This document shows, in pieces, positions 1 through 64,000 of a DNA stretch of 64,000 bases. The stretch comes from Argopecten irradians (lineage: Eukaryota > Mollusca > Bivalvia > Pectinida > Pectinidae): NCBI RefSeq assembly GCF_041381155.1, contig NC_091143.1:38517996-38581995 (forward strand). Direction: 5' to 3'. Positions within the stretch are counted from its first letter, which is position 1. Each line of letters opens with the position of its first letter. The notes below the pieces were generated by a model. The model had not been told where the DNA came from. It saw only the letters and a program-made list of their open reading frames with translations, and ran no database searches. Both the position numbers and the translations under genes were made by a program.

Positions 1-1962
1 CTGTGATTGATGAGTGAGTGACCCTGTGATGGTGAGTGAGTGAGTGAGTGACCTGCGATGGGTGAGTGAGTGACCCTTTGATGGGTAGTGAGTGAGTGAG
101 TGACTCTGTGATGGTGACTTTATGCCTCTGTGATGGGTGAGTGAGTGACCCTGCGTGTGTGACTTTATGGTCTGTGATGGTGAGTGAGTGACCCTGTGAC
201 GGGTAAGCAAGTGACCCTGTGATGGGTGAGTGAGTGACCCTGTGATTGGTGAGTGAGTGAGTGACCCTGTGATTAGTGAGTGAGTGACCCTGTGATGGGT
301 GAGTGAGTGAGTGACCCTGTGATTGGTGAGTGAGTGACCTTGTGATGGGTGAGTGAGTGACCCTGTGATGGGTGAGTGAGTGACCCTGTGATGGGTGAGT
401 GAGTGACCCTGTGATTGGTGAGTGAGAGTGACCCTGTGATGGGTGAGTGAGTGACCCTGTGATGGGTGAGTGAGTGACCCTGTGATGGGTGAGTGAGTGA
501 CCCTGTGATGGGTGAGTGAGTGACCCTGTGATGGGTGAGTGAGTGACCCTGTGATGGGTGAGTGAGTGACCCTGTGATTGGTGAGTGAGTGACCCTGTGA
601 TGGGTGAGTGAGTGACCCTGTGATGGGTGAGTGAGTGACCCTGTGATGGGTGAGTGAGTGAGTGACCCTGATGGTGATTGGTGACTCTTTATTATGCCTC
701 TGTGATGGGTGAGTGAGTGACCCTGTACTGGGTGAGTGAGTGACCCTGTGATGGCGAGTGAGTGAGTGACCCTGCGATGTGTGACTTATATGTGTCTGTG
801 ATGGGTGAGTGAGTGAGGGAACCTGTGACGGATGAGTAAGTGACCCTGTGATGGGTGAGTGAGTGACCTGTGATGGGTGAGTGAGTGACCCTGTGATTGG
901 TGAGTGAGTGAGTGACTCTGTGATTGGTGAGTGAGTGACCCTGTGATGGAGTGAGTGAGTGACCCTGTGATGGGTGAGTGAGTGACCCTGTGATGGGTGA
1001 GTGAGTGACTCTGTGATTGGTGACTTTATGCCTCTGTGATGGGTGAGTGAGTGACCCTGTGATGGGCGAGTGAGTGAGTGACCCTGCGATGTGTGACTTT
1101 ATGCGTCTGTGATGGGTGAGTGAGTGAGGGACCCTGTGACGGGTAAGTAAGTGACCCTGTGATGGGTGAGTGAGTGACCCTGTGATTGGTGAGTGAGTGA
1201 GTGACCCTGTGATTAGTGAGTGAGTGACCCTGTGATGGGAGAGTGAGTGAGTGACCCTGTGATTGTGAGTGAGTGACCTTGTGATGGGTGAATGAGTGAC
1301 CATGTGATGGGTGAGTGGGTGACCCTGTGATTGGATGAGTGAGTGACCCTGTGATAGGTGAATGAGTGACCCTGTGATGGGTGAGTGAGTGACTTTGTGA
1401 TTGGTGAGTGGGTGACCCTGTGATGGGTGAGTAACCCTATGATGGGTGAGTGAGTGACCCTGTGATGGGTGAGTGAATGACCCTGAGATGGGTGAGTGAG
1501 TGACCCTGTGATGGGTGAGTGAGTGACCCTGTGATTGATGAGAGAGTGACCCTGTGATGGGTGAGTGAGTGGTCCTGCGATGGGTGAGTGAGTGACCCTT
1601 TGATGGGTGAGTGAGTGAGTGACTCTGTGATTGGTGACTTTATGCCTCTGTGATGGGTGAGTGAGTGACCCTGTACTGGGTGAGTGAGTGACCCTGTGAT
1701 GGGCGAGTGAGTGAGTGACCCTGCGATGTGTGACTTTATGTGTCTGTGATGGGTGAGTGAGTGAGGGACCCTGTGACGGATGAGTAAGTGACCCTGTGAT
1801 GGGTGAGTGAGTGACCTGTGATGAGTGAGTGAGTGAGTGACCCTGTGATTGGTGAGTGAGTGAACCTGTGATTGGTGAGTGAGTGAACCTGTGATGAGTG
1901 AGTGAGTGACCCTGTGATGGGTGAGTTAGGGACCCTGTGATGGGTGACTTGATGGCCATGTT
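1..1962. repeat. 23-bp minisatellite array
   Basis: A 23-bp unit, with core TGATGGGTGAGTGAGTG preceded by ACCCTG, is repeated about 80 times. It has an internal GAGT slippage tract and a longer variant block containing GACTTTATG that recurs near 115, 1021, 1640 and 1720. This shows some higher-order duplication. The array runs off the left edge of the window. Long open frames through it on the minus strand (Ser-Leu-Thr-His repeats) are a by-product of the repeat and not a gene. Confidence 0.95.
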
Positions 1963-3009
1963 TCATGATATTAGGCTGCGCGCTGTAGAAAGTGATAAGA
2001 AGACAAACATGACCTATAAGGCTGTGTCATCTGGATGCTTGTGTTGTCGATGAAGCTTATCATCAGTGTCGAAATCTGAATAGATCTAAGTTACACTATA
2101 TCTGGTAAAACATTTGAGTTTGAAACTTCTAGAAAAAAACTCACATTCTCAGTGATATGGACATACAAATTCGATTTCATGAAGTTTGTTTATAGTGTAT
2201 TTTAATGAGTAGACAGGTTAATTGAAAATTAGGTCTGAGGATTAAGTGACTTTGTACATTTCAAACAGATATTGGGACTCAAACATGTCTATCTTTAACT
2301 CGTTCCTCGGAGAACGTCGAAAACTTGGCTTTCCCTGGCGGCATTATAAGGTAAAGTATCTATTGATGAGTGTAAAACTATATGTGCCTGGAGCCTTTTT
2401 AAGATCTGGACTGGGAATTACATCTTATATCAATCTACAGTCTGTTTAAAGACGTGTTTTGTAGTATTTACGTAAATGTGTTCATCTAAAAAAATTTCTA
2501 CACTTCAAGATTTCTCATCAATGCTATAATGACTAAACCTTTGTTCATTACTGTAAAAAGGGAAAGAAACTACAATGGAGGAAAAACGTTTAATTGATTG
2601 TTACCTGTAAGATTTTTTCCGTAAGGTATGAAAAACCATGAGTGATGGCTGAGTAATCGGCTTATACATGTGGTTTCTCATTGTAGTAATGTCATCCGTT
2701 ATCATTTATCACCACCGTCATGGTATAATCACAGTGGATAGAAATCAAGGGTACGGGACCACAAATCTACATCTTTTAACTCTATTTAACATACATTTTT
2801 AGCTCACCTGTGCTTTCTATGTATACGATAAATCTATGTGACCTTATTTTTTAATTAACTGTGTAATTATTATGTAACAATGTATACACAAAATGTATAT
2901 AATCTTATTTCTTAATATAGTATATGTGTGTATATATGTATACGTGTACATTAATCTATAACATAACTGTATATATATGTTTCTGAATATACACTACATG
3001 TATTTAACC
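1963..3009. other. unique sequence around the first exon of gene 1
   Basis: Apart from the exon at 2269-2350 this is AT-rich non-coding sequence. It becomes progressively TATA-rich toward the array at 3010. I see no other gene, RNA or recognisable transposon here. Confidence 0.6.
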
Positions 3010-6000
3010 TGACTGCATATGTACATGTATACACTGTATATGAATACATTGTATATGTATACATTGTATATGTATGTTTACACTGTATATGAATACATTG
3101 TATATGTATACACTGTATATGTATACACTGTATATGTATATATTGTTTATGTAAATATTGTATATGTATACACTGTATATGTATATATTTTTATATGTAT
3201 ACATTGTATATGTATATATTGTATATGTATACATTGTATATGTATATATATTGTATATATATATATTGTATATGTATACATTTTATATGTATATATTGTA
3301 TATGTATAAATTGTATATGTATATATTGTATATGTATATATTGTATATGTATACATTGTATTATATGTATACATTGTATATGTATACATTGTATGTGTAT
3401 ATATTGTATATGTAAACACTGTATATGTATACATTGTATATGTATACACTGTATATGTATACATTGTATATGTATACATTGTATATGTATACACTGTATA
3501 TGTATACACTGTATATGTATGTATTGTATATGTATATATTGTATATGTATACACTGTATATGTATACACTTATGTATACATTGTATATGTATACATTGTA
3601 TATGTATACACTGTATATGTATACACTGTATATGTATGTATTATATATGTATATATTGTATATGTATACACTGTATATGTTTATATTGTATATGTATAGA
3701 CTGTATATGTAATACATTGTATATGTATACATAGTATATGTATACATTGTATATGTATTCATTGTATATGTATACACTGTATATGTATATATTGTATATG
3801 TATACAATGTATATGTATACACTGTATATGTATACATTGTATATGTATACACCGTATATGTATATATTGTATATGTATATATTGTATATATATACATTGT
3901 ATATGTATATATTGTATATGTATATATTGTATATGTATACACTGTATATTTAGTCACTGTATATGTATATATTGTATATGCATACACTGTATATGTATAC
4001 ACTGTATATGTATATATTGTATATGTATACACTGTATGTATACACTGTATATGTATACACTGTATATGTATACACTGTATATGTATACATTGTATATGTA
4101 TATTAATACACTGTATATGTATACATTGTATATGTATACACTGTATATGTATACATTGTATATGTAGTATACACTGTATATGTATACACTGTATATGTAT
4201 ATATTGTATATGTATATATTGTATATGTATTCACTGTATATGTATACATTGTATATGTATATATTGTATATGTATACATTGTATATGTATACACTGTATT
4301 TGAATACATTGTATATGCATACATTGTATATGTATTCACTGTATATGTATACATTGTATATGTATATATTGTATATGTATACACTGTATATGTATACATT
4401 GTTTATGTATACACTGTATATGTATACATTGTATATGTATACATTGTATATATTGTATATGTATACATTGCATATGTATACACTGTATATGTATACATTG
4501 TATATGTATATACTGTATATGTATACATTGTATATGTATACACTGTATATGTATACATTGTATATGTATACATTGTATATGTATACACTGTATATGTAAA
4601 CATTGTATATGTATACACTGTATATGTTAAGCAGATCTTCAATCGTTAACTGAAAAAAATTTCCTTGACAAAAAATTCTTATAGGTCAACATTACAGAAG
4701 CTAATGGGCAATGCTAAGTTACCTTCTGTAGTGCTGATATGAAACACAGGGACCTTGCACAAATTTCTAACCAATATCTCCATATATATCTAAATACTGT
4801 TGGTTTGAAATTTGTGCCAGGTCCCTGTGATATGGAATGCTGTTACAGTGGTGCCTTATAAAAACACCTGGCAGCTTTCAACTACAGGTAAGTTATATAA
4901 CACTGTGACATTCCTGACATACCTGAGATACCAGATGACTGACCAATACTCAGTTGTGAGCCACTGTGTCTCCATGTTTACTCGCTGGAGGAACCTATTC
5001 CACAGTCTGGTGGTTCATCACGATCAAACCCAACGATGGCTTACAAACGTCTTATACATTGGTAGACCGTTTCTTCCCCTAGCCAGGGTATGCTTTATTC
5101 TTTCAGATCAGTTGTATTCCTGTATCAATTAATGATAAATGGAGGATCTTACATGAGTGGCTATGTAATATGAAATTTATCAAACCTGTTCAATAATTTG
5201 ATACGCCATGAGCCTTTAAGCGAGTGTCATATCAAATTATTTAACGAGCTTAATCAATCTCATATTACGTAGCCATGAGTGTAAGATTCTATTTATCACA
5301 ACTTATTTTTGGAAATATGGACAAAAATTTCAATTTTGTTTCTTTACAAGACTGACAAATTCAGGCTCAGATTTGACGTTCCAGTTCACCGATACAATCA
5401 TGTGACGTCATATTTTGATCATGACGTCATTATCACTTGTGACATCACATCAGTAGTGATATTTCATGTACACATGTGTCTTACGATATTTGACATAGCC
5501 ATATGACATGGCTGGACGTGCCAGTTATGTGATGATGCACTTTATATAAAACATTGTGATCAATTAACCAGTAGGATGAAGTTATCAGAAACAAAATAAA
5601 AACTTTATTGGAAGAGTTGTAAATACTTTGGGAGCTTTAATATGATACCAATCAGTGGAGGTCTTGATTTTCAGCTTCAGTTTCGCAGTGGCTGAGTGGT
5701 TAAGATGTCTTAACATACTACCACACGCCCTACACCTCTAGGTCACAAGTTCAAATCCCATGTGGGGCAGTTGCCAGGTACTGGCCACTACTCAGTGGTT
5801 TTTCTCTGGGTACTCTGGCTTTCCTCTCTGGCTGTTAAAAGGCTGTTAAGCTAATAAAAATCCAAACCCTTCCAGCGTGTACCTGCTGATCTATACCAGT
5901 AAAGGTATTACAAAAATATTTTCCAGATGTAATGATAAGAAAAATAATATATGGAAGTTTATTGGGAGATGGTCATACTTTGGGAGTTTCAATATCATAT

Positions 6001-9000
6001 CAGGTGTGTGTAGGGGTGGTGTGTGTGGGGTTAGGTGTAGGGGTGGTGGTGGGGGGTGTAGGGGGGGTGTGGTGTGGGGTGTGGTTGTGGTGGGTGTGGG
6101 TGGTGTGTGGTGGGTAGGTGGTGTGGTGGTGGTGGGGGTGTGTGGTGTGTTGTGTAGGTGGGTGGGGTGTGTAGGTGGTGGTGGGTGGGGTGTGTGGTGG
6201 GGGGGTAGGGGTGTGGTGTGTGGTGGGGGTGGTGGGGGGGTGGGGTGGGTGGTGGGGTGGGGGGGGGGGGGGGTGTGGTGGGGGGGTGGGGGGGGGGTGG
6301 TGGGGTGGGGTGGTGGGGTGGGTGGTGGTGTGGGGGGGGGGGGTGGGGTTGTGGGGGGGGGGGGTGTGGGTGGGGGTGGGGGGTGGGGGGGGTTGGGGGG
6401 GTTGTGTGTGGGGGGGGGGGGGGGGGTTGGTTGGGGGGGGGGGTTGGTGGGGGGTGGGTTGGGGGGTGTTGGGGGTGGTGGGTGGGGGTGGTGTGTTGTG
6501 GGGGGGGGGGGTGGGGTGGGGGTGGTGGTGGGGTGGGGGTGGTGGTGGGGTGTGGGGGGTGGGGGGTGGTGGGGGTGGGTGTGTGTGGGGGGGTGGTGGT
6601 GTGGTGGTTGGGGGGGGGGGGGGGTGGTTGGGTGGTGGGGTGTGGGGGGGGTGGTGGGTGTGGTGGGGGGGTGGTGGGGGTGGGGGGGGGGGTGGTGGGG
6701 GGTGGGGGGTGGGGGGGTGTGGGTGGGTGGGGGGTTGGTGGGTGTGGGTGGTTGGGTGGGTGGGTGGGGGTGGGGGGTGTTGGTGGTGTGTGGGTGGGGG
6801 GTGGTGGGGGGGTGTGGGTGGGGGGGTGGGGGTGGGGGGTGGTGGGGGGGGTGGGGGGGTTGGGGGGTGGTGGGGGTGGGTGGGGTGGGGGTGGGGGGGG
6901 GGGGTGTGGGGGGGGGGTGGGTGGGGGGGGGGGTGGTGTGGGTGGGGGGGGGGTGGTGGTGTGTGGGGTGGGGGGGGGTGTGGTGGGTGGGGTGTGGTGG
7001 TGGGGTGTGGTGGTGGGGGTGGTGGTGTGGGGGGGGGGGGGGGGGGGTGGGGGTGGTGGGGGGGGGGGGTGTGGGGGTGGGTGTGGTGGGGGGGGTGTTG
7101 GGGGGGGGGTGGTTGGTGGGGGTGGGTGGTGGTGGGGTGGGGGTTGGGTGGTGGGGTGTGGTTGGGTGGGTGTGGGGGGGGGGTGGGGGTGGGGGTTTGG
7201 TGGTGGTGGTGGGGTGGGTGGGGGGGGGGGGGGGGGTGGGGGGGGTGGTGGGGGGGGTGGGGGTGGGTGGGGGGGGGGTGGGGGGTGGGGTGGGGGTGGG
7301 GGGGGGGTGTGTGGGTGGTGGGGTGGGGGTGGGTGGGTGTGGGTGTGGGGTGGGGTGTGGGGGGGGGGGGGTTGGGTGGGTGGGGGTGGGGTGGGGGTGG
7401 TGTGTTAGGTGGTGGTGGGGGTGGTGTGTTGGGTGGGGTGGGTTGGGGGTGGGGTGGGGGGGGGGGTTGTGGTGTGGTGGGTTGGGGGGGGTGGTGGGGG
7501 GGGGGGTGTGGGGGGGGTGGGGTGTGGTGGTGGGGGTGGGGGGGGGGGTGGGGGGTTGGGGGGGGTGGTGGTTGGGGGGGTGGTGGGGGTTAGGTGGGGG
7601 GGGGGTGGGTGGGTGGGGTGTGGGGGGGTGGTGGGGGGTGGGGGGGGTGGTTGTGGTGGGGGTGGGGGGGTGTGGGGGGGGGGGGGTGGTGGGGGGGTGG
7701 GTGGGGTGGGGGGGGGTGGGTGTTGGTGGGGGGGGGTGGGGGGGGGGTGTGTGGTGGGGTGGGGTGGTGGGGGGGTGTGTGGGGGGGTGTGGGGGTGGGG
7801 TGGTGGTGGGGGTGTTGGTGGGGGGGTGGGGGGTGGGGTGGGGTGGGGGGTGGTGGGGGGGGGGTGGGGGGTGGGTGGTGGGGTTGGTGGTGTGGGGTGG
7901 GGGGGGTGTGTGTGGGTGGGTGGGGGGGGGGTGGTGGGGGGGGGGGGGGGGGTGGGGGTGGGTGGGGGGGTGGGGGTGGGGGGGGTGGGGTGTGGGGGGG
8001 GTGGGTGGTGGTGGGGGGGGGGGGGGGGGGGGTGGTGGTGTGGTGTGGTGGGGGGTGGGGTGGGGGTGTGGGGTGGGGGGGGGGGGGGGGTGGTGGTTAG
8101 GGGGGGGGGGTGTGGGGGGGTGGGTGTTGTGTGGTGGGGGGGTGGGGGGGGTGGTGGGGGGGGGGGTGGGGTGGGGGTGTGTGGGGGGGGTTGGTGTGGT
8201 GGGGGTGGGGGGTGGGTGGGGGGTGTGGTGGGTGGTGGGGGGTTGGGGGGGTGGGTGGGGGGTGGTGGTGGGGGGTGTGGGGGGGGTGGGGTGTGGGGTG
8301 GGGTGGTGGTGGTGGTGGGGGGGGGGGGGTGGGGTGGGGGTGGTGTGGGTGGGGTGGGTGGGTGGGGGGGGGGGGGGGGGGTGGTTTGGGGTGGGGTGGG
8401 GGTGGGTGGGGGGGGTGGGGGGGGGGGGGGGTGTTGTGTTGTGTGGGGGTGGGTGTGGGGGGGTGGGGGTGGGGGGGTGTGTTGTGGGGTGGGGGGGGGG
8501 GGGTGGTGGGGGGGGGGGGGTGGTGGGGGGGGGGGGTGGGTGGTGTGTGGGTGGGGGGGGGGGGGGGGGGGGTTGGTGGGTGGGGGTAGGTGGTGGGTGT
8601 GTGGTGGGGTGGGGGGGGGGTGTTGGGGTGGGGTGGTGGGGTGGGGGTGGTGGTTGGGGGGGTGGGGTGGGTGGTGGGGGGGGGGGGGGGGTGGGGGGTG
8701 GGGGGGGGTGGGGGTGGGGGTTGGGGGTGGGGGTGGTGGGGGGGGGGGGGGGGGGGGGGGGGGGGGTGGGGTGTGGGGGGTGGGGGTGTGGGGGGGGTGG
8801 GGTGGGGGGTGGGTTTGGTGTGGGGGGGGGGGTGTGGTGGGGGTGGGGTGGGGGGGTGGGGGGGTGGGGGGTGGTGGGGGTGGGGGGTGGGGGGGGGTGT
8901 GGGGGGGGGGGTGGGGGTGGGGGGGTGGGTGGTGGGGGGGGGGGGGTGGGGGGTGGGGTGGGGGTTGGGTGGGGGGGGGGGGGGGGGGGGTGGTGGTGGG

Positions 9001-12000
9001 TGGGGGGGGGGGGGTTGGGTGGGGTGGGTGGGGGGGGGGGGGGTGTGGTGGTGGGGTGGGTGGGGTGGTGGTGTGGGTTTGGGTGGGGGGGGGGTGGGGT
9101 GTGTTGGGGGGGGGGGGGGGGGGGTGTGGGGGTGTGGGTGGTGGGGGTGGGTGGGGGTGGGGGGGGGGTGGGTGGGGGGTGTGGTGGGGGGGGTGTGGTG
9201 TGGGGGGGTGGGTGTGGTGGGTGGGGGGGGTGTGTGTGGTGGGGTGGGGGGGGGTGGTTGGGGGGGGGGGTGGTGGGGGGTGGTGGGGGTTGGGGTGGGG
9301 GTGGGGGTGTGGGGGGGGGGTGGGGGGGTGGGTGGGTGGTGGGTGTGGGGGGGTGTGTGGGGGGGGGTGTGGGGGGGGTGGTGTGGTGGGGTGTGGGTGG
9401 GGGGTTGGGGGGGGGGTGGGTGGGTGGTGGTGTTGGGGGGGTGGGTGGGGGTGTGGGGGGGTGTGGTGTGTTGGGTGGTGGGTTGGTGTGGGTGGGGGGG
9501 GGTGGGGGGTGTGGGGGTGGGGGTGGTGGGGGTGGGGGGTGGGGGGGGGTGGGGGGGGGTGTGGGGGGGTGTTGTGGGGTGGTGGTGTGGGTGGTGGGGG
9601 GGGGGGGGTGGGGGGGGGGGTGGGGTGGGGTGGGGGGGGTGGGGGGGGGGGGGGGGTGGGTGGGGGGGGGGTGGGGGGTGGGGGGGGGGTGGGGGGGGGG
9701 GGGGGTTGGGGGTGGGTGGTGGGTTGGGGGGGTGGGGGGGGGGGTGTGGTGGGGGGGGGTGGTGGGGGGGGGGTGGGGGTGGGGGGGTGGGGGGTGGGGG
9801 TGGTGGGTGGGGGGTGGGGGGGGGGGGGTAGGGGGGGGGGGGTGGGGGGGGTGGGGGGGGGGGGTGGTGGGGGGGGGGGGGGGGTGGTGGTGTGGGGGGG
9901 TGGGTGGTGGGTGGGGGGGGGTGGGGGGGGGTGTTGGGGGGGGTGGGGGGGGGTGGTTGGTGTGGGGTGGGGGTGTGGTGGGGTGGGTGGGGGGGGGGGG
10001 GGGGGGGGGGGTGGGGGGTGTGTGTGGGGGTGGGGGGGGGGGGGGGTGGGTGGTGGTGTGTGTTATTGGGGGGGGGGGGGTGTGGGGGGGGGTGGGTGTG
10101 GTGGTGGTGTGTGGGGTGGTGGTGTGTTGTGTGGGGTGGGTGTGGTGGGTTGTGGGTGGGGGGGGTGGGGGTGGGGGGGTGGGGGGTGGGGGTGTGGGGG
10201 TTGGGGGGGGGGGTGGGGTGGGGGGTGGGTTGGGTTGTTGTTGGGGTGTTGGTGTGTGTGGTGGGGGTTGGGGGGGGGTGTTGGGGTGGGTTGTGGTGTG
10301 TGGTTGTGGGGTTGGGGGTGTGGGGTGGGGGGGGGGGGGGGGGGTGGTGGGGGTGGTGGGGGTGGGGGGGGTGGGGGGTGGGGTGGGGGGGGGGGGTGTG
10401 TGGGGGGGGGGTGGGTGGGGGTGTGTTGGGGTGGGGGTTGGTGGTGGGGTGGTGGTGTGTTGGGTGGGGGGTGGGGTGGTGTTTTGGGGGGGGGGTGTGG
10501 TGGGTGGGTGGGGTGGGTGGGGTGGGGGGTGGGGTTTTGGGGTTTGGGGTGTGTGTGTGGGTTGGGGGGTTGGTGTGGTGGGTGGTGGTGGGGTTGGGGG
10601 GGGGTGTGGGGGGGGGTGGTGGGGGGTGTTTGTGTTGTGGGGGGTGTGTGGGGTGTGGTGTGGTGGGGGTGGTGGGGTGTGGGGTGGTGGGGTGTTGGTG
10701 TGTGTGTGGGGGTGGGGGTGGGGGGGGGTGGGGGGTTGGGGGGGGTGGGGGTGGGGGGGTGTAGGTGGGGGTGGGTGGGGGGGGGGGGGGGGGGGGGTGG
10801 GGGGGGGGGTGGTGGGGGGGGGGGGTGTTAGGTGTGGGGGGGGTGGTGGTGGGTGTGTTGGTGGTTGGGGGGGTGGGGGGGGGTTGGGGTGTGGGGTGGG
10901 GGTGTTGGTGTGTGGGTGGGTGGGGGTGGTGTGGGGGGGGTGGGGGGGGGGGGTGTATAGGGTGTAGGTAGGGGTTGGTGTGGGTTAGGTGTAGGTAGGG
11001 GGGTGGTGTGTTGGGTGTAGGTAGGGGTGGTGGTGGTGTGTTAGGTGTAGTAGGGGTGGTGGGGTGGTGGTGTAGGTAGGGGTGGTGGAGTGTAGTGTAA
11101 GGTAGGGGTGGTGGTGTGTTAGGGGTAGGTAGGGGTGGTGGTGTTGGGGTGGGTGGGTGGTGGGTTAGTGTGTTGGTGGGGTAGGTGGTGGTGCGTTAGA
11201 GTGTAGTGTAGGGGTGGTGGGTATGGTTGGGTAGGTAGGGGTGGTGTGTTAGGGTTGGTTGGGGGTGGTGGGGGGTGTTGGGTGGTAGGTAGGGGTAGGT
11301 GGGGTGTGTTAGGTGTGGGTAGGGTGGTGGTGTGTGGGTGTAAGGTTGGGGTGGAGTGGTTGATGGTGGTAGGGGTGGTGGGGTGTTAGGTGTAGGTAGG
11401 GGTGAGTGGTATGTTAGGTGTAGGTGGGGTGGTGGTGTGGTGGTGGGTAGGTAGGGGTTGGGGTGGTGTGTTAGGTGTAGGTAGGGGTGGTGGTGTGTTA
11501 GGTGTAGGTAGGGGGTGGTGTGTTAGGTGTAGGTAGGGGTGGTGTGTTAGGTGTGGTGGTGTGTAGGTGTAGGAGTGGTGGTGTGTTAGGTGTAGGTAAG
11601 GGGGTGGTGGTGTGTTAGGTGTAGGTAGGGGTGGTGGTGTGTGTTAGGTGTAGGTAGGGGTGGGGGTGTAGGTGTAGGTAGGGGTGGTGTGTGTTAGGTG
11701 TAGGTAGGGTGGTGGTGTGTTAGGTGTAGGTAGGGGTGGTGGTGTGTTAGGTGTAGGTAGGGGTGGTGGTGTGTTAGGTGAAGGTAGGGGTGGTGGTGTG
11801 TTTGGTGTAGGTAGGGTGGTGGTGTGTTAGGTGTAGGTAGGGGTGGTGGTGTGTTAGGTGTAGGTAGGGGTGGTGGTGTGTTAGGTGTAGGTAGGGGTGG
11901 TGGTGTGTTAGGTGTAGGTAGGGGGGGTGGTGTGTTAGGTGTAGGTAGGGGTGGTGGTGTGTTAGGTGTAGGTAGGGGTGGTGGTGTTAGGTGTAGGTAG

Positions 12001-15000
12001 GGGTGGTGTGTGTTAGGTGTAGGTAGGGGTGGTGTGTTAGGTGTAGGTATGGGGGTGGTGTGTTAGGTGTAGGTAGAGGTGGTGTGTTAGGTGTAGGTAG
12101 GGGTGGTGTGTTAGGTGTAGGTAGGGGTGGTGTGTTAGGTGTAGGTAGGGGGTGGTGTGTTAGGTGTAGGTAGGGGTGGTGTGTTAGGTGTAGGTAGGGG
12201 TGGTGGTGTGTTAGGTGTAGGTAGGGGTGGTGTGTTAGGTGTAGGTAGGGTGGTGGTGTGTTAGGTGTAGGTAGGGGTGGTGTGTGTTAGGTGTAGGTAG
12301 GGGGTGGTGTGTTAGGTGTAGGTAGGTGTGGTGGTGTGTTAGGTGTAGGTAGGGGTGGTGGTGTGTTAGGTGTAGGTAGGGGTGGTGGTGTGTTAGGTTG
12401 TAGGTAGGGTGGTGGTGTGTTAGGTGTAGGTAGGGGTGGTGTGTTAGGTGTAGGTAGGGGTGGTGTGTTAGGTGTAGTAGGTGGTGGTGTGGTTAGGTGT
12501 AGGTAGGTGGTGGTGTGTTAGGTGTAGGTAGGGGTGGTGTGTTAGGTGTAGGTAGGGGTGGTGGTGTGTTAGGTGTAGGTAGGGGGTGGTGGTGTGTTAG
12601 GTGTAGGTAGGTGGTGGTGTGTTAGGTGTAGGTAGGGGTGGTGGTGTGTTAGGGTAGGTAGGGGTGGTGGTGTGTTAGGTGTAGGTAGGGGTGGTGGTGT
12701 GTTAGGTGTAGGTAGGGGTGGTGTGTTAGGTGTAGGTAGGGGTGGTGGTGTGTTAGGTGTAGGTAGGGTGGTGGTGTGTTAGGTGTAGGTATGGGTGGTG
12801 GTGTGTTAGGTGTAGGTAGGGGTGGTGGTGTGTTAGGTGTAGGTAGGGGTGGTGGTGTGTTAGGTGTAGGTAGGGGGGTGGTGTGTTAGGTGTAGGTAGG
12901 GGTGGTGGTGTGTTAGGTGTGGTAGGTGGGGTGGTGGTGTGTTAGGTGTAGGTAGGGGTGGTGGTGTGTTAGGTGTAGGTAGGGGTGGTGGTGTGTTAGG
13001 TGTAGGTAGGGGTGGTGGTGTGTTAGGTGTAGGTAGAGGTGGTGGTGTGTTAGGTGTAGGTAGGGGTGGTGGTGGTGTGTAGTGTTAGGTGTAGGTAGGG
13101 TGGTGTGTGTGTTAGGTGTAGGTAGGGGTGGTGTGTTAGGTGTAGGTAGGGTGGTGGTGTGTTAGGTGTAGATAGGGTGGTGTGTTAGGTGTAGGTAGGT
13201 GTGGTGGTGTGTTAGGTGTAGGTAGGTGGTGGTGTGTTAGGTGTAGGTAGGGGTGGTGGGTGTGTTAGGTGTAGGTAGGGGTGGTGGTGTGTTAGGTGTA
13301 GGTAGGGGTGGTGGTGTGTTAGGTGTAGGTAGGGGTGGTGGTGTGTTAGGTGTAGGTAGGGGTGGTGGTGTGTTAGGTGTAGGTAGGTGGTGGTGTGTTA
13401 GGTGTGGTAGGGGGTGGTGTGTGTTAGGTGTAGGTAGGGTGGTGTGTTAGGTGTAGGTAGGGGTGGTGGTGTGTTAGGTGTAGGTAGGGGTGGTGTGTTA
13501 GGTGTAGGTAGGGGTGGTGTGTTAGGTTAGGTGTAGGTAGGGGTGGTGGTGGTGTGTTAGGTGTAGGTAGGGGTGGTGGTGTGTTAGGTGTAGGTAGGTG
13601 GTGGTGTGTTAGGTGTAGGTTGGGGTGGTGGTTAGTGTGTAGGTGTAGGTAGGTGGTGGTGTGTTAGGTGTAGGTAGGGGTGGTGGTGTGTTAGGTGTAG
13701 GTAGGGGTGGTGTGTTAGGTGTAGGTAGGGGTGGTGGTGTGTTAGGTGTAGGTAGGGGTGGTGGTGTGTTAGGTGTAGGTAGGGGTGGTGTGTTAGGGTA
13801 GGTAGGAGTGGTGGTGTGTTAGGTGTAGGTAGGGGTGGTGTGTGTTAGGTGTAGGTAGGGTGGTGGTGTGTTAGGGTGTAGGTAGGGGTGGTGGTGTGTT
13901 AGGTGTAGGTAGGTTTGGTGTGTTTTAGGTGTAGGTAGGGGTGGGTGTGTGTTGTGTAGGTAGGGGTGGTGTGTTAGGTGTAGGTAGGGGTGGTGGTGTG
14001 TTGGTGTAGGTAGGGGTGGTGTGTTAGGTGTAGGGTAGGGTGTGGTGTGTTAGGTGTAGGTAGTGGGTGGTGTGTTAGGTGTAGGTAGGGGGGTGGTGTG
14101 TTAGGTGTAGGTAGGGGTGGTGGTGTGTTAGGTGTAGGTAGGGGTGGTGGTGTGTTAGGTGTAGGTAGGGGTGGTGGTGTGTTAGGTGTAGGTAGTGGTG
14201 GTGTGTTAGGTGTAGGTAGGGTGGTGTGTTAGTGTGTGTAGGTAGGGGTGGTGGTGTGTTAGGTGTAGGTAGGGGTGGTGGTGTGTTAGGTGTAGGTAGG
14301 GGTGGTGGTGTGTGTTAGGTGTAGGTAGGGTGGTGTGTTGTGTTAGGTGTGGGGTGGTGGTGTGTTAGGTGTAGGTAGGGGTGGTGGTGTGTTAGGTGTA
14401 GGTAGGGTTGGTGGTGTGTTAGGTGTAGGTAGGGGTGGTGGTGGTGTGTTAGGTGTAGGTAGGGGTGGTGGTGTGTTAGGTGTAGGTAGGGGTGGTGTGT
14501 GTGTTAGGTGTAGGTAGGGGTGGTGGTGTGTTAGGTGTAGGTAGGGGTGTGGTGTGTGTGTAGTAGGGTGTAGGTAGGGGGTGGTGTGTTAGGTGTAGGT
14601 AGGGGGTGGTGTGTTAGGTGTAGGTAGGGGTGGTGGTGTGTTAGGTGTAGGTAGGGGTGGTGGTGTGTTAGGTGTAGGTAGGGGTGGTGGTGTGTTAGGT
14701 GTAGGTAGGGGTGGTGTGTTAGGTGTAGGTAGGGGTGGTGGTGTGTTAGGTGTAGGTAGGGGTGGTGGTAGGTGTGTTAGGGGTGGTGGTGTGTTAGGTG
14801 TAGGTAGGGGGTGGTGTGTTAGGTGTAGGTAGGGGGGGTGGTGTGTTAGGTGTAGGTAGGGGTGGTGGTGTGTTAGGTGTAGGTAGGGGTGGTGGTGTGT
14901 TAGGTGTAGGTAGGGGGGTGGTGTGTTAGGTGTGTGGTAGGGTGGTGGTGTGTGTTAGGGTAGGTAGGGGTGTGGGTGTTAGGTGTAGGTAGGGGTGGTG

Positions 15001-18000
15001 GTGTGTTAGGTGTAGGTAGGGTGGGTGGTGGTGTTAGGTGTAGGTAGGGGTGGTGTGTTGGTGTGGTGGGTGTTAGGTGTAGGTAGGGGTGGTGTGTGTT
15101 AGGTGTAGGTAGGGTGGTGGTGGTGTGTTAGGTGTAGGTAGGTGTGGTGTGAGTGTAGGTAGGTGTGGTAGGGGTGTGTGTTAGGTGTAGGTGGGGGTGG
15201 TGTGTTAGGTGTAGGTAGGGGTGGTGTGTTAGGTGTAGGTAGGGGTGTGGTGTGTTAGGTGTAGGTAGGGGTGGTGGTGTGTTAGGATGTAGGTATGGGT
15301 GGTGTGTTAGGTGTAGGTAGAGGTGGTGAGTTAGGTGTAGGTAGGGGGTGGTGGTGTGTGTTAGGTGTAGGTAGGGCCGTGTGGTGTAGGTTAGGTGTAG
15401 GTAGGGGTGGTGGTGTTTGTTAGGTGTTAGGGTTGGGGTGGTGTGTTAGGTGTGGGTAGGGGTGGTGTGTTAGGTGTAGGTAGGGGTGTGGTGTGTTAGA
15501 TGTATCTATTAATTTTAGCTTACATTGAGATTTTGCTCTGATCATTGATTAATATTTCTTTTTTTAGGCAATTTTTGGCGGCCACATATCTGGGAAACGG
15601 ACTACAGATGTGAGAGTAAATCCTATATTTGATAATGAGAAGTTGAACAAAATTAATGTCGACACAGATGGTGAATCAGATATTACTATAATATCTAACA
15701 TAGAAACCAGCTACACTGAAAGTATAGATTCAGCAATGGTCAGCAATCATAAAATGTTTCCAGAAAATGAAAGTTCTCCATCATCAGAACGAGAGAGTTT
15801 GAAAGTAACCAATGGCATTATGTTGGTTGGTGACGTTGTCCTAGAGAATGGACACAAAAATCCCGGGTTTGTGGAAGATGTGCCAGACTATGAAGAAGAT
15901 AACTTACAGTTTTCTCATGATAAAACTATCAACGGTGACATTATATCAGATTGGCCTGACCTTGATAATATAGCCTTGACAGAGGCGGAGGTGACAGGTT
16001 CCGATTTGTGTAACCATGACAACAGTGGTGAGTCGTCCTTGCCAATAAGAGATGACATGAATGGGGACATCAACCACAACACATTCGAAAAAGAATATGT
16101 TTTCAATAAAGGAGATCCAAATTTCAATACGGACCCACAGGAATGTAACTTTAGTCCGAGTGAGAAAATTAAGACTGACAGCTGCAGTCATAATGACAGC
16201 AAAGTGCATGAAATAAGTTCATGTGTTACGAGAGGTAGTGATGATTCCAGTGGGTGCACACAGGACAACACAAGTCAACTACAGTCAGATCAGAAAGAAA
16301 GCAAAAACTCCCAGGATATTCAGAATTGTGAAAGTGTTGAATGTCCTAAGCTAATTAAACCTATTCTTGTGACTGGGATTTCGGTTGATGAAACTGAAGG
16401 TACCGGTGAACATTGCGAGCACAAGAGTGTTAAGTTTTCAGATGACACTGTGTTCAATGATGGACGACCAAACAAGTACCGACGAGACACAAAATTGATT
16501 ACCCTACGAGAAATCCACAAAGGAAAATTCAACAGTGATTTTTCCCTTGCTAAGCCAAACTTCATGTTTCTGGACGTCACTGGAAAAGGCCTGACTGATG
16601 ATGAAAAGCTTGCTCAAAGTAAATTGGCCCAGGTAATTTAACTCATTTCTGATTAAGGCTCAAAAAGGGTCCATTCAGTCAAATTACTATCAATGTCTTC
16701 TTCTTTAAAAGTTAAGAATGGATGTTGCTCATTTTTAGCTCACCTGGCCAAAAAGGGGAGTTATAGAGGAAAATCCTTTAAATCGGAAAATAATCGCTAC
16801 TTGTCATAGAGTTCTGCATGGACTGTAACCAAATTTGGCCAGAAACATTCTTTGGGGAATGGAGTTTGTATAAATTTTGGCTCTGACCCCCCAGGGCCAG
16901 GAGGGGCGGGGCCCAATAGGGAAAATAGAGATAAATCTTTAAATCGCTACTTGTAATAGAGTTCTGCATGGACTGTAACCAAATTTGGCCAAAAACATTC
17001 TTGGGGGAAATGGAATGGAAAGGAGTTAGTATAAATTTTGGCTCTGATCCCTCAGGGGCAGGGCCCAATAGGGGAAATAGAGGTAAATTCTTTAAATTGC
17101 TACTATTCATAGTGTTCTGCATGGATTGTAACCAAATTTGGCCAGAAACATCCATGGGGGAAGGGGAATGGAGTTTTATAAATTTTGGCTCTGACCCCCC
17201 CAGGGGCAGGGCCTAATAGGGGAACTAGAGCTAAATCCTATAAATTTCTATTAGTCATAGAGTTCTGCATGGATTGTAACCAAATTTGGCCACAAACATC
17301 CTCTGGGAAAGGGGAACAGAATTTGTTTAAATTTTGGCTCTGACCCCCATAGAGCAGAATGAGTGGGACCCAATAGTAAAATTGGAGGTAAACATTTAAA
17401 TTCCTTCAGAAAAGAAACAATGAACCCGTATTCAGAACATCACTTGGCATTACAAACCAGGTGAGTGATACAGGCCTCTGGGTCTCTTGTTTTGCATTTA
17501 ACATATTGGGTTGGATTGAATATGATAGGATTAGTTTGACTTAACCCTCAGTGGCCTGCAGATAGGCCGAGCCAAATAAAAGTTAGTTTTAACCAGTATA
17601 TAGCTATATAAACAACTTTTCATGAAAATTAGGGGCCGCGGTGGCCGAGTGGTTAAGATGTCTCGACATATTAGCACAAGACCTCCTCCCCCTCTGGGTC
17701 ACGAGTTCGAATCTCACGTGGGGCAGTTGCCAGGTACTGACTGCTTGAAGAAGTTTAATGTTTTGCAGTTAAAATCTATTACAGCCATAATACTATACAG
17801 TACATGTATATAAATCTTACATCATATGTATATTGGGGCCATGGTGGCCAAGTGGTCACAAGCCCTCCACCTCTGGGTCGTGAGTTTGAATCCCACATGG
17901 GGCAGTTGCCAGGTACTGACCGCTGGTCGGTGGTTTTTCTCCAGGTCCTCCGACTTTCCTCCACAAACATACCTGGCATGTCCTTACATGACCCTGGTTG

Positions 18001-18746
18001 TTAATAGGACATTAAACTAACAAACCCAAAATAAATAAATAATAAATAAAATTCACCTTTTCATGAAATTCTAAATTGACAATTGTCATATGTATTCCAT
18101 CTTCATTTGCTATTAAAAATTGTTTTAATTGGACGGACAACTAATCTTACAAAATTTTTAATCCCAATATATGTAAATTGTACATGATATTGTTCTGTCA
18201 GATTCTATATTAAATAAATGTTTTTGAATTTATTAGATTATCTGCAGGTGAGGGATATAGGCCCTCTGGGGCTCATTTTCTAAAGTTATTCTTTCATTAT
18301 TTTGCCAAAATTGTATATCTTGAATACAGTATTTGAGCCATTTCTTACACTATATACAGCTACATGTGGTGAGTGATGGATGTATTCTGAATCAGACCTA
18401 AGGTCACCGTTAATGCCATAGGGGCCTTTTGTTCATAATAGATAACAATTTTATAGTGTGTATTTACTTGGCAAGCCTTAATTTGACAGATCTATGGTAC
18501 AATTATGTTACTTTATTGTCAGAATAGGCTGTCAGTCTGATTGTTGTTAATTTGTCATTTCAGAATGAGGCCGGTGACATTGAAAGTATCGGAGTGGAAG
18601 AAAAGCAACATTACGACGAACTTATCAAACGAACCATTGCTGCGCAACGACGCAGTAGACTGATTCGCTTGATTTTTGCGTTCCTTGTCTTTCTTGTTGT
18701 AATAGCAATTGTTGTTTTGTTGGTGATATACTTTGGAAAATCCTGA
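2269..18746 (+). CDS. unrecognised tail-anchored membrane protein (exons 2269-2350, 15568-16632, 18564-18746)
   Basis: Three exons join in phase 0 with good splice sites: ATG at 2285, donor after 2350; acceptor before 15568, donor after 16632; acceptor before 18564, stop TGA at 18744-18746. The product is about 437 aa. It starts [15 protein letters not shown], then has a Basic/Gly patch (GGHISGKR) and a long acidic, Ser/Asn-rich and probably disordered middle. A more ordered block follows around residues 290-377 ([14 protein letters not shown]... [11 protein letters not shown]). Next come a basic juxtamembrane stretch ([10 protein letters not shown]) and one C-terminal hydrophobic helix ending IYFGKS. 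A tail anchor facing the cytosol is inferred. KSVKF near residue 296 fits the PP1-docking RVxF pattern. The frame stays open from the first ATG back to the acceptor at 2268, so an upstream coding exon cannot be excluded. I do not recognise the family. Confidence 0.75.
3010..4628. repeat. 15-bp AT-rich array in intron 1 of gene 1
   Basis: Unit GTATATGTATACACT (15 bp), alternating with ...TACATT and ...TATATT variants, is repeated about 105 times. Each unit contains the self-complementary GTATAC and TATATA steps, so both strands look alike. Because 15 is a multiple of three and few units contain stops, open frames appear on both strands (Met-Tyr-Thr-Leu-Tyr repeats). They are not genes. Confidence 0.95.
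4746..4832. mobile_element. short foldback element
   Basis: CAGGGACCTTGCACAAATTT at about 4748 is matched in inverted orientation by GAAATTTGTGCCAGGTCCCT near 4807-4826, with about 40 bp of AT-rich loop between. This is the structure of a very small MITE or its remnant. There is no coding capacity. Confidence 0.5.
5134..5297. mobile_element. palindromic MITE
   Basis: The left arm begins GATAAATGGAGGATCTTACA and is matched by the inverted right arm ending TGTAAGATTCTATTTATC. The arms are about 45 bp with a few mismatches, and a second inner inverted pair (CAAATTATT-type) gives a near full-length hairpin. It sits in intron 1 of gene 1. Confidence 0.6.
5298..5689. other. intron sequence with two CRE-like palindromes
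   Basis: No gene is visible. TGACGTCA occurs at about 5403 and 5421, probably as part of an old MITE. The rest is AT-rich intron sequence. Confidence 0.4.
5690..5870 (+). mobile_element. tRNA-derived SINE
   Basis: The head carries a Pol III A box (GTGGCTGAGTGGTTAAGATG) and a B box (CAAGTTCAAATCCCA), as in a Ser/Leu-type tRNA. A body beginning GGGGCAGTTGCCAGGTACTG and a tail of GGTTTTTCTCTGGGTACTC type follow. Further copies at 17631, 17833 and 20990 share this order, so it is a family. The 3' end here is degraded near AGGCTGTTAAGC. Confidence 0.8.
6003..10965 (+). repeat. G/T-only low-complexity tract (degenerate part of the G-rich satellite)
   Basis: For almost 5 kb the + strand is only G and T, roughly four fifths G. 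I see fewer than ten A and no C. It begins and ends with recognisable pieces of the neighbouring satellite (TTAGGTGTAGG near 6028 and 10830), so it appears to be the same array with its A bases missing. Since every stop codon needs an A, all + frames are open. The 1696-codon frame is an artefact of composition, not a glycine-rich protein. It may be a real hyper-degenerate satellite or a consensus error in unpolished reads. Confidence 0.85.
10966..15503 (+). repeat. 24/27-bp G-rich satellite array
   Basis: The unit is TTAGGTGTAGGTAGGGG followed by TGGTG(GTG)TG, giving 24- and 27-bp versions that differ by one GGT. It is repeated about 175 times. Copies are irregular from 10966 to about 11450 and then become regular. 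Almost no C occurs on the + strand (I noticed about 11194 and 15377-15378). Runs of G make the strand a dense potential G-quadruplex former. The unit resembles but is not the telomere repeat TTAGGG. It lies in intron 1 of gene 1 and ends 65 bp before the next exon. Confidence 0.95.
16736..17491 (+). mobile_element. pearl/Helitron-like element with ~150-bp tandem core, family 1
   Basis: The left end is GCTCACCTGGCC. The right end is AGGCCTCTGGGTCTCTTGTT, a short hairpin followed by a CTTGTT terminus. Between them lie four to five ~150-bp tandem units sharing GTTCTGCATGGACTGTAACC (16811, 16961, 17113, 17264) and TAAATTTTGGCTCTGACCC. The same ends and core occur at 37503-38389. A small end hairpin, no long terminal inverted repeat and a tandem core fit the bivalve pearl/HINE type. 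Assignment to Helitrons is inferred. It lies in intron 2 of gene 1. Confidence 0.75.
17631..17760 (+). mobile_element. tRNA-derived SINE, 3'-truncated
   Basis: The A box (GTGGCCGAGTGGTTAAGATG) and B box (CGAGTTCGAATCTCA) are intact, followed by GGGGCAGTTGCCAGGTACTG. The rest of the tail is missing. It lies in intron 2 of gene 1. Confidence 0.8.
17833..18035 (+). mobile_element. tRNA-derived SINE, near full length
   Basis: The head has GGTGGCCAAGTGGTCAC (A box) and GAGTTTGAATCCCAC (B box). The body is GGGGCAGTTGCCAGGTACTG, then CCTGGCATGTCCTTACATGA and the tail GTTAATAGGACATTAAAC ending in A-rich (AATAAATA) repeats. This is the best full copy in the window. Confidence 0.85.
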
Positions 18747-18781
18747 CACTTTCTACAATGTACATAATTTGTTCCTGTCAT

Positions 18782-18787
18782 AATAAA
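18782..18787 (+). terminator. poly(A) signal AATAAA of gene 1
   Basis: AATAAA lies 36 bp after the stop codon of the tail-anchored protein gene. The 3' UTR would be very short, with cleavage expected near 18800. Confidence 0.7.
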
Positions 18788-18944
18788 ATGTTATAATTAT
18801 TCATAGATCTTTTGTCCCTTTCATTTGAAACATCATGATAACATTATTTCTCCATTATTTTAAACCATCCAAATCACATTTATATATCATTAAGTAATTA
18901 TAAAAAATCAACATCATTTAAATAATTATATATATATATATATA

Positions 18945-19180
18945 ATGAGTTGATGGTCATGCGTCCTTGATACTCCAGGGGTTCCGATCACTTACGATCT
19001 CTACACCCCTGGACTATCTCATAGTAAAACTGGAGGAAACATAACAGAACAGCTAATTAAGTCCTTTTATGCAGCCATCGAATGAGCCTTATACGATCTC
19101 TAGTACTATCTCTAGTGGTTGACAGCTAAAAGTCCTTTTATGACAGTAGGGTGTAAGTTCTCTGTAGTCTTCAAAGGATA
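18945..19180. repeat. dispersed repeat
   Basis: The block containing GGACTATCTCATAGTAAAAC and GGAGGAAACATAACAGAAC recurs in similar form at 43405-43690, where its CCTGGAGTA end lies in inverted orientation. It is a non-coding mobile repeat of unknown class. Confidence 0.45.
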
Positions 19181-19189
19181 TTTTTTACA

Positions 19190-20028
19190 TTTTGAGGTCA
19201 TCTGACTTCTTGTCAACAACTAAAGAGGCTAATTAAATAGACCTCATATTGGGCCTGTATCATGCTGGGATAAACAGCTACTTTGACCTTCATTCAAGGT
19301 CACAGAAGTCAAAAATTCTTAAATCTTTAAGAACAATTTCTTGTCAACAATAATTTAGAAGCTTCGAGACCTGATATTTGGGCCTGTAGCATGCTGGAAT
19401 AAAGGGCTATCAAGTTTGTTCAAATGAATGACCTTGACTTTCCTTTAAGGTTACCATATCTAAAGCTGTAAGTTTCTGATACATTTGATGACTTTGACCT
19501 TAACAGTATGTCAAGGGCATTCATTTTAACAAACTTGGTAGGCCTTCATCCTAGTGTCAAGGGCATTCAATTTAACAAACTTGGTAACCCTTCATCCTAG
19601 TATACTATTGTCAGACCGAAAAATCAATGCTCTAAGCCTCTTAATTGCTGATAAGAAGCCATTTCAAAATTTTTGCCTTTTAAGTTTTTGACCCCTGTGA
19701 ATAAAGGTCAAGGTCATTTATTTTAACCAAATTGGTAGCCCTTCATGTGATCATGTTACAGGCCAAATATCACGTCTTTAGGGCTTTTAGTAATTAACAA
19801 GAAGTCGACTAAATATTTTAGCATTTTTGACCTGTGTGACCTTGAATGAAACTAATAGTCATTCATTGGTAGCCCTTCATCCCAGCATGCTGCAGGCCGA
19901 ATATGAGTACCCTGGTCCTTTCGGTTATTGAGAAGTCATTTGAGTGAAAAGTTTATGCACGGCGGATGGCGCACGACGACGGATGAAGCATGATGACTAT
20001 AGGTTATTCTTCAGGTCACATGACCTAA
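19190..20028 (-). mobile_element. pearl/Helitron-like element, CAAGGTCA tandem core, reverse orientation
   Basis: Read on the minus strand it begins GGTCATGTGACCTGAAG, then CTATAGTCATCATGCTTCAT and CGTCGTCGTGCG. These match the left end of the element at 30645. The core has about five imperfect ~150-bp units, each with a TGACCTTGA / TCAAGGTCA pair and a GCATGCTGGGATGAAGGG-type block. The same core occurs at 35800-36925. The far end is eroded. Confidence 0.65.
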
Positions 20029-20985
20029 TCAATGTTTTGCAATGTTCAGAAGTAAGATTAACGGGCTAAAATGGTGCTATTTTTCTGCGATGAATCACAT
20101 CTGCAATGTTATGAGGGAATGTAATCCCGAGAGAAAATTCAACCGATATGAACGGGATTTCGGCAGGATCCCGGTCATATCCCGTAGGGATTTCTAGTCA
20201 TATTTTTTCTTTGGTTATATAAACATATTTGAAACAATTACAAAGTCATTATTACATTTCAAAATTATATAGCAAAGAATTTGAGCTGGTTTATAACCCT
20301 CTGAACATAAGCAAAACATTTATTGGTGTTGCCAGCCTTTGGTACAGATCGAGAGTTAACCAGTAGCCCTATACCGTTATACTTTTTATACATATATAAC
20401 ATGTATATGATCTGTTATATATAAGTGCCTGTGCTGTAGAAGAGTAACCTTTTAGCTAGCATGTGGGATAACCCTGTCATGTATGGGAGAAAGTAATATC
20501 ATAATCAACACAATGTAATGTTCAACTGCTTACTTTAATATTCCTGAGAACAACAATTTATATTTTTATGATCACTAATTTTAAAGTAAGGCAGATTGAT
20601 TTGGGGAGTGTGTTTCTATCCCTTTTCTATCATTTAAAGACTGTAAAAACTTATTATAGTAAGTCTTCTATTGTTTGTCTATTCACACTGCCAAGTTGAT
20701 GAAAGTGACAGCTTAAAGACATTCAGAACACATCGCCCGATTCGAAACCCTCATTGAAGACTTAGGAAGGAGTTACTGGTATATATTAAGCAGACGAATT
20801 GTATCACTCAAAAGCTCCCATCGCGTTACACAGCAACAACGGGAGTGTTGATAAAGGTGTATTCGAGCACAGGTTTACAACGCGCAAAAAAAATAAGAAA
20901 ATATTTTTAAAAAATACTAAAAATACTTTTTTTTTGCGCATCGTAAACCTGTGATTCGAGTAAGATTTAATTGTTTGGGATGTGC
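20029..20985. other. intergenic, no gene seen
   Basis: AT-rich sequence between gene 1 and MTHFS. A short inverted pair (CAGGTTTACAACGCGCAAAA near 20870 and TTTTGCGCATCGTAAACCTG near 20933) looks like a small foldback element. Nothing else was recognised. Confidence 0.5.
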
Positions 20986-20989
20986 ACAT

Positions 20990-21200
20990 TGAGGGGTCGC
21001 AGTGGCCGAGTGGTTAAGATGTCACAACATATAACCACAAGCCCTTCACCTCTTGGTTGCAAGTTCGAATCTCATGTAAGGCAAATTCCAGGCACTGACC
21101 ATTTGTTGGTGGTTTTTCTCTGGGTACTCCGGCTTTCCTCCACCAACAAACCTGGCATGTCCTTACAAGACCCTGACTGTTAAACTAATGAAACTAAATG
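20990..21200 (+). mobile_element. tRNA-derived SINE
   Basis: A box AGTGGCCGAGTGGTTAAGAT, B box CAAGTTCGAATCTCA, then GGTTTTTCTCTGGGTACTCC and CCTGGCATGTCCTTACAAGA with a short tail. Same family as the copy at 17833. Confidence 0.8.
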
Positions 21201-21974
21201 AAACCAAGTGCACACTGATGATAGCTTTTTGTTGAAAGTGTTTAAATGAACATTTTTTATCATCATGCATGATACAGTGAAACTTCACTAAACTGATCAG
21301 GGTCCGTGCATAGCATTTCAGCCAGTTTAGAGAGGGTTCAATTTTGAGAAGATAATCCATTTTTTTCCTGTTATAGTTGACCGGAACTTATTTTCTACAT
21401 TATATTTTATACCATGTACATATGTCTACAGTGTCATTTACAACAATTGTCAGTAATATTGTTTAATATGTGAATGTTACCTGATTAAAATTAATGACAA
21501 ACAATAATCATGACATTGTTACCACTTATTAAAGTATAATGAGATTAAAAAACTACAGGAAAGCATTTATAATTGTGTGGTTACTAATACGATTACACAA
21601 CAATCAGTTGATATCACTCTTTATGTCATATGGTATTTTTTTAAAAAACAATACATGACATAGGAATTCATTCTGTACATCACATCCTTATTTGGTTTAA
21701 AGAGGTGCTCATTTTTGAGAAGGATCCGTTTAGGGAAGTTACACTAGTACTTTATTTGAATATCCAATAGTAGAGATAGCTTTCTAACCAAATTATATTA
21801 ATTAATTAATAATAAATTAATTATAATTCATCAAATGAGTTGTAACTTTGTAGTTCATCAGCCGAGTGTGCTACAGGGTTATCTACCCTGGCCTGTGTGC
21901 TACAAGATTATCTCCCCTAGCCTCCTCAGTCAGATCTGTGTCACAGAGAAAAACTGCTATAAACTTGTGTGCTG
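21201..21974. other. MTHFS downstream region
   Basis: AT-rich. TTTATT at 21751-21756 is a minus-strand AATAAA about 220 bp beyond the MTHFS stop and is the likely poly(A) signal. No other gene is seen. Confidence 0.5.
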
Positions 21975-24151
21975 CTATGAACCATCAGACGGATATAAGA
22001 TAAGGTCTATAGGTACATCATTAGTATCGGTTGGAACGGAGTCACAGATCTGCTCATTAAATGCTAGAGCCACAGTGAAAGGAGAGCATCCCGCTTTAGC
22101 ACACTTGTCCAGATAGGTGTCATAGTAGCCCTTTCCTCTGCCCAGACGTGCTCCAGCTTTCGTGAATCCTAGACCTGGCATAATCATCACATCCAAGCCT
22201 CCTGGCAAAGAAGAAGTTAATTAGATGTCTACAATACTTTTCACATAGCATTATTTTGTATATCGTAGTCGACTCAATAAGCGCCCATGTTCCTATAAGC
22301 GCCCCTCCCCATTTTGAGGCCTAAATTTCAATTGCCTGGACATAACTAAAGACAAAATTTGAAGAGATATGCAATAAATTTGTCTTATTAAGCCCCTTCT
22401 CATTTTTTCAATTTTCTAAACATCTTGGGCACTTATTGAATTGGGTATGTCATATATAACTATCAAAATATTTATCCACATTTAACAGGTAAGGGGTCAC
22501 AAAGAATATGTACAAAGGCAGTAATAGAATCTTACATGGGTCTGTCAAGTGGACAGGGATATCTCAATCTGAGTGAAAGATTTCGGCTGTCAACCTGAGA
22601 CTCAGAAGAAAAATGATTGCTTTCCAGCTTTCTCATCAGGCCATTATCCGGAAACGGCATTATGTATCAAAATTGATGACGTCATCTACAATGCGTGACA
22701 CAGTTATGCCGCATGTATTGATGATGTCACATAATTGTCTCGCACAGCTCTATGTAAGATAGAGTTATCTTTTCCCTAGCAACCAAGGGATATCACTGAA
22801 GTATTGAAGAAAGTCCCCTTGGTATAAATAAAAGGATGTAATACCTGCGTTAAGAGCATCCTCTCGGATATCATCATCAGCTGGTTGTTTGATATTCCAC
22901 TTGGTGGTAGGCAAGCTTTCATAATCCTCGTAAGACTTAAGCTTCACCATTTTCATCACTGGACCAATGTACTGAGGCACAAAACATTCCTTGTGTGTGT
23001 CCAGTAGAGTTTTTAACAAGGGCACAGTTTTCACTTCATCAGGCATGTTTAGATATAGACACACACGCTGGCATTTTTGCATCTGTGGTAACTTCAGTAC
23101 CTGTGAAAAGGATAACTACCGTATTTTCCGGAGTATAAGCCGCGACTTTTTTCCCTGAAAATTGGGAGTGCGGCTTATACACCAGTACAACATGTACTTA
23201 TACCTGTACAAATGTAAGCAGTTTATATACATTCTGTTTTAACATATTACAGAGTTGTTTGCCCTTGTGGATAGGTATTGTTTGTGATGTCATGTGTTTT
23301 CAAGCGTAACGTGATACTTTTTGGAGAAAACAACAATAATTTCGGTCACAAAATACTGAAGTCACAATAGATCCCTACCCGCAAGGGAGCTAACTCTGTA
23401 ATATACAAAGACGAATTTGGTTACCTGAAGAGCCCACGGATGGGAGAAAGCGCTCACAAGAAATTTTGCAAATTTTTAAAAAAATATCTTTTTACTCCTT
23501 TTGAACTCAAATATTTTTTACTATATTAATATATAATTAATTTTTCTTTGTTTTCATACCAAATCTGGCTTTCTGATTGGCCAATATTTTTTTTTGCATA
23601 CCACTATGAAAAAAAAATCCGAGAATGGCGCGAAACCCCGACGTTATCGTGACGTCACAATAGAGACATTGACGTTGCGTATTGATTCGGAAAAAAGAGT
23701 CCCTTGAAAAACCACTGTAATGTTACATTTAAACATACTGCATTTTATCAAATAGAGTATAAAATTAATTATAAGTATTGATGTCACTATTTTTTAATTT
23801 TATCGGGTTATGAAAAGAAAAATTGTTTGCAAACTTTTGTGAGAATCCGCTACGCGGATTCACACAGTTTGCAAACAATTTTTTTCATACCCCGATAAAA
23901 TTAAAAAATAGTGACATCAATGCTTAAATATAATACTTCCCAATGTATCAAGACAAACTTTTTTCTGGATTTATGATCTACATGTGAGTGTCCATTACAT
24001 AAAAAAGCTAAAAAAAGACGTAGATTTATGTTTTCACCTTTTCTGTTACAACTTTTGACTGTCGTTCCTTTTCTTGCTCAGTCAACATGGCCACTCTTTT
24101 CTTAATCTCTTTACGGAGGATGTTTTTAGCACTTCGTATAGAAGCAGACAT
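21975..24151 (-). CDS. MTHFS: 5-formyltetrahydrofolate cyclo-ligase (exons 24151-24038, 23100-22845, 22201-21975)
   Basis: MTHFS uses ATP to turn 5-formyl-THF into 5,10-methenyl-THF, which returns stored folate to one-carbon metabolism in the cytosol. Three exons join with intron phases 0 and 1 into 198 aa; human MTHFS is 203. The N-terminus [19 protein letters not shown] has the basic helix usual for the family. TKWNIKQP matches the W-N-I-x-Q-P block, [20 protein letters not shown] the central strand, and [12 protein letters not shown] (residues 143-154) the nucleotide-binding signature. ALAFNEQI and the C-terminal VPID follow. No residue known to be essential looks missing. The start ATG is the first in the frame and aligns with the family. 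Introns hold several MITEs. The gene is divergent from the LYSMD gene. Confidence 0.95.
22255..22740. repeat. MITE remnants in MTHFS intron 2
   Basis: Two dispersed repeats lie here. One at 22265-22450 has ATAAGCGCCC motifs in both halves and is related to 47940-48310. One at 22525-22740 starts TCTTACATGGGTCTGTCAAG and matches 39850-40070. The second ends near a TGACGTCA palindrome at 22677. Neither codes. Confidence 0.5.
23118..23195. mobile_element. MITE end, GGAGTATAAGCCGC type
   Basis: TACCGTATTTTCCGGAGTAT then AAGCCGCGAC, followed by CGGCTTATACACCAG in inverted sense. A counterpart is at 52885-52970. This type of end is widespread in animal hAT-like MITEs; the class is inferred from memory. 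Confidence 0.5.
23230..23425. mobile_element. MITE family A (GCATATTACAGAG ends), diverged copy
   Basis: The ends CATATTACAGAGTTG and CTAACTCTGTAATATAC are inverted repeats, with inner GGATAGGTATTG / GATCCCTACCCGC. The same element is cleaner at 36944-37132 and 46996-47184. It lies in MTHFS intron 1. Confidence 0.7.
23770..23930. repeat. long near-perfect palindrome
   Basis: Arms of about 75 bp (outer TTGATGTCACTATTTTTTAA, inner AATTGTTTGCAAAC) meet at GAATCCGCTACGCGGATTC. Mismatches between arms are few, so the copy is probably young. It is likely a foldback MITE in MTHFS intron 1, and a transcript would form a long hairpin. Confidence 0.8.
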
Positions 24152-25107
24152 GGCGACGTCTGTTGCAGACTTAAAACTATTTCTTCACCCTGCTGCTATA
24201 CATGTACTTGCTACCTAAACAGATGAAATAACAAAATGAGAATATCTATTCTGAAATAGAGTAAAAATACAATCTATCAAGACGCATATGCCCCAACTTT
24301 AACAATTATCAAACTTATTGATGCAATACAACACTCGACAAGAAGTTGTTATAAATTTAGCATTTTGACCCCTGTGACCTTTAATGAAGGTCAAGGTCTT
24401 TCATTTGAACGAACTGGTATTGGGACTTTTAACATTAGGTAATGTATATTGGGACTTTTAACATTAGATCTAATTTATTTTAATTAAATTGTTCAGAAGG
24501 TGATGATAAGTGTAGTATTAATGATAAGCTAATATCTTTTGCTACTCTACAAACTTATCAATCTTATTTCACATTCCCAGTTTTAAAAGAGGTTTCAGAA
24601 TGATAGCATACAATGTAGCCTATACAGCAGGCCTTGTAAAATTTATTTGAAATATTTGATTAATAGAGTTATTGCCCCTTTTTATGACTTTGTATAATGT
24701 AAATCTGATCGTGTAACAATACAAACGAGTCAGAAAATCACCAATTAAGTATCTTGTTGTTATTATTAATTAGTTCACAATAAATTAACTACGATAATTA
24801 TTATATACTAACTCCAGTTGAATCCTTCATCAAATCAACATAAGACCTACGATCAACATTTTGCCAGGTCGCACATGACAGGAAATGGCTGTAGTTATCC
24901 CCCTTTTTGTTACGTGTGTATGCCATGCACTTCCGGTAATGGAAAGGGATATTTGACAGGTATCAGCATAGGCTTCGTGTCAAAAAACGCCCTGTTATTC
25001 AAGTAATTTTCCATGAAGACAGACAATGGATGATCACACATGACGGTGTTTTTATATATTGAACGAGCTAGGACTTATATGAATCGTTTTTCGCATAAAA
25101 TTTGGTT
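24152..25107. promoter_or_regulatory. divergent MTHFS / LYSMD upstream region
   Basis: About 950 bp separate the two start codons, which point away from each other, so both promoters must lie here. I see no clear TATA box. A CAAGGTCA-core fragment (24350-24430) and a dispersed repeat (24470-24600, related to 33400-33575 and 40775-40945) occupy the middle. Confidence 0.5.
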
Positions 25108-26977
25108 ATGAGCAACGGACATTTGCAACCCTCCTCTCGGGGGCGATTGTTTGGCAAGAAAAACGAAGAGTATAGTTACAGTGGAGCTCAGGTACAGAAT
25201 GTCAAAAAGAACCGAGTTTACGTGTTCGGAGACGCCGATGTTGCGGATGATGAGGTCGTTGAATATGAAATGGAAATGCGATCAAGAAAAGCACCAAAGA
25301 CGGTCGATCCAAAGGAAAAAGAGCCTATTTACTTTGAAAGAGAAATTACAGAAGGGGACAGTTTGCGAAGTCTTGCTCTTCAGTACGGATGTCCGGTACG
25401 CCCTATTTTTTGCTCACCTGGCCTGAAGGACTGTTGATGATATTATACCATGGTGCGGGGTCTGTCGTCCATCAGGCCTTAAAAATATACCTGTCCTACT
25501 GTACAAAATTTAGCTACCGAGTACTGTTATGGTGGAAAATATATCACCCTTTTACGCTACAACAGTAGCTAACTGTACATATACTGGAATAATACGGGGG
25601 TTTTGAGATCCCAAAACGACTTGGGTTAAGTACAGTTTACAGTCAATTAGATCTAGTTGAGAACCCACCTTCCAGTGATTAAGTCGTCAAGAAACTCCTG
25701 TCAAATGTCATCATGACGTCATAATCACCGGATGGTGGGACTAATTGATGGTAAATTGTACTTTACCCACGCCGTATTCCTTTTAATTGTTACTTGTCAT
25801 GAACGACTAGGTGGCTTAATTGCTATCAAATTAAATAGGGAAGGGGGAACCAAACTTGAAGTAATCATATATGGCCCTGCATGGTTTACAAATCATTTAA
25901 AACCTACTGTAGAGTGTAGGAATGAAACAATTTGGCTTACAATTGATCTACAGCATCCTTGACTGAAAGGAAATCAATCTTCTATAATTCAGTTATAAGG
26001 GTCGTAGTCCAGAAGTGATGCAGTGCGGACCTCGGTTCATTAGGGGGAATGTTGCAAATTTTATCAAATCCGTCTGCTGTAGGAATGAAAGTATAAGACC
26101 CTTATTTTATATGCAATTCATTGGATCAATTAAAAAAAGGAGCCAGGATCTTTGTCCCTAGGGTCAGAGAGGCAATTAATCATCAGTTCACTTATACTTG
26201 TATACAGGGTAGCGCTTATTATTTAGCAAAACTTGTAACTGTAAATAGTTTGGATCCCTTTGATCTCCTACACAGCTCAATGACGATCATTTTGCAAAGT
26301 GTTTTTGATTGGCTAATACCTACCCACAAGGGCAGATAACTCTTTAATGTGCAGATACAGAATAAGATAAAAGATTGTTTGATATATTAATTATATACTA
26401 AGACACACTTGTCATTTTTCAGGTATCAGAAATAAAAAGGATCAACAACTTTATACAAGATCAAGACTTTTATGGTCATAAAGTAGTAAAAGTGCCTTTA
26501 AAACGGCATTCATTTCTCACGGAGCATATAGCCAAGGAAGAGCAGGCGAAGCAAGCCACAGTCCAGAGTAATGGTATGACAGTGATAGACGAAACCTGTG
26601 AAAGTAGTAATGATATACAGGACATGACCGACAACGATTCCATATGTGACATGAGTGACCCGGAAACTCAAAACCTTATCATTCGAACGTTAAGTATAAG
26701 TGACGCCCTTAATAGCCAGTCTCGGGATGCTCAAAAGTTTCTGGAAAACATGGACAAGGATTTGTCGAAGATTCGACATGCCAATGACCGAACAAATCGT
26801 CGATCTTTAGACGAGGTTGTGTCTGTGTTAACAAATAGAACGATAAGACCTTTCCCTAAAAACAAGACGGACGGTGCCACATGGGGGATAACCTGGAAGT
26901 CACTGATTATTGGTCTCATTGCCTTAGGAGTTCTATGTCCTGTGATATTTTATCTTGCTGTTAAATATTCTTCCTAA
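25108..26977 (+). CDS. LYSMD3: LysM and transmembrane domain protein, LYSMD3/4 type (exons 25108-25395, 26423-26977)
   Basis: Two exons join in phase 0 into 280 aa. The N-terminal part has VYVFGDAD and acidic residues as in LYSMD3/4. One LysM domain at about 76-122 (EGDSLRSLALQYGC then VSEIKRINNF) is split by the intron. It is followed by VKVPLKRHSFLTEH. A polar linker leads to the family block SLDEVVSVLTNR, then GATWGITWKS and a single membrane helix (about 254-275, IIGLIALGVLCPVIFYL) close to the C-terminus. Human LYSMD3 is a type II Golgi/surface protein reported to bind chitin. A similar glycan-binding role is inferred. I used ATG 25108, which matches family length; the open frame extends slightly upstream without another good ATG. 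LYSMD4 is equally possible. Confidence 0.9.
25405..25500 (+). mobile_element. pearl-like left-end fragment
   Basis: TTGCTCACCTGGCCTGAAGG begins 10 bp after the LYSMD splice donor and resembles the left ends at 16736 and 37503. The tandem core is missing. Confidence 0.5.
25590..25775. mobile_element. MITE family B
   Basis: ATACGGGGGTTTTGAGATCC and CCAAAACGAC at the left, with an inverted GGTGGGACTAATTGATGG ... TACTTTACCCACG at the right. TGACGTCA sits near the centre (about 25713). A better copy is at 34989-35183. It lies in the LYSMD intron. Confidence 0.65.
26318..26372. mobile_element. MITE family A, half copy
   Basis: ATACCTACCCACAAGGGCAG then ATAACTCTTTAATGTGCAG equals the right half of family A. 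No left half is adjacent. Confidence 0.55.
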
Positions 26978-27237
26978 CATTAACCTAAATATATTATAGT
27001 CATCAATACTTCTATAGTTTCAATTTATAGCTCACCATCATCAGATCAGGTGGTGGGTTGTTCAAATCGCCTGTCATCCATGGTCTGTTGTCCATCTGTT
27101 ATTCTTGTTACCGCTATTTCACTTAGACATCCGTCTCAAATTTCATATGTTGGTTCCCTTAGGTCCTAGTTATGCATATTAGATATGCTCCAATTTTACA
27201 CCATTCTCATTGGCTAATATACTGTCACGAGGAGGGC

Positions 27238-27370
27238 GATATTCCAATATTTCTTTTGTGATGTCACAATAGGAATTATATCGACTGGGGTGTGACATCA
27301 CTATCGTCAATATAATTCCTATTGTGACATCATTCCCTAATCAATATTTCTATTGTGACGTCGCAAAACC
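27238..27370. mobile_element. palindromic MITE with GTGACRTC motifs
   Basis: AATATTTCTTTTGTGATGTC and CACAATAGGAATTATAT are matched inversely by ATATAATTCCTATTGTGACA and a second outer arm ending ATTTCTATTGTGACGTC. The whole folds on itself. Confidence 0.6.
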
Positions 27371-28344
27371 CCGACATTGAGTTCTTCTGGAAGATGTAGT
27401 CGAGCCATTCTCCATGCATTTCTATATTACTAAGCATTGATGAAGCAAATATTTTGAAATCATTATTACAATAAAGGACCTTTAGTTCGGTTCATATGGT
27501 GTTATAATGTCCTGGTACAATATTGAATACACATGTGTAATGACCTTGGGCTATATATATTGGATTTATGGACCGATCCCTCAACAAGATAGTTTACAGA
27601 CATTTTATTATTTTGATATTTGAATTTTGTTATCACGTTTTCTCAAAGAGCTTTAATGGAACAAGATGGTCGACAGGCTGCCATTTTTGATTTTGATAAA
27701 TGAAGTAATAGATACTGAAGGGATTTTCCCCATATTTAATATGTAGCTTTCCCTTGGTCCCTATTTTATTATTTCAATTTGTGAGGGATAGGGAAAAAAA
27801 GCATGACAGATAGACAGCAAACCATTTAGGATGTCTTGTTTGTGTTTTGGTTGTAAGTTATTTAAATATGGGCACAGGTGATAGAACAAGATGAAATATA
27901 ATAGTACATGTGTATAGCTTTAACATTCTATACATGGCCATTACTTAAAATGATGTTACATTTAATTAATTACATCGCCTAAATCCTAAGTGAATATTAA
28001 AAATTACTGGGTAAACAAACTATAACAAATATGCCCTGGATGGTGCAGTATTCGTCGTCGGTCCGTGCCAATGAACTTTTTCCTTTTTTACCTCTTAAAT
28101 ACCAATTGGCTAAGAGATAGATATTGACTTTATTATTTAGTCAGCAACATGTTGGGATGAAGTTTGTTCAAATGTATTACCTTGACCTTGATTCAAGGTC
28201 ACAAAGATCAAAGATCACTAGAGATCATGGGCCTACTATATGGTGAAATATATTATTTGGGGTATGTTTAAAGTCGTCTTGTTACCAAAGATTGTAGTGG
28301 AAAAGTAAAAAAAAAAAAAGATATTAAATGACTGTTAATTCAAA

Positions 28345-28470
28345 ATTCCTCGTGGGACAGTTGCCAGATACTGATGGCTACATTATCAGTAGTTTTTCTC
28401 TGCTAAATCCTCCATCTCCTAAACCTGGCATGTCCTTAAATGAACATTGCTGTTAATAGGGCTTCAACCA
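28345..28470 (+). mobile_element. SINE tail fragment
   Basis: TGGGACAGTTGCCAGATACT, then CCTGGCATGTCCTTAAATGA and GTTAATAGGGC match the SINE body and tail. The tRNA head is absent. Confidence 0.65.
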
Positions 28471-30596
28471 AAGGATTCTAAAGGATGCACAAGCTAGTAT
28501 CAAAAATCAAAAAGTAGATGTTTACAATATGTACATATCATTTACCGAACTGTACTTACAGAGTGTAACGACCGTTATCAGTATAAATGTGTTGTTATCA
28601 GATAATACTACGGTGAGTTACCGGGAGTACTATCATATTCATCAGCTAGTTACACAAGGAAAGGCACATTTTATAACTAAATAGTACAATGAACGTCTGG
28701 GGAAGCCTGTCCCATTAAAAAAAACTGGTCCTTCACCTTTTGATAGGGATTGAATTAATAGCAGTATACGGAACTGATCTGGCCTCTTTATTATAGCAGT
28801 AAAATTCATCTGAAAAATGATCACTATGAATTCTGAATACCGAACTGATTTTGTGTCTGGAATTAAAATACATATATTCCCTAAATTACTTCTGCAAACT
28901 GGCCTTACCTGAGCGTCCATGACAGATGCCCCTACCCAATTGCAACCTACCATGAAGTTTTAACACCTGTGGCATTTATTGTCCTACACTTTGTCTTCGG
29001 ATATATACATTGTTCTCGTGTAATAATCAATACAGTAAAACACAGTTATAATGAAACTCTATGGACCAACACAATCACTTTGTTATAAGCATGTTCATTA
29101 TAAACATATTTTACTTTAACTCCTATAGCTAGAAGAACATTATGATATACATGTAATTGTGTACATTTTAAAGCCGCCAAAATGAAACCTATCTGTCAAT
29201 TATTTTTCTTCTTTAGTTCCATTTTATGATTTTGTCATTTAGCTTCCATACATTTCTCATGTAAAGTGAAATATTATTTAGTCATGTGATTTCTGGTTCA
29301 TACACTTCTTCCATGTAAATTAATGTATACTACTTAAGCCATGTGGTTTCTGATCCATACACTTTTCATGTAAAGTAAAAATTATTAAGTCTTTCAGAAC
29401 ACAGTATAAAGCACTTAATTGTCTCCGTCAGTTTAAGAAAATGATGAATTAAAATTAAATCACTGGGCAAGATAGTGCTGGCCAAACAGACTATATACCG
29501 TATATAGCTATGGTATAAATGTGACTGGGGCATTACATATCTCATATACATATATGCAGGTGGTAATGTAAGTTTACATAAGTATCAGTCACCTAGTGAT
29601 TTTAACAGTTGTATATGGCAATTAGGTTATATTAAAGTTGTTTGTGCTAAATTCAACATCCTATTTTTTCTGCAGAAATAAATCTATAGAACACCATAAA
29701 TTTTGGTGAATTAAGTTTTGAAAACCATTCAAAGACATGCATGGGCAAACATGTACCAAATGTGCTGTTTTATAACTTATAAGCCTTAAAAACAAAACAG
29801 AATTATGCACTGTATAATAGTTCTTGTTTTTATCTTTAAAGTATGCAAAGAGGAAAACATCTCCATACAGTCACTTCAAAATTACTAATATGATATCAAT
29901 GTAAAATGTGAAATAAAATGGTAGGCCACAACTTGGATCATGATTTCACTGCTTGTAGACTTTAAACTGCATTGTAGACGTCAAATCATTTTTTTAAGCA
30001 GTACTGCTAAAAGTCATTTTGTGCTGTACGTAGCTTAATATTTGTACTTACCAAATTAAAACATATGCATTGTAAGTTAATTGTCAAAATATTGTAATTT
30101 TTGGTGGGGAATAACTTATACCTGTAAAAAAATCTTAAAATCTTTTCTTGATTTGTGAGTATGAAAATTACTGCTTACTTTAAAGGTGTTAAGTGTAGAT
30201 ATTGAATTCATTATTATTGAAATAAATGCCAGCATGCTAGTGTTAACTAAATTTGGGTAAAAACAAGTTATCTTAATTAGTATAAAACATTGTTTTCAGT
30301 ATTCCATATTCTAGATTTAGTACCATAACTATAAAAATGATTTGCATCTTCATGAAAAAGAAGTTTATAAAAATAAACTGACGAGCATGTGCATATAGTT
30401 AATAACATACCGTAGTTTATTATTTAAAAATATTTACTAATACTCCCAAACCATTTTAACTCAAGTTGACCAATATGCTACTGTAGTACATTAGCTTTAT
30501 TTATTAACTCGTTTTTCTTAGAGAGGCTTATATATGGAATCACAAGGCGTCGAGTTGGAAATCCAAGGTTATAATAAGGTTTCAGTGCAAGTGTTG

Positions 30597-32597
30597 AAAG
30601 GAGGAGTGTCAATTTGGGCCCTCTGGTGGCCATGACCGATTTTTAGGTCATCTGACCCGAAGGGTCAGGATGACCTATAGTCATCATGTTTCGTCCGTCG
30701 TCGTGCGCCGTCCGCCGTGCGCCGTGCGCCGTCCGCCGTGCGCCGTCCGCCGTGCGTTAACTTTTCACATTTTGAACTTCTTCTCAAGTTTGACCAGTGG
30801 GATTGAGCTGAAACTTACCTGAAATGATCCTGAGATGGTCCCGACAAAGTGTTGTTATTTTTCGGGTCGATCCGAAATCCAAGATGGCCGCCACAGCCGC
30901 CATCTTGAAAACACATTTTAAACTTCTTCTCAAGTTCTACCGGTGCGATTTGGCTGAAACTTGCATGAAATGATCCTGACATGGTCCCGACAAAGTGTTG
31001 TTATTTTTCGGGTCGATCCGAAATCCAAGATGGCCGCCACAGGCGCCATCTTGAAAACACATTTTGAACTTCTTCTCAAGTTCTACCGGTGCGATTTGGC
31101 TGAAACTTGCATGAAATGATCCTGACATGGTCCCGACAAAGTGTTGTTATTTTTCGGGTCGATCCGAAATCCAAGATGGCCGCCACAGCCGCCATCTTGA
31201 AAACACATTTTAAACTTCTTCTCAAGTTCTACCGGTGCGATTTGGCTGAAACTTGCATGAAATGATCCTGACATGGTCCCGACAAAGTGTTGTTATTTTT
31301 CGGGTTGATCCGAAATCCAAGATGGCCGCCACAGCCGCCATCTTGAAAACACATTTTGAACTTCTTCTCAAGTTCTACCGGTGCGATTTGGCTGAAACTT
31401 GCATGAAATGATCCTGACATGGTCCCGACAAAGTCTTGTTATTTTTCGGGTCGATCCGAAATCCAAGATGGTCGCCACAGCCGCCATCTTGAAAACACAT
31501 TTTGAACTTCTTCTCAAGTTCTACCGGTGCGATTTGGCTGAAACTTGCATGAAATGATCCTGACATGGTCCCGACAAAGTGTTGTTATTATTCGGGTCGA
31601 TCCGAAATCCAAGATGGCCGCCACAGGCGCCATCTTGAAAACACATTTTGAACTTTTCTCAAGTTCTACCAGTGCGATTTCGCTGAAACTTGCATGAAAT
31701 GATCCTGACATGGTCCCGACAAAGTCTTGTTATTTTTCGGGTCGATCCGAAATCCAAGATGGCCGCCACAGCCGCCATCTTGAAAACACATTTTGAACTT
31801 CTTCTCAAGTTCTACCGGTGCGATTTGGCTGAAACTTGCATGAAATGATCCTGACATGGTCCCGACAAAGTGTTGTTATTTTTCGGGTCGATCTGAAATC
31901 CAAGATGGCCGCCACAGTCTCCATCTTGAAAACACATTTTGAACTTCTTCTCAAGTTCTACCGGTGCAATTTCGCTGAAACTTGCATGAAATGATCCTGA
32001 CATGGTCCAGACAAAGTGTTGTTATTTTTCGGGTCAATCCGAAATCCAAGATGGCCGTCACAGCCGCCATCTTGAAAACACATTTTGAACTTATTCTCAA
32101 GTTCTACCGAAGGGATTTGGCTGAAACTTGCATGAAATGATCCTGACATGGTCCAGACAAAGTATTGTTACATCTCTGGTTGATCCCAAATCGAAGATGA
32201 CAACCATGACACTATGTATAATTAAGTTCCTATATTTAAAGGCCCTTGGGCCTCTTGTTTGAAATAAAATTTGTTGAAAGAAATTGAAAATGATCCTGAC
32301 ATGATCCTGACCGATTTTTAGACACTAAGTTATATTTTCCAAAATGTTTTATTTTCAACATATAAATGCCTTATAATTCATAAAAAATCATTCAAAATTA
32401 TTATTTGGTTCCAACAAAACTTGACAAAACAGAAAATTACCCCTCTTGTTTAACCCCCCCGTAACTCACAAGGGACTCCGACCTGACCTTAATCATATGT
32501 CATATCATGATTTCCTAAACCCAGGGTATTTGTAGACTAAAAGTAATGCTTATCGGTCATGTCCACCAGAGGGCCCAAATTGACACTCGCTCCTTTT
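30597..32597. mobile_element. TIR element disrupted by a nested insertion
   Basis: GAGGAGTGTCAATTTGGGCC then CTCTGGTGGCCATGACCGAT at 30600-30640 is repeated in inverted form at about 32549-32595 (ATCGGTCATGTCCACCAGAG, then GGCCCAAATTGACACTCGCT). Between them sits the pearl-like element 30645-32259 and about 290 bp of other sequence. This looks like a TIR transposon or MITE into which another element inserted. GACCGATTTTTAG occurs next to both inner edges (about 30636 and 32308). Confidence 0.65.
30645..32259 (+). mobile_element. pearl/Helitron-like element with 146-bp tandem core, family 2
   Basis: The left end is AGGTCATCTGACCCGAAGGG then CTATAGTCATCATG and a CGCCGTCCGCCGTGCG-rich stretch. 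The right end is AAAGGCCCTTGGGCCTCTTG, a hairpin followed by TT. The core is about 9.5 head-to-tail 146-bp monomers from 30775 to 32170, highly alike. Each contains TCAAGTTCTACCGGTGCGAT, GATCCTGACATGGTCCCGAC, and an inverted pair AAGATGGCCGCC / GCCGCCATCTTG. Near-identity of monomers suggests recent homogenisation. Short minus-strand frames every 146 bp are shadows. Confidence 0.8.
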
Positions 32598-32599
32598 TT

Positions 32600-34985
32600 T
32601 ATCCATAACAATTGACATTGATTTCATCTTTTACTTAAGGAATATAAAGGTGTTGATGAATATAAAGTTTTGTTTTAAAAGTAGAAAATGCATTATTTTG
32701 AGAATTTCAAGAGGCCTAATGGGTCGAAAATACCAGGTGTAGGTTTTGGTTTGGTGCAAGTGTTGAAAAACTATTATCCGTAGCATATTATATTGATCAA
32801 TTTCTTCATTGATATAGGATTGAAAGCTTTGCTTTTGGTATGGACAAATATTTTCAGATGAAAAATTAGAAAATTGAGAAAAGTAAGGCATCAATTTGTA
32901 CTTTACAATTGACATTGATATATCTGTATTGACATACATGGTTAAGGATTATATATTCTGCATATGGACAATCATTTTACGGGTAGAGACACAGGATTTT
33001 AAGAGTTTCAAGAGGCCCAATGTGGAAACAAGTACCTGCATTTACTTGCTTGATAGGCATTTAGGCCTTTACTGGCTGCCAGAGGCGAGGGCTTGCTTTT
33101 CAATACAGGAGTACAAAGCCTTAGGTCAATTCTGCAATATATTCTAGTTTTCTATGCATTTCACATGATTTCATTACCCAGCTTTAACTATTTACTTCTT
33201 TATCACATACTGTGTTTTTTGATCTTTGCAGTTTTTTGTTTGCTTTGAACAAGAGTCGAGGAAGGCGAGGCTAATTAGGTGTAGCTTATCTGTTGTCTAC
33301 ATTCACATTAAATCTATTTTTGACAAAGTAAATCACATTTAATTGCATCGAAACAGGGTTGAGTTACTGTTAAATGCATCAGTCACAACACATGATTAAG
33401 AACAAGAAAAATAAATTTAAAGTAGGTTGTTGTATTTTTGCAAATTTGTAAATATGATGATAATGGCTGTATTAACCTAATTACTTTTCTGTTTCTACAA
33501 AAATATCAATCTTGTTTTACATACCCATTTTAGAAATTAAAAGTCCTTTCGGAAAGGTAGTGGGCGTTTAATCACTCAGCCACTGGGGAAAAAAAAATCA
33601 CACTTTTTGTCGAGTGATTTACTGTGATGGCGAGTCCTCCACTAGATTACATTTGGAAGCATTTCATTGATGGCCAGAATTTTCATCAAGAAGATGGGGT
33701 ATCTGTTTTGTTAAAAAAATGGCATTAGGCTTGCTGTATACTGACCACCAAAGCTCATTTACAATAGTTGAGACATCCTTATATTATTGATGAACTTTAA
33801 TCTTTACTTAATATTTTATTGATGTATCACATCGTTGTTAAGTGACTGTAAACTGTTGTTCCCCGCATCACCATGTGTAGACTGGGTAACTTTATGAAGC
33901 ATTAAAATGAATTTGAGAATAACATTTAAGTACATTTTTCAAAGTATTACGACATTACTACTGTTGTTTATAAATACAAATGTTGAATAATCGTCACCTG
34001 AATTTATTAAGTCATTATGTGTTTGTTTATCTGCCCATATAGGCATTTAAGGTCATTATTAAGTGTATACTCATTCACCCCTGAAATTTCATAATGGACT
34101 GGTCTAGACTTTGATTTAGAAGAGTCTAAATGTATTTTCAGGGGTGAATGAGTTAAAATGTAATTATTATGAATAAAACATGTAAATAAAATGTATTAAT
34201 TTACTCAGTGCTTATCAAAATGGGATACTTTAATAAACAGACCATACCATGTTTACTTTCATGTGAGAGTATAAGAAATATAACGTGCTGTTCTTGTGAT
34301 ATGTGGGAAAGTATGGACAATTGTGATAATGTGAATGTTTACATTTCTTGCGAGGCGTAAGAAATGGATAATTTCCAGTGAGAATGTAGTATAAAAAAGG
34401 TGTGTGACGGGTACATGTGCATATGGGATATATATAGATTATGTTACTAAATCTATGAGTGAATTTTGTATCAGAATGTGAAGAACATATCCTGTAAATC
34501 ATTTATCTTTCATGAACTCGCATATTTATTCAGATTTATTCATGATTCTTGATCTCAAAATAACTTTATTTTCGCGATTGTCATAGATATAGGTAATAAA
34601 ATTGAGAGGTCACCATCTTGGATTTTGATAATTGAAGTTTGTTACAGCTCTTTCTTAGAAAATACTTATGGGGTCTTTCTCAAATTTTGTTGAAGTTTAA
34701 AAAAAAAAAAAAAAAATGGGATCCCTCTTTCCATTCTTTGATGGGTGCTAAGATCCCTCTGGGATATCATAGATCATTCTTTGGTGAATGCCCCTTTGGG
34801 ATCTCTTGTTGGTACTCTAAAGCTAATTACTTATTTTCTGGATTGTGTCCTGGAAATAGTTTTAATCTTGTCACTGAAAATTGAAAAAAATGTCATATAT
34901 CATGTGCAGTTTTTGAATTGTTGATATTTCAATCAATCTAAGCATGCTAAGGTTAGTAGAGTTATTTGGAAGTTGTTTGATTGGT
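32600..34985. other. intergenic, no gene seen
   Basis: AT-rich sequence. There is a weak direct repeat (TTTCAAGAGGCCTAATGGG near 32705 and a relative at 33006), a dispersed repeat at 33400-33575 ending TTCGGAAAGGTAGTGGGC, and an inverted pair around 34072-34155 (CTCATTCACCCCTGAAA / TTTCAGGGGTGAATGAG). A pearl right-end fragment (CCCTTTGGGATCTCTTGTTG) lies near 34790. A poly(A) run is at 34700. Confidence 0.5.
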
Positions 34986-34988
34986 CTT

Positions 34989-35183
34989 AATACGGGAATT
35001 TTGAGATCCTAAAACGACGTTGGTGAAGTACAATTTACCGTCGATTAGTCCCACCTTCCGTGATTATGACGTCACGAAACTCACGTAAAATGATGACGTT
35101 ATAAGCACCGGATGGTGGGACTTATCGACGGTAAAATGTACTTTACTCACGTCGTTTTGGGATCTCAGAACCCCCATATTAGT
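34989..35183. mobile_element. MITE family B, good copy
   Basis: TACGGGAATTTTGAGATCCT with AAAACGACGTTGGTGAAGTA at the left is answered by TACTTTACTCACGTCGTTTT and GGGATCTCAGAACCCCCATA at the right. The arms are about 70 bp with an inner GGTGGGAC pair. TGACGTCA lies at about 35068. Confidence 0.75.
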
Positions 35184-35299
35184 ACGAACTTTCGGTAAAA
35201 TCAAAACACCAATTTTTGTTAGGAATTTAATTAATGAAAAAAATAGATCTCTAAAGAAATATAGGTGATTTACAGTAATTATGTGTGAAAGTATTTGGG

Positions 35300-35375
35300 A
35301 GATAACTAGAAAAGTATAAAATTGTTGGGCAATGTTGGGCAACTAGAAAAGTATAAAATTGTTGGGCAATGTTAG
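35300..35375. repeat. short tandem duplication
   Basis: AACTAGAAAAGTATAAAATT followed by GTTGGGCAATGTT occurs twice, back to back, without change. This is a recent 38-bp-scale duplication. Confidence 0.8.
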
Positions 35376-35799
35376 ATGATAATTGTAATAAAAGTATTAT
35401 TTTATTGGTAAATGGTTGAATCAAGAAGTATTTATATACCGGTAGTATTGGAATAAATTTTGCAGGTCAAAATGCTTGTTTTACCAATATGTCATTGAAA
35501 AGTTGTATTAATGAAGCATGTTTACATTTAAACATAAATAAATTATGATGTTGTTTGCAATGTAAATAACAGTTTACAGAATTCAGGTCATGTTTGCAAG
35601 GATAATAAACACCCATGTTATTTGTAAACACCATCCTACCTTCAACGTAAGTCATCATGATCATCAATCATGTGAAAATTATTAAAATGTAAAACTGATG
35701 ACAAGAAAAATATTTTGTTGTGTTTTAATTGTTATTGTGCTTCATCCATCATGGTATGCCATTCGCCATGTGTAAAGTTTTCATTTTAATAAATTCTTC

Positions 35800-36925
35800 T
35801 CAATAGCAGAAGGGTCCAGGGTATATTGGGCCTATAGCATGCTGGGATGAAGGGCTATCAAGTTTTAGCAAATTAATGACCTGGATTTTCATTCAAGGTC
35901 ACAGGGTCAAATAGGCTAAATATTGATAACAATGCCTTGGCAATATTCAAGACCCAATATTGGGTAAAAAAACTGTAGTATGCTGGGATGAAAGGTTTCC
36001 AAAATCGCTCAAACAAAGAATCTACATTCAAGGTCATAAGTGTCAAATAGGCAAAATTCTTTAGACAACTTCTTGTGAATAACTATGAGGCTTAGAGACC
36101 TGATATTGGACCAGTACCATGCTGGTATCATAATCAAGTTTGTTCAAATTGATGACCTTGATCTTCATTCAAGGTCACAGTTGTCAAATAGGCTAAAATC
36201 TTTTTGTCAAAGACTAAGATACCTCTGATATTGGGCCTATAGCATGCCAAGACGACGAGCTACAAAAGTTCTTCAAATAAATGACCTTGACCTCCAATGA
36301 AGGTCATGGATCAAATAAGCTAAAATCTTTGAAACGACTTCTGGTTGATAATTAAAATACATTCTACCTTGAGACCGGATATTTGGCATGCAGCATGCTG
36401 AGATAAAAGACTATAAGCTTTGTTCAAACAAATGACAACCTTTATTTAAGGTCACAGGAGTCAAATAGGAGTAAGTCTTTAATCTTGTCAATATCTAAGA
36501 AGTCAGCAGATGTGATATTATTGCATGGTGCAGTAAAGGGCAACTAAGTTTGTTAAACACAATGACCTTGACCTTCATTTAAGGTCAAGGGGGTCAAAAA
36601 GGACAAAATCTTTAAACGAATACTTGTGAATAATTAAGAGCTCTAGAGACTCGATATTGGGCCTGTAGCATGCTGGGATAAAAAAGTTATAAGGTTTGTT
36701 CTTATAAATGTCTTTAACCTTTATTCAAGGTCAAAGGGGTCAAAAATGTTAAACTTTGAAACAATTAACTTCTTGTGAATAGCTAAGAGGCCTAGAGACC
36801 TGAATTGGGCCTGTAGCATGATGAAATGAATAGCTACTAAGTTTTTTTATTATAATAAATGAATAACTTGTACCTTCATTCAAGGTCAAAGAGGTCAAAA
36901 AGGATATAATCTTGTAACAACTAAC
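35800..36925 (+). mobile_element. CAAGGTCA tandem-core element, family 3
   Basis: About seven diverged ~150-bp units carry GGGCCTRTAGCATGCTGGGA-like blocks, AAGTTTGTTCAAAT and TGACCTTGACCTTCATTCAA with GGTCACAGG. The same core is found reversed at 19190-20028 with pearl-type ends. No clear ends were found here. Units differ more than in the 146-bp core, so the copy is older. Confidence 0.65.
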
Positions 36926-36943
36926 TGCATACTTCATTTCTAC

Positions 36944-37132
36944 TATTCCAAATTTGCATATTACAGAGTTGTCTGCATTTGCGGGTAGGTATTGATTGTG
37001 ACATTGTGTGTTAGTGAGCGTAACGTCATACTTTTTTGAGAAAACAACGGGAATTGCGTTCACAAAATAATGACGTAACAATCGATACCTACCCGCAAGG
37101 GAGCTAACTCTTTAATATGCAAAGACGGAATA
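36944..37132. mobile_element. MITE family A, 189 bp
   Basis: The ends are TATTCCAAATTTGCATATTA and TAATATGCAAAGACGGAATA. Inner arms are TGCGGGTAGGTATTG and CGATACCTACCCGC. Length equals that of the copy at 46996-47184, which is in the opposite orientation. TA target duplication is possible. Confidence 0.8.
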
Positions 37133-37502
37133 TGTGGTATTGCCTTAATTGTTAGACATTTGCTGTATTCTGTGACTGTGTTGTTTTGTGCTAATACTGT
37201 AAACCATCTTTCTTCTGCGGATACTTAATTTTGCAATTATCATTTCAAAACAAGTTTGCAAAAATTAACATTAGTGTATTTTAAAAATTGACTGGACATT
37301 CCTATCAGTATCAATGATGTAGATGTAAGTTCGTGATGATAAAACTTTAGCGAATTCATTTGCATCGCAAAATTCATGAAAATAAATCGCACGCAAAATA
37401 AAGTTGGTTCACAGCAGTCCGATGTCGGTGATCATATGCTATGGTGAAGCGTCCGTTGTTTGTTAACAATTAATTTACGCTACTGGTCATAATGGACTTT
37501 TA

Positions 37503-38389
37503 TCTCACCTGGTCCAAAGGGCCGGTGAGCTTTATTATGTCATGGCTCTGCGCGTCCGTCCGTCAACATTTCCTTTAAATCGCTATTAGTCATAGAGTTC
37601 TTCATGGATTCTGACCAAATTTGGTAAGAAACATCCTTTTGGGAAGGAGAATAGAGTTTGTATAAATTTTGGCTCTGACCCCCCTGGAGCAGGAGGGGCG
37701 GGGCCCAATAGGGGAAAAAGAGGTAAATTCTTTAAATCGCTACTAGTCCTGCATGGATAACCAAATTTGGCCAGAAACCTCCACGGGGGAAGGGGAACAG
37801 AGTTTGTATAAATTTTGGCTCTGACCACACAGAGGCAGGAGGGGGCGTGGCCTATTAAGGGAAATGGAAGTAAATCCTTTAAATCACTACTAGTCATAGA
37901 ATTCTGCATGGAATGTAACCAAATTTTGCCAGAAATATCCTAAGGGGAAGGGGAACATAGTTGGTATAAATTTTGGCTCTGACCCCCCCGGGGCAGGAGG
38001 GGCAGGGCCCAATAGGGGAATAGAGGTGAATCCTTTAAATCGCTACTAGTCATAGAATTCTGCATGGAATGTTACCAAATTTGGCCAGAGGAGGAAGGGG
38101 AACAGAGTTTGTGTAAAGTTTGGCTCTGACCCTGCACGGGCAGGAGGGGAGGGGCGAAAAAGGGGAAATAGAGATATAGCCTTTAAATCGCTACTAATCA
38201 TAGAGTTCTGCATGGAATTTAACCAGAGTTTGTATAAATTTTGGCTCTGACCCTCTGGAGTAGAAAGAATGGGAAATTAGAGGTAAATTGTTAAATTCCT
38301 TCAGAAAAGGAACAATGATCCTGTATTCAGAACATTACTTGGCATTACAATAACCAGGTGAGCGATACAGGCCCTCTGGGCCTCTTGTT
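37503..38389 (+). mobile_element. pearl/Helitron-like element, family 1, second copy
   Basis: The left end CTCACCTGGTCCAAAGGGCC then GGTGAGC forms a hairpin. The right end CAGGCCCTCTGGGCCTCTTG then TT is a hairpin plus terminus. The core is about five ~150-bp units of the same type as 16736-17491 (CTGCATGGA, TTTTGGCTCTGACC). It ends about 210 bp from the POLR3G 3' array and may overlap the POLR3G 3' UTR region. Confidence 0.75.
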
Positions 38390-38599
38390 ATGAAAGGGCT
38401 ACTTTCACTATTTTGCATTTTAATTTCATCCAAACATTCAATTATTTGGGCCAAGTTTGAAACAAGCAACTTAGAGTAGATAACTTTTATACAACAAACA
38501 ACACTAAATATGGAAAACAAATCTTATAATCTAACAAAAGACAATATTGACATAACATTTGGCACCACTCTCATAACCTTCGGCAATGTCCGAATTGTA

Positions 38600-39345
38600 T
38601 ACTGGCACAGCACCGCGGCCATTGAAACCTTTATCAATGTCCAAATTGTAAGCTGGCGCGGCACCATTATGGTGGCCATTGAAACCTTTATCAATGTCCA
38701 AATTGTATACTGGCGCTGCACAATCATGGCTGGCATTGAAACCTTCATCAATGTCCAAATTGTATACTGGCGCAGCACCATTATCGCAGCCATTGAAACC
38801 TTCATCAATGTCCAAACTGTATATTGGCACTGCACCATCATGGCTGCCATTGAAACCTTCATCAATGTCCAAATCAAATACTGGCACGGCACCATCATGT
38901 TTGCCATGAAGTCCAAATTGTATATTGGCGCGGCACCATCACGTTTGCCATGGAGTCCAAATCATATACTGGCGCGGCACCATCATGTTTGCCATGGAGT
39001 CCAAATTGTATATTGGCGTGGCACCATCACGTTTGCCATGGAGTCCAAATCATATACTGGCGCGGCACCATTACGTTTGCCATGGAGTCCAAATCACATA
39101 CTGGCGTGGCACCATCACGTTTGCCATGGAGTCCAAATCATATACTGGCGCGGCACCATCACGTTTGCCATGGAGTCCAAATCACATACTGGCGTGGCAC
39201 CATCACGTTTGCCATGGAGTCCAAATCATATACTGGCGCGACACCATCATGTTCGCCATTGAAACCTTCATCAATGTCCAAACTGTATACTAGCGCAGCA
39301 CTATCATGGTTGCCATGGAGTCTAAACTGTATGATCTGGTGAGGC
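38600..39345 (-). repeat. 57-bp and 44-bp array after the POLR3G stop codon
   Basis: Read in the POLR3G direction, from 39345 leftward: one 57-bp-type unit, then 44-bp units (GATTTGGACTCCATGGC type), then 57-bp units with TTGGACATTGATGAAGG and TTTCAATGGC. The 44-bp form looks like the 57-bp form with 13 bp lost. The first sequence after the stop (TCCTATTTGGATATTGATGA) and the monomer resemble the last POLR3G coding exon, TCCTATTTTGACAATGGTGA; I count 31 of 42 positions equal. The array is thus probably amplified exon sequence, now lying in the 3' UTR. Confidence 0.75.
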
Positions 39346-39397
39346 ACCGTCATGGCCGCTGTACGCCATGTAAACCATCATCAATATCCAAATAGGA

Positions 39398-42300
39398 CTA
39401 GTACACTGGTCCTTCATCAGCATCGTCATCGCCGTCATTGTAGTCTTCACCATTGTCAAAATAGGATAGGAGGTAATCAGTCTCCTGGAAAGGCAATCAA
39501 AATGTATAATTAGGCAACAATTGACATGAATGTAAAACCAGGGGCCCCTAAAAAATCTTGACGGGCCCCCTGATTTTGAGTTGCAGAGGGCCCACTCTGG
39601 TTTCGTAAATAATTTTCATGATTTTGTTGCAAAACCACTATGTTATTATTTGTTTCATTTATCAGTTAAATTAACTTTTATTTGAACAGTGTATGTTTTA
39701 GACAAATGAACTTAATTCCCAGCCATGAATCTATTGCATGTCCAGAATTTTGGCCCCAAGATTTTTTCCGGGTCCATCATTATCTTTCTTTAGGGAGACA
39801 GTGGTCTCAATTTCCAATCAATTCCAAGTCTGTTAGTATTAGGATTAATATTTTACAGTCTTACATGGGTTTGGCAAGTGAGCAGGGATATCTCAACATG
39901 AGTGAAAGATTTTTGCTGGTCAACCCGAGGCTTGCCAAGTGTTGGCGGCCAATATGTATCTTGCACGTGCAATACCAGCTGGTCTAGGGCAATACACTCA
40001 TGTCGCATGTGGCTGTATTGCGTGGCTACCCATGCAAAAAAGCCTTGTGACGTCACAGCGTCAACATAATTACTGTTTTCTAAATACAATTTTAACATTT
40101 TTTTTCAGAAACTTGACTGGATTTACTTTAAAAGATATAAACAACGGACTTGCATTGAAAATATCTTGCAATTTTCATGTATGGAGAATTGACTTGCAGT
40201 CATGTTTTCTTCAAATTCATTTCAAAATGGAAGAAAATCATAGCAGTAGAATTGCAATAAAACGTCAAGATATGAGAGAAAAATACTCTTCCTGTAAAAC
40301 CTTGGGTTTTGTGACCCTTGGGTAGAATATCCCTATCCTTAATATCTAAATTATTTATATTGATAGGAATTTCCATTTAATTTTTTATTCCATGAATTTG
40401 TTATGGAATGGAAATAGCGAAATTTAGTTGCTGCAAAAGAAAATTGATTTATAGCATACCTCCTCTAATTCTTCTTCTTCATAAAGCTCTTCCTCTACTT
40501 CTTCATCTCCTTCATTTTTATTTTCATCTCCTTTTTCATCTTCGTCAGATTCATCGCCCTTCTCCTCTATTTTTTCTAATTCCTGAAATAGATATTCAAT
40601 TAGAGTAAGCAAATGGCTTACTGATAACACCACCTTTTGTCTGATGAACCAAGGGTATATACTAACTTAATGTACTTGAAAGTCATTTCGCTGTTTTGCC
40701 GTCTAGCAGTGATGGTCAACTACTGCACGGTATTTATGACGACGACGGGAAACATAAGACGGCCCGTGTTAAGCAAATTAACATTTTATTTATTTTAATA
40801 AAATTGTTCAGAAGGTGATGATACATGTAGTATTAAGGGTAAGTTAATAACTTTTGTGACTCTTCAAAATTATCTTTCTCGTTTAACATTCTCATTTTAA
40901 AATTATAAGCCGTTTCGGAGAGGTAGTGGGCCTTTAAATTTACAAGTGCAATAACTGGGTTAAAATTTTCGTTTAAGGCCCTCCGATGTATTTGATTCTA
41001 TTACATGTATGATTAGAGAAGATTTTTGAAATTTTAGTTAATCAAACCCTTTTCAATGAAATTTCTTTGGAGTTTGGATAAGAAGTAAAAAATATATAAA
41101 CTTTTTACAGACACACAACACATGCTGCACAGCTTACAACACACTGCACAAGTGACTTGAGATTTTGTTTCAGGGTCCAGTTTCATGAACATTCCTTCGA
41201 TGTAAAGAATCTTTTAGCTTAGAATTTTCCATAGGGAAGCATTACAGAATTTAAGGAAGACTACTTAACTTCAGATTTTTTCCTAAACTTCTGTAATGCT
41301 TTTCTATGAGGAAATTTAATTTAAGGAATTCCTTAAAGTTAAGGAATGTTCATGAAACTGGGCCCAGGTAACCTAGGTATTGAACGCAAGATGTGACTTG
41401 TGTGTTATAAAGTTAAGAAGACAATTTACCTCCAATGTTTTACTGACATCAACTTTGAGCTTTTTACTTGGAATGTTTGGTTGCACTGATGATTTGACTT
41501 TTCTGGTTTTCTTGAGTGTTGGTTTTAATTCAGCTGGAAGTCTCCTCCAATCTGTAAAGTAATATTAAAGTTTGAAGCAAACATTTCATTTGAATCTTCA
41601 GTTAAAAGATCCATTTATACATTTATGCGTGAAGGACATTTTCAGAGAAAAGGTTTTTTTTGACTAACTTTTTTTCTAATTTAAAATTATTGGAATTTTG
41701 AGTTTATACATAAATTGACAAGAGAATGATCCCTTAAACACTTTCTGAGTGGTCCAAGCTGGTGGCCTGTTGGTCATCTTGTTGACTAATCGGTTCCTAA
41801 AATGTCCTAGGGTAATTAAACTGCATGCTAAATTTGAGAGAGATTCCTTCAGCAATTTCTGAGAAAAAGCGGTAACAAACTTTTTACTATCAAAATCCAA
41901 GATGGCTGCTTGATGGCCATCTTGTTGACCAAACAGTCCTTAAATACAATATGCACAACAAGGGTCCTAGAGGAACCTACATATAAAATTTGAGACACAA
42001 GCCTTCAGTGCTTTGAGGTAATAAACTTTTAGAAAATGTTAATGAACAGAGATGTATACGGATGAAAGATTCTGCAAAAAAAAGTGAGATATCAAAAGGC
42101 CCTTTTATTCATCTGACTTCAGACTACCTAGGCATCAGTAAAAGCAAAAGAAGCAAATACATTTTTTCAAGATCTTAGTGTCCATCTTGGATTTGAGAAA
42201 AAGTTCAACATGTATTTTCAAGATGATGGATGTGGTGGCCATTTTGGATTTCAGATCAACCCAAAAAATAACAGCACTTGGTCGAGACCACATCAGGATA

Positions 42301-43898
42301 ATATCAGGCAAGTTTCAGCTCACTCCCACAGTTAGAAAATGAGAAGTTGTTTAAAATGTGAAAAGTTCAATGACAGCGCATGGTGTACAGCAAATGACGA
42401 TTGATGAAGCACAATGACTAAAGATCATCCTGATTTGGGTTGTATGACCTACAAATGTTGGTTATTGGTGTATGAATGCCTATACCTGGTTCCCAAGTAG
42501 TGTCAGTATCATGATTCAGCTGGTATTTATCTGAATATCTGTCTATGTCCTTGCGGTTTGTGGAGGTCTGAAGATAAAATGGTGATCTTTTCATGACCCC
42601 ACGAAATTCTTGTTTTAAGGCTAACATGTAATCAAACTCCTCTCCTTGCAGCAGGGGAACAGGTTTAAAGTCAGTCGGCTGAAAAAAAAAAAAAAATTAT
42701 TATGCAACATATCATAATAGCATGTATTTTTCACTACGGGCTGATTCATTGCAGACATGGGAACAATTGCTTATACTGGCCGGCAATCATGTTATCGTGA
42801 AAAAATGTTTATTCATTAAAGTTCAAGGATGTCAAATATAGCAGAAACTTACAAATACCATATATGATTAATTATGCGAGTGTTGGACTTGTTTGTCTTG
42901 CAGGTATGGCGTTAGAATTGACCATATTGCATGATCATAAAAGGTAATCTTTTATTTCTTCCTAAAAACTTTTTTCTTCCATATAATGTTTCCCTTCACA
43001 CCGCCTCACTTTTGGCGTTCTGTTGAGTGTTGGCCCCTGTGAAGAAGGGTTCCGTCCCCTGGCCAAGACACACAAAAGTCTATAAAAGTGGTAGTTTCTA
43101 CTCCTGCTTAACGCTCAGCACACAGGGAGTGGGACGACTGGTGAGCCTGTTGTCAGTATAATGTGACTATGTGGGGTGTGTTGCTTGGTGTCTTCGGCGT
43201 CATACATGTACTTCAGCGATATAAGGCTATAAAAAGGACAAGAGTTCCACCACACAACACGAAAAGTCGAAAATACCACAGCCTCCCAAAACACACTTCA
43301 TGCAATTTATACACACTACACTCTGTATCGTCCTTGCATGACCCTAGCTGTTAATAGGACGCTAATTATTCATAAAGAAATTGGACTTGTCAAATTAATT
43401 TATCGTTATTCACGGACTATCTCATAGTAAACCGGAGGCAACAGAACAGAACAGGTAAATTAGTCTTTTAATGCACATGAATCAAAAGAGCTGTATAACG
43501 GTACACTATATATGGTTGGCTGTACATGTGTGGCTTTGAAGTTGGGCGTCGCTTTCTCAAAGGAAATTTTTGCTGGGCTGTGATTGGTTCAGATTTTTTC
43601 CTCTGGACTGCCTTCAGTTTTAGTATGAGGGTGTAGAAATCGTAAGTGATTGAAACCCCTGGAGTATAAAGGATGTTTTCAAGGATACGCCTCCAGAAAC
43701 CAGAAAGGACTTTTTGGTGTTTTAATTACATGATTTTAGTCTATATATATACATGTTTACATTAGTGAAATCGTGACTTACCGGATACAGTGGTGGCGGC
43801 TGTAATATTGGACCGGGTAAAGCCTCTCCTCGACCGAAACCAAGCGCTTCAACGTTAAAAGATACATTTCTCCCGCGTCCTCTGCCCCTCCCTGCCAT
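39398..43898 (-). CDS. POLR3G: RNA polymerase III subunit RPC7 (exons 43898-43782, 42678-42486, 41551-41430, 40582-40460, 39484-39398)
   Basis: RPC7 is part of the RPC3-RPC6-RPC7 subcomplex that helps RNA polymerase III open promoters of tRNA, 5S and U6 genes in the nucleus. Five exons join in phases 0, 1, 0, 0 to give 213 aa; human POLR3G is 223 and POLR3GL 218. The N-terminus MAGRGRGRGRNVSFNVEALG and LQPPPLYP are typical. The next blocks are FKPVPLLQGEEFDYMLALKQ, IDRYSDKY, and WRRLPAEL (105-112) as in the family. A basic linker (KKTRKVK) precedes a very acidic exon of Glu/Asp repeats. The end, TDYLLSYFDNGEDYNDG, matches the family's conserved tail. ATTAAA (complement at 38418-38423) is a possible poly(A) signal, which would place the downstream array in the 3' UTR. 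Confidence 0.95.
39500..40450. repeat. POLR3G intron 4 with MITE remnants
   Basis: A dispersed repeat at 39850-40070 (TCTTACATGGGTTTGGCAAG, then GGGATATCTCAACATGAGTG) matches 22525-22740 and ends at TGACGTCA (40048). GGGGCCCCTAAAAAATC at 39541 is another small repeat. No coding sequence was recognised. Confidence 0.5.
40775..40945. repeat. dispersed repeat
   Basis: AAATTGTTCAGAAGGTGATG to TTCGGAGAGGTAGTGGGCC recurs at 24470-24600 and 33400-33575. It is non-coding and the class is unknown. It lies in POLR3G intron 3. Confidence 0.5.
41172..41366. mobile_element. MITE family C
   Basis: GGGTCCAGTTTCATGAACAT then TCCTT is matched in inverted form by AAGGAATGTTCATGAAACTG then GGCCC. Inner arms (AAGCATTACAGAA / TTCTGTAATGCTTTTC) also pair. 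It lies in POLR3G intron 3 near a splice donor. A fragment (CAGTTTCATGAACATTCC) lies at 45144. Confidence 0.75.
41870..42450 (-). mobile_element. pearl-like element, family 2, old reversed copy
   Basis: Read on the minus strand it has CTTTAGTCATTGTGCTTCAT and TTGAACTTTTCACATTTTAA, then units with CTGAAACTTGCCTGATATTA and AAATCCAAAATGGCCACCAC. These align with the 146-bp core at 30775. About two diverged units remain. It lies in POLR3G intron 2. Confidence 0.6.
43290..43380 (+). mobile_element. SINE tail fragment
   Basis: TCCTTGCATGACCCTAGCTG then TTAATAGGACGCTAATT equals the 3' end of the SINE family. It lies in POLR3G intron 1. Confidence 0.6.
43405..43690. mobile_element. dispersed repeat related to 18945-19180
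   Basis: GGACTATCTCATAGTAAACC near the left and GAAACCCCTGGAGTATAAAG near the right correspond to the outer parts of the 18945 copy with one end inverted. This suggests a TIR element. It lies in POLR3G intron 1. Confidence 0.4.
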
Positions 43899-44757
43899 TA
43901 TTTCCCATTCAATTCAAATTAAATATCCTATTGTGAGTCTTGTGAACCAACATACACATACGCTATCCAAAGTCACCGGTAGGCTGTATTGCACATGTAT
44001 TGCACACACTCTACTTTTTATGCATGGGCGCCGCCATATTGGCTATATGGATAGCAGTGTAAACTCAAGATAACTTCCGAATAGCCACAGACCGGATATG
44101 AACATTCGATAATCTTCCTTTCCGCGAGGAAAACAGAACACATGTGTGTCGCAATGGGATGCAACCGCTGTTTGTCTCGATTTTCAATATAATTGTGATT
44201 TGTTTTATCCTTCGAAGATTAACAGACATCTTATAAAACAGCATTTTCGACCTTAGCGTCGAATCGTTTGGTAAATATTGCCCTGTTGTCCTTTTGAAGT
44301 CTGTTAGTTTCGGCCCATGATTGTCATGAATGATTCCTATCTGTGTTGTTCCCACTTACATGTTGTTCTCTACATGTATTACATGTAATAGTACTAATAC
44401 AAGTCTCTTAACAAATTTAAAGATCTACTCATGGTATAACTTTCGACCATCTCAGTGACCTCTCTACCTTTTTCAGCCTAACTATATAGTATATACAGAC
44501 TGATATGGGATAGGCCGATTAATTTAACCCTAAGCCCAAGTTAGAAAAATGGAGTCCTAAACTGGTAAAGTAAAATTATAAGGATTGATTTCTTAAGGCA
44601 TTCAACATGAAAGATGGCTACGTAAAATGGAAAACAAAAAATACATGAAAATCGGGAAAAAATGGGTAAATATTTTTGGCCACATTAATAGGTATATATA
44701 CATGTTGTTAATAACTTAATGTATTATTTTTTATAATTGCACTACAGATTAACCAAG
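43899..44757. promoter_or_regulatory. shared divergent POLR3G / EFL1 promoter region
   Basis: About 860 bp lie between the two start codons. CCGCCATATT at about 44032-44041 fits the YY1-like pattern CCGCCATNTT, about 130 bp upstream of the POLR3G ATG, and may serve both genes. No TATA box is evident near either start. An acceptor (CTACAG, before 44748) lies 10 bp upstream of the EFL1 ATG, so a 5' UTR exon of EFL1 probably lies in this interval. Its donor could not be fixed. Confidence 0.55.
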
Positions 44758-47700
44758 ATGAGGACAACTACTCCAGAAAAACTGGTCCAGCTCCAGAAAA
44801 ACCCATCCAACATCCGAAACATTTGTATCCTGGCTCATGTTGATCATGGTAATTAATTATAAGGGATTGCTCATCAACAAGCAATAAATTTGACAAGATA
44901 ATGAATGTTTAGACTTGATGGCAAACTGCCCTCCTCTTTGTAATTATTTTACAGTGTACAAATTTTTTTTTGTATTTATTGTATTTTATTTTTCCAAATT
45001 TTTATCAAACAGAATTAGATAACATATAAAGAAGATACAACTTTCATTCCTAACACATCTATTATGCAGTGTACATAATTTTACACATCGATTTAAGGAA
45101 TAAGTGTACAATTTACTGTAATTCTTTTGCCAACTGGCTCAGTTTCATGAACATTCCCGAAAATATGCTTCATGGCTGACAAATGGTAATTTTTCTCTAT
45201 CAAAAACAGGAGCTGACGAATTAGTAGTATTTTTCTTCAGTTACAAAAGTTACTTACTTTACACCATTAAAACCACCATTGAAAAGTTTGAGCTTCTAAT
45301 CTTACTTCAGTTTTACTTTTATTCTGCCCCAAATGAACCTAAAAAAACACTTCCAGTTCCCCATCGGTGCTTATAGAGTGGAATATAATATCAGTACTTT
45401 CAAGTCATTTAAATCAATATTGTAATTGTGTTTTGAAGGAAAAACCACTCTTGCTGATGCTTTGGTGGCCAGTAATGGTATCATTTCACAGAGGATGGCT
45501 GGCAAGGTAATATTACACATAGTTATCTCCCCTTGTCAGATTACTGACAGACATAATATCAGTTTATACATGGTATATTTCAAATTAAAACAGCAAATTA
45601 TGATTTCAAGCTGGTGTATTTGTTCATATTCACTTATTTTTTGTTGCACAAGAAATTACTGACTTGTAATATACATTTTGTTTTGAATTATTTTTTGTTG
45701 ATAGTTATATAGGATTCTTAAAATAAAAAAAGAAGTTAAAATTTGATATTTTTGTCATAAGAACTACTTCTAATTTTGTATCTCAGCTATCAAAACTCTT
45801 TATTTTGTGTTCTATCAGTTGCGATATATGGATAGTAGAGAGGATGAACAGACACGTGGAATCACTATGAAATCCAGCGCTATATCCTTAGCTGTCCAGA
45901 AAGGTAACAACTCTATATATGTATCCTTCTCTATAACTCAAGTTTGTACATAACAGCAGTGGCCAAATGGGACTAATTCACATACCACGCGATACCTGAT
46001 AACGTTTGTGTGGGACTATTGTTTCTATTGGTAATGTAATGACGTCATTTCAGAGGGAAAATTTCAAAGAGTTACATTTCATTATCACTGGAGATACTTA
46101 TCCTGCACAAACGTTATCGGTTACGTATCTCATGGTAATTAGTTCCATAGTTAAAGATGTCTCCCTGTCTGCCACAAGCTTTCTGCCTTGGGTTGTGAGT
46201 TCTCTTGTAAGGATGTACTAGTATATTTATATGTCTCAGTTTGAAAGACTAATTACTATTAATTACAATTTGGTGATGACTTTGTTTGGTAATACATGTA
46301 TATCTGTTTCTATGTACTAATCCAATTAGTTGGTTGCACTTTGATTGCCTTTTCAATAGTGTCCTGTTTTACCATTTTTATCCACTTTTTTATATGATTG
46401 TTGTGTTTTAACGGGGAAAAACATTTTATCATTCAAATCTCTTGAAACCCTTTCAAAAACATAGAAGGTGTTTTATAATAGAACACATTATTTTTTACCA
46501 TAAAGTATGCTTTAAAAGCTGTACCAATGTTGATGTTTGTTTGGCCCTAAATGACCCAGACTAATTTGGTGGGCCGTTAAATAAATTAAAAAAAAAAAAA
46601 AACCCCAAAAAAAAAAAAAAAAAAAAAAACTCTGGGTACCAGACCAACACCGTTTAACAAATCTCCAAATAAAAGATAGATCTTTGCTTTGAAAAGTACA
46701 TGATATAAAATATTGATAAAAATAAAATGTGAATTGAATTTGATGTCAAATCCCCGTGTTTATTTTACAGAAACACAGGAGTACCTCGTTAATCTGATAG
46801 ACTCACCAGGTCACGTTGATTTCTCGAGTGAGGTGTCGACAGCTGTTCGTCTTTGTGATGGAGCTGTGGTTGTCGTAGACGTGGTGGAAGGAGTCTGCCC
46901 TCAGGTAGATTTCTTCATCAGCTTATTTTGTAATACATTGTAGTTTTGTTTGACCTGAAACACTTGCATTACTTTGTATATGCGGTTTGGATGTGTATTC
47001 CGTCTTTGCATATTACAGAGGTAGCTCCCTTGCGGGTAGGTATCGATTGTTACGTCATTATTTTGTGAGCACAATTCACGTCGTTTTCTCCGAAACGTAT
47101 GACGTTACACTCGCAAACACATGACGTCACAATCAATACCTACCCGCAAGTGCAGATAACTCTGTAATATGCAAATTCGGAATACTAAAAATTTGCATAG
47201 GGATCGAGATTTTCCAATCAAATGCTACCTTGGTTTTAATTTCTGACACCTTTGTGAAGACTGAATGTGAGGTGGGACAGCATTGTTTCTTATTTAATTA
47301 GATTTACTTCTAACGTTTTTATGGAGATTGACTATAGATGTTGGTTGTGAAAGTGTTCTTGTGTTTAATTAATTCTGAGAGTTCATTGTATTTAACCAGA
47401 CCCATGCAGTACTGAAACAGGCGTGGCTGGAAAACATCAAGCCGGTACTGGTCTTTAACAAGCTCGATAGGCTGATCATGGAACTGAAGATGGACCCACT
47501 GGAAGCTTTCTTTCATCTACAAGTTATTTTGGAACAGGTATTTAATACTGACTAATTGACCTAATTAGGACCCTGCTACAGAATCGTAACTAGTAGGCGA
47601 TTACAAGTTCTTTATATTGGTTACGCTTGAGGATGTTTAGAATAAGCCATCATTCTAAAATTGCACGACATATATGTACCAAAGGGGTAATGCTACTCAC

Positions 47701-50700
47701 ACGCTGAGACACCTACCGTCTTTTGTTAGCTTCTCTCCCTCTTACAATTTTTTTTTTTGCACTTACAATAGTTACAGAAGCTGATTCCACTGAATTGATG
47801 TGTTTTAGGTAAACTTGGTGACCAATGAGCTGTTTACTACAGAGATTATGGCTAAGACTTCCAATGTAAGTACCTATACTGTCCTCTCTGGTATAACTTT
47901 ATATATATATATTTGAAAAAAATTATACCTTTTACCGTTTTCGCTGTAATTAGTGCCCCTCCGTCTATAAGCGCCCCTCCCTTTTTCTGGAGAAATGATG
48001 AAGTTGTATAAACGCCCCCATCCCAAGAAAATAACCCTGTTTTACAAAATGTGATGCCTCTGTCACCAGCAATGTATCCCATATGGAGCCATATGGAGTC
48101 TTTTACATTTGGATCACAACATAATAATGCATCTCAAAGGACAAAAGGCATATGCATGTTTACTGTAACAGATCAATGTACCATGAGTACAGAAAGATTT
48201 AAAATATGGATGACTTTTTTGTCCGCAACTTACATTTTGGTCCACTAATAAGCAACCCCTTTGTTACAATTATTTAAGTGCCCTGGACGCTAATTACAGG
48301 AAATACGGTATACATAAATGATTTTTTCATAAATCTATGAAAATGTGACAACCCTAATGTCGTTGTTGTACGTTTGATGCATTAATCATGCAGTGTTAAA
48401 AACCATAAATATAATGTAATATCTGTATTGAGATGTTTGATGTATACCTTGCTTTATACCAATGAAGACAATCTACTCTAAGCTTTTCTTAGCAGATTGA
48501 TGGCACAGGTCAGGAGTCAGAGGAAGCTGGGGTGAGAAATTCTAAGTCATATTGCAATTCATATCTACAGAGATGTGGTTCATATCTACAATGATGTAGT
48601 TCATATTTACAATGATGCAGTCCATATCTACAATGATGTAGTTCATATCAACAATGATGTAGTTCATATCAACAATGGTAGTTCACATCTACAATGATGT
48701 AGTTCACATCTACAATGATGTAGTTCACATCTACAATGATGTAGTTCACATCTACAATGATGTAGTTCACATCTACAATGATGTAGTTCACATCTACAAT
48801 GATGTAGTTCACATCTACAATAATGTAGTTCACATCTACAATGATGTAGTTCACATCTACAATAATGTAGTTCACATTTACAATGATGTAGTTCACATTT
48901 ACAATGATGAAGTTCACATCTACATGATGTAGTACCGGTATTTCACATCTACAATGATGTGTAGTTCACATCTACATTGATGTACCGGTATTTCACATCT
49001 ACAATAATGTAGTTCACATTTACAATGATGTAGTTCACATTTACAATGATGAAGTTCACATCTACATTGATGTACCGGTATTTCACATCTACAATAATGT
49101 AGTTCACATCTACAATAATGTAGTTCACATTTACAATGATGTAGTTCACATTTACAATGATGTAGTTCACATCTACAATGATGTAGTTCACATCTACAAT
49201 GATGTAGTTCACATCTACAATGATGTAGTTCACATCTACAATGATGAAGTTCACATCTACAATCATGAAGTTCACATCTACAATCATGAAGTTCACATCT
49301 ACAATCATGAAGTTCACATCTACAATCATGAATTTCACACCTTCAGTGATGAACTATACCACCAAATAAGCATCACAACTTAATTTATATGTTTATTTAC
49401 AGTCCCATGATTGGACAATACAGGCAGATGATGAAGAAGAGGAAAGGAACATATTCTTCTCTCCATCACAAGGCAATGTTGTTTTCGCCAGTGCATATGA
49501 TGGCTGGGGTTTCACGTAAGTCGATAGAGAATGTCTGTTCAATAGAGATTTTCACAGTTGAATTAGAAATGTTGATCATTATTGATAGTGTGCCTTATAA
49601 TGGAATACATGTAGCCTGAAAATAGTTATTTTGTTTAAGCATTATCTATCTACCATAGTAATGCTGGAGTTAAAGCAGTAATAGGCCTGGCACAAAGATT
49701 ACGAGTTTAGACTTAGCCAATCACTGATAACATTACAAAAGTTCTTTCTTGGTTAGTTACAGCAAAAACTTAAGATTGTTTCATGATCCTGAAGCCAGGA
49801 CTAGCAAAATTAAACCATCTTGGGTAAAAATTATCTCCATTGTCTTTGAATACAAATTAATATTAACACAAATTAGTTTCTCTTCATTTCCCACAGGCTC
49901 AACCATTTTGCTGACATGTTTTCAAAAAAGTTGGGAATCAAGAAAGAAGTACTACAGAAGACATTGTGGGGAGATTTTTACCTGAATAGTAAAACTAAAC
50001 GTATTATGAAGGGTGCCCAGTCCAAGGTCAAAAAGCCATTGTTTGTACAGTTCATCCTAGAGAACATTTGGGCTGTGTACGAATCTGTGAGTGTTAAAAG
50101 GTAAGTGGAGATAACTCTTGTTTGTACATTTTATCGTGGAAAATATTTGGGTTGTGTAAGAGTCTGTGAGTGTTTAAAGGTAAGTGGAGATAACTCTTGT
50201 TTGCACAGTTCATCCTAGAGAACATTTGGGCTGTGAACGAGTCTGTGAGTGTTAAAAGGTTAGTGGGGATAACTCTTGTTTGTACAGTTGATTGTGGAGA
50301 ACATTTCGGCTGTGTATGAGTCTGTGAGTGTTAAAAGGTAAGTGGAGATAACTCTTGTTTGTACAGTTGATCGTGGAGAACATTTGGGCTGTGTACGAAT
50401 CTGTGAGTGTTAAAAGGTAAGTGGAGATAACTCTTGTTTGTACAGTTGATCGTGGAGAACATTTGGGCTGTGTACGAATCTGTGAGTGTTAAAAGGTAAG
50501 TGGAGATAACTCTTGTTTGTACAGTTGATCGTGGAGAACATTTGGGCTGTGTACGAATCTGTGAGTGTTAAAAGGTAAGTGGAGATAACTCTTGTTTGTA
50601 CAGTTGATCGTTGAGAACATTTGGGCTGTGTATGAATCTGTGAGTGTTAAAAGTTAAGTGGAGATAACTCTTGTTTGTACAGTTGATCATGGGGAACATT

Positions 50701-53700
50701 TGGGCTGTGTACGACTTTGTGATTGTTAAAAGGTAAGTGGAGATAACTCTTGTTTGTACAGTTGATCGTGGAAAACATTTGGGCTGTGTACGAATCAGTG
50801 AGTGTTAAAATGTAAGTGGATATAACTCTTGTTTGTACAGTTGATCATGGAGAACATTTGGGCTGTGTACGAGTCTGTGAGTAGAGATAATGACATTTCT
50901 AGGCTAGCCTCAATCTTTCCTCCACCAGTAAACATGTTTTGTCCACTAAATGTGATATAAACCAAGCCCAATGTTTGATTGTTGATGATATTTCTCTACA
51001 TTGTTGACAGAGATGTAGTAATGACTGAGAAGATTGTTAAGTCACTGGACCTGAACATCTTGCCGCGAGATATGAGACACAATGACCCGCGGGTGAAGCT
51101 ACAAGCTATAATGGGGCAGTGGCTGAGTGTGTCTAGAGCTGTCTTAGGTAAGGATCATAGAGGCTGGTATTTCACTCCTTTGGTGTGAGAAAGGAGAAAT
51201 TCAAACAGAGTGCATCTGCCTTGGGGTGAGACATTTGAATCTCAACTGGAGGGGCATCTCCCTTGAGTGAGAAATGCCAATCTCCACTTGCATAATATGA
51301 TCTTTGATTTTGTTGATATTATCAATGTGGATAATAGAATTAAACATTTTACAATATTGGGTAAAACACATACAAATAGCCTGAGTGCCACCAAAATGTA
51401 CACACAGAACTGTGAATTAAAACTTAGTCTTAATTGTAGAATTATATCTTGGTAAAATGTAGAAAAAAAACCACGTAAAAACACGAAACACAGTGAACGA
51501 CAAATAAGTAGTTTAAAGCATTCTAGTGTATAAAGTTTGTTTAAGCATGCTAGTATATAAATAGAAACACTTTGTTACCCATCAGACGTAGTGGTGGACA
51601 AGCTACCATCTCCGTTAGAAATCTCCGAGGACCGTGTAGAGAAACTGATGTGCTCTCAAGGTCAAAGCTTCCTGTCATTTCCCAAGGCCACACAGCAACT
51701 CAAGGAAGGTAAGGTCAAGGTGTTGAAAAGTACAATTTATATAAGGACATCTGTTACACATTCAGTGAATGTTTCATTTTGGATGTCTGTGTATACGTTC
51801 GTTAGACAATGTACTGTATTAATCCGGATATTACAGCAATAATCCTTATCCCCTTTCTATCAAGTGTTTTAGAACAAAGGACAAATAATACACATCTAGT
51901 GTTTTCGTTTGCTACTTTAAACAGCATTGGCAAAATATTTTGAAAATTTACTTTCTTTTAATATTTTATGTTGAAACTTTATGTATGAAACTGTACCATT
52001 TCAGCTTTTGTTGCCTGTAGTACAAGTGATAACAGCCCCGTGATATTGTTTGTATCTAAAATGTTTCCAGTAGAGAGAAAGATGTTACCACAATTCAAAC
52101 AAAGGTAGGTGTTTATGCCAGTCATTGGGCCATTCAAACCAAGTGTTTTTGTATTTCTATCAAAGAAATTCTCTAATTATTGGGAAGTTTTTATGTTGAT
52201 TCAAAAACTTTTATTCGAGTTTAATCATATTGGAGAAAGATTTAGTTTTAATTTGATCAAAGTATTTGAAAACAAATTTTGATTACATGCATATTGAATA
52301 TGATTTAGTTTGAATTTGATCAAAGTTTTTGAAAAACAATTTTATTGGAAACTTTCTGACTTTTTCATAAAAAAAATTGCAGAACCAAAAAGTGAATAAT
52401 GTTTTAGCCTTATTAGTAATGACTGGTTAAAACTTTATGATGTATCCAGTTACAAAATTACCAGAGATAGATGAAATATGCTGTCCTTTCCTTTAATCAT
52501 TAGGCCACTCACTGAGACAGAAATACAACAACGACGGGAGCAAGCCAGGCAGCGCCATCTGGAGAAAATGTCTGCTAACTCAAATGTAGTTGATGAGAAG
52601 GTGGTCGACAAAGATGGTAAGTCCTTGTGCTGATGTTGGGTTGGCTGTCTGTCCATCTGTCTGTCTGTATAGACACAACGTTGTGTGGCAAACTCCTCCT
52701 AAACTACTTGACAGATTTTGATAAAATTTGGTACACAGATCCATTATACAAAGGGGAGTTGAATACACTCAACACTCTGCAATTTCCTTTATTAATGGAC
52801 TAAATTTGTGAAGCGGGGGGTATTATTCGGCCATTCTGGCCACAGTTCTACAAATGCAAAAACATCATAAAATTTTGGTTTTCGTCCACAGATAAGCCGC
52901 ACTGGTGTATAAGCCGCACTCTCGATTTTCAGGGAAAAAATTCATGGCTTATACTCCGGAAAATATAGAAGTTTGTTTAGAAGTACTTGCATGCAATATA
53001 AAAGACAAAGTTTAGAGAGGTCTATATGGTATCAAATAAGTATATAGAACACAGTTAGTCATTGACCAGGAGATATATCTAGGTCTACAAAACTCAGAAT
53101 GAGTTACTCATTGACCAGGAGATATGTCTAGGTCTACAAAACTCAGAATGAGTTACTCATTGACCAAGAGATATGTCTAGGTCTACAAAACTCAGAATGA
53201 GTTACTCATTGACCAGGAGATATGTCTAGGTCTACAAAACTCAGAATGAGTTACTCATTGACCAGGAGATATATCTAGGTCTACAAAACTCAGAATGAGT
53301 TACTCATTGACCAGGAGATATATCTAGGTCTACAAAACTCGGAATGAGTTACTCATTGACCAGGAGATATATCTAGGTCTACAAAACTCAGAATGAGTTA
53401 CTCATTGACCAGGAGATATATCTAGGTCTACAAAACTCAGAATGAGTTACTCATTGACCAGGAGATATATCTAGGTCTACTAAACTCGGAATGAGTTACT
53501 CATTGACCAGGAGATATATCTAGGTCTACAAAACTCGGAATGAGTTACTCATTGACCAGGAGATATGTCTAGGTCTACTAAACTCGGAATGAGTTACTCA
53601 TTGACCAGGAGATATATCTAGGTCTACAAAACTCGGAATGAGTTACTCATTGACCAGGAGATATATCTAGGTCTACAAAACTCGAATATGAGTTACTCAT

Positions 53701-56700
53701 TGACCAGGAGATATATCTAGGTCTACAAAACTTTGATTGATGTGGATTAATGAGTTACTGCACATTATTGACCAGGAGATAGATATCTAGGTCCACAATG
53801 CAACTCGGAATGAGTTACTCATTGACCAGAGACCGATATCTAGGTCTATCAAAATAGGAATGAGTTATCGCTCCACTGACCAGGGAGGATATAGTCTAGG
53901 TCTTACAAAACTCGGAATGAGTTACTCATTGACCAGGAGATATGTCTTGCTACTGGACTTGGAAAATGACCTGGGGATTCACAGGTAGGCAAAATACAGG
54001 AGAGTCCTAATTATGACACCTCAACTGGTAGGGTCAAAGCCCAGGTAATTCTGAGTTACTCCACAGACCAGGTCCTATATCTAGGTACATAGAATGTTTT
54101 AAAAAAAGTCAACTCAAAGAATAGAAGAGATTTGACCATTGTACTTGTAGGTCTAAAAACAAGGAGATTGTCCTAATCTTGACCCTTACTTACTGGAATT
54201 TAAACAAAGGTCTAGGGTCTACAACTTGTCCGATCCCTTACTGGTAGACACAAAATGACCAGGAGGTCCTAATCTTGACCCCTTTACTGGTAGGACAAAA
54301 CAAGGATGTTAGGTCCTAATCTTGACCCCTTACTGGTAGACAAAACAAGGATGTTAGGTCCTAATCTTGACCCCTTACTGGTAGACAAAACAAGGATGTT
54401 AGGTCCTAATCTTGACCCCTTACTGGTAGACAAAACAAGGATGTTAGGTCCTAATCTTGAACCCCTTACTGGTAGACAAAACAAAGGTGTTAGGTCCTAA
54501 TCTTGATCCCTTTACTGGTGACAAAACAAGGGTGTTAGGTCCTAATCTTGACCTTTTACTGGTAACAAAACAAGGATGTTAGGTCCTAATCTTGACCCCT
54601 TACTGGTAGGACACAAAACAAGGTATGTTAGGTCCTAATCTTGACCCCTTACTGGTAGACAAAACAAGGATGTTAGGTCCTAATCTTGACCCCTTACTGG
54701 TAGACAAAACAAGGATGTTAGGTCCTAATCTTGACCCTTTACTGGTAGACAAAACAAGGATGTTAGGTCCTAATCTTGACCCCTTACTGGTAGACAAAAC
54801 AAGGATGTGTTAGGTCCTAATCTTGACCCCTTACTGGTAGACAAAACAAGGGTGTTAGGTCCTAATCTTGACCCCCTTACTGGTAGACAAAACAAGGATG
54901 TTAGGTCCTAATCTTGACCCCTTACTGGTAGGCAAAAACAAGGATGTTAGGTCCTAATCTTGACCCCTTTACTGGTAGACAAAACAAGGATGTTAGGTCC
55001 TAATCTTGACCCTTTACTGGTAGACAAAACAAGGATGTTAGGTCCTAATCTTGACCCTTTACTGGTAGGCAAAACAAGGATGTTAGGTCCTAATCTTGAC
55101 CCCTTACTGGTAGGCAAAACAAGGATGTTAGGTCCTAATCTTGACCCCTTACTGGTAGACAAAACAAGGATGTTAGGTCCTAATCTTGACCCCTTACTGG
55201 TAGACAAAACAAGGTGTTAGGTCCTAATCTTGACCCCTTACTGGTAGAACAAAACAAAGGATGTTAGGTCCTAATCTTGACCCTTACTGGTAGGCAAAAA
55301 CAAGGGTGTTAGGTCCTAATCTTGACCCCTTACTGGTAGGCAAAACAAGGATGTTAGGTCCTAATCTTGACCCCTTACTGGTGGGCAAAACAAGGATGTT
55401 AGGTCCTAATCTTGACCCCTTACTGGTAGGCAAAAACAAAGGATGTTAGGTCCTAATCTTGACCCCTTACTGGTAGACAAAACAAGGATGTTAGGTCCTA
55501 ATCTTGACCCTTACTGGTAGGCAAAAACAAGGATGTTAGGTCCTAATCTTGACCCTTTACTGGTAGGCAAAACAAAGGATGTTAGGTCCTAATCTTGACC
55601 CTTTACTGGTAGACAAAACAAGGGTGTTAGGTCCTAATCTTGACCCCTTACTGGTAGGCAAAACAAGGGTGTTAGGTCCTAATCTTGACCCCTTACTGGT
55701 AGACAAAACAAGGATGTTAGGTCCTAATCTTGACCCCTTACTGGTAGACAAAACAAGGATGTTAGGTCCTAATCTTGACCCCTTACTGGTAGACAAAACA
55801 AGGATGTTAGGTCCTAATCTTGACCCCTTACTGGTAGACAAAACAAGGATGTTAGGTCCTAATCTTGACCCCTTACTGGTAGGCAAAACAAGGATGTTAG
55901 GTCCTAATCTTGACCCCTTACTGGTAGGCAAAACAAGGATGTTAGGTCCTAATCTTGACCCCTTACTGGTAGGCAAAACAAGGGATGTTAGGTCCTAATC
56001 TTGACCCCTTACTGGTAGGCAAAACAAAGGATGTTAGGTCCTAATCTTGACCCTTTACTGGTAGACAAAACAAGGATGTTAGGTCCTAATCTTGACCCCT
56101 TACTGGTAGGCAAAACAAAGATGTTAGGTCCTAATCTTGACCCCTTACTGGTAGACAAAACAAGGATGTTAGGTCCTAATCTTGACCCCTTACTGGTAGA
56201 CAAAACAAGGATGTTAGGTCCTAATCTTGACCCCTTACTGGTAGGCAAAACAAGGATGTTAGGTCCTAATCTTGACCCCTTACTGGTAGACAAAACAAGA
56301 TGTTAGGTCCTAATCTTGACCCCTTACTGGTAGGCAAAACAAGGGTGTTAGGTCCTAATCTTGACCCCTTACTGGTAGACAAAACAAGGATGTTAGGTCC
56401 TAATCTTGACCCTTTACTGGTAGACAAAACAAGGATGTTAGGTCCTAATCTTGACCCCTTACTGGTAGACAAAACAAGGATGTTAGGTCCTAATCTTGAC
56501 CCTTTACTGGTAGACAAAACAAGGATGTTAGGTCCTAATCTTGACCCCTTACTGGTAGACAAAACAAGGATGTTAGGTCCTAATCTTGACCCCTTACTGG
56601 TAGGCAAAACAAGGATGTTAGGTCCTAATCTTGACCCTTACTGTGTAGACAAAAAACAAGGATGTTAGGTCCTAATCTTGATCCCTTTACTGGTAGGCAA

Positions 56701-59700
56701 AACAAGGATGTTAGGTCCTAATCTTGACCCCCTTACTGGTAGACAAAACAAAGGATGTTAGGTCCTAAATCTTGACCCTTTACTGGTAGACAAAACAAGG
56801 ATGTTAGGTCCTAATCTTGACCCCTTACTGGTAGGCAAAACAAGGATGTTAGGTCCTAATCTTGACCCCTTACTGGTAGACAAAACAAGGATGTTAGGTC
56901 CTAATCTTGACCCCCTTACTGGTGGGCAAAACAAGGATGTTAGGTCCTAATCTTGACCCCTTACTGGTAGACAAAACAAGGATGTTAGGTCCTAATCTTG
57001 ACCCCTTACTGGTAGACAAAACAAGGATGTTAGGTCCTAATCTTGACCCTTTACTGGTAGGCAAAACAAAGGTGTTAGGTCCTAATCTTGACCCCTTACT
57101 GGTAGGACAAAACAAGGGTGTGTTAGGTCCTAATCTTGACCCCTTACTGGTAGGCAAAACAAGGGTGTTAGGTCCTAATCTTGACCCCTTACTGGTAGAC
57201 AAAAACAAGGATGTTAGGTCCTAATCTTGACCCTTTACTGGTAGACAAAACAAGGGTGTTAGGTCCAAATCTTGACCCTTACTGGTAGCAAAACAAGGAT
57301 GTTAGGTCCTAATCTTGACCCCTTACTGGTAGACAAAACAAAGGTGTTAGGTCCTAATCTTGACCCCTTACTGGTAGGCAAAACAAGGATGTTAGGTCCT
57401 AACCTTGACCCCTTACTGGTAGACAAAACAAGGGTGTCGCAATCAAAACATAATAAAGCATGATTGTCTTGGTAAACATGTCATAATAGAGCCTTTCTTA
57501 TAGAAATGAAATTAAAAATCTCTTATTATTTCTGTAAATACTAGTTATGGTATAATACAAAGCCTAAATGCTTGTGACAAATCAAATTATTGAACTCATT
57601 TAAAAAAGATGCTCCACCGCCGACAGAGCATAAATGATACCCAAAATTTGAAACAATAATTGGTGTTTAATCGTGTATATATATGTCATTATTAACACAA
57701 AACATAATTTAAAAAAAAATTATTTTGCTTTGGCGCATGTGCAATCAGTACTGTATTTCATATAGGGACATAGTGCCACAGATTTTTTTTTCGGGATCCA
57801 ATTAATTATTTCTAATATTTTTATCTTAAAGCAACATTAGAAGCTCAAACTTTTCATTGGTGGTAATGGTGTAAAGTAAGTAACTTTTGAAACTGAAGAA
57901 AAATACTAAAATTGCCTTCTCCTGGTTTTGATAGAGGAAAATTACTACCCATTTGTCAGCGGTGGAGCGTCTTTAAGAATTTATGATATATGTAGGGACT
58001 CATGTTAGATACTCTACACTATATTTTGTGGTAAGAACCTTTATCTAGATGTGTGTAATCTATGACACAGGTTGTAGAAGGAGCTGTTCGTGTCGGGCAG
58101 TCTGTGGACACGACCTCTGGGGCTCAGGGAACACGATCACAGCTTTCTCGGGTGTCGGACCTGTTTCTGTTCTATTTATGGGCGAGAAAATTGGAACACA
58201 TGGATGAGATCCCCGCCGGGAACATACTGGGTTGGTATTGAATCATTTTATATGGCCAAGTACAATATTCAGTGTCTTTGCATATTGATAGAGTTATCTC
58301 CCTTAATCGGGTAGGTTTCAAATGCCATTAGTGCCTCATTATTTATTTTAAAAAAAAAAGCCGCGCACACAACTCATGCTCGTTTTCTCTGAAAAGTATA
58401 ATGTTATCGTCTGAAAACACATGATGTTTACACAATGAACAATACCCACCCCACAAGGGTAGATAACTCTGTAATATGCAAAAATCAAAAAAGTAACTTT
58501 TGAAATGAGTCAGTAACATACATGTTTTAGGACTTCTGTGTTACTAAAAACCGCTGTGAACCAATTCATTCTTCTTGTGCAATTAAATTCACATGTGTTA
58601 AAAATAATTGAAAAAATCAATAGTTGTGAATGAATACATTTTATGCTATAATGCCAGTAGATGATGAAATTCAATTGCTATGAAAAATTTTATGACTCCC
58701 AGAAATAAATTTGTTTAATGTTATTTGATCAAAGAAATGCTCTGTTCTGAACTGAAGGGGTAAAGCATAAAATACTGTTAAACCAGCCCTTTGTATAATC
58801 TGCTATCATAAAAAGTTCTACAATTGAAGTTTAATATTCAATGTTACATGTGTTCAGGATTAGGTGGACTGGAAAACCACATCCTAAAGTCGGGGACCGT
58901 GTCCAGTACGGTCATGTGTCCAGCCTTCACTGACCTCTACTTCGATGCTTCACCTATTGTGAGAGTGGCTCTAGAACCCAAACATGCTGGTAGGTATCAA
59001 AAACTGACCACATGCTGTCTATATAATGAAAAAAACATTGATTTATTTTATAATTTCAAGGCTAATTGATAACATGAAGTGATGTTAAAATCAAAAATTG
59101 TTATCATAAGGTATGTACAAGAATTGAGTCTGGTGTAGAGGATATATATTATCCTGTACCAGAAATCTATATTTAGATATCATTAGTATAATATTTCTTT
59201 TGTATGAAAAGTGGGAGTGCTAAATGGTCAATAATATATTTTCATTAGTTATAATTTGAATTTATTTTTATCATAAAGTGTAGTTTGGTTGTTTCTCTTT
59301 TTTCAACTCTCCAATGATGAATTATTTTACTAAGTTTTCCACTTGATTTGACCATAATGTTTTGACATTGATGTGTCCTTGCTATTACTTTGGTATGACT
59401 TTGAAATGACCTTGACCTTGATATGACCTTAATTTACCCTATGTCTACAGGTGAAATGGGACACTTGGTGCGGGGACTGAAGCTTCTGAACCAGGCTGAT
59501 CCGTGTGTTCAGGTGTTGGTTCAGGAGACGGGTGAACACGTCATTATTACAGCCGGTGAAGTTCATTTACAGCGATGTCTGGACGACCTTAGACAGAGGT
59601 CAGTTTATCTTTCTATTCCGTCTTTGCATATTACAGAGTTAGCTACCTTGCGGGAAGGTATCGATTGTTACATCATTATTTTGTGAGCGCAATTCACGTT

Positions 59701-62700
59701 GTTTTCTCCGAAAATATGATGTTAGGCACGCAAACTCATGATGGCACAATTCAATATATCTACATGCAAGGGCAGATAACTCTGTGATATGCAAATACAT
59801 AATATATTAATGGAGTGATAAATCACATATGGTACAGCTGTGATTCAAGAAGTTCAAAGTGAAATTTCAATGGTTTTAAATTTTCACAATCTAGCTTTCA
59901 GGATATGTATGTTTCAATTATTTGAAAAAAAATTGCTGATAAAATGTTCGCAATTATAGCAATAAAGGAAAATGGTATGGTATTTCTAATTTAAAAAAAG
60001 CCATGTACAAATATGTATGAAATAGTCGGAATTGAACATGTACCCAGTGGTATAGGTAATTTAACTCCTAGAATGTGATTCTGTGTTCTACATAAAAATT
60101 TGGTTGCAACTGAAAAAATCCTCATCACATAAAGATTAATCACTACACAATATTTAGTAAAGAGTGGAATATATAATATGTGTATTGATAATTATTATCT
60201 TTTTACTGTTTCAGGTATGCTAACATTGAACTGCACGCCTCATCACCAATAGTACCATTCAGAGAAACCATCATTAATCCTCCAAAAATGGACATGGTCA
60301 ATGAAGTCATTCAAGATCAGCCAATCAAAACAGCTAAGACAAAGGAGTTTGAGGATGATGAGGAAGTGATTGAGACAGGATTGGTTGAGACCTATACGAC
60401 CAATCAGAAGTGCTGTATCAGAATACGAGCATTGCCTCTACCTGATGCAGTTACAAACTTGCTAGAGGAACACGTAAAACTTCTGCAAACTCTCAACAGA
60501 TTTAACAAAGCTAAAATTTATGGACAAAGCAGCGATGTTAAGGATACAGTTTTAGAGGCTCTCAATAATCTAAAATCTAGCATAGATAAAGCTTTCACAG
60601 AAGAAGGTAAATCATGGGCAGGCTTTGTAGAAAAGATCTGGGCATTTGGACCAAAGAGGGTCGGACCAAACTTGCTGGTGAATCAGGTAGAAGGATACAA
60701 CAGACCCTCAGTGTGGGACTTTAAAGGCTCCGAGAGAGTCTTCAGGGACTTTGATAATAGTATAATCAGTGGATTCCAGATGGCAACCCTCGCTGGTCCG
60801 TTATGTGAGGAACCAATACGTGGTGTATGTTTTGTGATAGAGAAGTGGGAATACAGTGACATGTCTTATGCTCGACTAGCTAGGCTTAGTGAATCTGAAA
60901 GTGAGTCAAAGTTAAATGAAGATGATAGTGTAGCACTCAGTAGCTCTTTAGAAAAGTCCGCAATTATAGAGGAGGAAGACGAGAAATGCGATGACAGTGA
61001 TCAAGACAAGGATTCGTCTGAGGAGGTAAAGGATATTGTCAAAACACAGAGGAGAAAGGAGTATGGACCATTTTCAGGACAGATTATTTCCTGTGTGATA
61101 GCAGGATGTAGGAAAGCATTCCAGACACGACCGCAGAGACTCATGGTAGCCATGTATAAATGTAACATACAGGCCACCTCTGATGTATTAGGTGAGTACA
61201 GGGGCCATGTATAAATATAACATACAGGCCACCTCTGATGTATTAGGTGAGTATGGGGGCCATGTATAAATGTAACATACATGCCACCTCTGATGTATTA
61301 GGTGAGTACAGGGGCCATGTATAAATGTAACATACAGGCCACCTCTGATGTATTAGGTGAGTACAGGGGCCATGTATAAATGTAACATACAGGCCACCTC
61401 TGATGTATTAGGTGAGTACAGGTGTCATGTATAAATGTAACATACAGGCCACCTCTGATGTATTAGGTGAGTACAGGGGTCATGTATAAATGTAACATAC
61501 AGACCACCTCTGATGTATTTAGGTGAGTACAGGGGTCATGTATAAATGTAACATACAGGCCACCTCTGATGTATTAGGTGAGTACAGGGGTCATGTATAA
61601 ATGTAACATACAGGCCACCTCTGATGTATTAGGTGAGTACAGGGGTCATGTATAAATGTAACATACAGGCCACCTCTGTTGTATTAGGTGAGTACAGGGG
61701 TCATGTATAAATGTAACATACAGGCCACCTCTGATGTATTAGGTGAGTACAGGGGTCATGTATAAATGTAACATACAGGCCACCTCTGATGTATTAGGTG
61801 AGTACAGGGGTCATGTATAAATGTAACATACAGGCCACCTCTGATGTATTAGGTGAGTACAGGGGCCATGTATAAATGTAACATACAGGCCACCTCTGAT
61901 GTATTAGGTGAGTACAGGGGCCATGTATAAATGTAACATACAGGCCACCTCTGATGTATTAGTGAGTACAGGGGTCATGTATAAATGTAACATACAGGCC
62001 ACCTCTGATGTATTAGGTGAGTACAGGGGTCATGTAATAAATGTAACATACAGGCCACCTCTGATGTATTAGTGAGTACAGGGGCCATGTATAAATGTAA
62101 CATACAGGCCACCTCTGATGTATTAGGTGAGTACAGGGGCCATGTATAAATGTAACATACAGGCCACCTCTGATGTATTAGGTGAGTACAGGGGCCATGT
62201 ATAAATGTAACATACAGGCCACCTCTGATGTATTAGGTGAGTACAGGGCCCATGTATAAATGTAACATACAGGCCACCTCTGATGTATTAGGTGAGTACA
62301 GGGCCATGTATAAATGTAACATACAGGCCACCTCTGTTGTATTAGGTGAGTACAGGGGTCATGTATAAATGTAACATACAGGCCACCTCTGATGTATTAG
62401 GTGAGTACAGGGTCATGTATAAATGTAATATACAGGCCACCTCTGATGTATTAGGTGAGTACGGGTGTCATGTATAAATGTAACATACAGGCCACCTCTG
62501 ATGTATTAGGTGAGTACAGGGGCCATGTATAAATGTAACATACAGGCCACCTCTGATGTATTAGGTGAGTACAGGGGCCATGTATAAATGTAACATACAG
62601 GCCACCTCTGATGTATTAGGTGAGTACAGGGGTCATGTATAAATGTAACATACAGGCCACCTCTGATGTATTAGGTGAGTACAGGGGTCATGTATAAATG

Positions 62701-63688
62701 TAATATACAGGCCACCTCTGATGTATTAGGTGAGTACGGGTGTCATGTAAAAAATGTAACATACAGGCCACCTCTGATGTATTAGGTGAGTACAGGGGCC
62801 ATGTATAAATGTAACATACAGGCCACCTCTGATGTATTAGGTGAGTACAGGGGCCATGTATAAATGTAACATACAGGCCACCTCTGATGTATTAGGTGAG
62901 TACAGGGGCCATGTATAAATGTAACATACAGGCCACCTCTGATGTATTAGGTGAGTACAGGGGTCATGTATAAATGTAACATACAGGCCACCTCTGATGT
63001 ATTAGGTGAGTACAGGGGTCATGTATAAATGTAACATACAGGCCACCTCTGATGTATTAGGTGAGTACAGGGGTCATGTATAAATTCAACATGCTGGCTG
63101 TACTAAGGTGGCCAAAATATCTCAGATTTTGATAAATTTGGTACACAGAACCCTGACATAAGGGGGAGTTGAGTGAACTATATAGGGTTCTGCAATGTCC
63201 CTTATTAATGGAGTTATTACTAAACTTGTGCAGCGGAGGTATTAGTCGGCCACTCTAGTGACAGTTCTAGCTTTTAATCAGTTTATTTCCTGATGAATGT
63301 TTTTTTTTTCACAGATCATGACTTTTTCATAACTGCATTATCTGTGAAGTAACAAGGCAAAGATCATCCTCTTTTGATAGCCATGTTGGAAAATTTTAAT
63401 TTGAAATTTGATATGAAGATAAAAATTGACCCTTTTAATGTAATATCAGATTGTATGATCTATAAAAGGATATTTTGTGTATACTGCTGTTGTTGTTTTC
63501 CAGGTAAGCTGTATGCAGTGCTAGGGAAGAGGAACGGAAGTATACTGGAGGGCGATATGACCGAGGGCTCCCAGATCTTCAATGTAGTGGCCACCCTCCC
63601 CGTCATAGAGAGCTTTGGGTTTGCTGAGAACATCAGGAAGAAAACCAGTGGACTGGCAAGTCCTCAGCTGGTGTTTAGTCATTGGCAG
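44758..63688 (+). CDS. EFL1: elongation factor-like GTPase 1, 3'-incomplete at window edge and missing one internal exon
   Basis: EFL1 works with SBDS to release eIF6 from new 60S subunits in the cytoplasm. Coding exons: 44758-44848, 45439-45506, 45819-45903, 46771-46904, 47400-47537, 47809-47865, 48496-48531, 49403-49515, 49897-50100, 51011-51147, 51586-51708, 52005-52104, 52504-52616, [one not found], 58071-58230, 58858-58989, 59451-59598, 60215-61191, 63504-63688. All junctions keep frame except 52616 to 58071 (phase 1 to phase 0), which shows a missing exon. GTPase motifs: AHVDHGKTT (26-34, split by intron 1), RGIT (66-69), DSPGH (92-96), NKLD (146-149), [10 protein letters not shown]2-like blocks: [95 protein letters not shown]. 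The last ~65 residues lie beyond the window. Confidence 0.95.
45137..45320 (-). mobile_element. half copy of the 57601 TIR element
   Basis: ATGGTAATTTTTCTCTATCA to TTTGAGCTTCTAATCTTACT is the reverse complement of the right part of 57601-57977. It lies in EFL1 intron 1, next to a family C fragment. Confidence 0.6.
46588..46629 (+). repeat. poly(A) tract
   Basis: A run of A broken by CCCC in EFL1 intron 3. It could be the tail of an old retroposed copy, but no body was recognised upstream. Confidence 0.7.
46996..47184. mobile_element. MITE family A, 189 bp, best copy
   Basis: The ends TATTCCGTCTTTGCATATTA and TAATATGCAAATTCGGAATA are inverted repeats. Inner arms are TTGCGGGTAGGTAT and ATACCTACCCGCAA. 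It contains TACGTCAT and TGACGTCA. It lies in EFL1 intron 4. Confidence 0.85.
47940..48310. mobile_element. MITE with GCGCCCCTCC motifs
   Basis: CCGTTTTCGCTGTAATTAGT then CTATAAGCGCCCCTCC at the left and CGCTAATTACAGGAAATACG at the right are loosely inverted. A related block is at 22265-22450. It lies in EFL1 intron 6. Confidence 0.5.
48560..49345. repeat. 21-bp array in EFL1 intron 7
   Basis: Unit GTAGTTCACATCTACAATGA then T, repeated about 36 times, starting some 25 bp after the splice donor and ending about 55 bp before the next acceptor. Three copies carry an insertion GTACCGGTAT, so there is a higher-order block of about 110 bp. Multiples of three keep frames open on both strands; these are not genes. 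Confidence 0.95.
50039..50885 (+). repeat. 79-bp array made of an EFL1 exon end plus its splice donor
   Basis: The last ~62 bp of the exon ending at 50100 (TTGTTTGTACAGTT ... GTGAGTGTTAAAAG) and the first ~17 bp of the intron (GTAAGTGGAGATAACTC) are repeated, about 11 copies including the exon itself. Most copies keep AAAAGGTAAGTGG, a strong 5' splice site. Each also has CTCTTGTTTGTACAG, which looks like a 3' splice site. A copy spliced in would be 50 nt and would bring an early stop. Confidence 0.95.
52640..52865. repeat. dispersed repeat, also at 63095-63290
   Basis: TTTTGATAAAATTTGGTACA then CAGATCC, GGGGAGTTGA, and TTTATTAATGGACTAAA are shared with 63095-63290 in the same order. Both copies lie in EFL1 introns. 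The class is unknown. Confidence 0.65.
52885..52970. mobile_element. MITE end, GGAGTATAAGCC type
   Basis: AAGCCGCACTGGTGTATAAG then CCGCACT and inverted GGCTTATACTCCGGAAAATA correspond to the 23118 copy in reverse orientation. Confidence 0.5.
53045..53950. repeat. 49-bp array in EFL1
   Basis: Unit GAGTTACTCATTGACCAGGA then GATATATCTAGG and TCTACAAAACTCAGAAT (49 bp), about 18 copies. It is very regular to about 53680 and then increasingly irregular. It contains ATTGACCAG, which could derive from a 3' splice site. That is speculative. Confidence 0.95.
53950..54245. other. garbled junction between the 49-bp and 45-bp arrays
   Basis: Fragments of both arrays are mixed with many indels (for example GACCAGGAGGTCCTAATC at about 54258). 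The missing EFL1 exon is expected about here. The sequence looks like a poor consensus or a collapsed join rather than evolved DNA. Confidence 0.6.
54245..57440 (+). repeat. 45-bp array encoding LGPNLDPLL, probably from the missing EFL1 exon
   Basis: Unit GATGTTAGGTCCTAATCTTG, then ACCCCTTACTGG and TAGACAAAACAAG (45 bp), about 70 copies with small indels. In the EFL1 direction each unit reads [19 protein letters not shown]1 proteins have VLGPxxDP just before the region encoded at 58071, the part not found in any exon here. CTG followed by GTAGAC or GTAGGC would be the splice donor and ends the codon frame in phase 0, as the exon at 58071 requires. The array therefore looks like repeated exon end plus donor. 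Long frames on both strands are not separate genes. Confidence 0.85.
57601..57977 (+). mobile_element. non-autonomous TIR element
   Basis: AAAGATGCTCCACCGCCGAC and the inverted GTCAGCGGTGGAGCGTCTTT bound about 375 bp of AT-rich sequence. A half copy in the opposite direction lies in EFL1 intron 1 at 45137-45320. No coding capacity. Confidence 0.75.
58266..58485. mobile_element. MITE family A, diverged copy
   Basis: TCTTTGCATATTGATAGAGT at the left and AACTCTGTAATATGCAAAAA at the right, with TAATCGGGTAGGTTTC / CAATACCCACCCCAC inside. It begins about 35 bp after the splice donor at 58230. Confidence 0.7.
59614..59806. mobile_element. MITE family A copy next to a splice donor
   Basis: TATTCCGTCTTTGCATATTA starts 16 bp after the EFL1 exon end at 59598. 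The right end is AACTCTGTGATATGCAAATA. Inner arms TTGCGGGAAGGTAT / TATATCTACATGCAAG are partly decayed. Confidence 0.75.
61151..63085 (+). repeat. 54-bp array made of an EFL1 exon end plus its splice donor
   Basis: The last ~41 bp of the exon ending at 61191 (CATGTATAAATGTAACATAC then AGGCCACCTCTGATGTATTAG) and the first ~13 bp of the intron (GTGAGTACAGGGG) are repeated about 36 times with over 90% similarity by eye. Nearly all copies keep TTAGGTGAGTAC, a strong donor. Reading past the first donor meets a stop within the next unit. Confidence 0.97.
63095..63290. repeat. dispersed repeat, second copy
   Basis: TTTTGATAAATTTGGTACAC then AGGGGGAGTTGAG and CCTTATTAATGGAGTTATTA match 52640-52865. 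It lies between the 54-bp array and the last exon in the window. Confidence 0.65.
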
Positions 63689-64000
63689 GTCAGTGAATCA
63701 AAACTTTATATAATATATACATGTAGCATTTTACATTATAATTTCCCGTTTTAAAGTTATATGTACCATATTTTTCATACTCACGAATCAAGATTCATCA
63801 CCAAAAGTTACCAACATCTTGAGAATAACAGTTCTTTTAATGCATTGGTTTTCATTTACACGTACAAATACATGTAAGAGCTACATCTAAAGTGAAGAGA
63901 AATTTGTACATACTGTCAGACAATGAAGCCAAAATGTGGTCTACAACTTCATTGAATATTTATACAGTGTTATTAGAAATTGTTCAGTGATTTATGCAGG
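63689..64000 (+). other. start of an EFL1 intron, runs off the window
   Basis: A donor (GTCAGT) follows the exon at 63688. The remaining 310 bp are AT-rich with no exon. A TTTATGCAGG at the very end could be the next acceptor, but no coding sequence follows to test it. Confidence 0.5.

Follow-up and report, generated by a model that had tools for sequence, protein, structure and literature searches.

A 45-bp array in an EFL1 intron of the scallop Argopecten irradians appears to derive from the end of an exon missing from the assembly

An intron of the EFL1 gene of Argopecten irradians (bay scallop) carries a 45-bp tandem array which most likely consists of about 70 degenerate copies of the last 30 bases of a coding exon, exon K, together with the start of the next intron. 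Derivation of the array from the end of exon K and its donor is well supported by codon-level comparison, and we consider it very probable that the array is a junction-spanning, mirage-type minisatellite whose source exon was lost in assembly. The features of the window, the whole stretch of 64,000 nucleotides that was analysed, are collected in Table 1. Beyond the single array first noticed, EFL1 carries two further exon-end arrays, with units of 79 and 55 bp, and these are unmistakably arrays of an exon end plus its donor. With two more such arrays in EFL1, the phenomenon is not peculiar to exon K.

The 18 exons placed in the window form, when joined, an open frame of 1000 residues; its translation was compared with P0001, the NCBI model of A. 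irradians EFL1 (Table 1), and its alignment to the near-identical protein P0002 spans the whole query. Since the exon upstream of the gap ends in phase 1 and the exon downstream starts in phase 0, an exon with a length of 2 mod 3 is absent between 52616 and 58071, as the initial annotation had proposed, and the phases held once the splice sites were placed. P0002 contains the exon K segment, followed by VVEGAV, which is the exon at 58071. In P0002 and in P0003-P0005, from three scallop species, DPSQ continues directly into VVEG, IEEG or VEEG. The exon K segment is absent from P0001, for which no PF03144 is listed and which crosses the gap via five codons beyond the donor at 52616 (GKSLC), a bridge that looks like an annotation artefact. 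Loss of exon K in the array region, as we propose, would explain why part of domain 2 is lacking from the annotation of this essential gene. Exon L departs from P0002-P0005 in a manner resembling small insertions in the assembly.

Table 1. Positions of EFL1 exons, tandem arrays and the array junction in the window
Feature	Position	Strand	Evidence
EFL1 gene, exons A to P within the window (18 placed; exon K missing)	44758..63688	+	splice-joined translation; 99% identity to P0001
21-bp array, in a different EFL1 intron; fits no exon ends or starts	48558..49351	+	TRF
EFL1 exon I; 79-bp array begins with its last 62 nt	49897..50100	+	splice table
79-bp array, 10.7 copies; unit of 62 nt exon I and 17 nt intron starting GTAAGT	50039..50882	+	TRF
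EFL1 exon preceding missing exon K; phase-1 end	52504..52616	+	splice sites placed
49-bp array, shares intron with the 45-bp array; no sign of exon origin	53053..53732	+	TRF
Garbled junction of the 49-bp and 45-bp arrays; probable site of exon K loss	53732..54235	+	sequence by eye
45-bp array, 70.6 copies; unit probably a degenerate copy of the last 30 nt of exon K with 15 nt intron	54235..57437	+	TRF; codon-distance tests
EFL1 exon L, follows missing exon K; phase-0 start	58071..58230	+	splice table; frameshift-tolerant match score 178
EFL1 exon O; 55-bp array begins with its 3′ end	60215..61191	+	splice table
55-bp array, 35.3 copies; unit of exon O end, TAG/GTGAGT donor and intron start	61151..63092	+	TRF

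A 45-bp satellite had been noted in this EFL1 intron at 54245..57440, and TRF recovered it within nearly the same bounds, at a period of 45 with 94% matches. Using GGTCCTAA as anchor, 69 anchors were found, and 45 of the 68 intervals between them measured exactly 45 bp. The consensus of these 45 exact-length units is GGTCCTAATCTTGACCCCTTACTGGTAGACAAAACAAGGATGTTA, and its translation opens with V or M. The units had been described as lacking stops; this is true of the consensus unit, whereas the assembled array, because of indels, contains 86-99 stops in each forward frame and has a longest open stretch of 143 codons. The initial annotation had named the same array at many unrelated loci as an observation that would speak against an exon origin. 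Among the best candidates scored in a genome search with the unit, 21 of the 22 matches lay within the array or at its edge and the remaining one, on a different contig, was weak (74%); rarity is not provable from such a search.

The comparison covers the exon half of the unit (30 nt) and the GT that follows it. The consensus unit lies five minimal substitutions from codons for the P0002 exon K end followed by GT, the target being back-translated codons of this near-identical protein and not the genomic nucleotides of exon K. When dinucleotide shuffles of the unit were required to carry GT, none of 20,000 reached a distance of 5 and one reached 6; without this requirement, one of 20,000 reached 5. 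The 18 other EFL1 exon ends gave distances of 13-19. Furthermore, the match stops precisely at the exon K boundary given by P0002, with which the length and boundary predicted earlier for the end of the missing exon agree exactly. The exon K ends of P0003-P0005 were also compared and agree with P0002 in ending DPSQ. Of the proposal that the unit is an amplified exon end plus 5′ splice site, position and boundary thus fit exon K, but four of ten residues differ, the consensus coding NL and LL where exon K codes KH and SQ. Because of these replacements, and because the commonest unit donor is weak, the 45-bp copies are not faithful ones. This donor, CTG/GTAGAC, scores -1.2 and the next 2.6; the gene's own donors have a median score of 4.1.

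Exon K was not recovered from the intron by a frameshift-tolerant search: the best score was 37, inside the 45-bp array, while other stretches of the window scored 24-35 and the control, exon L, 178. As the score of the array is barely above that of the best other stretch, the strength of the case rests on the exact-boundary tests. A genome search found no copy of exon K in the whole assembly; the sole other match, on C1, is weak (47%, query residues 38-67, E 0.065) and looks EF2-like. By codon distance the unit fits the exon K end and boundary, and a terminal authentic copy of the exon was not found in the assembly. Exon K was probably dropped at the garbled junction, where the assembly would have merged the 49-bp and 45-bp arrays, and in the living genome it would lie directly upstream of the 45-bp array.

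The 79-bp and 55-bp arrays each open with the end of the coding exon itself and its donor as first unit. The TAG/GTGAGT sequence was present in 32 of the 34 donors found by pattern in the 55-bp array. Best-candidate genome searches placed every match of the 79-bp unit (5/5) and of the 55-bp unit (16/16) within its own array. Read-through of either unit meets TAA immediately or in the next unit. The 49-bp unit lies at a distance of 16 from the end and of 12 from the start of exon K; an origin from any exon start gave no good fit, the best value being 9 for the non-adjacent exon F. The 21-bp unit lies at a distance of 17 from the end of exon K.

It is improbable that the resemblance to VLGPxxDP is coincidental and the 45-bp repeat an ordinary intronic satellite. 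Such a coincidence would accord with the 49-bp and 21-bp arrays, which show no exon origin, with the body of exon K not adjoining the array in the assembly, and with a 32-bp array on another contig that has the short GGTAGACAAAACA motif in common with the 45-bp unit. However, it is difficult to reconcile with the shuffles, with the distance that separates exon K from all other exon ends, with the termination of the match exactly at the exon boundary, or with the two sister arrays, which are certainly exon-derived. Likewise improbable is a true deletion of exon K in the sequenced animal, leaving EFL1 shortened or dead as P0001 suggests. Although P0001 is without the segment and without PF03144, and the genome holds no detected copy elsewhere, the other 18 exons form a long open frame that aligns with P0002 throughout, the GKSLC bridge looks artefactual, the junction resembles merged repeats and exon L seems riddled with insertions.

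The initial annotation had also envisaged that downstream donors could add multiples of 15 residues to EFL1, the array then being a bank of alternative donors. The 45-bp unit, unlike those of 79 and 55 bp, is a multiple of three in length with a stop-free consensus. This idea is nevertheless unsupported and we give it hardly any credence: P0002-P0005 carry no insert, the two commonest unit donors fall below the gene median, all forward frames are broken in the array as assembled, and an insert would be expected to disturb domain 2.

If the array is a minisatellite that arose from exon K, the last 30 nt of the exon and about 15 nt of intron, including the 5′ splice site, would have been duplicated head to tail, and the duplicate then amplified and homogenised in the intron, with the genuine exon copy remaining under coding constraint. 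Splicing to exon L would use the authentic donor of exon K, the first of the series, and the whole array would leave with the intron. P0002, a transcript-like record and not RNA of the sequenced animal, reads cleanly over all three array junctions. Growth presumably proceeds via slippage or unequal exchange and would require no function; where tandem repeats make up about 15% of a genome, some arrays would be expected to start across splice junctions, and these could persist while one correct copy remains. Selection favouring the arrays was considered, and the evidence is neither for nor against it.

The 79-bp and 55-bp arrays of EFL1, and two junction arrays from random loci described below, match the mirage minisatellites of amphioxus, here in a mollusc. 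The available text of two papers (PMC3087553, PMC3902484) describes these from Adh3, the globins BflGb6 and BflGb9, lancelet PGBD5 and TnC, with units of tens to ~160 bp at 5′ or 3′ splice sites and BflGb6 haplotypes of 6 and 3 copies. Both groups are minisatellite-like tandem duplications across an intron/exon boundary. In the scallop, TRF gives a tandem unit of minisatellite size, and the 79-bp and 55-bp arrays combine a junction-spanning unit with an authentic exon at one end, as in amphioxus. According to the same text, amphioxus splicing is apparently normal, and a draft-genome version was misassembled too. In contrast to amphioxus, the scallop has ~11, 35 and 70 copies, a single gene carries three arrays, and 32 of the 34 units scored in the 55-bp array have strong donors. 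A class described, in that text, mainly from amphioxus is thus extended to a bivalve, and the data suggest that such arrays may be common in bivalves.

Human internal tandem repeats, in the accessible text of PMC2812944, are also variable repeats at exon-intron boundaries; they belong to primate genes that have undergone segmental duplication and give rise to new introns, whereas in the scallop a conserved gene has an existing intron made longer. The scallop 79-, 55- and 70-bp units repeat AG/GT, as do the dual-specific arrays of UBC in the available text of PMC10809524, and this sequence could in principle act as both donor and acceptor. However, each UBC unit is a complete coding monomer (228 nt), whereas those of the scallop are fragments, mostly not multiples of three. 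The EFL1 arrays do not belong to a UBC-type class, the 45-bp donor being CTG/GT and 79 and 55 bp not being multiples of three. A dispersed introner or transposon-borne array was rejected, since the unit matches in best-candidate searches lay in their own arrays, with one weak exception. The intron repeats of gilthead seabream MSTN-2 were set aside as well: what is accessible of PMC3045353 describes no more than 1-2 copies at the intron's 5′ end, with the exon not clearly included.

In 28 arrays from 23 random loci, donor-like motifs showed no significant enrichment over shuffles. Donors scoring at least 4 numbered 5 against a shuffle mean of 2.92 (48 of 300 shuffles were as high), those scoring at least 5 numbered 3 against 1.34, and one scored at least 6 against 0.57; the sample therefore does not show that arrays have any particular affinity for splice sites. 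Inspection yielded no confirmed junction for the donor-bearing or open-frame arrays of loci L026, L028 and L018 or for the 37-bp array of L016, with L026 still a candidate. Junction arrays were present in two of the 23 loci, in MYCBPAP (donor type) and in a SprT-like gene (acceptor type), a count that, sought by donor score and by eye and not exhaustively, is a lower bound. We regard it as rather doubtful that junction-spanning arrays number thousands in scallop genomes, leaving essential exons followed by tens of strong donors or acceptors that are all identical. If they did, the animals would have to pick the exon-proximal donor reliably or excise the array stepwise via AG/GT sites, each step restoring the same exon end, and the 45-bp array of EFL1 would represent an old stage of the process, with weakened donors. 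Arrays like that of 55 bp, in which a conserved exon is followed by some 35 strong and nearly identical donors, offer natural experiments on how a 5′ splice site is chosen and how introns grow or are gained; the EFL1 case also warns that exons located between repeats can vanish from assemblies. Arrays of period 25-200 occupy 33.6 of 230 kb in the random-locus sample, and the available text on the A. i. irradians draft genome gives 15.1% tandem repeats (PMC7090048).

Eighteen exons of EFL1 were placed around the satellite and, when joined, encode a protein that is 99% identical to the NCBI A. irradians EFL1 model (P0001). The 45-bp array described in the initial annotation was recovered by TRF. 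Anchoring the array on GGTCCTAA gave a spacing of exactly 45 bp in 45 of the 68 intervals, and the unit reads in the sense of the gene as V or M followed by 14 residues. Among the best candidates, which alone are scored by the genome search, 22 matched the unit; 21 of these fall within the array or at its edge, and the remaining one is weak.

Tandem arrays and associated features of the EFL1 region
Feature	Position	Strand	Description
EFL1 (elongation factor-like GTPase 1), host gene	44758-63688	+	18 exons placed, GT/AG borders
79-bp array	50039-50882	+	starts inside exon I
Garbled junction, 49-bp array to 45-bp array	53732-54235	+	stretch mixing both repeats, by eye
45-bp array	54235-57437	+	TRF: 70.6 copies, 94% matches
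55-bp array	61151-63092	+	starts inside exon O

Phase 1 at the end of the exon at 52504-52616 is followed by phase 0 at the start of the next placed exon (exon L, 58071-58230), so that one exon of length 2 mod 3, here exon K, is missing between them, as had been proposed. In P0001 this gap is spanned by GKSLC, five codons read beyond the upstream exon's donor; PF03144 is not listed for this model. Exon K is present in a near-identical EFL1 protein, P0002 (91% identity over the whole query), which appears transcript-like because its source record is a contig of 3749 nt. The last ten residues of exon K are identical in P0002 and in EFL1 of Pecten, Ylistrum and Mizuhopecten (P0003-P0005). The exon boundary, predicted beforehand with only a general VLGPxxDP pattern, is exactly the one found in P0002.

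A frameshift-tolerant protein-to-DNA search did not find exon K in 52617-58070: the best score was 37, inside the array, with 24 on the other strand, as compared with 24-35 on both strands of seven other stretches of the window (the last overlapping part of the intron) and 178 for exon L, the positive control. Searching the genome for exon K returned only exon L and a weak match on contig C1, which looks EF2-like. Exon L itself deviates from P0002-P0005 as though it carried small insertions. We infer that exon K was lost from the assembly through the merging of two repeat arrays; a true genomic loss is less likely, given the phases and the fact that the other exons keep an open frame. P0001 carries over both the gap and the altered exon L, and the annotated A. 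irradians EFL1 is therefore probably wrong in domain 2.

The relation of the 45-bp unit to exon K was evaluated by a codon distance, the fewest base changes leading from the codons of the unit to those of the ten-residue exon end, with GT required next. This distance was 5, and 4 for the GTG variant, which accounts for 9 of the 45 units. When the unit was shuffled 20,000 times with dinucleotides preserved, no shuffle reached 5 with the GT and one reached 6; a single shuffle reached 5 if the GT was not required. The unit scored 13 to 19 against the 18 other EFL1 exon ends, and for the gene's 49-bp and 21-bp arrays the distances to the end of exon K were 16 and 17. Judged from these scores, the unit is most readily interpreted as 30 nt from exon K, followed by 15 nt of putative intron. 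The proposal that the array consists of copies of an exon end and its 5′ splice site, derived from the missing exon K, is well supported.

Two other EFL1 arrays share this organization. The first unit of the 79-bp array is the copy of exon I ending in AAG|GTAAGT; compared with it, a consensus built from seven later units shows 3 differences in 79 positions. The 55-bp units comprise the 14-residue end of exon O and TAG|GTGAGT, and a pattern search located 34 donors, 32 of them identical. All genome matches among the best candidates scored lie in place (5/5 for the 79-bp unit, 16/16 for the 55-bp unit). Five arrays within 44758-64000 have three or more copies and a period of at least 20; two of them span a donor with certainty, and the 45-bp array very probably once did so. 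Because the window was picked for its array, this proportion is a biased estimate.

In 23 random 10-kb regions of the same genome (from 80 drawn; 230 kb in all), junction arrays were recognized in two loci by donor score and by eye, a procedure that may miss others. At L016, the first unit of a 70-bp array is an exon end, ...VARPAPPDAPLKPMDVSG|gtgagt, in a gene matching MYCBP-associated protein (MYCBPAP; PDB 9ijj_v, E 2.3e-7). L034 is the mirror image: the last unit of a 47-bp array passes the acceptor and shares about 16 bases with the exon, with 2 mismatches. The sequence of this exon is RVRDTLIHEMCHAAVWLVNGKTDGHGPYWRYW; together with the following exon it is SprT-like (Pfam PF10263, E 8.6e-13). 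Two per 230 kb would correspond to several thousand junction arrays in the whole genome, a figure uncertain by more than tenfold. Donor-like motifs were not significantly enriched in the 28 arrays of the 23 loci (5 at a score of at least 4 against 2.92 in shuffles; 48 of 300 shuffles reached this), which counts against a special attraction of arrays to splice sites. Arrays of period 25-200 occupy 33.6 of the 230 kb, and the published value for the A. i. irradians draft genome is 15.1% tandem repeats (PMC7090048); in so repeat-rich a genome, chance alone will put some arrays across junctions.

The junction arrays are most likely passive. Selection would keep the authentic exon end, the copies behind it would grow and homogenise, and the intron would be spliced out from the first donor. 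Ordinary junctions are found at exons I and O in P0001 and P0002, and at exon K in P0002. Use of a distal donor would bring a TAA directly past the first donor in the 79-bp and MYCBPAP units, and in the next copy for the 55-bp unit, so that nonsense-mediated decay would be expected. Of these four units of donor type, the 45-bp unit alone is both stop-free and a multiple of three. Its commonest donor scores -1.2 (CTG|GTAGAC, 39 copies) and the next commonest 2.6 (CTG|GTAGGC, 22 copies), with a median of 4.1 for EFL1's own donors. The assembled array contains 86-99 stops per forward frame, and no insert was found at the end of exon K in P0002-P0005. Because of these weak donors, stops and insert-free proteins, the suggestion that downstream donors add 15-residue units to EFL1 is unlikely.

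Exactly the same kind of structure is known from amphioxus as mirage minisatellites. According to two reports (PMC3087553, PMC3902484), these occur at both kinds of boundary, are unstable in length and apparently leave splicing undisturbed in the cases tested; it has also been suggested that new introns may arise from them. No mollusc report of such arrays was found among the titles and abstract openings listed for scallops, molluscs and splice-site minisatellites or tandem repeats, in a collection with few subscription journals; as far as searched, the scallop arrays extend this known kind to a new phylum. More distant parallels are human internal tandem repeats at exon-intron boundaries (PMC2812944) and UBC arrays of dual-specific AG|GT sites (PMC10809524).

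Several other features of the sampled loci were observed. A 1.4-kb insert (L034:5104-6538) interrupts the 47-bp array; its ends resemble inverted repeats by eye (taccgtaaaaacttgtataatttgcgca ... tgcgcaaattacacaagtttttacggta), so that insertion of a DNA transposon into the array is probable. In the MYCBPAP locus, a 37-bp array of about 5 kb (L016:9085-10000 and L031:1-4088) begins a few bases past the donor of another putative exon, the donor being excluded. A 32-bp array in a garbled mix of several repeats (L010, G000:C16:28625000-28634000) contains GGTAGACAAAACA, a motif also present in the 45-bp unit, either by chance or through shared origin. An identical 51-bp array with its flank occurs twice, about 9.35 kb apart (L018:354-814 and 9705-10000), so that either the locus was duplicated in tandem or the assembly contains it twice; this 51-bp repeat follows a reading frame's stop codon. 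Finally, GAGTTATCTCC lies shortly past the donor in both the 79-bp units and those of L016:1420-3443, one per strand.
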